Notes under the pieces: model-generated
Database searches by the model: none
What the model saw: only the letters and a program-made list of their open reading frames with translations
What the model was told of the DNA's origin: nothing
In this document: piece by piece, positions 1 to 64,000 of the stretch
Position numbering within the stretch: the first letter of the stretch is position 1
Layout: the number at the start of each line of letters is the position of its first letter
Translations under genes and position numbers: made by a program
Assembly: GCA_031283155.1 (NCBI GenBank)
Contig: JAITCI010000003.1
Span: 22,118 to 86,117 of the forward strand
Direction of reading: 5' to 3'
DNA from: Spirochaetota bacterium
Lineage (GTDB): Bacteria > Spirochaetota > JAGLSM01 > JAKPMW01
Length of the DNA: 64,000 bases

Positions 1-1079
1 CGGGCGGCAAAATGGTGTTCATGCCTTTGCAGATATTCCCAAATGTCCGGATCCTGAAATTGAATTTGCGCAGTATCGTCATGTACACGGCGCTGCGGAA
101 CAATAACAAATTTATGCGTTTGGATAATAGAGTACGATTTCAAGTCAGAACTTTTCACCAATGGAAAAACGTACCGCCCGGGCTGAAATTTTAATACTTC
201 ACCCAGACCATTCTGAAAAAGCATGGAATCGATTGTTTGCAGCTCCATTACTTTGGAACAGTCATGTTTTACGCCCTGACGCCATTCATACTGGCACTTG
301 CCGTCAATATTGGCGTGTAACCCATAATACTGCGTATCAGAATAAAAAGCGTCATCACACCATCCAAATTCTTTTTGTTTTTCGCTGGTATAAAAATCAT
401 AAACAGAACACGTTTTAGTTTTTGGATACCCCAAACGCACCACAAGCAAACCAGCGTCGCAATTAACTCCAAAAATTTCGTTTGCGTTAAAAATAAATAA
501 GTCCATTGAAGCCATAGGGAAAGCATATTTACGTATTTCCTGAATGATGTTTTTTGCGACAATGGTTTTGCAAAGCATTGCCAAAGTACAGTTGTAATCA
601 GAGAAATCATTCAGGAGTTTGAGAATAATATTTTCAGCTATATCAAAGTTTCCCTTTCCGGTCATGGCAGCCAAACCGGCGTGCTTCTTGAAATTGCTCT
701 TGGCGGGGATATTGGCGCTGCGTAAAGATGATAATTGAGCGCTTGTTACCCATGGGGGATTCCCGATTATCAAAAGAGATTCTTCTGCGGAAATATTTTT
801 TTTAATATCCCCGAAATCAAAATTAAATACATCGGAATTAAATAATTTGACCTTTGTTGTATTTGCCAGCCGCAATGCCGCATTGTAATAATCCTTGTTT
901 ATCTCAATACCATAAAGTGAATGTGCGCCGGGAAAGGCAATCAATGCCTCATGGATGAAATTTCCTGTACCAAAAGTAGGTTCAAGAATGACGTCAACAG
1001 GCAGTTTATAAAAATGTGCCAGCTTCCCGCAAACGGCTTTTGCGAAATTTGCAGGCGTCTGATAATCGCCGTATTCCAT
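1..1079 (-). CDS. N6-adenine DNA methyltransferase (type II R-M), partial, runs off the left edge
   Basis: Minus-strand frame open from ATG at 1079 (MEYGDYQTPANFAKAVCGKLAHF...ILEPTFGTGNFI...) to the window edge, with an NPPW catalytic motif (LLIIGNPPWVTSAQLSSL). Missing from the ORF track because it has no stop inside the window. Confidence 0.85.
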   Translation of the reverse strand, partial: MEYGDYQTPANFAKAVCGKLAHFYKLPVDVILEPTFGTGNFIHEALIAFPGAHSLYGIEINKDYYNAALRLANTTKVKLFNSDVFNFDFGDIKKNISAEESLLIIGNPPWVTSAQLSSLRSANIPAKSNFKKHAGLAAMTGKGNFDIAENIILKLLNDFSDYNCTLAMLCKTIVAKNIIQEIRKYAFPMASMDLFIFNANEIFGVNCDAGLLVVRLGYPKTKTCSVYDFYTSEKQKEFGWCDDAFYSDTQYYGLHANIDGKCQYEWRQGVKHDCSKVMELQTIDSMLFQNGLGEVLKFQPGRYVFPLVKSSDLKSYSIIQTHKFVIVPQRRVHDDTAQIQFQDPDIWEYLQRHEHHFAA

Positions 1080-1095
1080 GATGCTTTTTGTATTT

Positions 1096-1758
1096 CTATC
1101 TGGCAATATCATGATTGATAACTCCGGAAACGCTATTGGACAAGGATATAACCCGTTGGTATTGCAGCCGCCATTGAAGCGCGTTGGATATGGTTAAATA
1201 TCCCTGCGGGACGCCTTTTTGCAGAACTTCGTCAGCCAGTAAACCAAGCGTGATCTCGTCTCCGGGGATACATCTGTCTGCGAAGTAGGAAAGAATATCT
1301 TCTTTATTGCCGCCGTCTTTCAATATTTCCTGAATTCGTTTCGTCGTTGTAAAATCCGCCGTCCTTGACTTATCCACAAATGTACAATTAAGAAAACGAA
1401 GGTAGCTGCTCTCTCTTGTATCCTCTTTATCATAAACCAGAACGAGCAAATTGTAACCCAAACCGAATATTTTCTGATGCGAAGACTTATATGGACAAGA
1501 TGATTGAGGCTGTTTTATGGAGGTTACTTTTATATCTGTATTTATATCCTCAGACGGTAAATCAATACCCGATGCGCTGCTGCCGGGAGAAACATCAAAA
1601 CGCTCTCTCAAATAATTTTTCAATCTGTGTTCAACAAAAGTCCCCACTGCTTTTCCGTCTGTAACGCCGATAAGCTGCGGAAAATTTATTTTACTCTCAG
1701 TAATGCAGAATGCCTTTGCTGCGGCAAAAAGTTTTTTATGGGTAAGATTTTTTTTCAT
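1096..1758 (-). CDS. Probable type II restriction endonuclease partner (PD-(D/E)XK-like)
   Basis: 220 aa ORF directly upstream of the MTase on the same strand; GIDLPSEDINTDIKVTS resembles a D-x(n)-DxK nuclease core. Confidence 0.65.
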   Translation of the reverse strand: MKKNLTHKKLFAAAKAFCITESKINFPQLIGVTDGKAVGTFVEHRLKNYLRERFDVSPGSSASGIDLPSEDINTDIKVTSIKQPQSSCPYKSSHQKIFGLGYNLLVLVYDKEDTRESSYLRFLNCTFVDKSRTADFTTTKRIQEILKDGGNKEDILSYFADRCIPGDEITLGLLADEVLQKGVPQGYLTISNALQWRLQYQRVISLSNSVSGVINHDIAR

Positions 1759-1794
1759 TGAAGAGCAACTCTCGCTTTTGAATAATGACTCAGG

Positions 1795-2173
1795 TATTCA
1801 TTGTACATCCTGTGTCGGCAATAACGATAAATATAAGCACCGCTTCGTATTGGTCAAAGGTGCAATAAAAGATGCGTTCCGCGCCCGCCGGGTCGCTGGC
1901 ATTCGGTTTAACGCGCGTGTCATATACCGCGAACTCCCTGAAATTGGTGGCAATCGAGAGCGCGAGCCCAGCGGTGTAGGCGTAACGGCGGAGTTGGTAG
2001 GCGGATTTGGCGGACTCCCTGATATATATGGGCGGCTTTTTGGCCTCCACAAAAATTTGCGCGCGCCGCCAATACGAAAGCTGTAGTCCGAGCCGATGCG
2101 GACTTTATCCTTGCGCACCACCTCGCGGTAGCTCTCCGCAAAACCCTGATCGTTGGCTATATCCCAGCCCTTT
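1795..2173 (-). pseudogene. Remnant of a type IIG/Eco57I-like restriction enzyme N-terminal region
   Basis: KGWDIANDQGFAESYREVVRKDKVRIGSDYSFRIGGARKF, then (after an apparent 1-nt frameshift in a T run near 2055) VEAKKPPIYIRESAKSAYQLRRYAYTAGLALSIATNFREFAVYDTRVKPN...IFYCTFDQYE, the typical N-terminal sequence of these enzymes; homology stops after this. Confidence 0.75.
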
Positions 2174-2407
2174 GGCCACGAATCACACGAAAGGAAAGAT
2201 CGAATAAAAGATTAAAAAGGCAAAAACAATGATTGGGGTAAATACAAACCAAAACTACCATATCGGTGGAACTGCAACCTCCATCGGGATGTCAACATTT
2301 TCGTCTTTTTGGTCTTATTCGATCTTTTATTCACTTACACGATGTAAGCGTCCCGCGCGCAACAGGATGTTGCAACTGACGCGGGGCGTGAATTTCGTGG
2401 CTCAAAT
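2171..2407. repeat. MITE-like inverted-terminal-repeat element, copy A
   Basis: Left end TTTGGCCACGAATCACACGAA and right end AATTTCGTGGCTCAAA are imperfect inverted repeats; internal GATCGAATAAAAG/CTTATTCGATCTTTTATTC inverted repeat; CTTAC..GTAAG and GCAACAGGATGTTGC hairpins near the right end, matching copy B at 63432-63655. Confidence 0.65.
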
Positions 2408-2637
2408 GTTTTTGGTCTTTTTTCTGCACCGGCGGGACGATTTTTTGGAGGCAAGGCTCTTCGGTTGAATAGAAGAACGGAAGAACATTATTTATAAAAT
2501 ACCGGCATTTTCGATATATCTCTGTATGCGGTATATGTTCCCTCGCAAAAACGCGCGGCATCCTTGCCACTGCTCGGGACGCAACATCCTGTTGCAGCCC
2601 AAAGAAAAAAAGAAAAAAAATATGCGCTCGCGCAGCC

Positions 2638-4104
2638 TCAGGCCCGGCCATACACGTCGTCAAACCGGATGATGTCGTCCTCGCCGACGTAGCTTCCGTT
2701 CTGCACCTCGATGATCTCAAGCGGAATATCTTCGGGATTCGCGAGCCTGTGCCGTACGCCCGCCGGAACGAAGGCGCTCATATTTGTTGTAAGAATTTGC
2801 CGCTCGCCGCCGATGGTCACCTCGGCGGTACCCGCGATCACCACCCAATGCTCGCTGCGCTTCTCGTGCATTTGCAGGCTAAGATGCCCCTTTGGATTGA
2901 CGACTATGTGCTTGATCTTGTAATGATTTGCGGAATGTTTGCCGGTATATTGGTTTCCTTCTTTCAGGATCGTAAAGCTCCCCCAGGGGCGGTGCGTGGT
3001 TGCGGGCGTTTCGGTCAGCGCGGGATGCGCCGCGGCAAGCCGGCAGGTTAAATCCTTCACGCGCTGCGCCTCGCTGCGCGGACACACCAGAAGCGCGTCA
3101 CTTGTATCGACGACGGCGAGATCGCGCACACCCAAAAGCGTGATGAGCCTGTTTTCCGCGAGCGCGAGGCAGCCCGAACTGTCCATGCAGGCCGCGCTTC
3201 CCTGCACCGCGTTTCCGGCGGCGTCATGCGGGATGGCCTGGTACACGGATTCCCATGAGCCGATATCGCTCCACGTGATATCAAGCGGGACGCACAGGAT
3301 GTTCTCCGCCTTTTCCATGATCGCGTAATCAATGGAGAGCCGCGGGAGGTCGGCATAAAATTTGATTATGGTTTTATAATCTGTTCCAAGGGCTTTCGCT
3401 ATTTCCGGGCAGTGTCGCGCAAAGGCGCTCATGAGCGAGCCGACGGAAAACAGAAACATCCCGCTGTTCCAGAGAAATTGTTTATTTGTGCCCGAATGGG
3501 TACTTGTGCCCGAATGGGTACAAGCAACAAAGCGCTCGGCGGTTGCGCGGTCGGGCTTTTCGCGGAAGGAGCGCACCCCAAGCGGCGCATCCGGTTTGTG
3601 CGCAGAGGGCGCGTTAATCTCAATATAGCCGTAGCCCGTTTCCGCTCTGTCCGGCACAATCCCGAAGGTGATGATGTGGTCTTTTGCCCAGGGCGACGCC
3701 TGGAATATTCGTTCCTGGAATATACTCTCGGGATGGATGATGTGATCGGAGGGCGAAAAAAACAGGAGATCATCGTCCTGCGCACCGCAGTCCAGGAGAT
3801 AGCGCAGCGAGAGCGCGATAGCGGGCGCGGTGTTTCTGCCCTCGGGTTCGGGAATCAGGCGGTCGAAGTTTTTACTGAAAACCGCGCCGAGCTGATTGAT
3901 GATGGTAAAACGGTGCTGCTCGTCGCTGACCACATACACCTGCTCTTCGCCCGAGAGAGCGGCGAGGCGGCGCGCGGTGGCCTGGATGAAACTCTCCTCG
4001 CCGAAGAGCCGCATGAACTGCTTGGGCGCGGAGGTTCGCGAGCGCGGCCAGAGCCGTGTCCCGCTCCCGCCGGCCATGATGACGCTGATGATTTTTGGTT
4101 TCAT
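2638..4104 (-). CDS. manC: Bifunctional mannose-1-phosphate guanylyltransferase / mannose-6-phosphate isomerase
   Basis: MKPKIISVIMAGGSGTRLWPRSRTSAPKQF nucleotidyltransferase signature and C-terminal cupin RPWGSFTILKEGNQYTGKHSANHYKIKHIVVNPKGHLSLQMHEKRSEHWVVI. Confidence 0.95.
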   Translation of the reverse strand: MKPKIISVIMAGGSGTRLWPRSRTSAPKQFMRLFGEESFIQATARRLAALSGEEQVYVVSDEQHRFTIINQLGAVFSKNFDRLIPEPEGRNTAPAIALSLRYLLDCGAQDDDLLFFSPSDHIIHPESIFQERIFQASPWAKDHIITFGIVPDRAETGYGYIEINAPSAHKPDAPLGVRSFREKPDRATAERFVACTHSGTSTHSGTNKQFLWNSGMFLFSVGSLMSAFARHCPEIAKALGTDYKTIIKFYADLPRLSIDYAIMEKAENILCVPLDITWSDIGSWESVYQAIPHDAAGNAVQGSAACMDSSGCLALAENRLITLLGVRDLAVVDTSDALLVCPRSEAQRVKDLTCRLAAAHPALTETPATTHRPWGSFTILKEGNQYTGKHSANHYKIKHIVVNPKGHLSLQMHEKRSEHWVVIAGTAEVTIGGERQILTTNMSAFVPAGVRHRLANPEDIPLEIIEVQNGSYVGEDDIIRFDDVYGRA

Positions 4105-4314
4105 GCCCCGAAAGATAGGGAAAAATGAACGAGCGGGGAATACGGACACAAGCGCGAGGGGATACATACTGCGATCACATTTGCTGTACCACAGCCATAT
4201 TTCCCGTCAGCGCCTCACGCCGCTGCCATATTCTCGCGGCTGGATTTTCTTTTGAGGCGTCACGCTATCTGAGTATTTTTGAATACAAGAGACGCGGACA
4301 AGGAGAGGGATCCC

Positions 4315-5982
4315 ATGAACGATCTGTGTTCCAATCTGCAAAAAGAACGATACGCCTATATGCCCAAACTTCCGGAAAACATAGCCGCTGATTTTCAGGA
4401 TATTCTGGCGGAATACGGCGAACCCACGGAAGCCATAGCCGATCAGGGCGAACTGAAAAAGATATTCCCCCATACCTACGGGAAGCCTGTCGCGCGCTTT
4501 CTGCGCCGGAAGGGGAAGGGGTCGATCAAAAGCGGAGTTCTGAATGTCGGCGTCATTCTCTCCGGCGGGCAGGCACCGGGCGGACACAACGTGATTGCGG
4601 GACTCTTCGATGGATTAAAAAAAATTCATTCCGAGTCCAAACTCATCGGCTTTTTGGGCGGTCCCTCGGGAATACTCAAAAACAATTTTACCGGGATTAC
4701 CGAAGAGTTCCTTGCCCCCTATCGCAATACCGGCGGGTTTGATATCATCGCGTCGGGACGCACCAAGCTGGAAACCGAAGAGCAATTCGCGGAATGTGCC
4801 CGCGTACTGGAATCGCATTCCATAAACGCGCTGGTGGTGATCGGCGGAGACGACTCCAATACCAATGCTGCCCTGCTTGCGGAATATTTATTACGCGAAA
4901 AACACGCCATACAGGTCATAGGTGTTCCGAAAACCATCGACGGCGATCTGAAAAACCGCGAAGTGGAGATCTCGTTCGGCTTTGACACCGCTTGCAAGGT
5001 CTACAGCGAACTGATTGGCAACATAGCGCGCGACGCGAATTCCGCCAGAAAATACTGGCACTTCATCAAACTCATGGGGCGCAGCGCGAGCCACATCGCG
5101 CTGGAATGCGCATTGCAGACCCAGCCCAATATCTGCCTGATCGGCGAAGAGGTTGAAAGCAGGTGCCTGACGCTGCGCGACATCACCGATCAGCTCTGCG
5201 ACGTCATCTGCAAGCGATCAGAGGCCGGCGCGAATTTCGGGATCGCGCTGATTCCCGAGGGTCTGGTGGAATTTATCCCCGAGATGCGCGCGCTGATCGC
5301 GGAGATTAACGAGATCCTCGCGGAAAACGCCAAATATTTCGCCACGCTCTCGGGGTTTGATGAGCAGAGCGAATTCATCAATCCCAGGCTCTCGCGCGAC
5401 GCTTCCTGGACGTTTTCATCCCTGCCCTGGAGCATCCAGCGCCAGCTCCTGATGGATCGCGATCCTCACGGCAACGTACAGGTATCGCGCATCGAAACCG
5501 AGCGCTTGCTGATTGATCTTGCAGAAAACAGGCTCCAGGAACTCGCAGTCAAAGGGAAGTTTAATGGCGCATTTACTCCGCAGAACCATTTCTTCGGGTA
5601 TGAAGGCCGCTGCGCCGCTCCGAGCAATTTCGATGCGGATTATTGCTATGCCCTGGGCATAACCGCCGTACTCTTAATCAGCTCGGGACTGACGGGCTAT
5701 ATGGCAAACGTGCGCAATCTGCATAAGGGCACTTCCGGAATGATGGCCGGCGGTATTCCGCTTACCATGATGATGAATATCGAGCAGCGTCATGGCAAAA
5801 AAAAGCCGGTTATCAAAAAAGCGCTGGTGGATCTTGACGACAAGCCATTCAAAACCTTTAAGGCAAAGCGGGAGGAATGGGCGTCGGCAACCATGTACCG
5901 CCACCCGGGTCCGATTCAATACTTTGGTCCCGCAAGTCTGACCGAGGCGAGTACCATCACTTTGCAATTAGAGCAGGAGTAA
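4315..5982 (+). CDS. pfp: Diphosphate--fructose-6-phosphate 1-phosphotransferase (PPi-PFK)
   Basis: ILSGGQAPGGHNVIAGLFDG, GGPSGI, VIGGDDSNTNAALLAEY, GVPKTIDGDL motifs of long PPi-dependent PFKs; start MNDLCSNLQK preceded by AGGAGAGG. Confidence 0.95.
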   Translation: MNDLCSNLQKERYAYMPKLPENIAADFQDILAEYGEPTEAIADQGELKKIFPHTYGKPVARFLRRKGKGSIKSGVLNVGVILSGGQAPGGHNVIAGLFDGLKKIHSESKLIGFLGGPSGILKNNFTGITEEFLAPYRNTGGFDIIASGRTKLETEEQFAECARVLESHSINALVVIGGDDSNTNAALLAEYLLREKHAIQVIGVPKTIDGDLKNREVEISFGFDTACKVYSELIGNIARDANSARKYWHFIKLMGRSASHIALECALQTQPNICLIGEEVESRCLTLRDITDQLCDVICKRSEAGANFGIALIPEGLVEFIPEMRALIAEINEILAENAKYFATLSGFDEQSEFINPRLSRDASWTFSSLPWSIQRQLLMDRDPHGNVQVSRIETERLLIDLAENRLQELAVKGKFNGAFTPQNHFFGYEGRCAAPSNFDADYCYALGITAVLLISSGLTGYMANVRNLHKGTSGMMAGGIPLTMMMNIEQRHGKKKPVIKKALVDLDDKPFKTFKAKREEWASATMYRHPGPIQYFGPASLTEASTITLQLEQE

Positions 5983-5998
5983 CGCGGTGGCTGCACGT

Positions 5999-6961
5999 CT
6001 ACAGATGTTCCAGGACAGGTCCGATGCTCCGGATCTTCTCGAGACGCTTCTCCACAAGGCGATGCCTGGGCAGGCGTGAGAGTTCGCTCAAATTACGCAG
6101 GATGGATTGCTTCAGGTTTTCCGCCATCGCAAGGGGATCCCGATGCGCGCCGCCCAGGGGTTCGGCAAGGACTTCATCCGCCACTTTAAGGCGGCGGAGT
6201 TCCTTTGCGGTTATACCCAGCGCGTTCGCGGCCTCCTCAGCCTTCCCCGAGTCATGCCAGAGGATGGAGGCGCAGCCCTCCGGCGAAATAACCGAATAGA
6301 TCGAATTTTCGAGCATGATAAAACGATCCGCAATGCCTATCGCAAGCGCGCCGCCCGATCCCCCCTCGCCAATAACAATCGAAACAATGGGAGTGGCAAG
6401 CATCGCCATCTCGCGCAGATTGCGCGCTATGGCCTCGCCCTGTCCGCGCTCCTCTGCGTCCATCCCGGGATACGCGCCCGGGGTATCGATAATTGTTACC
6501 AATGGAAGGCGAAATTTCTCCGCGAGCTTCATTACGCGCAGAGCCTTGCGATACCCCTCGGGGCGCGGCATACCAAAATTGCGCGCTAAATTTTCTTTAA
6601 CGTCGTTCCCCTTTTGCTGCCCTATCAGCGCCATCTGCACGCCGGCTATGGCCGCGAATCCCGTCACGATGGCTTTGTCGTCGCCGAAAAGCCTGTCGCC
6701 GTGCAGCTCCTCAAAATCGTCGCTCATCATACGCACATAGTCGAGAAAGTAGGGGCGCTGAGGGTGCCGCGCGACCTGTACGCGCTGCCAGGGGGTAAGC
6801 CGTGTATATATATCTCCCAGAAGCTGATCCCGCCGCGCGCGGAGTTTCGATAATTCGGCGGAAAAATCCACTCCATCGGCGGCAGGAAATGTGCCGAGTT
6901 CCTGGATGCGCTGCTCCATTTCAGCTACCTGTGCTTCAAAATCGCAATATTTAATATCCAT
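5999..6961 (-). CDS. accA: Acetyl-CoA carboxylase carboxyltransferase subunit alpha
   Basis: LHGDRLFGDDKAIVTGFAAI, IDTPGAYPGMDAEERGQGEAIARNLREM, GEGGSGGALAIG, SVISPEGCASILW; likely start MDIKYCDFE. Confidence 0.95.
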   Translation of the reverse strand: MDIKYCDFEAQVAEMEQRIQELGTFPAADGVDFSAELSKLRARRDQLLGDIYTRLTPWQRVQVARHPQRPYFLDYVRMMSDDFEELHGDRLFGDDKAIVTGFAAIAGVQMALIGQQKGNDVKENLARNFGMPRPEGYRKALRVMKLAEKFRLPLVTIIDTPGAYPGMDAEERGQGEAIARNLREMAMLATPIVSIVIGEGGSGGALAIGIADRFIMLENSIYSVISPEGCASILWHDSGKAEEAANALGITAKELRRLKVADEVLAEPLGGAHRDPLAMAENLKQSILRNLSELSRLPRHRLVEKRLEKIRSIGPVLEHL

Positions 6962-7049
6962 ACATCCTTCCGAAGGTATGCCGGAGACCCGTTGGTATAC
7001 CAGGGCGCAAATTTGCGCATAGCCCGGTTTACCGGTCAAGGCATAAGTT

Positions 7050-7913
7050 TTAATTGGTCTGATTGCCCATTTGCGGAACGTAGAGCGGGTCCAGGGCATT
7101 TTCATGCGCATACGGGGTACGCTCCGCGCGCGCAATCAAAAGTCCATGCGGACAATAACGATATTCGGTGATTTTCGCAAGCCTGCCCCAGAGGTATGTC
7201 AGTTCTCTGACCGGGCGGCCGGTAGAATCGCTCTCAATCAATGTGCGGCCAATAACAGCATTTCCGTTATTCCGGATAAGATGCATAAACAAGAACCCGG
7301 ATGGATGATAGCGAACCTCGCTCACACGCTCAAGCACCCCCTTCCGGTATACACGGATGAGCATCAATTTACCGCTTTGATCATATATATACTCTTCCAT
7401 CTCGTTATTATTCTGGATGTCCCGAAAGCGCGTAAACCGCAGGATGCGCCCATGGTTTCCGTACTCCGCGAGATCATAGAGCGCCTGCCCTTTGCGATGC
7501 TCGGTGTGCCGCCATACTCCTTTCGTATTATAGACGCTCTCCCAGCGTTCCGCCTCGCGTCCATTCGCCATACGAAGAACAAGGGTCGCGCGGAAATAAG
7601 CGTCAAAAGAGACACGATAAGCGTTTGCGATCTCCGGGTCGTCCCCGGCAAGACGCCCGCAAAAAGCCTGCTCGCGCGGCTCATATTCGCGAAAGAACGC
7701 ATAAGGCGCTGCCCGGACGCCGAGAGGCAAAAAACAGAGTATCGCGAGAGGCAGAAGAAAAAACCGGGATTTGAAACACCGCAAACTATATTTCAGAACT
7801 CCAACCGCGCAGTGCCTGGGTTTCCGCCGGAAAAAAAGCATACGCCCAGGCAGATACTCAGGCACGTACGTCAAGTTCTCCGCCATAGGCGTTCTGCCCG
7901 GGAGCAGGTTCAC
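7050..7913 (-). CDS. Hypothetical exported/membrane-anchored protein with YD-repeat-like segments
   Basis: Long ORF with N-terminal hydrophobic segment FFLLPLAILCFLPLGVRAAP and repeated YxxDxxGKLxxxRVYRKGxLE-type strands. Confidence 0.6.
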   Translation of the reverse strand: MNLLPGRTPMAENLTYVPEYLPGRMLFFRRKPRHCAVGVLKYSLRCFKSRFFLLPLAILCFLPLGVRAAPYAFFREYEPREQAFCGRLAGDDPEIANAYRVSFDAYFRATLVLRMANGREAERWESVYNTKGVWRHTEHRKGQALYDLAEYGNHGRILRFTRFRDIQNNNEMEEYIYDQSGKLMLIRVYRKGVLERVSEVRYHPSGFLFMHLIRNNGNAVIGRTLIESDSTGRPVRELTYLWGRLAKITEYRYCPHGLLIARAERTPYAHENALDPLYVPQMGNQTN

Positions 7914-8031
7914 TGACTGTCTCGGGCTGCGGTTCCGCAGCAGGAGACGCCGGAGCCGCGTATTGAGAAGCGTAGGGCTGCGTTGCCGCCGGACTCATTG
8001 CGCTGGGCGCTATTTGCATATTTTCCTCCAT
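7858..8031 (-). CDS. Small Ala/Pro-rich hypothetical protein (57 aa)
   Basis: Below the ORF-track cutoff: MEENMQIAPSAMSPAATQPYASQYAAPASPAAEPQPETVSEPAPGQNAYGGELDVRA*; AGGAAAA-like RBS just before the ATG; overlaps the start of the downstream ORF. Confidence 0.45.
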   Translation of the reverse strand: MEENMQIAPSAMSPAATQPYASQYAAPASPAAEPQPETVSEPAPGQNAYGGELDVRA

Positions 8032-8165
8032 GAATGAGCATATTTTTCATTCCTTGCCTTTGCATCCTACACCACCGGCGGACGGAGGTCAAGCGGCACA
8101 CACGAGGCTGCGTTCCTGAGCCAATTTCCATAAGCTGTTCCTTGCAGCCGCAAGCGCGCAAGGCA

Positions 8166-8201
8166 GAAAAAAAACAGGCGGACGTTTTTCGCGGCCGCCT
8201 G
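8166..8201 (-). terminator. Probable rho-independent terminator
   Basis: On the minus strand: CAGGCGG...CCGCCTG stem followed by TTTTTTTT. Confidence 0.6.
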
Positions 8202-8480
8202 CACATCGGGATGGTAGGGTGTTTTGTTCCAGTAAGCAACGCTTACTGTATACTTAATAAAGCAAGCACCGTGCCAATATGGATAGAATTGAAAAAAATC
8301 TGAAAAATAACCCAAAATACCTTCAAAAGTGGTTCTCGGGTGCGCAAAAAATTGGCTTGCGGTTTGAAAATGAATTTTTTGGGATATGCGCAGCGCGGAC
8401 GCCGGAAGAGAAAAAGAATGATGTGCCGGACTGGCAAGGTTTTGCGGATTGAATTTGAAGATTTGTCATTTTGGCGCGCC

Positions 8481-11400
8481 CTATTCCACGCTCACCTCGG
8501 CGATGGAGGGAAATTTTTGAAGACGGGAGATGAGTTTTTCGGTGGGTTTCACACGCAGGAGAGCGCGGATAACCGTTTCCTTGTCGGCCGCATCGATATG
8601 AAAGAAAATGCCGGAATCCCCCCGGTACTCTTCTGCAAGCAAAAGTTTCTGGATCGCGTCCAGTTCCACATTGTCTGTTTCCGGACTCAGGGTAATATGC
8701 AGATCCCTTTCCAGGAGATCATCGAATAACCCGATATTCTGTATGGTCAATCGAAGATCCCCACGATCCTTTTGGCGCGTCACAAAAATGTGCATGATGT
8801 ATGCTCTGCCGACGGCAAGGAGGGAACGAAAGAGATCGTAGGTTGGCGAAAAAAGGAAAATGGTATATTTCCCGTCGAAGTCCTCGAAATCCAGGACGGC
8901 GTAGTTTTGCGCGTTTTTTGTCTGTTTATCCTGAAGAGAGCGAAGCATCCCGCCAATGCGCGCCGATGCTTTCAGCGCAAGCCCCGTGTGCTTCCGTGAA
9001 GAGACGAGCCCCAGGCGCTTCCAGGTGTGCTTATACCGCGCAAGCGGATGCCGGGTAATATACGCGCCCAGGAATTCCTTCTCGTACGTAAGGAGCATAT
9101 CCTCTGGCCAGTCTGTTTCTGCTTCCCTGCGCGGACTCTCTTTTGCGATGGGCGCGGTTTCATCGGCGAAGGTGTCGAAAAAAGTATGCTGGCCGCTTGC
9201 GGTATCGCCCTTCTGCATATTGCCCTTTTCGATTGCACCCTCCATCGATTCAAAGAGCGCCTTCCGGGGCTTGCCTGTTGAAGCAAAGGCACCCGCCTTG
9301 ATGAGAGCCTCGAGTACCCGTTTGTTCGCGCTGCGTAATTCACTGGCGGCGCAAAAATCCTCCAGATCGCGGAAGAAGGGGTGCCTGGCGCGCGTGTGCA
9401 CTATCGTTTGGGCTGCAATTTCACCGATGCCCTTTATCGCGGAGAGACCATAGCGGATAGCGTTTTTTTCAACGGCAAAATTGACGGCGCTGTGGTTAAT
9501 GTCCGGCGGGAGCAGGGGAATCCCCATGTTCTGGGTTTCATGGATATATACCTCCAGTTTGTCGGTATCGGTTCGCTGCGAGGTTAAAAGAGCCGCCATA
9601 TATTCCAAAGGGTAATTTGCCTTGAGCCAGGCTGTTTGATAGGATATGACCGCATAGGCGGCGCTGTGCGACTTGTTGAATCCATACTCCGCAAACTGAG
9701 CCATGAGTTCATAAAGCTCTTCCGCCTTGCGTTTGTCGAATCCGCGCTCTTTTGCTCCCGCAAGAAACTGTTTGCGCATTTGCGTGATGGTATGTTTTTG
9801 CTTTTTCCCCATCGCTTTACGAAGTTCATCCGCTTCCGCCATACTGAAACCGCCCACAACCTGGGATATTTGCATCACCTGTTCCTGGTAGATGATGATC
9901 CCATGGGTGTCCTTCAGGATATTTTCCAGTACAGGAAGGAGGTATTCCACGCGCTCGCGGCCGAATTTACGGTCGCAAAAATGCGTATGCATACCCTTTT
10001 TGAGCGGCCCCGGTCTGTGCAGGGCGTTTAAGGCAATGATCTCGTTAAAAACGTCCGGTTTCATGGTGCGTAAAAGCTGCTGCATCCCGGGAGAATCCAG
10101 CTGAAAGATCCCAAGCGATTGTCCCTTTTGCAGCAGCGCGTAGGTCGCTTTATCGTCGTAGGGAATTTTTTCAAGATCGATTTTTATTCCGCGGTTTTCC
10201 TGAATCAGACGCAGACACTCTTCTATGGTGGTCAGGTTTTGCAAACCAAGCAAATCCATTTTGAGGAGGCCGACCTTCTCCAGATGCGGCCCGTCGTATT
10301 GTGTGATCACCTGATCGCTTTTTGTGTCCTTGTGGAGCGGAATGATATCGATGAGCGGCTTTGAGCTTATGACCACGCCCGCCGCGTGTTTGCCCGTACC
10401 GCGGATCACGTCTTCCAGTTTGAAGGCATTGCGAAAGAGGGTCTCGTAATTACCGCCCTTTGCCCGGAACTCCTGCAACTTAGGCTCAAGCTTAAAAGCT
10501 TCCTCCAGATTTCCGGCCATTCTGGAAACGAGGGAAGTCATTTCATTGCTCTCGGCAAACTCAAAATTCAGAACGCGCGCGACGTCTTTTATAACGGCCT
10601 TGGATTTCAGATACTGATAAGTGACAATCTGCGCTACCTGCGCCGTCCCGTATTTTTCGCGGATATAGCTGATGATCTGTTCGCGTTTTTCCACGCAAAA
10701 ATCCATGTCTATGTCCGGCATGGTTATGCGCGAGGGGTTCAGGAAGCGTTCAAAAAACAGATCGAATGTGAGCGGATCAATGCTTGTGATTCCAAGTGAA
10801 TACGAAACAATCGAGCCGGCGGCGGAACCCCTACCGGGACCCACCGGAATACTATGCCTCTTCGCGTAATCCACGAGATCCCAGACTATCAGAAAATAGC
10901 CGGAGAATCCCATTTGCTCAATGACCGAGAGTTCATACTCCAGGCGCTTTTGGATTTCCGGCGTGATCTCTTCGTACCGCTTCCGGATGCCTTCCTCGCA
11001 GAGCGCGCGGAGATATTCATTTTCGCTGCGGCCATCGGGCGCTGTATACGCGGGGATCAGGTACTTTTGCCCTTTGGGATGATCCTCTGTGGTTTCGATG
11101 ACGCCCTGGCAGCGTTCCGCTATCCTGACTGTATTTGCGAGCGATTCCGGTATCTCCCCGAAGATCGCGTTCATCTCATCGGCGGATTTCAGATAGAAAT
11201 TATCGTTATCCAGCAACGCGCGGCGGTTTGGGTTGGAGAACTTATCAGCGGTTCCGATGCAGATCGCTATTTGCGAGGCTTCATAGTCCTCGCGCTCAAG
11301 GAAGTGTACGTCGTTTGTGGCAATCAGCGGAAGCTGCATCTCTTTCGCAAGTTCTGTCAGAGCCCGGTTGACCTGCTTCTGAGGCTCGATACCATGATCC

Positions 11401-11921
11401 ATCAATTCGATAAAAAAATTATCTCTTCCCGCAATATCGATATAGCTCATCGCTGCCGCCCTGGCCTGCTCCTTCCTTCCATTTCTGAGGTGCCAGGCTA
11501 TTTCGCCCTGAAGGCAGGCGCTCGAGAGGATGAGACCCCGCGAGTGTTCTGCGAGCAGTTCCTTGTCGATGCGCGGCTTATAATAAAAACCGTCCAGATA
11601 CGCCATCGAAGCGAGCTTACAGAGATTGCTGTATCCCTCGTTGGTTTCGGCAAGCGCGATCAGGTGAAAGGTTTCGTCTTTTGGATTGCGTACCTTCATT
11701 GAGCCTTCGGCCAGATAAAATTCGCAGCCCAATATGGGATGAATGGCATTTTTTTTTGCTTCTTCCTGAAAATCGAGCAGACCGAAAAGATTCCCGTGAT
11801 CGGTTATCGCCAGCGCCTTCATTCCCAGTTCGCCGGTTTTTTTGAGGAGCCTGTCTATGGGGATAATGCCGTCCAGCATACTATAATGGGTATGGACGTG
11901 CAAATGAACAAATTCAGGCAT
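8481..11921 (-). CDS. dnaE: DNA polymerase III subunit alpha
   Basis: MPEFVHLHVHTHYSMLDGIIPIDRLLKK (PHP domain), PDIDMDFC, GPGRGSAAGSIVSYSLGIT, YQEQVMQISQVVGGFSMAEAD; 1146 aa. Confidence 0.98.
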   Translation of the reverse strand: MPEFVHLHVHTHYSMLDGIIPIDRLLKKTGELGMKALAITDHGNLFGLLDFQEEAKKNAIHPILGCEFYLAEGSMKVRNPKDETFHLIALAETNEGYSNLCKLASMAYLDGFYYKPRIDKELLAEHSRGLILSSACLQGEIAWHLRNGRKEQARAAAMSYIDIAGRDNFFIELMDHGIEPQKQVNRALTELAKEMQLPLIATNDVHFLEREDYEASQIAICIGTADKFSNPNRRALLDNDNFYLKSADEMNAIFGEIPESLANTVRIAERCQGVIETTEDHPKGQKYLIPAYTAPDGRSENEYLRALCEEGIRKRYEEITPEIQKRLEYELSVIEQMGFSGYFLIVWDLVDYAKRHSIPVGPGRGSAAGSIVSYSLGITSIDPLTFDLFFERFLNPSRITMPDIDMDFCVEKREQIISYIREKYGTAQVAQIVTYQYLKSKAVIKDVARVLNFEFAESNEMTSLVSRMAGNLEEAFKLEPKLQEFRAKGGNYETLFRNAFKLEDVIRGTGKHAAGVVISSKPLIDIIPLHKDTKSDQVITQYDGPHLEKVGLLKMDLLGLQNLTTIEECLRLIQENRGIKIDLEKIPYDDKATYALLQKGQSLGIFQLDSPGMQQLLRTMKPDVFNEIIALNALHRPGPLKKGMHTHFCDRKFGRERVEYLLPVLENILKDTHGIIIYQEQVMQISQVVGGFSMAEADELRKAMGKKQKHTITQMRKQFLAGAKERGFDKRKAEELYELMAQFAEYGFNKSHSAAYAVISYQTAWLKANYPLEYMAALLTSQRTDTDKLEVYIHETQNMGIPLLPPDINHSAVNFAVEKNAIRYGLSAIKGIGEIAAQTIVHTRARHPFFRDLEDFCAASELRSANKRVLEALIKAGAFASTGKPRKALFESMEGAIEKGNMQKGDTASGQHTFFDTFADETAPIAKESPRREAETDWPEDMLLTYEKEFLGAYITRHPLARYKHTWKRLGLVSSRKHTGLALKASARIGGMLRSLQDKQTKNAQNYAVLDFEDFDGKYTIFLFSPTYDLFRSLLAVGRAYIMHIFVTRQKDRGDLRLTIQNIGLFDDLLERDLHITLSPETDNVELDAIQKLLLAEEYRGDSGIFFHIDAADKETVIRALLRVKPTEKLISRLQKFPSIAEVSVE

Positions 11922-11961
11922 GGGAAATTTCTCTCTTTACAAAGTACACAAAACGCACATT

Positions 11962-12888
11962 TCAAAGCGATACGAGAAGCCTTTCTTTTGCGGGAAAAAT
12001 AACGAGGTGCTTGTCTTCATTCTGCATTCGCTGCCGCAGACCGGTGTGCAAGGCATTCAGTTCCTCGTCGCTTCGTGTGGGATCGTGATGGAATATCGCA
12101 AGCTGCTTTGCGCGGGCGGCAAGGCAGTTTGCGATGGCTTCTTCCACCGAGGAATGTCCCCAGCCCCTGTGAGAATCGAGTTCCTGTTGTGTATGGTATT
12201 GGGCGTCGTATATGACGAGATCGGCATTCTCAATATGCCGCAGCACCTTCTCGCTCGCCATGTCCACGGCCTCCTGCGCCTCCCGTGCTTCATCGGAGTC
12301 TTCGGGATTGCCAAAAATATTCACATACGGTTCATGATCATAAACCGTACAAATAACGCGATCATCCGCTTCCACGCGGTAGCCCAGGCAAAGAATGGGG
12401 TGGTTCAAGTAACAGGTCGTCACCTTTGCGCCGCCGAGGGTTATGGTACCTTCCTTGAGTTCATTAAATCTGACCTTGGCACCGGCGTCCTCAAGTTTGA
12501 TGGGGTAGTAGGTATAATCCATTTGGGCGGAAAATATCTTCTCGAGATTTCCGGCGTAATTCACGGGACCATGAATTGTAAATTCATTGCTCTTGATATA
12601 GGCCGGCACGAAAAACGGATACCCGTGAATATGATCCCAGTGCGTATGCGTCAGGAGTATATCCGTTTTTAAGGGACCCTGTTTCTGATCGTTGGCGAGC
12701 AGCCAGAGTCCAAATTCGCGAATCCCGGATCCGGCGTCAATGATCAGCAGCTGCCCGCTTGCGAGGCGGATCTCGATGCAGGAGGTATTTCCGCCGTAGA
12801 GTACTGTTTGGGGACCCGGAGCAGGGATGGAACCGCGTACCCCCCAGAATTTAGCGTACACAAATATTCTCCTTAAATATCCGCCCAA
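11962..12888 (-). CDS. MBL-fold metallohydrolase (phosphodiesterase-like)
   Basis: KFWGVRGSIPAPGPQTVLYGGNTSCIEI, IDAGSGIREFG, THTHWDHIHGYPFF. Confidence 0.88.
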   Translation of the reverse strand: MGGYLRRIFVYAKFWGVRGSIPAPGPQTVLYGGNTSCIEIRLASGQLLIIDAGSGIREFGLWLLANDQKQGPLKTDILLTHTHWDHIHGYPFFVPAYIKSNEFTIHGPVNYAGNLEKIFSAQMDYTYYPIKLEDAGAKVRFNELKEGTITLGGAKVTTCYLNHPILCLGYRVEADDRVICTVYDHEPYVNIFGNPEDSDEAREAQEAVDMASEKVLRHIENADLVIYDAQYHTQQELDSHRGWGHSSVEEAIANCLAARAKQLAIFHHDPTRSDEELNALHTGLRQRMQNEDKHLVIFPAKERLLVSL

Positions 12889-12901
12889 ACGGGAAGTATG
12901 T

Positions 12902-13762
12902 TTATCCGCCCATTGTCAGGAAGATCGAAGCCTTCATGATTTCTTCATTGATGGTTTCTTCTATGCCGAAGAGATCCTCTTCAATCAAGCCGAGGGTTTT
13001 CCAGCTTTCGTCAGAAAGTATATCGGGAGTACGGTTTCCGGCAAATCCCGTCGCGTTTTCCACGCAGAACATATCCGCAGCGGCCACCGCCGTCACAAGG
13101 GTGCGGTTTTCCTGCGACGATTCCAGCGGTCTGTGGTGAAAACTGATGACCTCCGCAAGCGACTGCGTGAGACTCCATTTATCCGCGATGAGTTTGCCCG
13201 TACCCGCATGATCGATATCAAAAACCGCGCTCTCCTCCTTCCAGAGCGAGACGCGTTTGCTGTCGGCAGACTGGATGATCTGCAGATACTGCGCGGCAAA
13301 ATGCTCGTTGATCACGATCTTGCCGATGTCATGCAGCATCCCCGCGATGAAAAATTCCTCGCGGAGCTTTGGATCGATCCCGATTTTCACCGCGATGCTG
13401 CGCGACGTCACCCCCACCGCAAGACAGTGCCGCCAAAAGCCATCCATATCGAGGGTGCTTGTTTTGCCCTTCGTTTTCATTGTACCCAAAATGGCGGTAC
13501 TCACGGCAAGATTTTTAATGGTATTCAGTCCGAGCAAAATAATGGCCTTCACGATGCTCGTAACGCCATTGGAGATGCCATAGTACGCGGAGTTGACGAG
13601 TTTGAGTACCTTGGCCGTGAGAACAGGATCCAGGGTGATAACCTTATTGAGATCCGCAGGGGTAGACGACGGATTTTTGGTTATTTCCGTGATTTTGGCC
13701 ACAGTAATCGGAAGGCTGGGCATGGAATCGATGATTCTTTCAATATTTCCGCTCAAACGCAC
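12902..13762 (-). CDS. HDOD domain-containing protein
   Basis: MPSLPITVAKITEITKNPSSTPADLNKVITLDPVLTAKVLKLVNSAYYG and GMLHDIGKIVINEHF. Confidence 0.9.
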   Translation of the reverse strand: MRLSGNIERIIDSMPSLPITVAKITEITKNPSSTPADLNKVITLDPVLTAKVLKLVNSAYYGISNGVTSIVKAIILLGLNTIKNLAVSTAILGTMKTKGKTSTLDMDGFWRHCLAVGVTSRSIAVKIGIDPKLREEFFIAGMLHDIGKIVINEHFAAQYLQIIQSADSKRVSLWKEESAVFDIDHAGTGKLIADKWSLTQSLAEVISFHHRPLESSQENRTLVTAVAAADMFCVENATGFAGNRTPDILSDESWKTLGLIEEDLFGIEETINEEIMKASIFLTMGG

Positions 13763-14007
13763 ACCGACTACCCCTTTATTTTCACATACACCGAAAGATA
13801 ATTCTACTTGGCAGAAGGGGGGAAATCAAGGCGATTACAGGAGACGAAACCTTATGGAGGATGTGTACGCACGCATACATTATATTAAGCATATAGGTTC
13901 AATATGTTTTTTAGTGCAGGCGCGGAGATTGGGGAACAGGCGGCAAGGTCATTTCACGCCATGACCGGGACGCGCGGTACATTTAACGGTAATCGCGGGA
14001 GGGCGTT

Positions 14008-15159
14008 ATGCTTGATATACCATCGCCCGATCTGGAGCGCGGGGAGTACACGCGCTATTCGCGGCACCTGCTGCTGCCTGAGATCGGGCTTCCGGGGCAA
14101 AAAAAACTCAAAGGCGCCAAAGTGCTGATCGTCGGCGCGGGAGGGCTTGGCTCGCCGCTTGCGTTATACCTTGCGGCGGCAGGCGTCGGCACAATCGGGC
14201 TTGTGGACTCTGACGCCGTGGAAGAATCGAATCTCCAGCGGCAGATCATCCACTCCACGCGCGATATTGACCGCCCGAAGACGGCAAGCGCGGGAGACAG
14301 GCTGCGCGGGATAAATCCATATATTACGGTTAATACGCACGACCTGCGGCTGACCGCACAAAACGCGGCCGATATTATCAAAGACTACGATATCGTCGCC
14401 GACGGCACGGACAATTATCAAGCGCGGTATCTGATCAACGACGTGTGCGTATTCCTGAAAAAGCCGAATGTCTTTGGTGCCGTGTTCCGGTTTGAGGGGC
14501 AGGCAAGCGTGTTTGACGCCGAAAGAGGGCCCTGCCTCCGCTGCCTGTTCCCCGCGCCGCCGCCGCCCGGACTTGTGCCGGGCTGTTCCGTCAGCGGGGT
14601 GATGGGGGTTTTGCCGGGGATAGTCGGCACAATACAGGCTTGCGAGGTCATAAAGCTCATCGTCGGCGCGCAGGATACGCTGATCGGGCGGCTGCTCATC
14701 TTCGACGCCTGGAAGATGCAATTCCGCGAGCTGAAACTCCTGAAAGAGCCGCATTGCCCCGTGTGCGGCGTAACGTCGCCCGGGCAGGTTGACTATGAAG
14801 AGTTCTGCGGGCTGCGTAAGCATACCGGGGAAGCGCCGGCAGAGACCATCACCGCCATCGAGCTGAAAGCGCGATTGGACGCGGGCGAGAAAATACAGCT
14901 CGTGGATATCCGCGAACCGCATGAGCAGGCGATCTTCAGGTTCCCCGGCGCGAGGGTCATGACGCTCGGGCAGGTTGCGCGGCGAATCGGCGAGTTTACC
15001 CCCGAACACGATATCGTCTTTCTCTGTAAAACCGGGGTACGCAGTATATACGCGATTCAGGCCTTGCGCGAGGCGGGCTATACCGGACGCGCGCTGAACC
15101 TTCATGGCGGCGTATATGCCTGGGTGCGCGATGTGGATACAACGCTGCCACTGTATTAA
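14008..15159 (+). CDS. ThiF/MoeB-family adenylyltransferase with C-terminal rhodanese domain (MoeZ/MOCS3-like)
   Basis: YSRHLLLPEIGLPGQKKLKGAKVLIVGAGGLGSPLALYLAAAGVG, NLQRQIIHST, CLRCLFP, CPVCG, and rhodanese IQLVDIREPHEQ...IVFLCKTGVRS. Confidence 0.92.
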   Translation: MLDIPSPDLERGEYTRYSRHLLLPEIGLPGQKKLKGAKVLIVGAGGLGSPLALYLAAAGVGTIGLVDSDAVEESNLQRQIIHSTRDIDRPKTASAGDRLRGINPYITVNTHDLRLTAQNAADIIKDYDIVADGTDNYQARYLINDVCVFLKKPNVFGAVFRFEGQASVFDAERGPCLRCLFPAPPPPGLVPGCSVSGVMGVLPGIVGTIQACEVIKLIVGAQDTLIGRLLIFDAWKMQFRELKLLKEPHCPVCGVTSPGQVDYEEFCGLRKHTGEAPAETITAIELKARLDAGEKIQLVDIREPHEQAIFRFPGARVMTLGQVARRIGEFTPEHDIVFLCKTGVRSIYAIQALREAGYTGRALNLHGGVYAWVRDVDTTLPLY

Positions 15160-15225
15160 GGACAAAAAAATTCCAAAACGGCGTCCGGCATAGTATTTTG
15201 AGAGAATTGTATCGGTTGAGCGCCG

Positions 15226-15687
15226 ATGAGGAAGGTGTCGCAAATGACGAGAAATAGACTTGTATATATTATTGCCGCCGTATGTGTACTGGGCGCGGTT
15301 CTCTTTATTGTCGGCTCTCCGCCCAGTTCCGCGAATATTGCTTCCGCAGCCGAGGGCGCGCATGGATACGTCGTCCTGAATGATTCCAATTTCGCGCGCG
15401 AAACAGCGGGCAAGCTCGTGTTCATCGATTTTTACGCCGACTGGTGTCCGCCCTGCGTCGCTTTCGCGCCGGTATTCGCCGCCGTTTCCGCAGAGGTGCA
15501 GGATGGGTTTTTTGTGAAGGTGGACGTGGACGATTCGCCGAAAGTCTCGGCGCAGTTTGGCATTCAGTTCATCCCCTATATCGTTGCTGTAAAGGATGGC
15601 AAGGTACTCGCGCAATTTCAGGAGAGGCGCACTGCGGAAAGTTACGCAGCCTGGTGCCGCGAACAGATGCGGAAGCAGGATCCGTGA
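15226..15687 (+). CDS. Exported thioredoxin-family protein
   Basis: N-terminal TM segment; KLVFIDFYADWCPPCVAFAPVF (WCPPC) and IPYIVAVKDGKVL. Confidence 0.88.
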   Translation: MRKVSQMTRNRLVYIIAAVCVLGAVLFIVGSPPSSANIASAAEGAHGYVVLNDSNFARETAGKLVFIDFYADWCPPCVAFAPVFAAVSAEVQDGFFVKVDVDDSPKVSAQFGIQFIPYIVAVKDGKVLAQFQERRTAESYAAWCREQMRKQDP

Positions 15688-15755
15688 GGTAATGCGCGTA
15701 CACGTGTACTGGACAAGACGCTGCTTTTGCCATAAGCTTTCCGCAAGACCACGGA

Positions 15756-16880
15756 ATGGGGGACGCCATGCTCTATGGTGATTTTCAGGGGCTGCGGCTT
15801 TCGCGGCTCGGGATGGGGAATATGCGGCTGCCCGTCCGAAACACACGGCAGGATGGACCGATACATCGCGCGGAAGCGCAGAAAATGATAGACCACGCCC
15901 TCGCCGGCGGCATCAATTATTACGATACCGCCTACGTGTATCATAATGGCGAGTCGGAAGAATTTTTAGGCGATGCCCTCGCGCGCCACCCCAGAGAGTC
16001 GTATTACCTTGCAACGAAATACATTCTTTTTTCAGGTGTCGATTATAAGGCAATCTTTGCGGAGCAGCGGCGGCGTCTTAAAACAGACTGCATAGACTTT
16101 TACCTGATCCACGCCATCATGGATAGTAATTATAAGCAGTATCTCGATTCCGGCTGCATCGATTATTTTCTGGAACAAAAGGAAAAGGGCGCGATCCGAT
16201 TCCTGGGGTTCTCGAACCACGCAAGCCCGGACGTACTCGCGCGCTTTGCCGATCACCATGCCTGGGATTTTGCGCAGATCCAGCTCAATGCCTACGATTG
16301 GATTCTGGGCAGCGCGAAGCAGGAACACGCCATATTATATGAGCGCGGGATACCCATCATGGTCATGGAACCCGTCAGGGGCGGAAAGCTCGCAACACTC
16401 TCGCCTAAGGCATTGGCGATCATTGAAAAAGCGGCGCGCCCGGACTGGAGTCCGGCATCCTGGGCGTTTCGCTGGATTCGGCGGTTTCCGGGCATTCAGG
16501 TGATAATAAGCGGGATGTCCACCATCGCACAGATTGAGGAGAATGTTGCGCTTTTTTCATCGGAGGCAAGCCTCGGTGATGAAGAGCAGGAACTATTATT
16601 TGCTGCCTGCCGCGCCTTCCATGAGGAGGTTCGCGTCGCCTGTACAGAGTGCCGTTATTGCTGCGGTGAATGTCCTGCCCGTATTAACATTCCCGAAATT
16701 CTGAAAGTTTATAACCACTATCAAACCGACGGTGCCTGGGCGCTGAACGAGATGAAGGGGGTCACATCGGAAAGCAAAACAAGCGATTGTACCGCTTGCA
16801 GCGCCTGTACCGCCCGTTGTCCTCAGGGAATCGATATCGCGCCCATCATGGCGGAACTGACCGATTTGCTTTCAAATTGA
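15756..16880 (+). CDS. Aldo/keto reductase with C-terminal 4Fe-4S cysteine motifs
   Basis: LRLSRLGMGNMRLP, YYDTAYVYHNGESEEFLGDAL, KTDCIDFYLIH; C-terminal CTECRYCCGECP and CTACSACTARCPQGI. The start could be 15768. Confidence 0.9.
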   Translation: MGDAMLYGDFQGLRLSRLGMGNMRLPVRNTRQDGPIHRAEAQKMIDHALAGGINYYDTAYVYHNGESEEFLGDALARHPRESYYLATKYILFSGVDYKAIFAEQRRRLKTDCIDFYLIHAIMDSNYKQYLDSGCIDYFLEQKEKGAIRFLGFSNHASPDVLARFADHHAWDFAQIQLNAYDWILGSAKQEHAILYERGIPIMVMEPVRGGKLATLSPKALAIIEKAARPDWSPASWAFRWIRRFPGIQVIISGMSTIAQIEENVALFSSEASLGDEEQELLFAACRAFHEEVRVACTECRYCCGECPARINIPEILKVYNHYQTDGAWALNEMKGVTSESKTSDCTACSACTARCPQGIDIAPIMAELTDLLSN

Positions 16881-16945
16881 CCTCATTATCAGGGAAATCT
16901 GCGGCATTTGTTTTCAAACCGGGTGCGTAAATATGGATTTGGCTG

Positions 16946-18118
16946 TCAAAATTTACCTTTTTTTGCAAGAATATCGGCTTCCGGCAGATTCTTGCGCCCA
17001 TTGTTATCGGCGGAATCAGCGGAAGTTCCGCTCGCCATTTCCATGAGCATCTGTTTTGCGGTATAGTCATCAACCTGCTGTACGGGCGACTTAAAGAGGT
17101 AACAGGCCGCTTCGAGAATCGGCCCGGAGAGCTTGCGGTCAAGGGCTACCTTTGCGGCGCGAATGGCATCGGTGATCACACCGGCGGAATTGGGAGAGTC
17201 TTCTACTGAAAGGCGAAGTTCAAGGTGCATCGGAACGCCGCCATATTGCTCGCCCTCGATACGGATAAAACAGAGCTTATTATCGTTGAGCCAGGGTACG
17301 TAGTCCGAAGGACCCACATAAATATTTTCGGGATCAGGCTCGACACTCATCTGCGAGGTAACAGATTTGGTTTTGGAAATCTTTTTGCTCTCGAGGCGTG
17401 AACGATCCAGCATATTCAGAAAGTCCTGGTTGCCGCCCACGTTGAGCTGATAGGTTCGGCGGATCTTCTGCCCGCGATCCTCAAAGAGCTTTGTGAGGAC
17501 GCGATGCACTATGGTCGCGCCGACCTGGGACTTAATATCATCCCCGAGGATCGGAAGCCCTGCCTCGCGGAATTTGTCACCCCATTTTTTGGATACAAAC
17601 ACAGGGATCGCGTTTACAAAGGCGCAATGCGCTTCGAGAGCGCATTCGGCATAGAAAAAAGCAGCCTCTTCGCTGCCAACCGGAAGATAATTCACGAGAA
17701 CCTCAACCCCGGCACCGCGCAAAATCCCAACTATCGCTTTTTTGGCCGCATCCCTGCTTTTGTAAATATCGTCCAGAGCGTCAAAGCGCCGATCAAGCGG
17801 GTAATGAGTAGTATGATCGGCGATACTGTCAAGCCGATACCCCATTTTGACTTCACAGCCAAGATGCGGTATTTCCGGCTGAAAAATCTGGGTGCAATTT
17901 GGCTTTTCAAATATCGCTGCGGAAAGATCCTTGCCTACCTTGCGCCTGTCGACATCAAAAGCAGCGGTGAACTCAAAATCCTTTGGGGTATATCCGGCAA
18001 AATTCTGCGTTATGAGACCAGGAACTTCCTCAGTCCTGCTTCCATAATAAATCGTACCTTGCACAAGAGACGATGCGCAGTTGCCAATACCGACCAGGCC
18101 AACCTTAATCCGACCCAT
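16946..18118 (-). CDS. Myo-inositol-1-phosphate synthase
   Basis: MGRIKVGLVGIGNCASSLVQGTIYYG, VNAIPVFVSKKWGDKFREAGLPILGDDIKSQVGATIVHRVL, NVGGNQDFLNM; short prokaryotic Ino1 form. Confidence 0.92.
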   Translation of the reverse strand: MGRIKVGLVGIGNCASSLVQGTIYYGSRTEEVPGLITQNFAGYTPKDFEFTAAFDVDRRKVGKDLSAAIFEKPNCTQIFQPEIPHLGCEVKMGYRLDSIADHTTHYPLDRRFDALDDIYKSRDAAKKAIVGILRGAGVEVLVNYLPVGSEEAAFFYAECALEAHCAFVNAIPVFVSKKWGDKFREAGLPILGDDIKSQVGATIVHRVLTKLFEDRGQKIRRTYQLNVGGNQDFLNMLDRSRLESKKISKTKSVTSQMSVEPDPENIYVGPSDYVPWLNDNKLCFIRIEGEQYGGVPMHLELRLSVEDSPNSAGVITDAIRAAKVALDRKLSGPILEAACYLFKSPVQQVDDYTAKQMLMEMASGTSADSADNNGRKNLPEADILAKKGKF

Positions 18119-18438
18119 AGATTCTGCTCCTTTTGACACTCAGAAAAACGATCAAACACACACGATCCTCCAAATATACATACAAGATCAAGCGGAATGA
18201 AAATGTTTTTCCTCTTTTTCAACCAGGACTTATGCGCATTGCGCCCTGCATACATAGATATTATATATCATAATCCGGGCAAAAGTGTGCCAAAAACGGA
18301 AAAGAACCTGTTTTTCGCATTATGCCGCACAGAAAAGATACCGATTGTAAAACTGTGGGAAACTCCTGAAAATACTGCGTGTTCTCGGGAGTCCTTCGGA
18401 GGCGGTCCTGAGGAAGCGACTGCCCATGGGAGGTCAGG

Positions 18439-19482
18439 ATGCGGCATATTTTCAGTATACCCGGCGGGTGCGCGGCGTTTATCTGCATAGTTTTCCTGCA
18501 AACAATGCATGCAAGCGATCCTGCAGGCGCGCTCCACTGGACGAGTGAGGTGGATAGCTGGTTTGTGAACAAAAAATCCCCCTGGCTTATGCCAGGCTCG
18601 CGAAACTCAACCTTTACGCTGGATGGAAAGCAGGCTGTACTCTCCCTGACCAACGGCGGACTGGCAATAGTGGATCTGCGGGATCAGATGGTACGAACCG
18701 TGATTGACTTTTCGCTGATTCTGGGGCATGACGGAGCGGAACCTGACTCCATCGCGGTTTCCCCCCTGGGCTTGATTGCTGCAGCCTTTCCGAACCGGCA
18801 TGAGGTGCTTCTGATCGATCAGAAAAAAATGCGCGTACTTGAGCGAATTAAGACGTCGTTCATTCCGATGGGACTGCGCTTCTCTCCGCTCGGCAAATTT
18901 CTTTTTATGGGCGAACAGCGGGATAAGCACGCCTGGTCATCGATCTATTCCATTCAAAAACGCGAGTATCTGCTTTCCCGCATAACCCCCATGGTATGCG
19001 ATATAAGCCGCGACGATCGCTACATCTATTTATACGATGAAACAAAAAACAGCCTGCGCTGGATCCTGACGGACACCCTGCAGACCGTGCGTGATTGTAA
19101 TCTCTCCGCCATCGCGCCCGTGGGAGAACCGCATACCATTAAGGTGCTGCGCGATCACAGAATCGCGATGGGCTTCCTGGGTTCGCTGGTTATCAGTGAT
19201 CGCTACCTGGAGCGCGTCGTTCTCACGCATATCGCGCCGGAGAACGCAGGCGCGGTTTCATTTATCGAACCGAGCCATGATAATCGATTCCTCATTTTCG
19301 GCAGCAGGGGATCGCTCTCTGTCCTTTCATTGGTCAATAATCTTTCGGAGCCGCTCTCCATTCCCGCCGGTGCGGGTTCGGTCAGCACCTACCCAAACGG
19401 GAATTATATCCTGTACACCGATCAGGCGAGCGGAAGCGCGCGGATCATGCGCATAACCATCCCCTCGCGCTACGGGGATTAG
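18439..19482 (+). CDS. Exported beta-propeller (WD40/YVTN-like) hypothetical protein
   Basis: Signal-peptide-like N-terminus (IPGGCAAFICIVFLQTMHASDP) and repeated propeller-like strands (LIAAAFPNRHEVLLIDQKKMRVLERI). Confidence 0.6.
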   Translation: MRHIFSIPGGCAAFICIVFLQTMHASDPAGALHWTSEVDSWFVNKKSPWLMPGSRNSTFTLDGKQAVLSLTNGGLAIVDLRDQMVRTVIDFSLILGHDGAEPDSIAVSPLGLIAAAFPNRHEVLLIDQKKMRVLERIKTSFIPMGLRFSPLGKFLFMGEQRDKHAWSSIYSIQKREYLLSRITPMVCDISRDDRYIYLYDETKNSLRWILTDTLQTVRDCNLSAIAPVGEPHTIKVLRDHRIAMGFLGSLVISDRYLERVVLTHIAPENAGAVSFIEPSHDNRFLIFGSRGSLSVLSLVNNLSEPLSIPAGAGSVSTYPNGNYILYTDQASGSARIMRITIPSRYGD

Positions 19483-19518
19483 GGACACGCCCTAAGCATT
19501 CATAAGCTGCATATAATA

Positions 19519-19549
19519 CAAAAACTCCCCCAAAGCGGGGGAGTTTTTG
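19519..19549. terminator. Bidirectional intrinsic terminator between convergent genes
   Basis: CAAAAACTCCCCCAAAGCGGGGGAGTTTTTG: GC stem with A/T tracts on both sides. Confidence 0.92.
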
Positions 19550-19567
19550 TATGCGTTTCTTGCTGCG

Positions 19568-21169
19568 CTATTTGCCCGAAAAACTCCTGAAGAGATTATA
19601 TAAAACGTCTATCTCCGCCTTGGTAATAAGCGCGGAACCCGTCATCGAATTTTGCGCCAGTTGGGAAATACCGTAGATACCTCCGCCGGCGGGAATTCTT
19701 CTCAATTTGTTTACAGCGGACTTAACTTCATTCCCGCCGATATCATACGCCGAAACGATGCGCACGATTTCTTTTATCGTATCTCCGATGGAGATGTAGC
19801 TTACTCCGTTTTTGGCATACTGCCCGTAATTCTGCCCAATGGCTTTCCAGGCGGCGGTTGAGGAGAATCCGGATTTCGTGCCGCCCACAAGATCGGCAAG
19901 ACGGCTCTGCGCGCCCGTGCCGATGGCCATATACTCAACCCCGTTTTTCGTAACGATATACGCGGTCAGCGAATCCAGGAGCTTATCGAGATTGCGCGCG
20001 CTGCCCCGGAAATTCTGGGGCGCGCCCGATTCAAATCTGACAAGGTCGTAGGAATCCGCGCCCATCCTGCCGGCGTTTTGGGTATAGACAATTCTGCCCT
20101 GGATATTCTTCAGCGCAGGGAGAGCGTTGATGCGATCAGTGTATTTGGCCATAAGCGCCTTTGAATCCTTGCCGGGGGCGAGCTTCATGGCGGCAACCAT
20201 CGCGAAAGCGCCCTCTCCGCCGGGTACCAGGGCGCAGGCAAAGTCGTCGCCGTAGATATCTGCGGCTTCCTTCATGGCGTCCGCGAGTACCCCGCCAAGA
20301 CCGCGCGCAAACTCATCGTAAAAACCAACAAGGATTTCGCCGAATGACGACTCTATCCATTTCAGCTCCATTTTCGCTCCGGTAACGAAATAGCTGTCGG
20401 CGGGCATCTTTGCGACAAGAGCAGGTTCGCCCCGCGAGGCGGATTTGAGAAGCGCCGAATAGGCGCTTTCGGGCTGCACTTCGACAGCGCTTATAAATTC
20501 GATTCCCTGCGGCGTAAACGAAAAGCCAAAGGACATTTCCTGAATGCCGCCGATGAATCCGGAATGGAATTTACGCGCGAGCTGATTGATCGCGTTTGAG
20601 TTCCCGTCGATCATGGAACCTATATCGTCCGCTGAATTTTTCAGAAAAGCGCCGTCTATAAACACAGCAATGTGTGCATCGGGCAGTTTGGCTATCGTTT
20701 TTTTGGCACCCTTTTCAAAAAGGGTCATAGCATCCGCATCGGATGCGACGATCAGATAGCGATCACGGTACCGGACCTTTTGCGCGTCTGCGCCGTCAAA
20801 AACGCCCTGCTGGCTTAAAAAATTGCGCAAGGTATTTGGATCAGTCACGGGAACCATAACCACAAACCCTTCCGATTCATCCTGGCTTTTCAGAAGAAAA
20901 ACGCCGGTTGGCCGTGAAAGATCAAACCCGGGATATCCGGTTCTGCCCGTGAGCTGCATCGAAATAAGCATATCCAGCTGCCCCTTGCTGAGTCCAAGAC
21001 CGTACCTGACCGCATAACTCTCAATTTCCTTTACGATTTCAGGAAACTTTTCGAGCTGAACAAAAACAACGCAATCCTTTGTGATATATCTCTGCAGGGC
21101 GGAATCGGCCGCGCCTAACGGCAAAACGCAGAGCAGAATAAGAAAAACCGGGAGTGCCAATCGTTTCAT
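19568..21169 (-). CDS. Exported hypothetical protein (DUF3352-like)
   Basis: Signal peptide MKRLALPVFLILLCVLPLGAADS followed by a 500 aa soluble domain. Confidence 0.6.
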   Translation of the reverse strand: MKRLALPVFLILLCVLPLGAADSALQRYITKDCVVFVQLEKFPEIVKEIESYAVRYGLGLSKGQLDMLISMQLTGRTGYPGFDLSRPTGVFLLKSQDESEGFVVMVPVTDPNTLRNFLSQQGVFDGADAQKVRYRDRYLIVASDADAMTLFEKGAKKTIAKLPDAHIAVFIDGAFLKNSADDIGSMIDGNSNAINQLARKFHSGFIGGIQEMSFGFSFTPQGIEFISAVEVQPESAYSALLKSASRGEPALVAKMPADSYFVTGAKMELKWIESSFGEILVGFYDEFARGLGGVLADAMKEAADIYGDDFACALVPGGEGAFAMVAAMKLAPGKDSKALMAKYTDRINALPALKNIQGRIVYTQNAGRMGADSYDLVRFESGAPQNFRGSARNLDKLLDSLTAYIVTKNGVEYMAIGTGAQSRLADLVGGTKSGFSSTAAWKAIGQNYGQYAKNGVSYISIGDTIKEIVRIVSAYDIGGNEVKSAVNKLRRIPAGGGIYGISQLAQNSMTGSALITKAEIDVLYNLFRSFSGK

Positions 21170-21329
21170 GGATGTGTCCTTTCAAAAAAAATTTTCCGAA
21201 GGGTTCCTGAGAATATGCGGCATTCCCGGGAGTTTCCTGTCACATACCAAGATATACACCCGATGGCCGAAAAGAATCATTAAATCTGCGATGCCCAAAA
21301 GTATGGAAGGCGTTGCATGGGGAAACTCC

Positions 21330-22079
21330 TCACTCCGGAGAGGCGAGGCGGAATTCGCGGAGGCGAAAGGCATAAATTATTGCATCCATCTCCGCTCTGG
21401 CCTCTTCGCGCGGTCCTGCGGCTTCGCCGGGCAGCTTCGCCTCGGCGGCAAGAAGCGCCCCCAGGAGATCGGATATAAGATTACACAAAAACCCGGATTC
21501 CTTCAGATACTCCTTGCAGAAGCGCTCCCGCTCGCGCTCGCCGACTGTGATCCGCCCGAGCGATAAAGCCAGATCCGCGAGGATCCTGGGGGGAGCGCCG
21601 GCGCGCACCGGCTCAAGCTGATGAAAGATCCGCTCCCAGGCGGTATGCGCGAGCCGCGCGGCGTCGGTTCCGGGCGGGAGAGAGCGTGCGCCCGGCAGAA
21701 TCTGCCCCCAGCGCTCATAAAACGCGGAGAGAGCGCCGGCGAGCCGTTGGGTTTCCTCATCCGCGCGATCCGAAAATTCCATGCGCGGATACGCCTGGAT
21801 GCGCTCCGCGAATTCCTCGAGCATACGGTCGGCATTGGTCGGGAGAACCTCCGGCGGGGGCGCAAACATCTCTTCCGCTTTTTTCTCCAGCTCTTTCAGG
21901 ATACGCACCTCGTTGGCGAGAAAATGCTCCGCCGGAAGACGCTGCTTCAGCGACTGCATATAGCGTTCATCCACGCGCGTCCAGGAAAAAATATTGCTCC
22001 CATATTTTGCGGCGAGGGTATCGTACTGCTTCCGGAGTTTTTCGCGGGCTGTTTTTATTTCACGATCAGAGAGCGCCAT
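21330..22079 (-). CDS. Hypothetical protein
   Basis: 249 aa alpha-helical, charged ORF; no family recognised. Confidence 0.6.
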   Translation of the reverse strand: MALSDREIKTAREKLRKQYDTLAAKYGSNIFSWTRVDERYMQSLKQRLPAEHFLANEVRILKELEKKAEEMFAPPPEVLPTNADRMLEEFAERIQAYPRMEFSDRADEETQRLAGALSAFYERWGQILPGARSLPPGTDAARLAHTAWERIFHQLEPVRAGAPPRILADLALSLGRITVGERERERFCKEYLKESGFLCNLISDLLGALLAAEAKLPGEAAGPREEARAEMDAIIYAFRLREFRLASPE

Positions 22080-22328
22080 GAAAATATTCTAAACCACTGG
22101 AGAGTAATGTTCAAGGCTGCAATATGGGAAGGTGAAGTTTTTGTTTTTTCCCGCGCAGCGGAACGGTTCTTCGGAGGTGGGTGCTTCGGTTCCACCGAAG
22201 AACGGCAAAACACATACCAAAAAATTCAGGCTCGCGGCTTACAGCAGTATGAATCAACTGTTCCCAAAATAATGTTTTGATTTTATCCTGCCGCATCCGT
22301 GGCTAATTTTTCAGACAAGGAGCAAACC

Positions 22329-22733
22329 ATGAAAGCACAGATTGAAGTCGCGACACACACACGCGCGGAGATGATAGACGTCACCCAAAATCTTACCGCG
22401 CTTGTCAAACAGAGTAGAATACAAGAGGGATTTTGTTATATATGGAATCCGCATACGACCGCCGCGCTGACCGTCAATGAAAACGCGGATCCAGACGTCA
22501 CGCGCGATATACTTGCCGGTCTGGAACGCTTTGTGCCGCGCAACGGGGATTACCGCCATGCGGAGGGAAATTCCGCCGCGCACATCAAGGCAAGCCTCTT
22601 CGGGCCGTCATTGCAGATCATGATCGAAGACGCGCGCCTTGTTTTGGGAACCTGGCAGGGCGTGTATTTCTGCGAGTTTGACGGTCCGCGCCGGAGACGC
22701 CTCCAGGTGCGTATCGTACCGCTGCCGGAATAG
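22329..22733 (+). CDS. YjbQ/UPF0047 family protein (secondary thiamine-phosphate synthase type)
   Basis: GFCYIWNPHTTAALTVNENADPDVTRDIL...NSAAHIKASLFGPS; AAGGAGCAAACC RBS before ATG. Confidence 0.9.
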   Translation: MKAQIEVATHTRAEMIDVTQNLTALVKQSRIQEGFCYIWNPHTTAALTVNENADPDVTRDILAGLERFVPRNGDYRHAEGNSAAHIKASLFGPSLQIMIEDARLVLGTWQGVYFCEFDGPRRRRLQVRIVPLPE

Positions 22734-22839
22734 AGCAAAATCATAATAGAAATATTTATAAATAGTTGTTCCTATATGGATATATATGGAAAGCGTATTC
22801 CTCGGCGAAGGCATATGGCAAAATACTGTGATTTATGGC

Positions 22840-22868
22840 TTGACGCTTTTGAGGCTTTTTGATATTCT
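22840..22868 (+). promoter_or_regulatory. Candidate sigma70-type promoter for nrdDG
   Basis: TTGACG - 17 nt - TATTCT, about 300 nt upstream of the nrdD ATG. Confidence 0.5.
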
Positions 22869-23174
22869 TGTTTCGGGAGAAATACCGAGGGAATCCCGGG
22901 AACAGACCATGTTCCGGAGAGCGCCCCAGCCTATGCGGCTGTATTTCCCGTAATGTTTGCAATCCACAGTCCGGTTATCATGCAGCCGGGCTTCATAAAT
23001 TTCACTCGCAGGATGCGAGTGCCCTGCGTGGCACTTGGCGAAGTACCCTGGGGGTAATGGTGCCGTATTTACGAGGGGCTACTTGCAGGAAGCTCCGGGT
23101 GCGCGGCTTTGCTATGGATATTGTCATGTACGTATGTAAATAATCACTAAAAGCGGCAAAGGGTGGGGGAGAGC

Positions 23175-25292
23175 ATGCAGTACACGGGTACGCTTATTCA
23201 AAAGGTGATCAAGCGAAGCGGCGAAGCGGTCGCTTTTGACGCGCAAAAAATCACAAACGCGATTGCGAAAGCCGGGAAAGCGAGCGGGGAATTTGAACGC
23301 GAGACCGCCGAGGCGCTCACGCAGCAGGTGGCCGCCATGCTGGAAGAAATATGCGATGAGAGCGGCGTGATTCCCGACATTGAAAGCATCCAGGACATAG
23401 TTGAACAGGTTCTCTTCGCGTCCAGATACAAAAAAACCGCGCGCGCGTACATCATCTACCGCGATCAACATGCGCGGCTGCGCGAGTTTATGGCCGAGCG
23501 AACGGTGCATCTCGTTGACGCCTATCTTGAGCGCGAGGATTGGCAGGTCAACGAAAACAGCAATATGAGTTTTTCGCTGCAGGGACTGAACAACTATATA
23601 TCATCCGAAATCAGCAAAACCTACTGGCTGCATAATATCTATCCCGAAGAGCTTCGCCACGCGCACACAGACGGCGATCTGCATCTGCATGATCTCGGCT
23701 CGCTCTCTGCGTATTGCGTGGGGTGGGATCTCTACGATCTTTTGCGCAAGGGCTTTCGCGGCGTCGCCGGCAAGGTGGAAGCGGGTCCCGCAAAGCATTT
23801 CCGGAGCGCCCTCGGGCAGATCGTCAATTTTTTCTATACCTTACAGGGCGAGGCGGCAGGCGCGCAGGCCTTCGCCAATTTTGATACTTTGCTCGCCCCC
23901 TTCATCCGCAGCGACAAACTCAGCTATACCGAGGTGCGGCAGGCGATGCAGGAATTTATGTTTAACGTGAATGTTCCGACGCGCGTGGGTTTCCAGACGC
24001 CGTTTACAAATATTACGCTCGATCTGACCGTACCGTCGTACTATAAGGATCAGCCGGTGCTGATAGGCGGCAAACCCACAAGCAGCACATACAGCGAATT
24101 TCAAAACGAAATGGATATGCTCAACACCGCCTTTCTCGAGGTAATGGCCGGAGGGGACGCGCGCGGGCGGGTATTCACCTTCCCGATTCCCACCTATAAC
24201 ATCAGCGAGGATTTTGACTGGAATAATCCGCATATCGAAAAGCTCTGGGAGGTTACAGCGAAATACGGCATCCCCTATTTTGCGAATTTCGTCAACTCCG
24301 ACATGAAGCCGGAAGACGCGCGCTCGATGTGCTGCCGTCTTCGGATCGACAACAGGGAACTCAACCGCCGCGGCGGCGGACTCTTCGGCGCGTCTCCGCT
24401 CACCGGATCAATCGGCGTTGTTACCATCAATCTCCCGCGAATAGGCTATCTTGCCGAAAACGAAGAGGATTTTATAAGCCGCCTCGACCGCCTGATGTGT
24501 CTTGCCGCCGAAAGCCTGGATATCAAGCGCAAGGTACTGGAAAAATTTACCGATAACCGCCTTTATCCCTATATGCAGTATTATCTGCGCGACGTCAAAA
24601 AACGCTTCGGCAAATACTGGCAAAACCATTTCTCAACGATTGGCATCATCGGGATGAACGAGGCCTGCCTTAATCTGCTCGGCTGCGACATCACCACCCC
24701 CGGGGGGAATGCTTTCGCGCTGCGCGTGATGGATTATATGCGCGCCCGCCTCGTTGATTTTCAAAAGGAAAGCGGCAATATTTTCAATCTCGAGGCGACC
24801 CCTGCCGAGGGAACCAGTTACCGGCTTGCGCTTTTGGATCAGAAAAAATATCCCGACCTTGTCCATGCCTCCCGCGAGGAAGTTTCGCCCTTCTATACAA
24901 ATTCAAGCCAGCCGCCGGTTAATTACACGGATGATCTCTTTGACCTGCTCGATATGCAGGATGAACTCCAGAAGCGCTATACGGGGGGTACGGTGGTGCA
25001 CCTCTTCGCCGGAGAGCGCCTCTCCGATCCGAAAGCCGTGCGCGAGTTGGTGCGCACAGTCTGCGCGCGCTATCACCTTCCGTATTTTTCCATCACCCCC
25101 ACCTTCAGTATCTGCCCGCAGCACGGCTATATCGACGGCGAACACGCCGAGTGTCCCGAATGCCATAGCGACTGCGAGATCTATTCGCGAGTGGTGGGCT
25201 ATCTCCGGCCGGTCAAACAATGGAACAACGGAAAACAGAGTGAATTTACGCAGCGCAGGATGCTGCGGCTCGAAGCGGCGCGCCCCCAATAA
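23175..25292 (+). CDS. nrdD: Anaerobic ribonucleoside-triphosphate reductase
   Basis: N-terminal ATP-cone VIKRSGEAVAFDAQKITNAI; C-terminal CPQHGYIDGEHAECPECHSDC and glycyl-radical loop RVVGYLRPVKQWN. Confidence 0.96.
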   Translation: MQYTGTLIQKVIKRSGEAVAFDAQKITNAIAKAGKASGEFERETAEALTQQVAAMLEEICDESGVIPDIESIQDIVEQVLFASRYKKTARAYIIYRDQHARLREFMAERTVHLVDAYLEREDWQVNENSNMSFSLQGLNNYISSEISKTYWLHNIYPEELRHAHTDGDLHLHDLGSLSAYCVGWDLYDLLRKGFRGVAGKVEAGPAKHFRSALGQIVNFFYTLQGEAAGAQAFANFDTLLAPFIRSDKLSYTEVRQAMQEFMFNVNVPTRVGFQTPFTNITLDLTVPSYYKDQPVLIGGKPTSSTYSEFQNEMDMLNTAFLEVMAGGDARGRVFTFPIPTYNISEDFDWNNPHIEKLWEVTAKYGIPYFANFVNSDMKPEDARSMCCRLRIDNRELNRRGGGLFGASPLTGSIGVVTINLPRIGYLAENEEDFISRLDRLMCLAAESLDIKRKVLEKFTDNRLYPYMQYYLRDVKKRFGKYWQNHFSTIGIIGMNEACLNLLGCDITTPGGNAFALRVMDYMRARLVDFQKESGNIFNLEATPAEGTSYRLALLDQKKYPDLVHASREEVSPFYTNSSQPPVNYTDDLFDLLDMQDELQKRYTGGTVVHLFAGERLSDPKAVRELVRTVCARYHLPYFSITPTFSICPQHGYIDGEHAECPECHSDCEIYSRVVGYLRPVKQWNNGKQSEFTQRRMLRLEAARPQ

Positions 25293-25295
25293 ACC

Positions 25296-26006
25296 ATGCT
25301 GCTCGCGGGTTACGTCCCCAGTTCGCTGATCGATTTTCCGGGCCGCGTATCCGCCGTCGCTTTCAGCCAGGGATGCACCCTGCGCTGTCCCTGGTGCCAT
25401 AACGCGCCGCTTGTACACACGGGCGAAGCGGCTGCCCACACGCAAACGCAGGACACAGGTGAACACGAAGAGCGTCTCCGGAATTTTTTTGCCTTTCTGG
25501 AACGCCGTCGGGGGCTGCTCGCGGGCGTGGTGATCTCCGGCGGAGAGCCCTGCATCCATGCCGATCTCGCGGAGTTCCTGGGCAGGATCCGATCAATGGG
25601 CTTTTTGACCAAGCTGGATACCAATGGGACGCGCCCCCAAATGCTCGCCTCCCTGCTGGAGGCGAAACTCGTGGATCTGGCCGCGATGGATATCAAGGGG
25701 CCGCGCGACCGCTATGCCGAATTGTGCGGCGTGGCGGAATCAGCGCTCCCCTGGGATGCGATTCGCGAGAGCATCCGCATTCTTGCCGGGCGGCAAGAGC
25801 CGCATCTCTTCCGCACAACCTGCATGGAGCCGCAATTCGATACCGAGGCCGTTATGCGTATGCGGGAGCTTGTCCCCAAAGGGATACCGTGGCATTTGCA
25901 GCCGTATAAAGAGGGTTCCGCCGCTCTGGATCCCGCGTTTACAGCGCGCGCGCCCGCCCCGCAAATCCTTGAGGATTGGCAGCGGCGCATAGACGAGCGA
26001 GGGTGA
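25296..26006 (+). CDS. nrdG: Anaerobic RNR-activating protein (radical SAM)
   Basis: SLIDFPGRVSAVAFSQGCTLRCPWCHNAPLV (CxxxCxxC), GGEPCIH; follows nrdD by 3 nt. Confidence 0.92.
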   Translation: MLLAGYVPSSLIDFPGRVSAVAFSQGCTLRCPWCHNAPLVHTGEAAAHTQTQDTGEHEERLRNFFAFLERRRGLLAGVVISGGEPCIHADLAEFLGRIRSMGFLTKLDTNGTRPQMLASLLEAKLVDLAAMDIKGPRDRYAELCGVAESALPWDAIRESIRILAGRQEPHLFRTTCMEPQFDTEAVMRMRELVPKGIPWHLQPYKEGSAALDPAFTARAPAPQILEDWQRRIDERG

Positions 26007-26113
26007 TTGCGGGAGGAATGCCCGCGTGTAAAAGCGCGGAAAATTATGAAATACGCATAACAGATCGGAAAATTACTTGGACTAATTTTTTATTATAAGA
26101 CTGGTATGGATCG

Positions 26114-26254
26114 TGAGAATTGCGAATCATATGCAATAGAGAGGTAAATTACATTATCTGATTTTTCTCGTATATAGCGTATAACAGCGCTCAATAGAGC
26201 TGAGAATTGCGGATCGTCTGTAGCGGCGCGGCAAATTACCTTATCTGATTTTCC
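26114..26254 (+). repeat. Direct repeat pair, about 53 bp unit
   Basis: TGAGAATTGCGAATC...GGTAAATTACATTATCTGATTTTT (26114-26166) and TGAGAATTGCGGATC...GGCAAATTACCTTATCTGATTTTCC (26201-26254). Confidence 0.7.
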
Positions 26255-26266
26255 AAACTATCCCTT

Positions 26267-26857
26267 TTACGCCCGCGCCGCGAGGCGCTCCTCGACCAGC
26301 TCGCAGAGAATATGCCCGATCAGTACATGGCATTCCTGGATACGCGGCGTAACAGTGGAAGGAACGGAAATTATAATATCCGCGCGCGCCGATACGCCGC
26401 CCGCATCACCCGCTCCGATCAAAGCGATGCGCCGTATACCCAGTCTGTCCGCCTCCTCGAGCGCGAGAATGATATTGCGCGACTTCCCGGAGGTGGAGAT
26501 GCCCACCAGTACGTCCCCCCTGCGTCCTTTGGCCTGCACCAGCCGCGCGTACGCGCCCTCGTAGGCGTGATCATTCGCGAAGGCCGTGATAAAGCTCGTA
26601 TTCACGTGCAAGGCCTCCGCGTCGAGCGCCTGCCGCTCAAGATAAAATTTTCCGGCGAGTTCCGCCGCGAAATGCTGCGCGTCGGCGGCGCTCCCCCCGT
26701 TCCCGCAAAAGAGCGCCCTGCCACCCTCACGAAAAGCCTGGGTGAGCATATCCGCCGCCCGCGCGACGCCCGTAAGCGTTGCCTCATCGTTCAGGAGAGC
26801 ATCGGTAAGCGCTGCGGATTCCCGCATGATCGCCTGAATTTTATCCTCTGTTCGCAT
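26267..26857 (-). CDS. gmhA: Phosphoheptose isomerase (SIS domain)
   Basis: GRALFCGNGGSAADAQHFAAELAGKF, GISTSGKSRNIILAL, SVPSTVTPRIQECHVLIGHILCELVE. Confidence 0.92.
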   Translation of the reverse strand: MRTEDKIQAIMRESAALTDALLNDEATLTGVARAADMLTQAFREGGRALFCGNGGSAADAQHFAAELAGKFYLERQALDAEALHVNTSFITAFANDHAYEGAYARLVQAKGRRGDVLVGISTSGKSRNIILALEEADRLGIRRIALIGAGDAGGVSARADIIISVPSTVTPRIQECHVLIGHILCELVEERLAARA

Positions 26858-26869
26858 AAGTTAAGCATC

Positions 26870-27136
26870 CGCAATATATATTTACATAAGCTAATTTTCC
26901 GCAGCATCGCCGTTCATCGCCGCTTGATCGTTTACAGCAACTTAACCGTTTTCCGCAGCTTAATCGTTTAACTCCGCTTAATCGCTTGCTTCCATCCATT
27001 CCTCTGGCTTTGCAAAATTTATGTGCAATCATATATATTTACATAAGCTAATTTTCCGCAGCCCAGCCGTTCATTGCCGCTTGATCGTTTAACTCCACTC
27101 AGCCGTTTTCCGCCGCTTGATCGTTTAACTCCGCTT
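26870..27136 (-). repeat. Two ~110 bp direct repeats, each with two ~36 bp subunits
   Basis: Copies at about 26873-26985 and 27030-27136 share ATATATTTACATAAGCTAATTTTCCGCAGC...GCCGTTCATYGCCGCTTGATCGTTTA...CCGTTTTCCGCMGCTTRATCGTTTAACTCCGCTT. Confidence 0.85.
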
Positions 27137-28280
27137 CCCCGCCAAATTTGCGCGCTATCGTTTGCAACAGATCCGCTATCCCGCCCTTTTGCTCATGGGC
27201 ATACGGGAACTCGTCCGAAAACAAAAACGTCTCCAGATACGGTAGCGCGATGCGGTCGCTTTCGCTGTCGCCCGCCATAAGGGAACGCGCGAGATCCAGA
27301 TGCAGCGCCTCCGCCGCAAGCAAAAGCATACCGGGGCTGGGTTTGCGCCGCAGGCTCCCCCGCGAAAGCTCGGGAATCTCCCCATCCTCGTGATACGGGC
27401 AGTACCATACCCCATCAACCGCAAGTCCAATCTCCTGCATATGCGCGCACACCCGCGCGTTGACCGCTTCCGCCTCTTCCCGCGTCACCAATCCTTTGGC
27501 TATACCCGCCTGATTGGAAACGATAACGATGGCGGCACCTTTGCGCAGGTAATCGCAGTCCGCAAGCGCCTCGAGCAGCGCATCGTTATACACAAGGGTT
27601 TCGGGATCGTTGATGTACCCGGTATCCTCAAGCAGCACCCCGTCGCGATCCAGAAACAACGCCGGAAGCGGCGCATCCTCGCTGATTTTCGCCGGATCAT
27701 GGTTCCACATCGGTATGGGAAATCCATGGAGCTTACCGACATCGAACACCTGCCTGAAATATTCCGTATCCAAATTTGCCTGCGGAACATTCTCCAGAAA
27801 AAACGCGCGCGTCCCCGCGCAGAGCCCGCCATAGACATACCGCTCCTCCGAACAATTCTCCCGCATCATAAATTCGATTACGGAGGAACCCCAAAACACA
27901 TAGCGCGTGTCCGGCGTTTTCTCTTCGCTGTACCGCAGTGCCAGAAGCAATCCATCGGCGCACCGCGCGCACTGCTCAAAAAAACAGGAGAGTTCCATTC
28001 CAAAAGGGAAACCCGCCTGTATCATCACGCAATGCGCGGATTCGGCGTCCTCAAGCGCCGCCGCAAAGGCGTCTTTGCCGATGTACGCGCGCAGGGCGAG
28101 TTTCTGCCCGAGTTTTTCAGTTACGTCCGTATCCGCATCCCGCGCGTCAATCAGCACCGCTTCCCGGCAGCCCTGCCCTCTAAGCCATTCGATTTGCCGC
28201 GAAAGCGCGGAGGCGCAATCCTCTTCCGCGCGTATCCTGGAATATAATTCGTCAAGCAAAATATAGACTGTTGTATCCAT
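27099..28280 (-). CDS. Fusion: N-terminal nucleotidyltransferase-like (HddC-like, divergent) + C-terminal GmhB-like HAD heptose-bisphosphate phosphatase
   Basis: C-terminal ALFLDRDGVLLEDTGYINDPETL, VIVSNQAGIAKG, YCPYHEDG, KPSPGMLL, MAGDSESDR are GmhB/HisB-N-like; the N-terminal half has VYGGLCAGTRAFFLENVP, like the GGIY...F strand of sugar nucleotidyltransferases. Confidence 0.75.
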   Translation of the reverse strand: MDTTVYILLDELYSRIRAEEDCASALSRQIEWLRGQGCREAVLIDARDADTDVTEKLGQKLALRAYIGKDAFAAALEDAESAHCVMIQAGFPFGMELSCFFEQCARCADGLLLALRYSEEKTPDTRYVFWGSSVIEFMMRENCSEERYVYGGLCAGTRAFFLENVPQANLDTEYFRQVFDVGKLHGFPIPMWNHDPAKISEDAPLPALFLDRDGVLLEDTGYINDPETLVYNDALLEALADCDYLRKGAAIVIVSNQAGIAKGLVTREEAEAVNARVCAHMQEIGLAVDGVWYCPYHEDGEIPELSRGSLRRKPSPGMLLLAAEALHLDLARSLMAGDSESDRIALPYLETFLFSDEFPYAHEQKGGIADLLQTIARKFGGEAELNDQAAENG

Positions 28281-28497
28281 ATTTCTCCTTTCGGAATGGA
28301 CGCCTGGCTGGACGTCTTTCTGTACACATTGATCGATTCCCAGAGTACTGCCGACTTACGGGCGCAATCTATATGAAATATAGCTCTTTCAGGGAATCTT
28401 TTTCAAAAGTATCAGGGATATATCCTGGGCATAAAATGAATTTCGTTTTTTGCTGCGCTGAATAAAGAGCGTTATTTGCCAAAAGAGAATCGCACTT

Positions 28498-29409
28498 TCA
28501 GCAGGACGAAATAATCGCAAAGATGATGACCACTGCTATGACCCCTAACAACAAGACCAGATCCCAGCCCCCTGCATCTTTTATATCCCAATCCAATCCT
28601 GGTTCTCTTACATCCCAGCTATACCCGCAGCTATTACACACAGCGTACTTGTGGTTCCTGACCGTTTCTTTTCTTTTCCGTACCAACATCCAGAGCAGCC
28701 ACAGACCGCCCGTGAGCAGAATCCAAAACAGATTCCAAAGGCAAGAACGATGTTGCGACTGGACAAATGTATTGACGCCCACGTTCACCCTGTCGCTGTT
28801 ACACTTTGGACATTTCATACCATACATCTGCTGAGTAATTCCTCGCGATTCCGAAAGCCGGTGTGCCGGAGGCATACCGCCAAGCATGGATCCGCAGTGT
28901 TTGCACTTAATAGCTCCATCAGCTATTTCTTCTTTGCAAAATGGACAAAACATCTGCTGAGTAATTCCGCGTGACTCCGGAAGCCGGTATACCGGAAGCA
29001 TCTCGTTCTGCTGAATAATTTTGTGCGATTCCGGAAGCATATAAGCCTGTGGAATCTCGTCAAGCATAACCCCGCAGCGTTTACACAGAATAGCTCCATC
29101 GTCGATTTCTTCGTTGCAAAATGGACAAAACTTCTGCTGCGTAACTTCGCGCGATTCCGAAAGATTGTTCTTTCCCCTCTGGATTTTTGCGGTTTCCGTT
29201 TTGTCCCCCACAAAATTGTTCTGAATGAGTTGCCGCAGTTCCTTTTCGTCATTCTCAAACTGGTTTGCGGGAGATATGCAAGCCTGCGGCATCTCGCCAA
29301 GCATGGATCCACAGTGTTTACACTTAATAGCTCCATCAGCTATCAAGAAAAATTGGAAAAAGAATATCCTGGCAGAAATGGAAACCGTGATCCAAAAGCA
29401 TATAGACAA
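28498..29409 (-). CDS. Zinc-ribbon-repeat membrane protein, apparently 5'-truncated
   Basis: Repeats FCPFCKEEIADGAIKCKHCGSMLG (two full, one truncated at the N-terminus), another CPKC...CNSCG ribbon, TM segments near the C-terminus. Confidence 0.6.
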   Translation of the reverse strand: MSICFWITVSISARIFFFQFFLIADGAIKCKHCGSMLGEMPQACISPANQFENDEKELRQLIQNNFVGDKTETAKIQRGKNNLSESREVTQQKFCPFCNEEIDDGAILCKRCGVMLDEIPQAYMLPESHKIIQQNEMLPVYRLPESRGITQQMFCPFCKEEIADGAIKCKHCGSMLGGMPPAHRLSESRGITQQMYGMKCPKCNSDRVNVGVNTFVQSQHRSCLWNLFWILLTGGLWLLWMLVRKRKETVRNHKYAVCNSCGYSWDVREPGLDWDIKDAGGWDLVLLLGVIAVVIIFAIISSC

Positions 29410-29490
29410 AGAAAATTAAGGATGTCGCTTTTACGAGAGCCGAGGCGGGTGAAATCCTTCCCGCCCGAAGCTCCAGAAGGAGAATATGCT

Positions 29491-30501
29491 TTACAATTTT
29501 TTAATCAGCAACCTGTTATATATTTTTTTCCCGCCGATTATTGTACAGCATTTATAACCAATCCATCGCGCGGAATTCGCAATTCCCAAAATTTCAAATT
29601 GTTCCGGATTATATTTATCTGCAAATGTAATGGGAACGCCCATGACCCCATCGTAATCTACAGGTATATCTTTGTAAGTGGATACTTCGATCACATCACA
29701 ATTATCATATTTTGGATATTCTCCGGGATTATATTTTTTATACAATACCAGCTTTTCGTGCCTTTTGGCATGATCCAGATTTGTGAACCACATAATACTG
29801 CCTTTACTGAAATACCGGATACCATTTTCAACTTTTTTTCTTGATTCCGTTTGTATTTCATAATGCGGAGGAACCTGAAACCACTTTGTACCGCCGTTAT
29901 CGACTCCCGGCCAGATTTTATTTTCTTTAATGAGCAAAAAAGTTTCTTTATATGAAAGCGCGTTTACGTCGCCAATTATAATAAACTTCTTTTTATGCTC
30001 AATGAGCTGCGCGACATATTCCCGGAATAATGAAAATGGCGGGTTTGTCACCACAATATCAGATCGCTGCAACAGCTCTATACATTCCGGCGAACGAAAA
30101 TCGCCGCTCATGGATCGCGTGGGCTCGTTCGTGAATAAAACGCCCTGTTCACCCTGCTCAAAATTCTGCTTCAGCGGCTTTTTCCTGCTTTTGATAATCG
30201 CCTTCTGCACTACTGCCTGCTTATCACCCCGCGCGTCGATACCGCCTTCGTATTCCAGCATATAGCTGGGCTTGTCCAGCTCAAAATGGGTGGTGATGAG
30301 CTTTTTCAAACCAAGCCGCTCAAAGTTGACGATAAAATAATACCAGAAATTGGAAGTTTCGGGATCGTCGCAGTTACAAAATACCACCTTGCCCTTAAAA
30401 TGCTTTGTATAATGCCCAAGTTCCTTTTCAATATCAGAAAGCTGCGTGTAAAATTCGTCGACTTTTTGCCGCCTTGCGTTGGATAAACTCATATTTGCCA
30501 T
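29491..30501 (-). CDS. Adenine-specific DNA methyltransferase, M.EcoRI family
   Basis: SNARRQKVDEFYTQLSDIEKEL, GKVVFCNCDDPETSNFWYYFIVNFERLGLKKLITTHF, SDIVVTNPPFSLFREYVAQLIEHKKKFIIIGDVNA. Confidence 0.93.
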   Translation of the reverse strand: MANMSLSNARRQKVDEFYTQLSDIEKELGHYTKHFKGKVVFCNCDDPETSNFWYYFIVNFERLGLKKLITTHFELDKPSYMLEYEGGIDARGDKQAVVQKAIIKSRKKPLKQNFEQGEQGVLFTNEPTRSMSGDFRSPECIELLQRSDIVVTNPPFSLFREYVAQLIEHKKKFIIIGDVNALSYKETFLLIKENKIWPGVDNGGTKWFQVPPHYEIQTESRKKVENGIRYFSKGSIMWFTNLDHAKRHEKLVLYKKYNPGEYPKYDNCDVIEVSTYKDIPVDYDGVMGVPITFADKYNPEQFEILGIANSARWIGYKCCTIIGGKKIYNRLLIKKL

Positions 30502-30668
30502 GATATACGTGCTTCTCCCTGTACATTGCGCTCGCCGCTATTGGTGGAGTATAGCATCCTACTCCGGCGGCGAGTACCCCCAAAAAAGAAGTGCTCAGCC
30601 CGTATTCCCCGCCCGCTCATTTTTCCCTATCTTTCGGGTGCCAAGGGCAAACCATTTCCGGAGGAGTT

Positions 30669-31181
30669 ATGGCAAGGATCGTACTCATTATTGCGCAGGA
30701 AGGTTTTCGGGATGAGGAGTACGCCGTCCCCAGGCGCATTCTGGCCGATGCGGGGCATGAGGTACGCACTGCGTCGCGCGCGCGGGGGGTAGCAATGGGC
30801 AAGCTCGGTATGCGCACCGAGGCGGAATTTGCGCTGGACGAACTCAAGGCGGCGGATTTTGGCGCGATTATATGCGTGGGCGGACCCGGTTCCACGCAGT
30901 TTTGGGACGACGCGCCGCTGCATACGCTGCTTTGCGAAGGCCTGGCGCAGGGGAAGATCATTGGCGGTATTTGCAGCGCGGCGGTCACGCTTGCGCGCGC
31001 GGGCGTACTCCAGGGCAAACGCGCGACGGTTTTTCCGGGCGACGCGGACGAATTCAAACCGTATGTCGGGCAGTACACCGCCGGAACCTGCGAACGCGAT
31101 GGTCTGTGTGTTACCGCAAACGGTCCTGCCGCTGCGGAGGAATTCGGCAACACGATTCGGGATGCGTTACAGCGTACATAG
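30669..31181 (+). CDS. DJ-1/PfpI family protein
   Basis: MARIVLIIAQEGFRDEEYAVPRRILADAGHEV...IICVGGPGSTQFW...GGICSAAVTLARAGVLQGKRAT; GGAGGAGTT RBS. Confidence 0.9.
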   Translation: MARIVLIIAQEGFRDEEYAVPRRILADAGHEVRTASRARGVAMGKLGMRTEAEFALDELKAADFGAIICVGGPGSTQFWDDAPLHTLLCEGLAQGKIIGGICSAAVTLARAGVLQGKRATVFPGDADEFKPYVGQYTAGTCERDGLCVTANGPAAAEEFGNTIRDALQRT

Positions 31182-31332
31182 CCGCCGGTAAGCAGTGGAA
31201 CTTCGTCTTCCTCCCAGGTAAAGCGCCTGTCTGGGGAGGGATCGGAATACAGCCTTCCGCGCAAAAAATTTTACGGCTGAACGCACATTCTCATGTTTCA
31301 AATGCCCCCTCGCCAAAATCGCCATTACCCAT

Positions 31333-31436
31333 TTATGCCCTGTGGGTACAGGGCATAAGCCGTTCCCGAAGCACGTACTCCTACTTCGGAAGCGCTCGGG
31401 ACACAACTTCCTGTTGTAGGAGGTGCTTCCCGTCCG
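31333..31436. repeat. Intergenic hairpin cluster
   Basis: TTATGCCCTGTGGGTACAGGGCATAA (31333-31358) and ACAACTTCCTGTTGT (31403-31417), between convergent genes. Confidence 0.6.
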
Positions 31437-31509
31437 GGGAAGCAGGCGCAGCCCCCTCGCGCTGACCTTCCGCGAATAAAAACACAACGCTCTGCGTCCA
31501 TGTACTTGA

Positions 31510-34269
31510 CTACTCGTCCTTAACCAGAATGAATTCCACCCGCCGGTTGCGGGCGCGGCCTTCCTCCGTGGCATTGGACGCGACCGGCACAGATAAGCCA
31601 AGACCCTTTGCGATCATCCGCTTGTCCTCAATACCGCGCCGCAGAAGATAGCGGAGTACGGTACGCGCGCGTCTCGTGGAAAGCATCAGGTTGTATTCCT
31701 CGCCGCCGATGCTGTCGCTGTGGCCTTCGATGATGATTTTGTAGTCGCCGTAGCGCTTCAAAACTTCGGCGACGCGGTTTAATACAGGGCTCTCTTCCCG
31801 TTCAAGCTCCCATTGGTTATACGCAAATTCGATGTTCGTCAGCAGGATCTTTAACCCTCGCGGCGTACGGATGACCAGGATATCTATATCGACGGACACG
31901 ATGTTCGATGTACCCGCATTGCCGATGATATCTCCTGCCTTCGCCTCAAGGGTATACGTAGCGGCGCTTTCGACCAATTCCCCGGAGTCGCCCTTGCCGT
32001 CCCATTGAATGGAAATGGTTTTTGTTTTTGGACTTTCGCCGGAGAATGATTTGAAGATCTGACCGCTGTTTTTGATATCGATCCGCCAGTTGGAAATGAC
32101 TTCGGCTTCCGCAAAATCGAGACTGATCCGAAGCCGCTTATTGTCCCCGCTGTCGTCCGGCGCGTAGAGCCTGGGCTGGGCGTCGAGCTTCAGGAGAGGT
32201 GCCTGGGTTAATATCCGGATTGGCTGCGTTTTGGTGCGCGGCGAATCACCATCCATGTATTCCGCCTGAAGGGTGTAATTGTATATCCCGTCGGGAAGGA
32301 TGGCACCCTCCGCATTGCGGCCATCCCAGGCGATCTCGCGCGGCGGAGCGCTCTTGCTCTCAAAGCTCCTCTGTACCGAGCCTTCGCGGTCGGTAACTGT
32401 CAGCTTCCAGTTCTCGAGGAGATCGCGCGTTTCGAGTTCCGGACTGAAACGAACGCTGCCAAAGCCCGAATCGCTGCCGGGCGCAAAGATCTCCGCAGAG
32501 GCGCTCACCTTGATCGCGCGTACGCGCGTGGAAAGGACAATGCCGCCGGATTTGCGGGAAACGCTGTTGCCTGCGGGCTCTCTCCCCTCCAGCCTGTATT
32601 CGTAATTGCCGTCTGCGGCTGTCCTGCCGTTATCATCCTTGCCGTCCCAGGTGAACCGCGAAGGCGCGTTCTCTCCCCAGGAGAAGGTGCGCACGACTTT
32701 GCCGTTCGTGTCGGTTATATATCCCGTCCAGCGCGTATCCCGCCCGGTGAGCGTCTGCTCAATCGTAAGGAGATCCCTGCCTTTGCCCCTGTTCGGCGAG
32801 AAGAGCGAGAGCTTGATATCAACCTCCGCTTGGGGCTGCGCCGTTCTGATTTCAACGGGTTTGATTTGCGAAACCCCCTCGTTGCCGCGCGCGTCCTGTA
32901 CCTTGAGCTGGTACAGATATGTGCCGTCACCGAGAATTTTACCTGCGTCGTCGCGCCCGTCCCACTCCCAGGATGACGGCACCGAGACGTTCCTCCGCGA
33001 TGAAAAGAGGATGGTAAAGAATTTTCCCGGGGTAAGGCGCTGCCCTGTTTCGTCTTTGTTGCCGATCTGGCGCACCACGCGGTTATTGGCGTCCCTGATG
33101 GTGACTTGCCAGCCCGCGATCTCCTGTTTGGCGTCCGCAAGCAAATCAAAGGTGGTGGTATCCTGTATGCCGTCATCGTTCGGCGAGAAATACCGGTAAC
33201 GGCTCTTGATATCCGGCGCGGGCGGCACATAGTCGCGCGAACCGAATATGAGGTTCATGGTCAGAAAGTGTCCAACCTCGCGGGTTCCGTTATAAGAAAA
33301 CGGAACCATCGCCCAGGAAAGATCAAAGCCGAAAGCGGGAAAGACGCTGCGCAGATCCAGTCCGAGACCCAGCGAGAAAGGACCGAGACCGCTGTTCCCG
33401 AGCATGAGACCGAGATGCAGGCGCGCGATACCGAATGCGCTGCCGCTGATACCTCCGGAATAGCGCACCGAGGCGTCGTCAAAGGAAAACCCGAGCGCGT
33501 GATTTGTCTCGAGCCTGAATATCTTGTCCTTGAAAAAAGTAAATTCAAAACCGGCCAGCGCCTGCGGATCGGGATATTGCTTCCAGTTTTCCCAGGTGAT
33601 ATTCAGTCCGATGTTGTTGAGTGAAAACGAAAAAATCCGGTCAAAAAATCCGAAGCCCTCCTCGCGCTGCGAAGCCGCGATCTCCTGTACGGTTCCGTTT
33701 TGAAGAATGATAAAACCAAGATCGATCCCGGTACCCAGATGCGCTTTGGCTTCTCCCGAAGAATCGGGATGGCTGTTCGCGAAAAACAGACCCGCTCCTA
33801 ATCCGAAGTGAAAATTGGGCGTGATGAGCTTCGATAGATTTCCTCTGGCCGCAACGCCCGCGCCTGCGTTCCGGTTGGTGACGGTGCCGGTATTTCTGAC
33901 AAGCAGATTAAACGTCAGTACGCCGAAGTCTTCCGGGAGGGAGAGGCCAATATCCGCCAGGGAATCGGGCGTCCCGAGCGCCCCGTATCCCAGCCCGATC
34001 AGCAGATTCTCGGAGAGGGCAAGCGCGGCGGGGTTGCGGATAACGTCAAATACGCTTCCGCGTCCCGAACCGCCCTCTCCGCCCAGCGCGAGATTTGCCG
34101 CGCCGCTGCCGGTGTAGAACCACTGGGAGCCGGGCAGTCTGGGATCTGCCGCATCCGCCATACAGGGCAGGGAGAGCGCGATGACTGCGAAAGTGAGTAT
34201 GCGCAAGCGAAAAAGCAATTTCCCACGGAGGAAATTTTCGGTTCTGCGCGGGATTGTATCCGAAATCAA
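31510..34269 (-). CDS. Exported OmpA-family protein with FlgD-like Ig repeats
   Basis: Signal-like N-terminus, several WDGKDDNGRxxADGxYxYxLE repeats, C-terminal OmpA domain IIIEGHSDSIGGEEYNLMLSTRRARTVLRYLLRRGI. Probably a TTG start. Confidence 0.88.
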   Translation of the reverse strand: MISDTIPRRTENFLRGKLLFRLRILTFAVIALSLPCMADAADPRLPGSQWFYTGSGAANLALGGEGGSGRGSVFDVIRNPAALALSENLLIGLGYGALGTPDSLADIGLSLPEDFGVLTFNLLVRNTGTVTNRNAGAGVAARGNLSKLITPNFHFGLGAGLFFANSHPDSSGEAKAHLGTGIDLGFIILQNGTVQEIAASQREEGFGFFDRIFSFSLNNIGLNITWENWKQYPDPQALAGFEFTFFKDKIFRLETNHALGFSFDDASVRYSGGISGSAFGIARLHLGLMLGNSGLGPFSLGLGLDLRSVFPAFGFDLSWAMVPFSYNGTREVGHFLTMNLIFGSRDYVPPAPDIKSRYRYFSPNDDGIQDTTTFDLLADAKQEIAGWQVTIRDANNRVVRQIGNKDETGQRLTPGKFFTILFSSRRNVSVPSSWEWDGRDDAGKILGDGTYLYQLKVQDARGNEGVSQIKPVEIRTAQPQAEVDIKLSLFSPNRGKGRDLLTIEQTLTGRDTRWTGYITDTNGKVVRTFSWGENAPSRFTWDGKDDNGRTAADGNYEYRLEGREPAGNSVSRKSGGIVLSTRVRAIKVSASAEIFAPGSDSGFGSVRFSPELETRDLLENWKLTVTDREGSVQRSFESKSAPPREIAWDGRNAEGAILPDGIYNYTLQAEYMDGDSPRTKTQPIRILTQAPLLKLDAQPRLYAPDDSGDNKRLRISLDFAEAEVISNWRIDIKNSGQIFKSFSGESPKTKTISIQWDGKGDSGELVESAATYTLEAKAGDIIGNAGTSNIVSVDIDILVIRTPRGLKILLTNIEFAYNQWELEREESPVLNRVAEVLKRYGDYKIIIEGHSDSIGGEEYNLMLSTRRARTVLRYLLRRGIEDKRMIAKGLGLSVPVASNATEEGRARNRRVEFILVKDE

Positions 34270-35852
34270 TTGTCCAGATCCTGATGAAAATAGCGTTCAA
34301 TGTCCCTTCGCTTGGGATTCAGGCTGATCTGCGAACGCGCAAGCCGATCCAGCGCTTCGAGCTGATCTTTTAAGATATTTTTTGCCAGATCATTTTCCTG
34401 AATGGTCTTTTGTTCCATAACAGCCTTGTAAATCCCGATGGCTTTCAGATAATTCCGTTGCGTTTCCGCGCCCTTTGCGCTGTTCAGCATATGCCGGAAG
34501 TGCAGGAGGGGCGAGGCAATGGGAAGCATATCCCAGTTGTACGGAGCGAGGTTGGGACTCTCGCGAAGGATGAGGTCTTCCTCTGTTTTGAATTTCTGCT
34601 CTTCCTTTTGATCCATGGCAATGGTCATGACGGGCGCGCCGCCATATCCGGGCATACCCGCCTGTGGATATGGCGGCATTTGCCCCGCGCCATGCGTGAA
34701 CGGAGAGGATGGCGGCGGATGACCCCCGCCCATCATCGGAGGCGGCTGCATGGCTGCACTTCCGGGAGTTTGTCCTTCGGTTTGCTGTTTTGCCGTCATC
34801 TGCGAAGAGGGCGGGGATGGAGGCTGCTGCGGTGGTTTTGGTGAAGCGCTTTCGGCGCCGCCTGCGGCATTGCTCCAGGCCTCTTCCAGAAATTCCGTGA
34901 GATCATCGAGACCGTCTGCGCCGCCTCCTCCTTTGCCGCCTCCTCCTTTGCCGCCTCCGCCTGCGCCGCCTCCGCCTGCGCCATCTCCGCCCGCGCCGTC
35001 TCCGCCTCCGCCGTCTCCGCCTCCGCCTTCACCGCCTGCGCCGCCTCCGCCTTCACCGCCTTCCCCCTCGGAATCTTGATTTCCAAGCTGTTCCTGGAAC
35101 AGGCGATCGAGTTTCGGCGTGGAGGCAAGCTGGATGTTCACATTTTCGATATTGTGAATGACCGTCGAGGCGTCATGGCTGCGCGAGCGATACTCGTTTG
35201 CGAGATCCTCCGACTGGGACAGCAGATCCTGGAATTCGCTCATCTTTCGCGAATCCAGAATGGGCTGGTTGGCGTTGAGATCCAATTGACTCAGGGCTTC
35301 CTGCAGATCCACAAGCGCTTTACGGATAAAGAGGCGCGACTTGACCTGCTTTTCAGAGATACCATGGATCATGTTCTTATAATACTGCTCCACCTCGGAG
35401 AGCTTGCCCTCAAGCTTATCCTGGTTACTGCGCATACGATCAAGGATCTGCTCCCCGCGCTCATCGCGTTCGTGGAGTTCTTTTGTGACCATGTCGCGGA
35501 TCTCGCCGACGGAATGGCTGATGTTGTCCTTGTATTCGTCAACGGCGAGTTTGAGCTGTTCCAGGCGGAAACCATGTGTGGAGGAACGCTCAGTATTCAG
35601 CGAGAGCTTCTCATCCCGCGCCTGGACTTCTTTTTCAAGCTTTCGCACCTTTGCCATGAGTTCGTTGATGCGCTTGAGTTTTTTCTCGTTGTCTTCGGAG
35701 AGCAGGCTTATCTGATTTTCGTTGATCTTGTCATTCTGCGCAGCCGACTCCTTCAGGGTACTGATGATTTTGTCTTTTTCCCTGATGATGTCCAGCATTG
35801 CGCTCGAGTCGCTGCCTGCTTCCTCTTCGATAAAATCATTATCTTCCGGCAT
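34266..35852 (-). CDS. Coiled-coil protein with long Gly-rich low-complexity linker
   Basis: 528 aa: N-terminal coiled coil, GEGGEGGGGAGGEGGGGDGGGGDGAGGDGAGGGGAGGGGKGGGGKGGGGAD, Pro-rich segment, conserved-looking C-terminus. Confidence 0.75.
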   Translation of the reverse strand: MPEDNDFIEEEAGSDSSAMLDIIREKDKIISTLKESAAQNDKINENQISLLSEDNEKKLKRINELMAKVRKLEKEVQARDEKLSLNTERSSTHGFRLEQLKLAVDEYKDNISHSVGEIRDMVTKELHERDERGEQILDRMRSNQDKLEGKLSEVEQYYKNMIHGISEKQVKSRLFIRKALVDLQEALSQLDLNANQPILDSRKMSEFQDLLSQSEDLANEYRSRSHDASTVIHNIENVNIQLASTPKLDRLFQEQLGNQDSEGEGGEGGGGAGGEGGGGDGGGGDGAGGDGAGGGGAGGGGKGGGGKGGGGADGLDDLTEFLEEAWSNAAGGAESASPKPPQQPPSPPSSQMTAKQQTEGQTPGSAAMQPPPMMGGGHPPPSSPFTHGAGQMPPYPQAGMPGYGGAPVMTIAMDQKEEQKFKTEEDLILRESPNLAPYNWDMLPIASPLLHFRHMLNSAKGAETQRNYLKAIGIYKAVMEQKTIQENDLAKNILKDQLEALDRLARSQISLNPKRRDIERYFHQDLDN

Positions 35853-36044
35853 GGGGTACCTTTATCCTGCAAGAATTGCGTCCCTGAAGCAAACCTCCGG
35901 CAAAAGCGGCTGTCTGCACTCCGGAACTTTCCACATCAAATATCGGCAGAAGTATACCATGAAAAAACGCTTTCATTCCAGAGCGCTCTGTTTGCGTATC
36001 TTAAAGGGAATGGTTCACCAGTAATCTGCCCGGGAGACGGATTC

Positions 36045-36701
36045 ATGTCTGTGCTTCGTTCGATCATCCATGCCTTTTGCGAAGCGCCCGTTTTATGTCT
36101 AGCTTTATTTGCCCTTATTCCGCTCGGATTTTTGCTGCATATTCTGGCCGCCTGCATTCCCGCGATCCTGTTTGTTCTGGCGCTCTTTTTTTTCCGCGAT
36201 CCCGAACGCGCGACGCCCCGGGACGATGCTGTTCTGTATGCGAGCGCGGACGGAAAGGTACTGCGTATGGAGGAAGCGGAGTATGCGGGCATATCCGGAG
36301 GGAAGGGCTGGCGTGTGCTTATTTTTATGTCGCCGCTTAACGTGCATCGGAACAGAGCGCCGATGCACGGGCGGGTTCAGGAAGTCCGGTATAAAAAAGG
36401 TGAATTTTTGCCCGCCTTTCGGGAGGGAATGCACCTTGTGAATGAGCGGGCAAGCGTGGTATTTCAAAGCCCGGATGACGCCTCCCGCCGTGTTGTGGTG
36501 ACGCAGATCGCGGGAATTCTGGCACGGCGAATCGTCTGCCGCGCCGAGGTCGGCGTGGAATATGCGCAGGGCGAACAATTTGGTCTCATACGGTTTGGTT
36601 CCGCGAATGAAATGATTTTTGATTCCGAATGGCAGCCTTTGGTTCAGGAAGGGACCCGCGTTCGCGCGGGAGTAACGGTTATAGCGAGGAGAAAAGCATG
36701 A
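36045..36701 (+). CDS. psd: Phosphatidylserine decarboxylase (short, archaeal-type)
   Basis: FFFRDPERATP, VLYASADGKV, FMSPLNVHRNRAPMHG, RFGSANEMIF; TGA overlaps pssA ATG. Confidence 0.92.
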   Translation: MSVLRSIIHAFCEAPVLCLALFALIPLGFLLHILAACIPAILFVLALFFFRDPERATPRDDAVLYASADGKVLRMEEAEYAGISGGKGWRVLIFMSPLNVHRNRAPMHGRVQEVRYKKGEFLPAFREGMHLVNERASVVFQSPDDASRRVVVTQIAGILARRIVCRAEVGVEYAQGEQFGLIRFGSANEMIFDSEWQPLVQEGTRVRAGVTVIARRKA

Positions 36702-37492
36702 GCCTGACCTGGATTCCAAACTCTTTCACATTGGGCAATCTCTTCTTTGGTTTTGTCGCCATGCTGGCCGCGCTTCGCGGGCGGTTTGATCTTGCCTCTC
36801 TCTTTATTTTCGCCTGTATGCTCCTGGATATGTTTGACGGCAGGATCTCGCGCGCGATCAAGGGAGAGAATCCCATTGGGAAGGAACTCGATTCCCTCGC
36901 GGATATGCTCTCTTTCGGGGTCGCCCCCGGGGTCATTTTTTACGCCGCTTTTTTGGGCAACAATCCCATATACTCCGATATTGCGCCGCTTGTGACCGGG
37001 GGCGATCTCTTGCAGCTTACCGAATATAATTCGACGCATATCCTCTTTGGGGCACTTGCCTTTCTCTTTCCCTTTGCGGCGGCTCTTCGTCTTGCGCGGT
37101 TCAACCTGGGCGGGAGCGATGCGGCGTATAGCGGCTGCCCCTCAACGACTGCGGGCGGACTTGTGGTTGTGCTGACCTGTTTTTCCAAGATACCGCATAT
37201 GTTTTTTATGGAAGACTATAACTTCGAGATACCGAGCGTTCTTCTGATCATTCTTTTTGTGTGTATTGCTTTTCTGATGCTTGTCCATATACCCTTTTCA
37301 AAACCGCAAAAATCGCTGTTTCGCAAGTCAAGCTTGTCACAACCCCTGTTTTTGGTGTACAATCTGATGATAATTGCTGCGCTGATATTGTTTTTTAAGC
37401 ATTTTTTGCTTCTGGTCGGGATTATGTATGTGATCTGGTCGCTTGTACGGGGAATTCAGTCCGCGAAGGCTTCCATACAGGCACGTAAATGA
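36698..37492 (+). CDS. pssA: CDP-diacylglycerol--serine O-phosphatidyltransferase
   Basis: IPNSFTLGNLFFGF and LDMFDGRISRAIKGENPIGKELDSLADMLSFGVAPG (CDP-alcohol phosphotransferase motif). Confidence 0.94.
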   Translation: MSLTWIPNSFTLGNLFFGFVAMLAALRGRFDLASLFIFACMLLDMFDGRISRAIKGENPIGKELDSLADMLSFGVAPGVIFYAAFLGNNPIYSDIAPLVTGGDLLQLTEYNSTHILFGALAFLFPFAAALRLARFNLGGSDAAYSGCPSTTAGGLVVVLTCFSKIPHMFFMEDYNFEIPSVLLIILFVCIAFLMLVHIPFSKPQKSLFRKSSLSQPLFLVYNLMIIAALILFFKHFLLLVGIMYVIWSLVRGIQSAKASIQARK

Positions 37493-37501
37493 GGCGGGGT
37501 C

Positions 37502-38359
37502 ATGGATTCACCACAATTGGCCGGGATCATCAGAAAAGCGGCGAGCGAATCCGGTCGTTCTCCGATTGTAGCATTTGTTGATAAAAGCGGCTTGCCGCAG
37601 CTTGCGGTTTTGCCCTTTGCGCATATGAATCGTAATTGCACACTGGTTTTGCTTATGCCCGAGGCGCATCCGGCTACAGCGGTATTGCGCGCGCAGCCCT
37701 GGGTTGAGATCCATTTTGCCTCTGTCAAGCGGGATTGTTTCGCGCGTTTTGGAGGCAGAGCATTCATAAAGCAAATGGATGGTACGCTGGACAAGCTCAT
37801 CGAGGGGTATCCCTGGCTGGGATCCTGGTTTCAGGACGCCAGAAGGCAGGATTATGTGCTGATGCAGCTCCATACCCAGATCATCGCAATGGAGATGCTG
37901 GAAGGCGATTCCCCCTGGTATCAAACCTCGTATTATCGTGTTCAAAACGGAGAAGTCGTTCCGATCAACGCCGCGAGTACCGAGGCAATGCAGGAGATGG
38001 AAGCGGGGCAGCTTGAGACCGTACGCCGTATCATCACGCAAAACCGAAGCGAAATGATCCAATGCGTCGCGAAAAATAATTTCAGGGGTTTTGCGAATCA
38101 TGTCTCGGAGAGCTTTAATCCGCCCGAGGGCATAACCGTGGACGACTGGATCAATGCGCAATGGAAACTCTATAAGTCCATCAAACCGGGCAAGACGTCG
38201 TATAACTGGGGGCTGAACGGTTTTACGCACAAGCGTGACGGCAGTGTGGAATGCCGCTTCTTTCTGGAGATAACCGAAGGCACCGAAAAAAGGGCAAGTC
38301 AGCATCAGGAAATCTGGCTGCTTGAAGATACGGGATGGAAGCTGATTCGGGTTATCTGA
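37502..38359 (+). CDS. Pyridoxamine 5'-phosphate oxidase-like FMN-binding protein with C-terminal SnoaL-like domain (tentative)
   Basis: 285 aa ORF after pssA; N-terminal half resembles PNPOx-like split barrels, C-terminal half resembles SnoaL/NTF2-like; family assignment by eye. Confidence 0.5.
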   Translation: MDSPQLAGIIRKAASESGRSPIVAFVDKSGLPQLAVLPFAHMNRNCTLVLLMPEAHPATAVLRAQPWVEIHFASVKRDCFARFGGRAFIKQMDGTLDKLIEGYPWLGSWFQDARRQDYVLMQLHTQIIAMEMLEGDSPWYQTSYYRVQNGEVVPINAASTEAMQEMEAGQLETVRRIITQNRSEMIQCVAKNNFRGFANHVSESFNPPEGITVDDWINAQWKLYKSIKPGKTSYNWGLNGFTHKRDGSVECRFFLEITEGTEKRASQHQEIWLLEDTGWKLIRVI

Positions 38360-38360
38360 G

Positions 38361-40088
38361 ATGGAAAACAGGATTATCGCTTCGCCGACGGACGCGAAAG
38401 CGCGGCTCGAAAAATACAGCTCCGCCTATACCCTCTCCGATATGGAAGTATTCATCTTCCCCCAATTGCTTTACGCCCTCGTACTCGCGAATATCATGAG
38501 CCCGAGGCTCTGGGCATGGCGGGATCTGCCGTGGTTCTCCGGCATGGAAGAGTTTTCTCCCGAGAAGCGCGCCATGCGCCTGAAGCAATACATCATGGAT
38601 CACTACACATTTAATCTCGATCTGGAAACCTGGGGGCTTACCACAAAAGAGAAAGAACTCGCGCGCTTCAGTGATTTCGTGGATCCCGATTCCCTGCGCG
38701 AGAGCAATGCTCTTTTTGGGTACGAGGGAGATAAATACTATTTCTCGATTGATATCCGCCGCCACTTTGGGCTGGACAAATACACGAACGATATTATTCC
38801 CTATTGGAAAACTGAAACCCTGGAGGCCATGGACGCCTTTGCCCATAAGCCGGGCTGGCAGACCGGCGGCGGGGAATGTGTTTCGCTTGCGTGCCTGTAT
38901 GCTGCGGCGCTTTTTGTGGTTGCGCGAATTCCGCTTGAAGACATATTCATTTATACAACGCCGCTCCACTCCCAGAATTTCATCGTGATCGGCGAAGGGG
39001 TATTGACCAACAACCGCCGCATAGTTACGAAGGCGATGTTTTTTAATGGAAGCGAGATCTCGCAAAAGGCAAGGCGCGCGCTCGAGAATGAACGGATTAT
39101 CGTGGCGGCACACGCAAGCGGGTATATCCACTATTTCTACGACGGGATGAGCATTGATCCCGCGCAGTATATGCGGTTTTGCGGGAATCTCCGATCCTAT
39201 CTGACCACGCAATTAACCCCGGAACTCTTTGGGAATTTCATTCGCTGTCATCTGGATTTTCAGCGCTGCTTTTGCTACCGGTATCACGCCGAGGGTGGGC
39301 GGGAACTCTACATCGAATGTGAAAAGGCTCTGCGCTATGAAGAGTCCACGAAGCTGCGGGTGAGCGACGCCTCGCGCAAGAAGCTCTTTGGGATGATCGA
39401 CCGCGATGAGTATTATCCGCATCCCATCCCCGGGCGGCTGATAGTGAATGATATAGAAGATTTTTTGCGCGGCGGAGGAGGCAAGCAGGGCGATATCTGC
39501 GCGCGGCTCCACGCGGAATTTTGTTCCTCGTGCCAGGATACCTGCTCCATCGTGCAGGCTCTTCGCGAATTTGCGCATATCGCGCCCCGCCTGCCCGGGA
39601 TCGCGGGCAAGACCAGGCTCGCCGAGCCTCCCATTGTACTGACGGGCGATATGGATCGCATTGCGATCATCCGCGCGCTTGAAACCGGGCGTACGCAAAA
39701 CGAAACTATCGATCTCGCCTTTCACGCGGCGCGGCTTCCGGGGGATTGGTTTGCGCCCTATTGGCTTGCCGCCTGTACGCGAAATCCGATATGCGTGAGT
39801 CTGGCCGCGCGCTATTCCTGCCTGGACGAGGTGTACGTCGCCTTGCAGTCTTTTCCGAATGAATCCATTTATGACGAGGCGCGGCTCGCGCAGCCGGATG
39901 AGGTTTGGAATTACGCGCGCGGCGACGGCTTTGAAAAGGCAGTCTCCTTTGCTGCGATTGCGCTCGCGCGCGGGCAGGCGGATATGCGGCTTGCGAAACG
40001 GGGCGGTGAGGTTACTGTCATTTGCGCGGGCGCGGAGTGGAAATTTGCAAGTACGAAAGATATTGGTGAAATAACCTGGAGTTCCTGA
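38361..40088 (+). CDS. Hypothetical protein, possible transglutaminase-like fold
   Basis: 575 aa; GWQTGGGECVSLACLYAAALFVVARIPLEDIFIY...LHSQNFIVI resembles a Cys...His transglutaminase-like core. Confidence 0.5.
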   Translation: MENRIIASPTDAKARLEKYSSAYTLSDMEVFIFPQLLYALVLANIMSPRLWAWRDLPWFSGMEEFSPEKRAMRLKQYIMDHYTFNLDLETWGLTTKEKELARFSDFVDPDSLRESNALFGYEGDKYYFSIDIRRHFGLDKYTNDIIPYWKTETLEAMDAFAHKPGWQTGGGECVSLACLYAAALFVVARIPLEDIFIYTTPLHSQNFIVIGEGVLTNNRRIVTKAMFFNGSEISQKARRALENERIIVAAHASGYIHYFYDGMSIDPAQYMRFCGNLRSYLTTQLTPELFGNFIRCHLDFQRCFCYRYHAEGGRELYIECEKALRYEESTKLRVSDASRKKLFGMIDRDEYYPHPIPGRLIVNDIEDFLRGGGGKQGDICARLHAEFCSSCQDTCSIVQALREFAHIAPRLPGIAGKTRLAEPPIVLTGDMDRIAIIRALETGRTQNETIDLAFHAARLPGDWFAPYWLAACTRNPICVSLAARYSCLDEVYVALQSFPNESIYDEARLAQPDEVWNYARGDGFEKAVSFAAIALARGQADMRLAKRGGEVTVICAGAEWKFASTKDIGEITWSS

Positions 40089-40130
40089 GATTGCAGTTCC
40101 GCGCCGATCGCGCCATCCAGGCGCGTACCC

Positions 40131-40149
40131 TTGCCCCCACAGGGGGTAA
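40131..40149. repeat. Palindromic hairpin TTGCCCCCACAGGGGGTAA
   Basis: Perfect CCCCC-ACA-GGGGG stem with related sequence near 63831-63860. Confidence 0.6.
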
Positions 40150-40303
40150 AGGCATAAACGCGGAGTGAAAACATCCTTGTTTTCGAGCGCCGCAAGTAAC
40201 GCGCCGCATATTGCGCCATCGCGGTTTTGTTTTCCATTGCGCCAGCGTCCCTTACTTGTACATAACGGCGGGGGAAGCCAAAAAGGATGTACGGTGGGCG
40301 GGG

Positions 40304-40498
40304 CTACAAACGCAGTTCTTCTTTAAGCAATGCGATCTCTTCCATTATCGCGTCGATCTCTTCGCCGATGATTGTTCGAATCGCCGCATCTTCGGTTTGC
40401 AGGAGTTCGGCGCGCGCGGCGTCGAGGCTTGCCTGGGCGTCGATGAGGGTCTCTTTGAGTTCCTGTGTCGTATCCTGCGGAGCGGGTTTCTCTTTCAT
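40304..40498 (-). CDS. Small coiled-coil hypothetical protein
   Basis: MKEKPAPQDTTQELKETLIDAQASLDAARAELLQTEDAAIRTIIGEEIDAIMEEIALLKEELRL; immediately downstream of and co-oriented with the uxs gene. Confidence 0.55.
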   Translation of the reverse strand: MKEKPAPQDTTQELKETLIDAQASLDAARAELLQTEDAAIRTIIGEEIDAIMEEIALLKEELRL

Positions 40499-40502
40499 GG
40501 AA

Positions 40503-41441
40503 TTATCCAAAAAGGAGTTTCCGGAAATACGCGATGGTTGGCAGCAGTCCTTCGTCAAGCGATACAATGGGTTCCCACCCCAGCTTGGACCGCGCGAGCG
40601 TGATATCGGGACGCCGCTGCACAGGGTCGTCGGCGGGAAGGGGATGAAAACTTAATCCGGAGCGGGAACCTGTCATGGCAATGATCTTCTCCGCGAGATC
40701 CCGGATAGTAAATTCAACGGGGTTACCGAGGTTCAGCGGCCCATGAAAATCCGCATTCTCCATCATGCGAACCATGCCTTCGACGAGATCGCTGATATAT
40801 TGAAAAGAGCGTGTCTGGCTTCCGTCGCCGTAGATCGTGATCTCTTCATTTTTGAGCGCCTGGACGATGAAATTGGAAACCACGCGCCCGTCGTCGGCCT
40901 GCATATGGGGGCCGTAGGTGTTGAATATACGAATGATGCGCACATCCACCGCGCATTGGCGCATATAATCCATGCAGAGTGTTTCCGCGACCCTCTTTCC
41001 CTCGTCGTAGCAGGAGCGGATGCCAATGGGATTGACATTGCCCCAATAGTCTTCTGTTTGCGGATGTACGATGGGGTTGCCGTAGACTTCTGAGGTTGAG
41101 GCCTGCAGGATGCGCGCATGGCAGCGTTTCGCGAGTCCCAGCATATGCACCATTCCGACCGTGGAGCATTTGATGGTTTTTATGGGATTGAACTGATAAT
41201 GGATTGGGCTTGCGGGGCAGGCGAGGTTATAGATCTGATCCACCTCGGCCTGGTAGGGCGAAACAATGTCGTGGCGCGCGAGTTCAAAATTCGGCGATTC
41301 GGCAAGACGGGCGACGTTTTTTTTGGTGCCCGTAAAGAAGTTATCGAGGCATATCACCTCATGCCCATCGGAGAGAAGGCGCGCGCATAAGTGGCTTCCG
41401 ATAAATCCGGCACCGCCCGTAACCAGGATTCGCTTAGCCAT
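40503..41441 (-). CDS. UDP-glucuronate decarboxylase (UDP-xylose synthase)
   Basis: [79 protein letters not shown]: typical UXS. Confidence 0.94.
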
Positions 41442-42846
41442 TATGATCCTCCCGGCGATCCTGCGCGCCGAATATGGGCGAACCCACGGCGATCACCTGC
41501 ATTCCCAGCGCTGCCAGAGTATGATACTGGCGCTCAAGCATCCGCCTCCCGTCCATGACCAGATAGGGTACCCGGCAAAATTCGGCTATGTATTCGCCGA
41601 GCGCGCGGAACTGCGGCCAATCCGTACAAATGAATAACGCCTCGCTTCCGGTGATTGCTTCTTCGGCGGAATTATGGTATGTGATGCGGGGATGTTCTGC
41701 GGCAGGAAAGACAGCTTGCGCGGTTTCCTGTGCAGCCGGATCGAATGCGCGGATCTCCCGCGCGCCGTCCTGAAGCAGGCGTTGTATGATCAGACTCGCG
41801 CCGGAATGCCGCATATCGTTTGTGTCCTGTTTGAAGGCAAGCCCCAAAACAGCCACGCGCTTTCCCGAAAAGGCATACCCCGCCTCGTTCGCGGCGCGCG
41901 CGTAAAAATGCTCCGCCTGATACCGATTCGCCGCAAGAGCAGAGCGTAAAAAATCCGCGTCCGCCCCGCGCGCTTCCATTTGGTGCGCCAGCGCCTCCGT
42001 GTCTTTGATGAGGCAGCTCCCTCCCGCGAAGAGGCTGTTATAAAATCCCCAGCGCCCGATGCGGCTGTCTCCCGTGATCCCGCGGCGCACATTTTCATAA
42101 TTGAGGAAGGGAAAAATTTCACAGATACGCCCGACGGCGGAGAAGGTAAAAGAAAGACGCGCAAACAGAGCCGCGTTTGCGAGCAGCTTGACAGCGGCGG
42201 CTTCATAAGGGTTCATCTCAAGATATTGCACCGTAGAAGAATCGATGAAGCGCTGATACAGGCTGCGCATGGTTTCAAAATCCTGCGCGCTCTCCGCGCC
42301 GACAATGACGCGCTCGGGGTGGATCGAACCGTCAATCGCCTTGCCCTCCACCAAAAATTCGGGGTTGGAGGCGATGCCGAAATTTTTAACGCCGAGCGGA
42401 TGCAGTATCCGCCTCGAAATATCAATCGCGTCAATCGGGACGGTGCTCTTGTTGACGATCAATACGCGCCGCTCCTGTTTTCCCGCGCTGCGCTTCGCGA
42501 GCAATCTTCCGATATCTTCCATACCGCGCATGAAATACGAGAGATCCACCGCGCCATCCGTTTGTTCGGGGGTAGGGAGGCATATAAATATGACATCGGC
42601 TTTCTCTATCCACCCGGCAAGCACGGCGGGATTGTCGCTGAAGGCAAGGCGTGATTGATGCTTGATGATGAGTTCCGCGAGACCCTGTTCATGGATGCAG
42701 CTTTCGATGCGCTCCGCATCCAGCGAGGAAAGACGCGCGATGCGCTCGCTGTCTATGTCAAAGGCGAGAACCTGATGACCCGAATCCGCCGTTACCGCAG
42801 CGGAGCAGGCACCAACGAAACCCGCGCCCATATAAATTGTGTGCAT
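41434..42846 (-). CDS. UDP-glucose 6-dehydrogenase
   Basis: [75 protein letters not shown]. Confidence 0.95.
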
Positions 42847-42950
42847 CTTTACCCTCCGGAATAAATCTATGCAAATTTTATTTGTTTTGTGGTATAACTT
42901 CCATTTGAGCGGGTTATGTTTAAGTCATATTATGGGACGAAGAGGATTGT

Positions 42951-43937
42951 ATGAAAGAATATGTTCTTATTGTCGGCGGCGCGGGATATATCGGCAGCCA
43001 TGTAACAAAATCCCTCGCAAAGGCAGGCGTACCCACGCTTGTTTTTGACAACCTCTCGTATGGGCACCGCGAATTTGTCCGCTGGTCGGATGATCTGCTC
43101 CTCGCCGATCTGCTTGACCGCGAAGCGCTGCGTCTTGTTTTTTTACGGTACCGCATTCGCGCGGTTATGCACTTCGCCGGTTTTATCAATGTTGGAGAAT
43201 CGGTCACTGATCCCGAAAAATACTATCGGAATAACATCATAGGAACGCTCAATCTCCTGGAAGCGATGCGGGAGGCGGGTACGTGGGTGATCGTTTTTTC
43301 GTCTACCTGCGCCACCTACGGCGAACCGCTGGAAGTGCCGATTCCCGAGACGCATCCGCAAAATCCCATCAATTCCTACGGCGTGTCCAAGCTCGTTGTT
43401 GAGAAGGCTCTCGCCGATTATGGCAGCGCGTATGGGCTTGCCTGGTGCGCATTGCGCTATTTTAACGCCGCAGGAGCCGATCCGGACGCTGAGATCGGCG
43501 AATGGCATATACCGGAAACGCATCTGATTCCGCTCATTCTGGACGCAGCCCTGGGGCGGCGTCCGGATATTGCCGTTTTCGGAACGGACTATCCCACGAA
43601 AGACGGTACCTGTATCCGCGATTATATCCACGTAAACGATCTTGCGCAGGCGCACGTCCTAGCGCTCTCGTATCTGGACGCCGGGGGCGTGCCCCGCGCA
43701 TTCAATCTTGGAAATGGCTGCGGACATTCCGTCCTGGAGGTTATCGAGGCCGCCAAAAAGGTGAGCGGGCGGGAGATAGCGGTTAAATACGGGGGGAGGC
43801 GCGCAGGCGATCCCCCCGCGCTTGTCGGAACCGCCGATCTCGCGCGGTCGGTGCTCGGGTGGAAGCCGAAACACAGCGATATAATGGATATTCTCGCGAC
43901 TGCCTGGAATTGGCACCGGAAGCAATTTTCCGGTTGA
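42951..43937 (+). CDS. galE: UDP-glucose 4-epimerase
   Basis: VLIVGGAGYIGSHVTKSLAKAGV, MHFAGFINVGESV, FSSTCATYGEP, NSYGVSKLVVEK, ALRYFNAAGADP. Confidence 0.95.
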   Translation: MKEYVLIVGGAGYIGSHVTKSLAKAGVPTLVFDNLSYGHREFVRWSDDLLLADLLDREALRLVFLRYRIRAVMHFAGFINVGESVTDPEKYYRNNIIGTLNLLEAMREAGTWVIVFSSTCATYGEPLEVPIPETHPQNPINSYGVSKLVVEKALADYGSAYGLAWCALRYFNAAGADPDAEIGEWHIPETHLIPLILDAALGRRPDIAVFGTDYPTKDGTCIRDYIHVNDLAQAHVLALSYLDAGGVPRAFNLGNGCGHSVLEVIEAAKKVSGREIAVKYGGRRAGDPPALVGTADLARSVLGWKPKHSDIMDILATAWNWHRKQFSG

Positions 43938-44017
43938 TTTTTGACTGGTTTTCGTCTGGTTTTTTCGATAAGTTAAATCGCAGTCATTTCAATGAAATTT
44001 TTTTAAGGAGGGGTAGT

Positions 44018-44548
44018 ATGCGTTCTATGCGGTTGTTTGGCCTGATTGTTATTGCAGCGAGTCTGTTCTTCGCTTGCGGGAGATCTCCCGTGGAAGAAGA
44101 AGTGCCTTATATGATTTTTTCGAAAAACTCAACCTTATGTTTGGATGTACCCGGTGCGCAGACGGGCAGGGGGGTGCAGATCATACTTTGGAGGGCGAGC
44201 GATCCAGACAATCCCGCGCCTCATCATGTCTGGTATTTCCGTAAGGCTCCGGGGGGGTACAAGATATTCTCGCGGCATTCCAACCTTTGCCTCAATGTGT
44301 CCGGCGGATCCTATAACAACAATGGAGCAGTTATTCAATGGACGGATTCCGGGGAAGAAGCCGATAACGAGATTTGGGAAATCTCGGGGAAAGACGACGA
44401 GGGGTATACGATAACCTCAATACGCAGCGAAAAACGACTCAGCGCACAGGACCTGGATGCACATCACGGTGCCAAACTCGTACAGCATGAGTATGTAGAT
44501 GCAGCGCGGGCGGATGCGCAAACCTGGATATTCAAAAAGCTGCAATAA
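44018..44548 (+). CDS. Ricin B-lectin-like lipoprotein
   Basis: Lipobox LIVIAASLFFACG; QxW-like repeats SKNSTLCLDVPG...VQIILW, HSNLCLNVSGGSYNNNGAVIQW, TWIFKKLQ. Confidence 0.85.
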   Translation: MRSMRLFGLIVIAASLFFACGRSPVEEEVPYMIFSKNSTLCLDVPGAQTGRGVQIILWRASDPDNPAPHHVWYFRKAPGGYKIFSRHSNLCLNVSGGSYNNNGAVIQWTDSGEEADNEIWEISGKDDEGYTITSIRSEKRLSAQDLDAHHGAKLVQHEYVDAARADAQTWIFKKLQ

Positions 44549-44563
44549 TTGAGGAGGAGTTTC

Positions 44564-46582
44564 ATGCTCTCGGTTTCGCGCTTTTGGGCGGCGTGCTGCG
44601 TACCCTTGAGGCATCGTACGTCTCAAGGGTATCGTGTGCTTTTAGGGTGCATAGTTCTTGCTTTGCTTCTCATTTTTGCTCTTGTCTTTTCTGAATGGAC
44701 GACTATTCGCGATGAACCGCAGATACGGTCAAGCCATTTGCTGCTTGAAGACGGTACGCGGCGCGATATCACTCTGCCGTTTTTTCAGAAGAGTCCGGTT
44801 CCCCATGCAGTGTACGAGTATGCTGTGGCGATTGAGTGGCACAAAGGAGCAGCAGCCCGTTTCCGGATTATTCCCGATGATTACCTTGAGAGTATTATTG
44901 TCAATGGGCAGCTTCTTCCCGGGGAACGGTATCCTGAGCCTGGGCGCAGTGATTACACATTTGGCCTTGTGGTGGATTTTAGTTCGTACCTCCATGATGG
45001 GGTAAACGAGCTTCTCTTCAGGATTACCGATACCGGCGGCGCGTATGGCATGAATCTTAAGGTTATTGAACTTGCGTATTCTCCTTTGCGGATTGCGGCT
45101 TTTACGATCTGTATCCTGCTCGTACTCGCGATTGTTTTTCTGATTTTGCGCTATTTTAAGAATGTGGATTGGGTCATCATCATTTTTGTCATGACAGCGC
45201 TTGTCTGGCAGCTTATTTCGCTGGCTGTACGCGCGTATTACGAGTTTGGCTTCGATCTCCACTATGGTGCCGGTATAGGGCATATCGAATATATTCAGTA
45301 TATTGCGGAAAAGGGTTCTTTGCCTTCTCCTCAAGGGTGGATATCCTATCATCCGCCCCTGTATTATATCACCGCCGCCGGGGTATGGATTCTCGCAAAA
45401 GCTCTGCATCTTACCGATCCATTCAAGGCTCTCCAGATCCTTTCACTTGCGTATTATTGGATATTTCTGGTCTTCTCGCTGCGTCTTCTGAAACAGGCCA
45501 TCAAACAGCCCTGGTTTTACAGGATTGCCGCAGCGCTTTTGATTTTCTGGCCCCAGGGTTTTCTGGCCGCGACGCGCATTGGAAATGACGTGCTTCTCTT
45601 CCCACTGTTTGTGATGACGCTCTTTTATGGACAAAGGTGGCTTTCGGGCGGGAAAAACCGCGACTTGCTTCTTGCTTCGATCTTTTGCGGTTTGGGTTTG
45701 TTCACCAAAATAAGCATCTTTCCTCTTGGGGTACTGCTCGGGTGTATTATACTCTGGCGCTTACTCCGCAAGCATACAACGCTCTCTCTGTGGTATGCGA
45801 TTGCGGCCATTTTCATTCTTGCGGGAAGTTTTTTTCTCTCTGGATTGAATAAGTGGGTGTATACGATTAAAACCCATAATCCCCAATGGCTCACTTCTCC
45901 GTTCCATAATCATTGGAACGTACGGCTGAATTCCGGCTTGTATGTGGATAACTATACAATGGATTTTGTATTCCCGGATACAAAATCCTGGTTTGAGGAT
46001 GTTCCCCCTGACGTCTGGCGGGATGGGGCGCGGAAACGATCGAATTTCTGGAACCATGTATTAAAGACTTTGATGCATGGACAAATTGCGTATAAAAATA
46101 ATTTAAGACCTAAACTCTTAATGCCATATATGAATATACTGTTTGTTTTCCTTGTTGTTTTGGCGTGCTATGGTTTCCCGCTGTTTTGGCGTCGCCGTTT
46201 GATTCCGTATATGCCATTCAGTGCCGGTTCCTCTGCTTTGGTTTCTCGCCGGAAAAATACAGGGCAAAAACGCCTCCGGCGGATTGGCAGATGTTTTGGG
46301 CAGGCGCGGACACACTCCAAAGAAACGGATCTGCGGTTTGTACTCGCAGGTTCGGCTCTTCTTTTGATATTTTGCATGATTGCGCGCATCCTTAAACCTA
46401 CGCCCACAATTAATGACGCCCGCTATCTCATGCCTATTATACCGGCCGTGGTTCTCGCAATAGCCTATGGTCTCGCGCGTTTGCAGGATCGCCGCTGGTT
46501 GTATATTTCCGCAAATGCTGTTGTTCTGTGTTTCATCCTTTTGTCACTGATATTTTATTTTGCACTCCCTGGATATCTCTAA
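44564..46582 (+). CDS. GT-C-type multi-TM glycosyltransferase-like protein, paralogue 1
   Basis: N-terminal TM, extracytoplasmic domain (RSSHLLLEDGTRRDITLPFFQKSPVPHAVYEYAVAIEWHKGAAARFRIIPDDYL...), then many TM helices with YISYHPPLYYITAAGVW and AATRIGNDVLLFPLFVMTLFYGQ. Confidence 0.85.
   Translation: MLSVSRFWAACCVPLRHRTSQGYRVLLGCIVLALLLIFALVFSEWTTIRDEPQIRSSHLLLEDGTRRDITLPFFQKSPVPHAVYEYAVAIEWHKGAAARFRIIPDDYLESIIVNGQLLPGERYPEPGRSDYTFGLVVDFSSYLHDGVNELLFRITDTGGAYGMNLKVIELAYSPLRIAAFTICILLVLAIVFLILRYFKNVDWVIIIFVMTALVWQLISLAVRAYYEFGFDLHYGAGIGHIEYIQYIAEKGSLPSPQGWISYHPPLYYITAAGVWILAKALHLTDPFKALQILSLAYYWIFLVFSLRLLKQAIKQPWFYRIAAALLIFWPQGFLAATRIGNDVLLFPLFVMTLFYGQRWLSGGKNRDLLLASIFCGLGLFTKISIFPLGVLLGCIILWRLLRKHTTLSLWYAIAAIFILAGSFFLSGLNKWVYTIKTHNPQWLTSPFHNHWNVRLNSGLYVDNYTMDFVFPDTKSWFEDVPPDVWRDGARKRSNFWNHVLKTLMHGQIAYKNNLRPKLLMPYMNILFVFLVVLACYGFPLFWRRRLIPYMPFSAGSSALVSRRKNTGQKRLRRIGRCFGQARTHSKETDLRFVLAGSALLLIFCMIARILKPTPTINDARYLMPIIPAVVLAIAYGLARLQDRRWLYISANAVVLCFILLSLIFYFALPGYL
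44601..44631. repeat. 10-bp-arm palindrome inside GT-C paralogue 1
   Basis: TACCCTTGAG-GCATCGTACGT-CTCAAGGGTA; the matching N-terminal region of paralogue 2 lacks it. Confidence 0.75.
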
Positions 46583-46603
46583 AGAGCGCTTTTACGGAGG
46601 AAA

Positions 46604-48589
46604 ATGATGTTTGTTTTGAAACCCCGTTTGTGGGCGGCGTATCTTATGCTCTTGAAGTATCGTTTTCCCCTGGTGTGCGCTGTTTTTGCCCTGCTTCTTT
46701 TTTCCGCCCTTGCTCTTCTTGAATGGACAGCCACCCGCGATGATCCGCAGATTCGGACAAGCTTTCTTCTTCGTGAAGATGGCTCGCGGCGTGCCATCTC
46801 CCTTCCGTTTTCTGAAAAGAGTCCCGAACCGCAGGCCGTATACAGGTACAGTGTGGCGCTTGAATGGCACAAGGGAGCAAATACCCGCTTTCGGATTATT
46901 CCAGACGATTACCTCGCTGGTATTGCCGTCAACGGGAACCCCCTTCCCGAGAAGCGATATTCGGGTCCGGGAAGAAGTGATTACAAGAATGGTCTCATAG
47001 TGGATTTTGGAGGTTCTCTCCGCGATGGGATGAACGAAATTATTTTTACGGTTAATGATACAGGCGGGGCGTATGGCATGGATATGCAAAGTCTCGGAAT
47101 TATGGAGTCCTCTCTGCGGATAGCCGTGTTTGTGCTCTGCATTCTGCTTGTTCTCACGCTTGCGTATCTGGTTTTGCACCGTTTCAAAGCAGATAACATT
47201 CTCATCATTCTCATTTTGGTTGCTCTCGCCTGGCAGCTTATTTCGCTGGGTGTTCGCGAACACAAAACCTATAGCTACGACCTCTACGAAGGTGGAAATG
47301 GTCATATCAACTATATCCAGTATATAGCAAATAAGGGTTCGCTGCCTCCTCCGAATGGATGGTCATATTACCATCCGCCGTTATACTACATCACTGGCGC
47401 CGGGGTTTGGCTGCTCGCCAAAGCTCTCCAGATAGCCGATCCATTCAAAGCCCTCCAGCTTCTCTCGCTCATATACTACTGTGTCTTTTTGGTGTATTCC
47501 CTGCGTCTTCTGGCGCAAGTTATCAGGCAGCCCTGGATGTACAGACTTGCTGCCGCGCTTTTGCTTTTCTGGCCAGCGGGGTTTTTATGCGCATCGCGAA
47601 TCGGAAACGACGCGCTCCTCTACCCGCTTTTTATGATGACGCTTTTTTATGCGCATAAATGGTATGTGGGCGAGAAGGGGCGCGATCTTTTGCTTGCCTC
47701 CATCTGCTGCGGCCTGGGATTTTTTGTCAAGATAAGCATCTTTCCTCTGGGGGTTATACTTGGCTGTCTTGTACTCTGGCGGTTATTCAGAAAACATATA
47801 ACGCTTTCTCTGCGCTATGCGATTGCGATCATCCTCATTCTGGCGGGTAGTTTTTTCTTCTCTGCGTTGAATAAGTGGGTGTATGGGCTTGAAAAACACA
47901 ATACAAAATGGCTCACGGCACCTTTCAATAATCTGACTTTCATAAGAGTTGACCCCAGACTTTATACAAAAGACAGGGTGGTCAACTATATTATTCCCGA
48001 TACAAGAGCCTGGTTTGAGTCGCCGTACATCAGCTCCCGTGATGACACAACGGGTCGCGCAAATTTCTGGAACTACATGGGAAAGTCTTCGATGTATGGC
48101 GAATTTTCTTTCCATGAAGCGTATCGGGAAAAGCGGCTTGCGCCGATCATGAATATTTGTTACGTTTTTCTCATTATTTTGGTGTGTTATGGCATCCCCC
48201 TATTCTGGCGCCGCCGCCGGATTCCATATACGCCAATTTGGACTAACCTCGCCGCCAATATCGATTTGGGAAGCAATGAGAGCAGGGGCTATGTCCGCCG
48301 GATTGGGAGATATCTGGGAAGGGCGCGAGCCGACGCGAAGCAGACTGATTTGCGGTTTGTACTTACAGTCTCGGTTTTTCTCCTGATCCTGTGCATATTT
48401 ACCCGAATCAATACCGCTACACCCATGACGAGCGATTTTCGCTATCTTATGCCTGTCATGCCGATGATAGTGCTTGCGGCGGCGTATGGTCTTGAGCGCC
48501 TTCGGGAGTATCGCTGGCGTTTCATCCTGGCGAATGCTGTTATCCTGTGTTTTGCTCTTGCTTCGCTTATCTTTTATTTTGGAATATAG
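46604..48589 (+). CDS. GT-C-type multi-TM glycosyltransferase-like protein, paralogue 2
   Basis: Co-linear paralogue of the preceding ORF (RTSFLLREDGSRRAISLPFSEKSPEPQAVYRYSVALEWHKGANTRFRIIPDDYL; YYHPPLYYITGAGVW; CASRIGNDALLYPLFMMTLFYAHKW). Confidence 0.85.
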   Translation: MMFVLKPRLWAAYLMLLKYRFPLVCAVFALLLFSALALLEWTATRDDPQIRTSFLLREDGSRRAISLPFSEKSPEPQAVYRYSVALEWHKGANTRFRIIPDDYLAGIAVNGNPLPEKRYSGPGRSDYKNGLIVDFGGSLRDGMNEIIFTVNDTGGAYGMDMQSLGIMESSLRIAVFVLCILLVLTLAYLVLHRFKADNILIILILVALAWQLISLGVREHKTYSYDLYEGGNGHINYIQYIANKGSLPPPNGWSYYHPPLYYITGAGVWLLAKALQIADPFKALQLLSLIYYCVFLVYSLRLLAQVIRQPWMYRLAAALLLFWPAGFLCASRIGNDALLYPLFMMTLFYAHKWYVGEKGRDLLLASICCGLGFFVKISIFPLGVILGCLVLWRLFRKHITLSLRYAIAIILILAGSFFFSALNKWVYGLEKHNTKWLTAPFNNLTFIRVDPRLYTKDRVVNYIIPDTRAWFESPYISSRDDTTGRANFWNYMGKSSMYGEFSFHEAYREKRLAPIMNICYVFLIILVCYGIPLFWRRRRIPYTPIWTNLAANIDLGSNESRGYVRRIGRYLGRARADAKQTDLRFVLTVSVFLLILCIFTRINTATPMTSDFRYLMPVMPMIVLAAAYGLERLREYRWRFILANAVILCFALASLIFYFGI

Positions 48590-48605
48590 CGTAACAGGAG
48601 GTCAT

Positions 48606-49379
48606 ATGAAGGTAGTCATTCTGGCAGGCGGGTTGGGTACCCGTCTTTCCGAAGAAACCGAACTCAAACCCAAGCCCATGGTGGAAATAGGATTCCGCCC
48701 TATTCTTTGGCATATCATGAAGATATATTCTTCATATGGATTTAACGATTTTGTGATATGCACCGGATACAAAAGCTGGTTGATTAAAGAATTTTTCCAC
48801 CACTATTATCTCCATCTCGCAGACGTCACATTTGATCTTGGCAATAACTCCGTCGAGTATCATCATTCGCATGCGGAGCCCTGGCGTGTTACGCTGGTGG
48901 ATACGGGTATGCAGACCATGACCGGAGGGCGGCTCGCGCGGGTACGGAAATATCTTGATAACGAACCTTTTTTTATGACTTACGGGGATGGTGTGGGGAA
49001 CGTCGATATTCGCGCATTGCTTGATTTCCATAAAAAATCCGGACGTCTTGCAACCGTAAGCGCGGCGCAGCCGGCAGGCAAGTTCGGCGCGCTCGTCATT
49101 GAACGCGATCAGGTCACTTCCTTCCGCGAAAAGCCGCTTGGGGACGACGCCTGGATCAACGCAGGATTTTTTGTACTTGAGCCCGGAATATTTGAGTACA
49201 TCCAGGGTGGTGACGCGACTGTTTGGGAGCGGGAACCGCTTGAAAACATTGCACGCGATGGACAGCTTGGTGCCTACAGGCATACCGGCTTCTGGAAACC
49301 GATGGACACGATCCGCGACAAGATCGAACTCGAAACACTTTGGAACAGCGGACGGGCTCCATGGAAAATATGGGAATGA
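48606..49379 (+). CDS. rfbF: Glucose-1-phosphate cytidylyltransferase
   Basis: MKVVILAGGLGTRLSEETELKPKPMVEIGFRPILWHIMKIYSSYG; DTGMQTMTGGRL; GFWKPMDTIRDK. Confidence 0.96.
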   Translation: MKVVILAGGLGTRLSEETELKPKPMVEIGFRPILWHIMKIYSSYGFNDFVICTGYKSWLIKEFFHHYYLHLADVTFDLGNNSVEYHHSHAEPWRVTLVDTGMQTMTGGRLARVRKYLDNEPFFMTYGDGVGNVDIRALLDFHKKSGRLATVSAAQPAGKFGALVIERDQVTSFREKPLGDDAWINAGFFVLEPGIFEYIQGGDATVWEREPLENIARDGQLGAYRHTGFWKPMDTIRDKIELETLWNSGRAPWKIWE

Positions 49380-50491
49380 GAGTACGCATGGAAGATTATC
49401 GCTTAGCCTCATGGTACCGCGGCAAAAAAGTGTTCGTAACAGGACACACCGGCTTCAAGGGTGCTTGGCTCACGCTCTGGCTGCTTTCGCTTGGCGCAGA
49501 GGTTGCAGGCTATTCTCTTGGCCCGCCCACCGATCCTGCGCTTTTTTCCGATCTTCACATTAAGGATCGTATCCGGCACACCCCGGGCGATGTACGTGAC
49601 GGCGAAAATCTTACACGCGCGCTGCTTGATTTTGAGCCTGAGATCGTTTTTCACCTCGCGGCTCAGGCGCTTGTACGGGTTTCCTACCGAGAACCGGTTG
49701 AGAGTTTTGAAACCAATATAATGGGGACAGCGCGCTTTCTGGAGGCGGTACGAAAGGTGCCATCGGTACAGGCCGCCGTAGTGGTGACGAGTGATAAATG
49801 CTACGAGAATCGCGAATGGGTATATGCCTACCGCGAAAACGACGCGATGGGGGGGTACGACCCCTATAGCGCAAGCAAGGGCTGCGCTGAATTGGTGACG
49901 GCGGCATACCGCAATTCGTTTTTTCGCGAAGAGGGCGCTGGTATCGCGTCGGCGCGCGCGGGCAATGTAATTGGCGGCGGGGATTGGGCGCTTGATCGTC
50001 TTGTGCCCGATTGCATCCGTGCGCTTTCGAAGGGCGAAACCATTATTTTGCGTAACCCACAGGCAACACGGCCCTGGCAGCATGTGCTTGAGCCGCTTTC
50101 CGGTTATCTGACGCTTGCCTGGCGTCTTGCGCAGGATAAACAAAGATATGCCTCCGGCTGGAATTTCGGTCCGGCGGACGCCGATGTTCTTTCGGTTCTT
50201 GATGTGGTTAAACAGGTAATTGCGCTCTGGGGGCAGGGGGGCTATGAGGTGCGTTCGCAGGGGGAACCGCACGAGGCGCAGCTTTTACGGTTGGACATCG
50301 GGAGGGCGCGCACTCTTTTGCAATGGAAGCCCGTGTATTCCGCAGCCCTGGCCATACAGGAGAGTGTTCGATGGTATCGCGCCCGCGAAGAGGCATATTC
50401 ATCGCTACCGGAGTTTACTCTTGCCCAGATTGAACGCTATGTGCAGGCTGCGCAGACAAACGGGCTATTTTGGGCTGAATGTGTTTCCTGA
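49376..50491 (+). CDS. rfbG: CDP-glucose 4,6-dehydratase
   Basis: KKVFVTGHTGFKGAWLTLWLLSLGAEVAGYSLGPPTDPALF; VTSDKCYENREW; PYSASKGCAEL; GNVIGGGDWALDRLVPD. Confidence 0.96.
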   Translation: MRVRMEDYRLASWYRGKKVFVTGHTGFKGAWLTLWLLSLGAEVAGYSLGPPTDPALFSDLHIKDRIRHTPGDVRDGENLTRALLDFEPEIVFHLAAQALVRVSYREPVESFETNIMGTARFLEAVRKVPSVQAAVVVTSDKCYENREWVYAYRENDAMGGYDPYSASKGCAELVTAAYRNSFFREEGAGIASARAGNVIGGGDWALDRLVPDCIRALSKGETIILRNPQATRPWQHVLEPLSGYLTLAWRLAQDKQRYASGWNFGPADADVLSVLDVVKQVIALWGQGGYEVRSQGEPHEAQLLRLDIGRARTLLQWKPVYSAALAIQESVRWYRAREEAYSSLPEFTLAQIERYVQAAQTNGLFWAECVS

Positions 50492-50547
50492 CAGATTGAT
50501 ATAGAAATTCACTCATGGAATATACAAATTAGATTAAGGAAGGAATC

Positions 50548-51855
50548 ATGCTCCACCCTGAGATTGCGAGACTTGTTAAAGAACATTATCAGACCAAACT
50601 TGCGCATCGCGCCTTTGTTCCCGGCAAGGACAGGGTGCATTATGCGGGGCGCGTATTTGACGCAGAGGAACTCCTCCGGCTTGTGGAGAGCAGCCTTGAT
50701 TTTTGGCTGACCGAGGGGCGTTTTGCGGAAGAATTCTCGGAAAAGATCGCCGACTTTCTCGGGCGCGAAGACGTCATGCTCACAAATTCCGGCTCTTCGG
50801 CCAATCTCCTCGCATTCGCTGCGTTGTGTTCAAAGAGATTGGGCGCTCGTCGCCTCCAAACCGGAGACGAGGTAATCGCGGTTGCGGCAGGTTTTCCGGC
50901 CACCGTTACTCCGATTCTGCAATATGGACTCGTCCCGGTGTTTGTCGACGTTGATCTCGAGACCTGCAATATCGATATCGAAATGCTTAAGAAAGCGATA
51001 AGCCCACAAACAAAATGTATTTTTCTTGCCCACACTCTCGGCAATCCCTTTGATCTGGACGCCGTACACGCCCTTTGTGAGGAACATAATCTTTGGCTCA
51101 TTGAAGACAACTGTGACGCTTTTGGGAGCCGATATAAAGAAGCGCTCACGGGTACATTCGGGCATCTCGCCACGATCTCGTTTTATCCCGCGCATCACAT
51201 TACCACGGGCGAGGGCGGGGCGGTTGTGACCAATGATGAGGAGCTTGCGCGTATCGTACGCTCTCTTCGGGATTGGGGTCGCGACTGCTATTGCAACAGC
51301 GGGGAGAATAACACCTGCGGAAAGCGTTTTTCGCAGCAATTCGGAAGTCTGCCGCGCGGCTATGATCATAAGTATGTATACTCCGAGCTTGGCTATAATC
51401 TCAAGATGACCGATATGCAGGCTGCCATCGGAAGCGCGCAAATGGATAAGCTCGCGCATTTCATCCTCCGCCGAAAGGAAAATTTTCTGGCATGGCAGAG
51501 GGTCTTCCGGAAGTACGAGGATTTTTTCATCTTTGAAAAGCCAACTCCGGGCAGCGATCCCGCATGGTTTGCCTATGTTGTTACTCTCTCGGAGAAAGCC
51601 CCGTTCACCCGTGATGAATTTGTGCATGAACTCAATGAAAATTTGATTGAGACGCGGTATCTCTTCGCGGGCAATATGATACGCCAGCCATTTTTTGAGG
51701 GGATGTCGTATCGTCTCGCCGATCATCTGCATAATACGGATTATATCATGAATAATACTTTCTTTCTCGGCACCTATCCCGGACTGACCGAAGAGATGCT
51801 CGCCTGGTGTGAGAAAATTATCGATGGATTTATGCAGAAACGCCGGAAGGGGTAG
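50548..51855 (+). CDS. rfbH: CDP-6-deoxy-L-threo-D-glycero-4-hexulose-3-dehydrase (E1)
   Basis: FYPAHHITTGEGGAVVTND (His instead of PLP-Lys) and DCYCNSGENNTCGKRF (2Fe-2S cysteines), diagnostic of RfbH. Confidence 0.96.
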   Translation: MLHPEIARLVKEHYQTKLAHRAFVPGKDRVHYAGRVFDAEELLRLVESSLDFWLTEGRFAEEFSEKIADFLGREDVMLTNSGSSANLLAFAALCSKRLGARRLQTGDEVIAVAAGFPATVTPILQYGLVPVFVDVDLETCNIDIEMLKKAISPQTKCIFLAHTLGNPFDLDAVHALCEEHNLWLIEDNCDAFGSRYKEALTGTFGHLATISFYPAHHITTGEGGAVVTNDEELARIVRSLRDWGRDCYCNSGENNTCGKRFSQQFGSLPRGYDHKYVYSELGYNLKMTDMQAAIGSAQMDKLAHFILRRKENFLAWQRVFRKYEDFFIFEKPTPGSDPAWFAYVVTLSEKAPFTRDEFVHELNENLIETRYLFAGNMIRQPFFEGMSYRLADHLHNTDYIMNNTFFLGTYPGLTEEMLAWCEKIIDGFMQKRRKG

Positions 51856-51858
51856 GTC

Positions 51859-52548
51859 ATGCCGCTGGTTAAAAAATATCCCTCGCGTGTTACAAAAACC
51901 GGGAATCCGCTCGAGGGGCTGTATGACGTCACTCTCGAAAGCCTCGGCCGGTCATACAGTTATCTTCCGGGGCAGTTTTTGCATCTCGCGCTGGATACGT
52001 ATGACCCCTCTTCCCCCTGGCCGGAGTCGCGATGTTTTTCGATGCGGAGCGCGGCGGCAAGCGGCTCTATCCGGCTTACCTTTGCGGTTAAGGGGAATTT
52101 CACGCGCCGTATGGCAGCAGAACTTCTGCCCGGGAAAGAGGTCGTAGTCAAGCTGCCTTATGGGGAGCTTTTTTCACGGGCGCATGATCGCGCGCGCACT
52201 GTTTTTATTGCGGGCGGAACCGGGGTTGTCCCCTTTCTCTCGCTATTTTCTGATCCGTCTTTTGATGTATACGAGAACCCATGCCTCTGGCTCGGGGTTC
52301 GCGAGGAACGTTATCATATATACGGTGCAGAGCTTCAGGACGCCCGGAAGCGCAATATGAGTTTTCATGTACACACGGTTTGCCAGGACAGGGAAGGTGT
52401 ACTCGATATCGCAAAGATTTTTTCAAACCATGGGCAGGCTGCGACTTATTTTATTTCCGGTCCGCCAATAATGATTAAGGGTTTCAGAGACTATCTCCTC
52501 GCGCATGGGCTTACCGCAGAACAGGTGTGTACCGACGACTGGGAGTAA
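51859..52548 (+). CDS. FNR-like FAD/NAD(P)H reductase, probable CDP-deoxysugar pathway reductase (E3-like) without ferredoxin domain
   Basis: 229 aa; LPGQFLHLAL, RCFSMRSA, VFIAGGTGVVPFLSLF; no CxxxxCxxC 2Fe-2S motif; adjacent to rfbH. Confidence 0.82.
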   Translation: MPLVKKYPSRVTKTGNPLEGLYDVTLESLGRSYSYLPGQFLHLALDTYDPSSPWPESRCFSMRSAAASGSIRLTFAVKGNFTRRMAAELLPGKEVVVKLPYGELFSRAHDRARTVFIAGGTGVVPFLSLFSDPSFDVYENPCLWLGVREERYHIYGAELQDARKRNMSFHVHTVCQDREGVLDIAKIFSNHGQAATYFISGPPIMIKGFRDYLLAHGLTAEQVCTDDWE

Positions 52549-52552
52549 TGCC

Positions 52553-53254
52553 ATGCTGCGCGCGGTTTTTCTTGATTTTGACGGTGTGATCAAGGAATCC
52601 CTTGGCGTTAAAACAGCCGCCTTTGCCGCGATCTTTGCGCCCTGGGGGAAAGAGGCATCTGCCAGGGTATGCGCGCACCATATAGCAAACGGCGGCATAT
52701 CGCGCTATCGTAAAATTCCGATGTATCTTCGCGAATATTGCGCCGATCCAAGGGTGGGGACGCCGGACGAACAGACGCTTGTGGATGAGCTGCTTGCGGA
52801 TTTTGCAAACAGGGTGTATGCTGGAGTTCTGGCTGCGCCTTTTGTTCCCGGTGTTGAAAATTTCATCCGCGATTGCAATACTCAGGGTATTCCGCTGGCG
52901 GTGGTAAGCGGTACCCCCGAGGAAGAGATGCGCTCGCTCATTGCGGATATGGGGATGCGCGTCAATTTTGCGGCGATTTATGGCTCTCCGCGCGGCAAGA
53001 AAGAACTCCTTCTTGCCGCTCTGCACGACTTTGCGTTACAGCCCGGGGAAACGGTTTTTGTGGGCGATTCCATAAACGATTATACACCGGCTGTCGAACT
53101 GGGCATACCTTTTGCGGCGCGGATCGCAAGCGAGGACATGGATCCTTTTCCTGAAAATGTATTTCGCATATCTGATTTTACAGCGATCACGGCAGTAGAT
53201 ATCCATAAGTCGGCAGTAAATGATGACTGTATCAGGTATCATTCAAGCTCCTGA
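52553..53254 (+). CDS. HAD-family hydrolase
   Basis: AVFLDFDGVIKESLGVKTAAF, VVSGTPEEEM, TVFVGDSINDYTPAVELGIPF. Confidence 0.92.
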   Translation: MLRAVFLDFDGVIKESLGVKTAAFAAIFAPWGKEASARVCAHHIANGGISRYRKIPMYLREYCADPRVGTPDEQTLVDELLADFANRVYAGVLAAPFVPGVENFIRDCNTQGIPLAVVSGTPEEEMRSLIADMGMRVNFAAIYGSPRGKKELLLAALHDFALQPGETVFVGDSINDYTPAVELGIPFAARIASEDMDPFPENVFRISDFTAITAVDIHKSAVNDDCIRYHSSS

Positions 53255-53269
53255 AGTAATATACGACAG

Positions 53270-55297
53270 CTATTTTTTTCCAGGAACACGCCCGATTGTG
53301 TCGAAAAAGAATGTATTTTTAACATATCCGCAAAAGTTATCCTGTGCCCCGGAGGACAAATCCACAGAGCCAGCTTCTATCTGTCTGCGGGCATGAAAAT
53401 TCTGCACAGTGGTTGAAGTTGTTCTCACTATTTCCCGATATGGTGTTGAGGAACCGATTATCAGCAACAAAGCAAGTACGGCAATTATCATTTTGTCTTT
53501 TGCGGCGAAGGCTTTAAGCAAGGTGTCAATTACCATGAAGAATAAAAGAACCAGGACAGGAATGGACGCCCTCATGCAAAAATCACTGAAATATCCAACT
53601 CTGATAAATGGAATTATCGCCAGCGATACTGCCGAAACGTAATACAAATAGCTGCCTTTCTGATATTTATAAATAGCTAAAATATATAAACCCGCCTCGA
53701 CCATAAAAAACAGCATCCACAAAAATAATATTCCCTTTGTTGAATGAGAAGACAGCAACGCGATTTTTGATCCAGCAATGTTTGTTTTCAGAAAAAAATA
53801 TGACGATAAGCCTATAAGGCCTCCTCCAACAACATTCTCAAAAGAAAATAATCTATACATGGAGTCTTTGAATGCTGCCGCTGTGATCCTGGGAGCGTTC
53901 TCGGAACAGATGTTTTTAATAATTATGGCACAAGCAATTATAAGTAAACCGACAAATGGCAATGTGCTTGATATCAGAACCAGTGCAATAATGACTACGA
54001 TGAATCTATTGTCCTTTTGGAGCAGCAAAAGAACCGCCGCCAGCCATGCAGGTAATGCTTGATTAAAAACCCAAAATATCTGCGTAGTTATACTTGAATA
54101 TTGAAAAGGAGACGCCCACCATTCCAGATGTTCTGTAGAACCTACGGTACTGGTATCGCGGCCCAGCAGACGAATACCCAAAATATCCAGCCCGCTGAAG
54201 AAAATAAAAATTATTAATGGCCAGAAGACAATTTTCCTGACAAAAATAGCAAGAAAGAAACAGTAAAATATGAATATTCCCATTGCGGCCCAAAGCATTT
54301 GGGCAATGGAACCGGCGCTTATTCCAAAAAGTTTTCCAACAACTGCTGATGGAAGCCAAAACCCAAAATAGTACACAAGAGCGACAGGCTTATGATAATG
54401 CTCATTTGAAGAATAAATGACCGGCCAATCCTCTTCTACCAACGACTGAAAAACAGCATTTCTGTGAAGATGGTCTGTATTCTGCGCGACAGATGCGCCT
54501 ATACCGGATATATACACCCAGAACAGGATCAGACAAAAAATGGCAATTAATTTCAATAAATTTCGTTTATGCAGCTCCGGCATCCAAAAATCCGGAAAAG
54601 ACTTTTGCATTCTGAATAAGATGTACAATAGGACGGCAAACATTGGTATGGAAATAACAGGTTTTACCCAGCCTGCCAGGAAAATCAAAAATGGCAGAAA
54701 TAAATAAGCCAGCGTAATGAGAGAAATGGACGATTGTACACCGGGCTTAAAACGGTAAAGGAGAAGCGAGGCAAGTGCCAGAACGAGCAGGGAAATCAAG
54801 ACGAACAATAAACCCTGTAAAGACGATTTTAAAGGAATCTTTGTTTTAAGATCAATTCCGTATGCTCCACCATTGTCGGAAATCCTGAAGAGAATTTCAT
54901 TGCTTCCCTCGCGAAGGTATGAAGCGAAATCGACGATCAAACCATTATGATAGTCGCTCCTCCCTGGGCCGGAATATTTTCCCTCGGGCATAAGCTGTCC
55001 GTTGACCGTTATGTTTTGCAGATAATCGTCAGGTATAATGTGAATTCGAGTATTGTCGTTTTTGCGCCATTTGAGTTCTACGATGTACTCGTATGTATTT
55101 TTACCCGCAGCATTCCTTTCGGAAAAAGGGAGTGTGATGGCTCGGCGTTCGCCATTCTCCTGAAGAAGCCAGACTGCTTCGATTCTGGCTTCTTTTTGCG
55201 GGGTTGGTTTCTCAAGGACAAGGAAAATGAAGGAGGCAAGCAAAAGCAGAGAGAGAGCAGTACAAATCATCCAGAAATGAAATTTTGTAAACTTCAT
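53270..55297 (-). CDS. GT-C-type multi-TM protein, paralogue 3 (divergent)
   Basis: N-terminal domain EAVWLLQENGERRAITLPFSERNAAGKNTYEYIVELKWRKNDNTRIHIIPDDYLQNITVNGQLMPEGKYSGPGRSDYHNGLIVDF matches paralogues 1 and 2; multi-TM remainder. ATG at 55297 chosen over the track start. Confidence 0.82.
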   Translation of the reverse strand: MKFTKFHFWMICTALSLLLLASFIFLVLEKPTPQKEARIEAVWLLQENGERRAITLPFSERNAAGKNTYEYIVELKWRKNDNTRIHIIPDDYLQNITVNGQLMPEGKYSGPGRSDYHNGLIVDFASYLREGSNEILFRISDNGGAYGIDLKTKIPLKSSLQGLLFVLISLLVLALASLLLYRFKPGVQSSISLITLAYLFLPFLIFLAGWVKPVISIPMFAVLLYILFRMQKSFPDFWMPELHKRNLLKLIAIFCLILFWVYISGIGASVAQNTDHLHRNAVFQSLVEEDWPVIYSSNEHYHKPVALVYYFGFWLPSAVVGKLFGISAGSIAQMLWAAMGIFIFYCFFLAIFVRKIVFWPLIIFIFFSGLDILGIRLLGRDTSTVGSTEHLEWWASPFQYSSITTQIFWVFNQALPAWLAAVLLLLQKDNRFIVVIIALVLISSTLPFVGLLIIACAIIIKNICSENAPRITAAAFKDSMYRLFSFENVVGGGLIGLSSYFFLKTNIAGSKIALLSSHSTKGILFLWMLFFMVEAGLYILAIYKYQKGSYLYYVSAVSLAIIPFIRVGYFSDFCMRASIPVLVLLFFMVIDTLLKAFAAKDKMIIAVLALLLIIGSSTPYREIVRTTSTTVQNFHARRQIEAGSVDLSSGAQDNFCGYVKNTFFFDTIGRVPGKK

Positions 55298-55556
55298 GGT
55301 TATGCTCCCAGAGATTATTGTGAAAGGTGCGGCGTGTTCCCGGATAAAATACTGAATACATATCCTAATCGACAAACTTTTCGATTCCGGCAAAATTGGG
55401 CAATTCCGAAACTGTGACGATATTATAAAGCACAGCGGATTTATCTTTTGTATTATATTTGGAGAATATCGATTGGGTTCCAATGGGGTTTTTATTATAC
55501 ACATATACGCAGGAATCATACAGAATTTTGAGCCAGATTTTGCGGGAAAGGCAGTC

Positions 55557-56012
55557 ATGTGGATAAACCGCATCATAACCAGTAACAAGCAGCTTATTTA
55601 CGAGTTTTTGCGCTATGTCCTTGTGGGGGGCTTCGCGTTTGGCGTCGATATTTTGGTGCTTTACCTGACCAGAACTTTTCTTTTTCAGGACATGGGACAC
55701 GATGGCATATTGCTCGCTACAGCGTTTGGCTTTATTGCCGGTCTTACCGTAAATTACATTTTGTCGTTTCTGTTTGTATTCAGGCAAATTGACGAAAATG
55801 TGCAGCGGCATAAAATTCGCGCGTTTGTTTTATTTGCGCTCATCGGGGTTATCGGGCTTCTTATAACGGAGTTCTGTATGTATGCGGGCATAAATTTGTT
55901 TGGAGAAGAATATTATCTCTTTACAAAAGTCATTACTGCTGTAATTGTGCTCCTGTGGAATTATATTGCACGGAAGCTATTGATATTCAAAGGGGCGCAA
56001 TATGAGCGATAA
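55557..56012 (+). CDS. GtrA family membrane protein
   Basis: [29 protein letters not shown]...[22 protein letters not shown]...[11 protein letters not shown]. Confidence 0.9.
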
Positions 56013-57552
56013 ATTTGTCGTTATCGGCGCGGGTCCCGCCGGTTTAACTGCGGCATACAAAATCCTTCAGGATATACCTGATGCGAGGGTTGACGTATTT
56101 GAGTCAACAGATCGTATTGGCGGTATCTCCACAACCGTTGAATACAGGGGGAACAGGATAGACATTGGCGGGCATCGGTTTTTTTCAAAGATGCAGGCTG
56201 TCAATGATTTTTGGTGGAGCATAATGCCCTTGCAGGGCTCGGGGTCAAGGGACGATATTATTCTCGGAACCGGGAAGGAATTTGCTGTTGGCGGTCCTGA
56301 CCCTGAAAAAACCGATGCGGTTATGCTCCTTCGTCGGCGTGTTTCCAGAATATTCTATCGCCGGAGATTTTTTGATTACCCCATAGCGCTTAAGGCGCGG
56401 ACATTTATAAATATGGGCTTTTTCAATACCATTCTTGCCGGGATAAGTTTTATGTATTCATCGGTTATCAAGCGTAAAGAAAATTCGCTTGAGGATTTTT
56501 ATATAAATCGCTTTGGCAGGCATCTGTACAGGATGTTTTTTGAAGACTATACGGAAAAGGTGTGGGGTGTTCATCCATCAAAGCTATCGGCATCCTGGGG
56601 CGCGCAGCGCGTAAAAGAGCTTTCTGTTGCCGCAGTTCTTAGGGAGGCTGTACGAAAGATTTTCAGAAAAAATTACAAGACAGACCAAACCTCTCTGATT
56701 GAACAATTTTTTTATCCCAAACTGGGACCGGGGCAGTTATGGTCTCTTGTCGCCGAAAAAATACAGGCAGCAGGCGGGCGCATTCATTTTAATCAAAAAC
56801 TACATGAAATTTTTCTTGAAAACGGCAGGATCACTGCGGTTAAAGCGTCTGACCAGGATCAGCCGTTCGCCTGCGATACAGTGCTTTCCACAATGCCCAT
56901 TCGGGATCTTATATGCGCAATCAAACCTGCCGGGCAGGTACCTGGAGATGTATTTAAGGCTGCCGCAGCGTTGCCGTACAGGGATTTTATAACCGTTGGG
57001 CTTTTGGTAAAAAAACTCAAACTTGTAAATAAAACAAATTTCAAAACCCTCCAGAATATTGTACCTGACTGCTGGATATACATACAGGAACGAGATGTTC
57101 GCATCGGGAGGCTGCAATTATTCAATAACTGGTCGCCCTATATGGTAAAAGACGTTGAAAATACGATATGGATCGGACTCGAGTATTTCTGTACCGAAGG
57201 GGATGATTTGTGGAATTTGAGCCGCGAAGATTGTATCCGGCTTGGCATAGAGGAGTTGGTAAAGATTAGTATTATTGACAGGGAAGACGTACTCGACGCG
57301 ACGCACGTAAAAATAGAAAAGGCGTATCCGGCCTATTTCGGCTCCTATAGCGAAATGGACAGTATACGAAATTACCTCGACACAATTACCAACCTGTACT
57401 GCCTCGGCAGAAACGGGCAGCATAGATATAACAACATGGATCACTCCATGCTTACGGCGATGCGAGCCATTGAACTTATCAAGGCGGGCGGTGGCGATAA
57501 AAGCGCTGTCTGGAATGTGAATGCGGAAAAAGAGTATCACGAAGAAAAATAA
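56002..57552 (+). CDS. FAD-dependent oxidoreductase (protoporphyrinogen oxidase / UDP-galactopyranose mutase-like fold)
   Basis: [45 protein letters not shown], overlaps the end of gtrA. Confidence 0.88.
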
Positions 57553-57576
57553 ATTTCAGTCATGATGCACTGAAAA

Positions 57577-58665
57577 TCAGAGCAGCTTGCGTTCTTTCCG
57601 TTTGCTGAAATTCTTTTCAATCCAGCGCAGATATTCGCCGCTTCTGATCTCCTCAACCCATGCCTGGTTGTCGAGATACCAGCGAACGGTCGCCTCCAGT
57701 CCCTGATCCAGATTGAAGGCCTGCTTCCAGCTGAGTTCTTTTTTGATCTTGTCGCAGCCCAGGGTGGAGCGCAGCGGGGATTCCGCGCCGTCTTCGACAA
57801 AGGTGATGAGGCTCGCAAAATCCTTCTCCTGGCGATTGGTGGCGCGCGCGAGCACCCTGGAGATATGCTGCACCAGCTCGGTATTTTTGAGGGCATTTTC
57901 GCCGCTGATGTTGTACGACTCGCCGATACGCCCCCTGGTTAGTATGCGCCAGATCGCCTCGGCATGATCCGTGACATAGAGCCAGTCGCGCGTGTCGTCC
58001 TTCCTGCCAAAAACCGGCAGGGCTTTTTCGGAAAGCGCGTTTGTGATGATGAGCGGAATCAGTTCTTCCGGAAAATGATACGGCCCGTAATTTCTGGATG
58101 CGTTGGAGATCGTCACCGGAGTGCCGTAGGTACGGAACCACGCGCGCGCCAGGTGATCGCTTGCGGCCTTCGAAGCGACATAAGGGGCGGATGGATTATA
58201 TGGCGAGTCCTCCGATATAAGCTCATGAGCCTCTGTGCTGCCGTATACCCCGGCTGTGGACACATGGTGGAAAAGCCCTTCGCGCCGTCCCTCCCACCAC
58301 GCGCGCGCAGCCTGCAGGAGGGTGAGCGTACCATTGATATTTGTGGTTATAAAATCGCTTGTGGTAAAAGCGCTGCTGTCGATGCGGGACTCCGCCGCGA
58401 AATGCACAATACACTCAACGCCGTAGGTATTCAGGATGCGATCCATGGCGCTGCGGTCGCGGATATCGGCGCGCTCAAAAACGTAGCGCTTTGTTCCGTG
58501 GGCGTCTTCAACGTCGCGCAGGGAGAGCGGGTTGCCGGTATGGGAGAGCGCGTCTACGTTGATCACCCGCCCCGCAAATTCCTTTTTCCCGAGGATATGG
58601 CGGATAAAGTTACCGCCGACGAAGCCCGCGCCGCCGCTCACCATAATGGTATTCCATGATCGCAT
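57577..58665 (-). CDS. NAD-dependent epimerase/dehydratase (RmlB-like extended SDR)
   Basis: IMVSGGAGFVGGNFIRHIL, HFAAESRIDSS, YVASKAASDHLARAW, RDWLYVTDHAEAIWRIL; expected STDEVYG is STAGVYG. Confidence 0.88.
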   Translation of the reverse strand: MRSWNTIMVSGGAGFVGGNFIRHILGKKEFAGRVINVDALSHTGNPLSLRDVEDAHGTKRYVFERADIRDRSAMDRILNTYGVECIVHFAAESRIDSSAFTTSDFITTNINGTLTLLQAARAWWEGRREGLFHHVSTAGVYGSTEAHELISEDSPYNPSAPYVASKAASDHLARAWFRTYGTPVTISNASRNYGPYHFPEELIPLIITNALSEKALPVFGRKDDTRDWLYVTDHAEAIWRILTRGRIGESYNISGENALKNTELVQHISRVLARATNRQEKDFASLITFVEDGAESPLRSTLGCDKIKKELSWKQAFNLDQGLEATVRWYLDNQAWVEEIRSGEYLRWIEKNFSKRKERKLL

Positions 58666-58852
58666 TATGCGCTCCCACAAACAGACTCCGTATCATGCTA
58701 GCATACGACAGGCGTATAAGTCAAATGCGCGCGCGCGCTCCAAGCGGGAATTTCGCAGAGCTGCTTGCGCAGGTATTTTTGGGAACTATATACGTAACCG
58801 GCCAAAACCCGAAGCTGTTGGTTTTCAATAGAAAGCACTTCAAATAGTCATG

Positions 58853-59491
58853 TCAATACCATTGACCAACGGCAAAAACCCCTCCCGATCTGACGCCCGG
58901 AATTCCGAAGGCGTTATTGTAATATTCCGGAGCAATGCCAAAAACATATTCATAATTATATTCCGATGAAAATGGAGTCAGCATAATATTATTATGAGCA
59001 GGTGAACTTTTCCACGCTGCAAAGAAATTGCTGGCGGTTGTTACCGGATCAGGGTGAAGAATGATTACGCTTGCGGCGCATTCTGAGGTATACCGTCGTT
59101 TGGGTGTGGTCTTTGTGTTATTCCATCCGCTTGCAGCATTGCCTCCGTCCGGTCTGGTATGGCCAAAGTGCGTCTTTTGCTCAGCCGCCCTAAGATCGGC
59201 ATATTTTTCTAAATCCACATTGGCAGTACCGGGGAATGTTTCTAATTTATGCGCTTTTCTGTGATTGTTCAGAAGCTTGTAAAACTCCTGACGCACTGCT
59301 TTTGTATACTTTGCAGACTGCATATAGTGTATATCGGCGTCAGATACCTTGTATGAAGCAGGCTGAGCGCCGGTATCAGCAGATTTATCTGAAGAGGGTC
59401 TGGAACGCATACACGCGGTGAAAAGCAGAAGAATGGTTACGCAGAAAGCGGCAGCCATATTCAGTACCTGAAAAACTTTTCTGCTGTGCAT
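58853..59491 (-). CDS. CAP/SCP-domain lipoprotein
   Basis: Lipobox-like FCVTILLLFTAC; EFYKLLNNHRKAHKLETF...ADLRAAEQKTHFGHTRPDG...NFFAAWKSSPAHNNIMLTP. Confidence 0.85.
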   Translation of the reverse strand: MHSRKVFQVLNMAAAFCVTILLLFTACMRSRPSSDKSADTGAQPASYKVSDADIHYMQSAKYTKAVRQEFYKLLNNHRKAHKLETFPGTANVDLEKYADLRAAEQKTHFGHTRPDGGNAASGWNNTKTTPKRRYTSECAASVIILHPDPVTTASNFFAAWKSSPAHNNIMLTPFSSEYNYEYVFGIAPEYYNNAFGIPGVRSGGVFAVGQWY

Positions 59492-59641
59492 ACATTTTCC
59501 ACCTGAAAACAATATAGCAGCAAAAGTGGGGCAGTGAATACTGCCTTCCACGCAAGTCTTTTTAAGCTTGGCTGGTTACGTATATAGTTCCACAAAATTA
59601 CACTTTACAGGAAACGTGGATAGATTGTAGATTCTTTACGA

Positions 59642-61027
59642 ATGGAGGCCGTGATGGCGAGACTCTGGGAAAATCCAAAAAGCCAAACCGAGAGCATAGT
59701 CGCGGACTATACCGCTGCCGAAGACGCGCTTCTCGATAATCATCTCGTGCCGGAGGATCTCATCACCAACGCCGCCCACGCGCGGATGCTCGCCGAACGC
59801 GGATACATCAGCGCGCAGGAATGCCGCGCCATACTGGACGAACTCGCGCGGATCCATGACGCCTGGCAAAGCGGCAATTTCATGGTTTCCGCCGCCGACG
59901 AGGACGTCCATACAAAAATTGAAAATGCAGTCACCATCGCTATCGGCGAACCGGGCAAAAAAATGCACACCGGCCGCAGCCGTAACGATCAGGTGCTGAC
60001 CGATCTGCGCCTCTATCTGCGGCGGCGGCTTGCATCGCTGGCGCTTCTGGCCGCGCGGCTCGCGCAGGATTTTCATGATTTTGCGGAGCGCGCCGCCCTC
60101 CATGCCATGCCCGGCTATACCCACATGCAGCGCGCTATGCCCTCGTCCGTCGCGCTTTGGGCGGGCGCTTTTACCGAGGCGCTCGCGGACGACGCCGAAC
60201 AGCTTCTTTCCCAGCACGCGCAGGCGGATATCTCTCCGCTGGGTTCCGGCGCGGGCTATGGCGTGAGTCTGAAGATCGATCGCGAACTCACGGCCAGGCT
60301 CATGGGGTTTTCGCGTGTGCAGATCAACCCCCTCCATTGTCAGAATTCGCGCGGCAAAATCGAGGGTATGGCGCTCGCCGCCGTCTCCAATCTGATGATG
60401 ACGCTCGGGCGGTTCGCGGGCGATATGCTTCTTTTTACAACCTCGGAATACGGCTTTTTTTCAGTTGCGGATCGCTTCACCACGGGTTCTTCGATCATGC
60501 CGCAAAAAAAGAATCTGGATATCATGGAACTTTTGCGCGCGCGGGTGCATACGGTACAGGCCGCCGAACAGCTTGTGAAAGCGATCCCTCTTGGTCTGCC
60601 CTCCGGCTATTCGCGCGATCTTCAGGAAATGAAGAAGCCGCTCATCGAGGCGTTTTCGATTGCCGAATCTTCGCTCGCGGTCGTGTCCGCCCTGCTTGGC
60701 GGCATTACCGTAAATACGGAGCGCCTGCGGGCGGCGCTCTCGGCGGAGATATACGCGACCGACGCGGTTTTTCGGCGCGTCGAAGAGGGTGTTCCGTTCC
60801 GCGACGCCTACCACGAAATCAAGAGCGCCCTCGACGATGTGCAGCCTCCGAGAGACAGCCTCGCGCTTGCTTTGCACGCTTCGCGGGATGCGGCGGCCAC
60901 CATCGGAACGCCCGCCAATCCCGGGCTGGCATTGCTTTTGGGGCGCGTTACGCCCCTCCAAAAACGCGCAGAGGCCGCCCTGGACGCCGCCTGCGCCATC
61001 TTTCCCGCCCTTGTACGGAAAGAATAA
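59642..61027 (+). CDS. argH: Argininosuccinate lyase
   Basis: ADEDVHTKIENAVT, HTGRSRNDQVLTDLRLYLR, PGYTHMQRAMPSS, GSSIMPQKKNLDIMELLRAR. Confidence 0.97.
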   Translation: MEAVMARLWENPKSQTESIVADYTAAEDALLDNHLVPEDLITNAAHARMLAERGYISAQECRAILDELARIHDAWQSGNFMVSAADEDVHTKIENAVTIAIGEPGKKMHTGRSRNDQVLTDLRLYLRRRLASLALLAARLAQDFHDFAERAALHAMPGYTHMQRAMPSSVALWAGAFTEALADDAEQLLSQHAQADISPLGSGAGYGVSLKIDRELTARLMGFSRVQINPLHCQNSRGKIEGMALAAVSNLMMTLGRFAGDMLLFTTSEYGFFSVADRFTTGSSIMPQKKNLDIMELLRARVHTVQAAEQLVKAIPLGLPSGYSRDLQEMKKPLIEAFSIAESSLAVVSALLGGITVNTERLRAALSAEIYATDAVFRRVEEGVPFRDAYHEIKSALDDVQPPRDSLALALHASRDAAATIGTPANPGLALLLGRVTPLQKRAEAALDAACAIFPALVRKE

Positions 61028-61142
61028 TAAGGGCAAAAATTCATTGCCCATTCGCCGGGGGAATAGTTATTTTTCAAAGTGCTTGTTGCGCCCATTCCGG
61101 GTCTGGTGCGCCCGGTATTTTTATATACGTTGAGGAAGTCCT

Positions 61143-61574
61143 ATGCGAACCCCCAGTCTGAAGCAAAAAGAAATCGATAAAAAATGGTATCTTGTGGACG
61201 CCGAGGGCATGGTTCTTGGCCGACTTGCCGCCGGAGTCGCCATGGTTCTGCGCGGCAAAAACAAGCCCACGTTTACGCCCCATCTCGATTGCGGGGATAA
61301 CGTGATCGTGATCAACGCCGAAAAAATCGTTTTTAACGGCGATGCGCTCGCAAAAAAATATTATCACTACAGCGGGTATGTGGGCGGCATGAAATCCGTC
61401 ACTCTGGACAAAATGATGGACACGCACCCTGAGCGCGTTGTCACCACGGCCATCAAGGGAATGTTGCCCAAGGGCAGTCTCGGGCGCGCGCTCTTGCGGA
61501 ATCTTCGCGTCTATAATGGCGCGGAGCACGAGCAGGCGGCGCAGAAGCCCGAAAAACTTGTGATAGCGCGGTAA
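61143..61574 (+). CDS. rplM: 50S ribosomal protein L13
   Basis: KWYLVDAEGMVLGRLAAGVAMVLRGKNKPTFTPHLDCGDNVIVINAEKI. Confidence 0.97.
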   Translation: MRTPSLKQKEIDKKWYLVDAEGMVLGRLAAGVAMVLRGKNKPTFTPHLDCGDNVIVINAEKIVFNGDALAKKYYHYSGYVGGMKSVTLDKMMDTHPERVVTTAIKGMLPKGSLGRALLRNLRVYNGAEHEQAAQKPEKLVIAR

Positions 61575-61628
61575 CACTATATAAGAGTCCCGCGCGCCCT
61601 CTCTTGGGCGCTTCGGAGGAGGAAGTTT

Positions 61629-62024
61629 GTGGCTGAAAAGAAATTCACATGGGCGACAGGCCGGAGAAAAAATGCGGTTGCGCGGATTCGGGCGATACGC
61701 GGAACCGGCAGAATTGAAATCAATGGACGAAAACTGGAAGAGTATTTTACCGTTCCCACCCACCGCGCGATGGTAGCGCGCCCCATGATCCTGACCGGCA
61801 CTCAGGCGAGTGTGGATATATACGTTAATGTTACGGGCGGCGGCGTAAGCGGCCAGGCAGGCGCAATCCGCCACGGGATCGCGCGCGTACTCAACGCTCT
61901 CGACACGAATAACCGCATGGCTCTCAAAACGAATGGACTCTTAACCCGCGATCCCCGAATGGTTGAACGCAAAAAGTATGGGCATCCCGGCGCGCGCAAA
62001 CGGTTCCAGTTCTCAAAGCGCTAG
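61629..62024 (+). CDS. rpsI: 30S ribosomal protein S9
   Basis: ATGRRKNAVARIRAIRGTGRIEINGR...GGGVSGQAGAIRHGIARVL...KKYGHPGARKRFQFSKR; GTG start. Confidence 0.97.
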   Translation: MAEKKFTWATGRRKNAVARIRAIRGTGRIEINGRKLEEYFTVPTHRAMVARPMILTGTQASVDIYVNVTGGGVSGQAGAIRHGIARVLNALDTNNRMALKTNGLLTRDPRMVERKKYGHPGARKRFQFSKR

Positions 62025-62063
62025 AACACGACGTTCTGTTGCAGACAGGACGCGCAGCGCGCA

Positions 62064-62268
62064 GCGACATGGATGTCGCGGCAGTGCGCGGTGCATCGAG
62101 AGCGTACATGGATGTACGCTCTTGCGAGGGGCTGATCTTGCAGGGGGAGCGTTTTACGGAAGCGGGCATAATTTTTCGTGCGTAACCGCAGAGTTGTAGG
62201 CATATGCTCCCCCTCGCTCCAGCCCTTGCGACCCGGATGGGAGTATCCCGCGCGCGACAGGAGGTCGC
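62064..62268. repeat. Cluster of apex-conserved hairpins downstream of rpsI
   Basis: GCGACATGGATGTCGC (62064-62079), AGAGCGTACATGGATGTACGCTCT (62099-62122), GCGACAGGAGGTCGC (62254-62268). Confidence 0.8.
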
Positions 62269-62447
62269 GATTGGCGCGGGAAGGGCTTCCGCTACCCCCA
62301 CCAGTTTCAAAACCGTGCTGCCCCCAATTATAAAAGACCTGTACGCAGCCAAACAAGAAGCGCTGAAACCACGAAAACCGTGAAAGTAAAAAAAACATTA
62401 GCCACGAAATTCACGAATAAAAGATCGAATAGGAGATATATACGACG

Positions 62448-63305
62448 TTATCCCAAATCATCCAAAGTAAGGCCGGTTGCCGTGGCTATTTGCGCCGCAG
62501 ATAAGCCCATAGTTTTGAGCTTCCGGGCGGCTTCAAGTAATTGCTCCCGGCCTTCTTCCCGGCCCTCTTCGCGCCCCTCTTCACGCCACACGGCGATGGC
62601 TTCTTCCTGATTCCATTCGGTGATCCGCATATTGAGCACCTCCTGCTTGTGCTTCTCCATGAACTCTTTGAGTATACCATGTTTTAAGCAGTACCGTACA
62701 GCCGCTTGCATCGCTTTTTGTTTGTCCCCCAGTTGCCGTGTGAAATATCGTACCAGTGCAACAAATGTGCTGTACTCGCTTAAAGTTTTACTTCTGGATG
62801 CAAGCTCGGCGTTTCTTCCATCGTTAATGTTGAGGACGCGCACTATAAGCTCAAGGGTGGGTTCCTGTTCCTTTGCGAGTCCCAGTTCTTTTGTGTCCAT
62901 GAAGGAATCCGAGAGTTTTAAGATTTGTTCATCCGGGCAGGGCGCAAGTCCATTGTACAATACGAAAAATTCCGGTCTTGGAATTTTTACAAGTTTGCTC
63001 GAATAGAGCGCCCTTTTTTTGTTCATCTCTTCATATATTTTTGAGATATACATCAAAAACCGCAATCCCATATTCGGGTTAATTGTGCTCTGATGCTCCA
63101 AAAGCACAACCAGTCTCCCGCCTATCTCAAACGAAATATCGTTGATAGAATCCATGAAGAGCACATTTTGCAAGGTATTGATGTTTACCGGAGTATCCGG
63201 CGGGAGGGTGACGCCCTCCAGAGCGCAATACAATTCCCGTAAAATATCTGGTTCGCTGAACAGCAGCGAAAAAACGCTGTTTTTGTATGTATGATTCACG
63301 AGCAT
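62448..63305 (-). CDS. Rpn family recombination-promoting nuclease / putative transposase
   Basis: NHTYKNSVFSLLFSEPDILRELYCALEG, GRLVVLLEHQSTINPNMGLRFLMYISKIYEEM, C-terminal EEGREEGREEGREQLLEAARKLKTMGLSAAQIATATGL. Confidence 0.92.
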   Translation of the reverse strand: MLVNHTYKNSVFSLLFSEPDILRELYCALEGVTLPPDTPVNINTLQNVLFMDSINDISFEIGGRLVVLLEHQSTINPNMGLRFLMYISKIYEEMNKKRALYSSKLVKIPRPEFFVLYNGLAPCPDEQILKLSDSFMDTKELGLAKEQEPTLELIVRVLNINDGRNAELASRSKTLSEYSTFVALVRYFTRQLGDKQKAMQAAVRYCLKHGILKEFMEKHKQEVLNMRITEWNQEEAIAVWREEGREEGREEGREQLLEAARKLKTMGLSAAQIATATGLTLDDLG

Positions 63306-63400
63306 AAAATCCTCCTCTGTAGGGCGTTAAGCGCCCGTATAGAGCAAAGCCGTGAAGGGGCGGCGGGTGCGATTTATTTTCAATAAAAGGGCGGTTTGCT

Positions 63401-63692
63401 TGAGCCGCGAATACGACGAATAAAAAAGCAATTTGGCCACGAATCACACGAATAAAGGCTCGAAATTAAAGACTGAAAGGCTTGAAAAAAGTCTTGGGGT
63501 AAAAGCCAAAACCAAAAGCCGCGAGCGGTAGTGAACCCTTTTTTGATGTTTTTTGCCTTATTCGTGCTTACAAGGACGTAAGCACCCCGCGCAGACAGGA
63601 TGTCGGTCGCGCAGCGAGCGCGGGGAGCCTTTATTCGGTCTTTTTCGTGGCCAAATGTCTTGTAGTTTTGCTTTTTTCGCGCCTTTTCGCGG
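63401..63692. repeat. MITE-like inverted-repeat element, copy B (core 63432-63655)
   Basis: TTTGGCCACGAATCACACGAATAAAGGCT ... AGCCTTTATTCGGTCTTTTTCGTGGCCAAA, flanked by outer arms AGCCGCGAA...AAAAAAGCAA / TTGCTTTTTTCGCG...CGCGGCT; contains GTGCTTAC..GTAAGCAC and GACAGGATGTC hairpins. Confidence 0.8.
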
Positions 63693-63911
63693 CTGAATGT
63701 CTTTTTGGGCTTTTTTCGTGAATTTCGTAGATTTTATAGTTGCGAAATTTTGTTTGCAAAATACATACCCTCAGATAATATTATATCGCTATGATGGTTA
63801 AAACTATAGACCCGCGCAAGAACGCACATTGCCCCCTGGCATCCACAGGGTGTAAAGGTACTTCGCCTTGTACGCGCGCAAGAGCCAATACATACACCAA
63901 ATTTGCCCCAC

Positions 63912-63928
63912 GGGGGGGGGGGGGGGGG
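63912..63928 (+). repeat. Homopolymer G tract (17 nt)
   Basis: TTTGCCCCAC followed by 17 G then AATTCCCCC. Confidence 0.85.
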
Positions 63929-64000
63929 AATTCCCCCTTCCCAGTATAAATTTTGGTTTTTATGCTGTCGTTTGCCTTGATTTTTGTGGGGCGTTGGGTT

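Follow-up and report, generated by a model that had tools for sequence, protein, structure and literature searches.

The window, i.e. the whole stretch of 64,000 nucleotides that was analyzed, contains an Rpn family gene flanked by repeat arms near its right end and a gene-less copy of the same repeat near its left end. The features are as follows.

2174..2401, no strand assigned: copy A, a gene-less hairpin element (from sequence, motif scan, arm profile, and predicted fold), with the left arm motif at 2175–2195 and the right end GTGAATTTCGTGGC at about 2388–2401
62367..62442, plus strand: solo left arm, 6 bp off the 3′ end of the Rpn gene (from the profile and the motif at 62401–62421)
62448..63305, minus strand: Rpn family gene of 285 amino acids, belonging to the nine-copy NHTYKN subfamily (TIGR01784)
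62448..62630, minus strand: candidate intragenic RpnS antitoxin of 60 amino acids, with an internal ATG behind AGGAGGTGCTCAATATG, followed by REEG four-residue repeats
63401..63519, plus strand: left arm of copy B (arm profile, 84.4 bits, E 8e-24)
63625..63668, minus strand: right, inverted arm of copy B (arm profile, E 7.5e-4)

The repeat ends named by an earlier, sequence-only reading of the window are present, far above chance expectation. GCCACGAAATTCACGAATAAAAGATCGAATA is found at 62401–62431, the outer end of copy B is TTATTCGGTCTTTTTCGTGGCCAAA, and copy A (about 2174–2401) contains GATCGAATAAAAG and TTGGGGTAAA; the shared motif has three matches in the window versus none expected from shuffled sequence. 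The arm profile matches copy A at C28:24272–24370, corresponding to 2155–2253 of the window, and the solo left arm at C28:84484–84559 (43.8 bits, E 3.8e-11). The solo end had been equated with the ends of copy A: GATCGAATA is indeed common to both, but the solo end lacks the full GATCGAATAAAAG and lacks TTGGGGTAAA.

Both copies are predicted to fold into hairpins, with −88 kcal/mol over 246 bases for copy A and −121.8 kcal/mol over 334 bases, spanning the whole copy, for copy B. The outer end of the latter maps to about 63694, and copy B (63403–63694) has both of its arms and makes a complete inverted-repeat hairpin. The Rpn gene is, as had been proposed, flanked by repeat ends, namely the solo left arm on the plus strand and copy B, the near arm of which is oriented likewise; these ends are, however, not the two arms of one element. 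Since copy B alone makes up a full hairpin, Rpn is not enclosed by a single element here.

Further features were seen next to these copies. A second dispersed palindrome, AACAGGATGTTGC / GACAGGATGTC (window 63560–63640 and many other loci), occurs within hairpins and in intergenic regions and looks like another repeat family. A run of G at 63910–63930 lies near the end of both window and contig (C28 ends at 86117, which is window position 64000); comparable G runs lie near other contig ends, and an assembly effect is possible. Copy A has a Type II restriction endonuclease gene as its neighbor (1096–1758, minus strand; NF052465, 301 bits), and several other hairpin clusters adjoin genes that, judged by eye, are restriction–modification-like or PIN-like.

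Distribution of the CACGAAT hairpins

The repeat had been read as two copies 60 kb apart. A search of the 2.5-Mb genome with a profile built from one arm gives 80 arms in 49 clusters instead, and the motif alone has 41 matches at up to three mismatches, compared with none for the reversed control. The arm consensus consists of AGCCGCGAA, about 30 bp, and GCCACGAATCACACGAATAAAAGATCGAATAAAA, followed further inward by TTGGGGTAAA. Many of the copies are gene-less hairpins of about 170 to 320 bp, and the clusters are intergenic for the most part. No arms were found by the search in G001, the only congener available, and among 60 relatives searched, two other genomes show one weak match each. Gene content suggests Spirochaetota as the host phylum.

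The arms are long inverted repeats of a MITE-like family, which has multiplied in this genome. Like MITEs, they are short, multicopy, dispersed, and gene-less, have long inverted arms, and have at least one gene-bearing relative in the same genome, a unit on contig C33 described below. The earlier idea that members with and without a gene belong to a single repeat family is right. The CACGAAT copies differ from MITEs with respect to target-site duplications, which had been proposed as a check: none above the permutation null were found for the hairpins of this genome together with 44 copies from named genomes. Two further differences are the recurrence of the arm motif over many phyla and the nature of the candidate partner, a PD-(D/E)XK protein rather than a DDE transposase.

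In the genome collection, the pattern GCCACGAATNACACGAATNAA has at least 117 matching stretches (Bacteroidota, Chloroflexota, Acidobacteriota, and others), and many among the matches listed are complete hairpins of about 50 to 140 bp. The distribution across phyla is patchy; in Escherichia coli, no motif was found at the sensitivity used, and the literature gave no match for the arm sequence. Of 80 motif loci from many phyla, four contain a GxxExxY gene, which in three cases lies no more than 85 bp from the motif. At none of the 80 is an Rpn gene detectable with a profile of this genome's Rpn proteins. Spread by phages or plasmids was considered and rejected, as the motif is found in just one viral contig and one plasmid record. 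The latter, a Persicobacter plasmid, also carries GxxExxY, though the arm type of that gene is another one.

GxxExxY genes between inverted arms

The unit on C33 (5650–6702, 1053 bp) is composed of a GxxExxY gene (PF13366, PDDEXK_3) and two surrounding arms identical at 124 of 143 positions (87%). The encoded protein scores 137.6 bits against PF13366 (cut-off 22) and has the expected catalytic residues. It is the only PF13366 gene of this genome, and the unit is the sole intact gene-bearing family member found there; no target duplication is evident. We read the C33 unit as the gene-bearing member of the repeat family.

Inverted-repeat bracketing was scored in a phylum sample by comparing side with side, independent of any motif, using the best GxxExxY copy per genome from 30 genomes. 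At z > 4, 22 of 30 GxxExxY genes are bracketed, compared with 2 of 29 Rpn genes and 2 of 123 random windows (GxxExxY versus Rpn, Fisher 1.4e-7). Additional GxxExxY copies are bracketed in 14 of 29 cases (z > 4), and the arm unit varies among lineages and from copy to copy. Regular expressions for the tandem units were composed after hits had been seen and are descriptive only. In genome counts that are not phylogenetically independent, dispersed copies of the units go along with GxxExxY: at least five CAGGAT pairs are found in four of the five genomes with a CAGGAT-armed sampled GxxExxY and in 0 of 47 others (some CAGGAT-type hits being the GxxExxY arms themselves), and at least five CACNGAG pairs in 13 of 31 genomes with GxxExxY versus 0 of 21 genomes without it.

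GxxExxY units in related bacteria behave like tiny single-gene transposons of about 430 to 1050 bp. Genome G130 contains five such units (L311, L415, L416, L417, and L420) that are 90 to 97% identical over about 500 bp. The homology stops at the arm ends, and the flanks are mostly unrelated, apart from a short left-flank stretch common to L311 and L416. As expected of an insertion sequence or transposon, G130 contains several nearly identical copies that lie at separate sites and have constant ends. The unit measures 499 bp, most of which is filled by GxxExxY, with no other gene evident. At zero offset, the 9-mers flanking the units agree at nine of nine positions for L415, eight for L420, seven for L417, five for L311, and three for L416; the value for L311 rises to eight of nine after a 1-bp shift, and L416 shows no duplication. 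The signal drops at 10 bp. Over all 37 loci with usable arms, an exact 9-bp duplication is found at three (null 0.0), and at least eight of nine positions agree at six (null 0.29). A 9-bp duplication is also clear, and independent, at L313 of G104; those of L426 and L427 are weaker, lying in repeated or AT-rich sequence. Target duplications of 9 bp are demonstrated for a minority of GxxExxY units.

Regarding the protein itself, three residues of the PD-(D/E)XK signature (D, E, and K) and a downstream Y are invariant, and a Q is near-invariant. A sequence search yielded no solved relative, the best match being T7 endonuclease I (E 0.35). The AlphaFold model has a pLDDT of 90, and its closest folds are LHK-Exo, Cas4 SSO0001, and lambda exonuclease, with modest TM-scores of about 0.5 to 0.57 (query length). 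The literature found assigns no role to GxxExxY; a passage in one paper mentions it in passing beside a CRISPR-type reverse transcriptase.

Candidate origins of the repeats

The explanation toward which we lean is that the arms belong to a MITE-like family whose gene-bearing form encodes GxxExxY, with the gene-less hairpins as its relatives and Rpn standing apart. Herein, the gene-bearing form would encode the small PD-(D/E)XK nuclease GxxExxY between two arms that match those of the hairpins, as on C33. Copies A and B and the other hairpins without a gene would be deletion derivatives or nonautonomous relatives, dependent for their spread on functions supplied in trans, and Rpn would be a separate toxin–antitoxin gene whose local paralogs were duplicated along with adjoining arms. 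GxxExxY is the most likely gene-bearing partner of the repeats. It would presumably act on the arms or catalyze their movement, and the CACGAAT hairpins may move by the same route as the GxxExxY unit. In favor of this explanation, the dispersal of the arms, their identity around the C33 gene, the bracketing of GxxExxY genes, and, for some GxxExxY units, the boundaries and 9-bp duplications are demonstrated; the counts of dispersed pairs and the conserved nuclease residues speak for it as well. Against this explanation, the CACGAAT hairpins and the C33 unit lack target duplications, and exact ones occur at only three of the 37 GxxExxY loci. Likewise, arm type and dispersed type disagree in G021, G025, and G140, where CACNGAG hits are numerous although the arms of the sampled GxxExxY are of another type.

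A further step is put forward tentatively. GxxExxY might be the stand-alone mover of its own compact element, generating 9-bp target duplications, and it or its relatives might drive the gene-less hairpins with tandem units of 9 to 11 bp that occur in many phyla. If true, such a mover would represent a new class, with the PD-(D/E)XK fold used by an autonomous transposon for the first time. The link to GxxExxY supplies a concrete candidate origin for hairpin repeats that are widespread in bacteria and, as a class, apparently without a name, and it sets the common GxxExxY family in a functional context for the first time.

It is possible, if doubtful, that GxxExxY is instead a passenger and that the units are moved in trans by insertion-sequence transposases recognizing their outer ends; GxxExxY or IVP would then be cargo, e.g. 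a defense or addiction gene. The outer terminal sequences are lineage-specific (CTGACATCTACC in G130 and GGGTGCACCGTA in G104), and these ends could be recognized by an unrelated DDE transposase. Known DDE insertion sequences make 9-bp duplications, which counts in favor of a passenger role. So does the background that no autonomous PD-(D/E)XK transposase is known (PMC10327210). The same kind of bracketing is moreover seen at genes of the IVP family (PF05635), with different arm units: 10 of 22 are bracketed at z > 4, by arms of 7- to 9-bp tandem units (L372–L388). As IVP proteins are non-nucleases, the enclosed gene need not be the enzyme. On the other hand, GxxExxY occupies most of the G130 unit, and it recurs within many unrelated arm types, which is hard to explain for a random passenger.

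The IVP genes invite comparison with the 23S rRNA intervening sequences that contain IVP/S23 (PF05635), in which a small ORF likewise lies between complementary ends and for which mobility was proposed but is unproven (PMC4990558). The protein family and the arm units are different ones, and no duplications were found. IVP was rejected as the partner in the present case; this genome contains none, and the arm units at IVP genes differ and come without 9-bp duplications.

It appears improbable that the hairpins are not transposable elements but intergenic repeats, REP-like or terminator-like, with an RNA or chromosome function. Their strong predicted hairpins, mostly intergenic positions, and lack of target duplications would fit such repeats, as would the near absence of the motif from plasmids, E. 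coli, and viral contigs. Their absence from the congener and patchy occurrence across phyla argue against it, and at C33 the same arms enclose a gene.

The Rpn gene and its paralogs

The assignment of the ORF at 62448–63305 to Rpn was confirmed by TIGR01784 (57 bits, cut-off 52.1); its scores for Pfam PF04754 and PF12784 are under their cut-offs. In RpnL/RpnS genes, a small C-terminal protein with four-residue repeats has its own ribosome-binding site and start codon within the gene (PMC10327210). The gene in the window looks like such a predicted RpnL/RpnS toxin–antitoxin gene of the Rpn type (YhgA-like, PF04754/PF12784/TIGR01784), judging from its TIGR01784 match and from an internal start codon with its ribosome-binding site, followed by the four-residue repeats. 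The internal start is the same in those NHTYKN copies that have the region intact. Terminal repeats play no part in the description of RpnL/RpnS (PMC10327210), and the repeats are independent of most Rpn genes.

About 34 Rpn genes or fragments are present in this genome. An arm lies within 300 bp of five of the nine NHTYKN members, one of 15 in the LDYTLTDD group, and two of the remaining 10; the enrichment of the NHTYKN subfamily has a binomial p of 1.5e-5 under a rough null of 49 clusters and an assumed 2300 genes. Enrichment of Rpn genes at the repeats, which had been suggested as a check, is seen for this subfamily; most Rpn genes here have no arm. The copies have the gene and about 95 bp upstream in common, and some also share an adjoining arm, suggesting joint duplication of the two. 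Across the phylum, genomes with high Rpn copy numbers but without these repeats are common, and the congener has three Rpn genes and no repeats.

The sequence-only reading had taken Rpn as an enzyme that the element carries and that acts on it, a very improbable view, rejected on distribution and bracketing: although NHTYKN genes adjoin arms in five of nine cases, the copy on C82 has inverted arms on both sides, and several copies share the arm–gene junction, most of the 49 clusters are without Rpn, so that repeat ends are spread largely independently of it, only 2 of 29 Rpn genes tested in the phylum sample have bracketing repeats, none is detected by this genome's Rpn profile at the 80 motif loci from other phyla, the repeats are missing from Rpn-rich genomes, and rpn genes were judged not to be transposases, with no evidence of transposition by them (PMC10327210). 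A tempting but unsupported role is thereby removed, and Rpn is most likely a toxin–antitoxin bystander that was locally co-duplicated with arms. One NHTYKN copy (L066) contains a hairpin-like insertion at G000:C12:19340–19415, apparently in frame, with the ORF still open.
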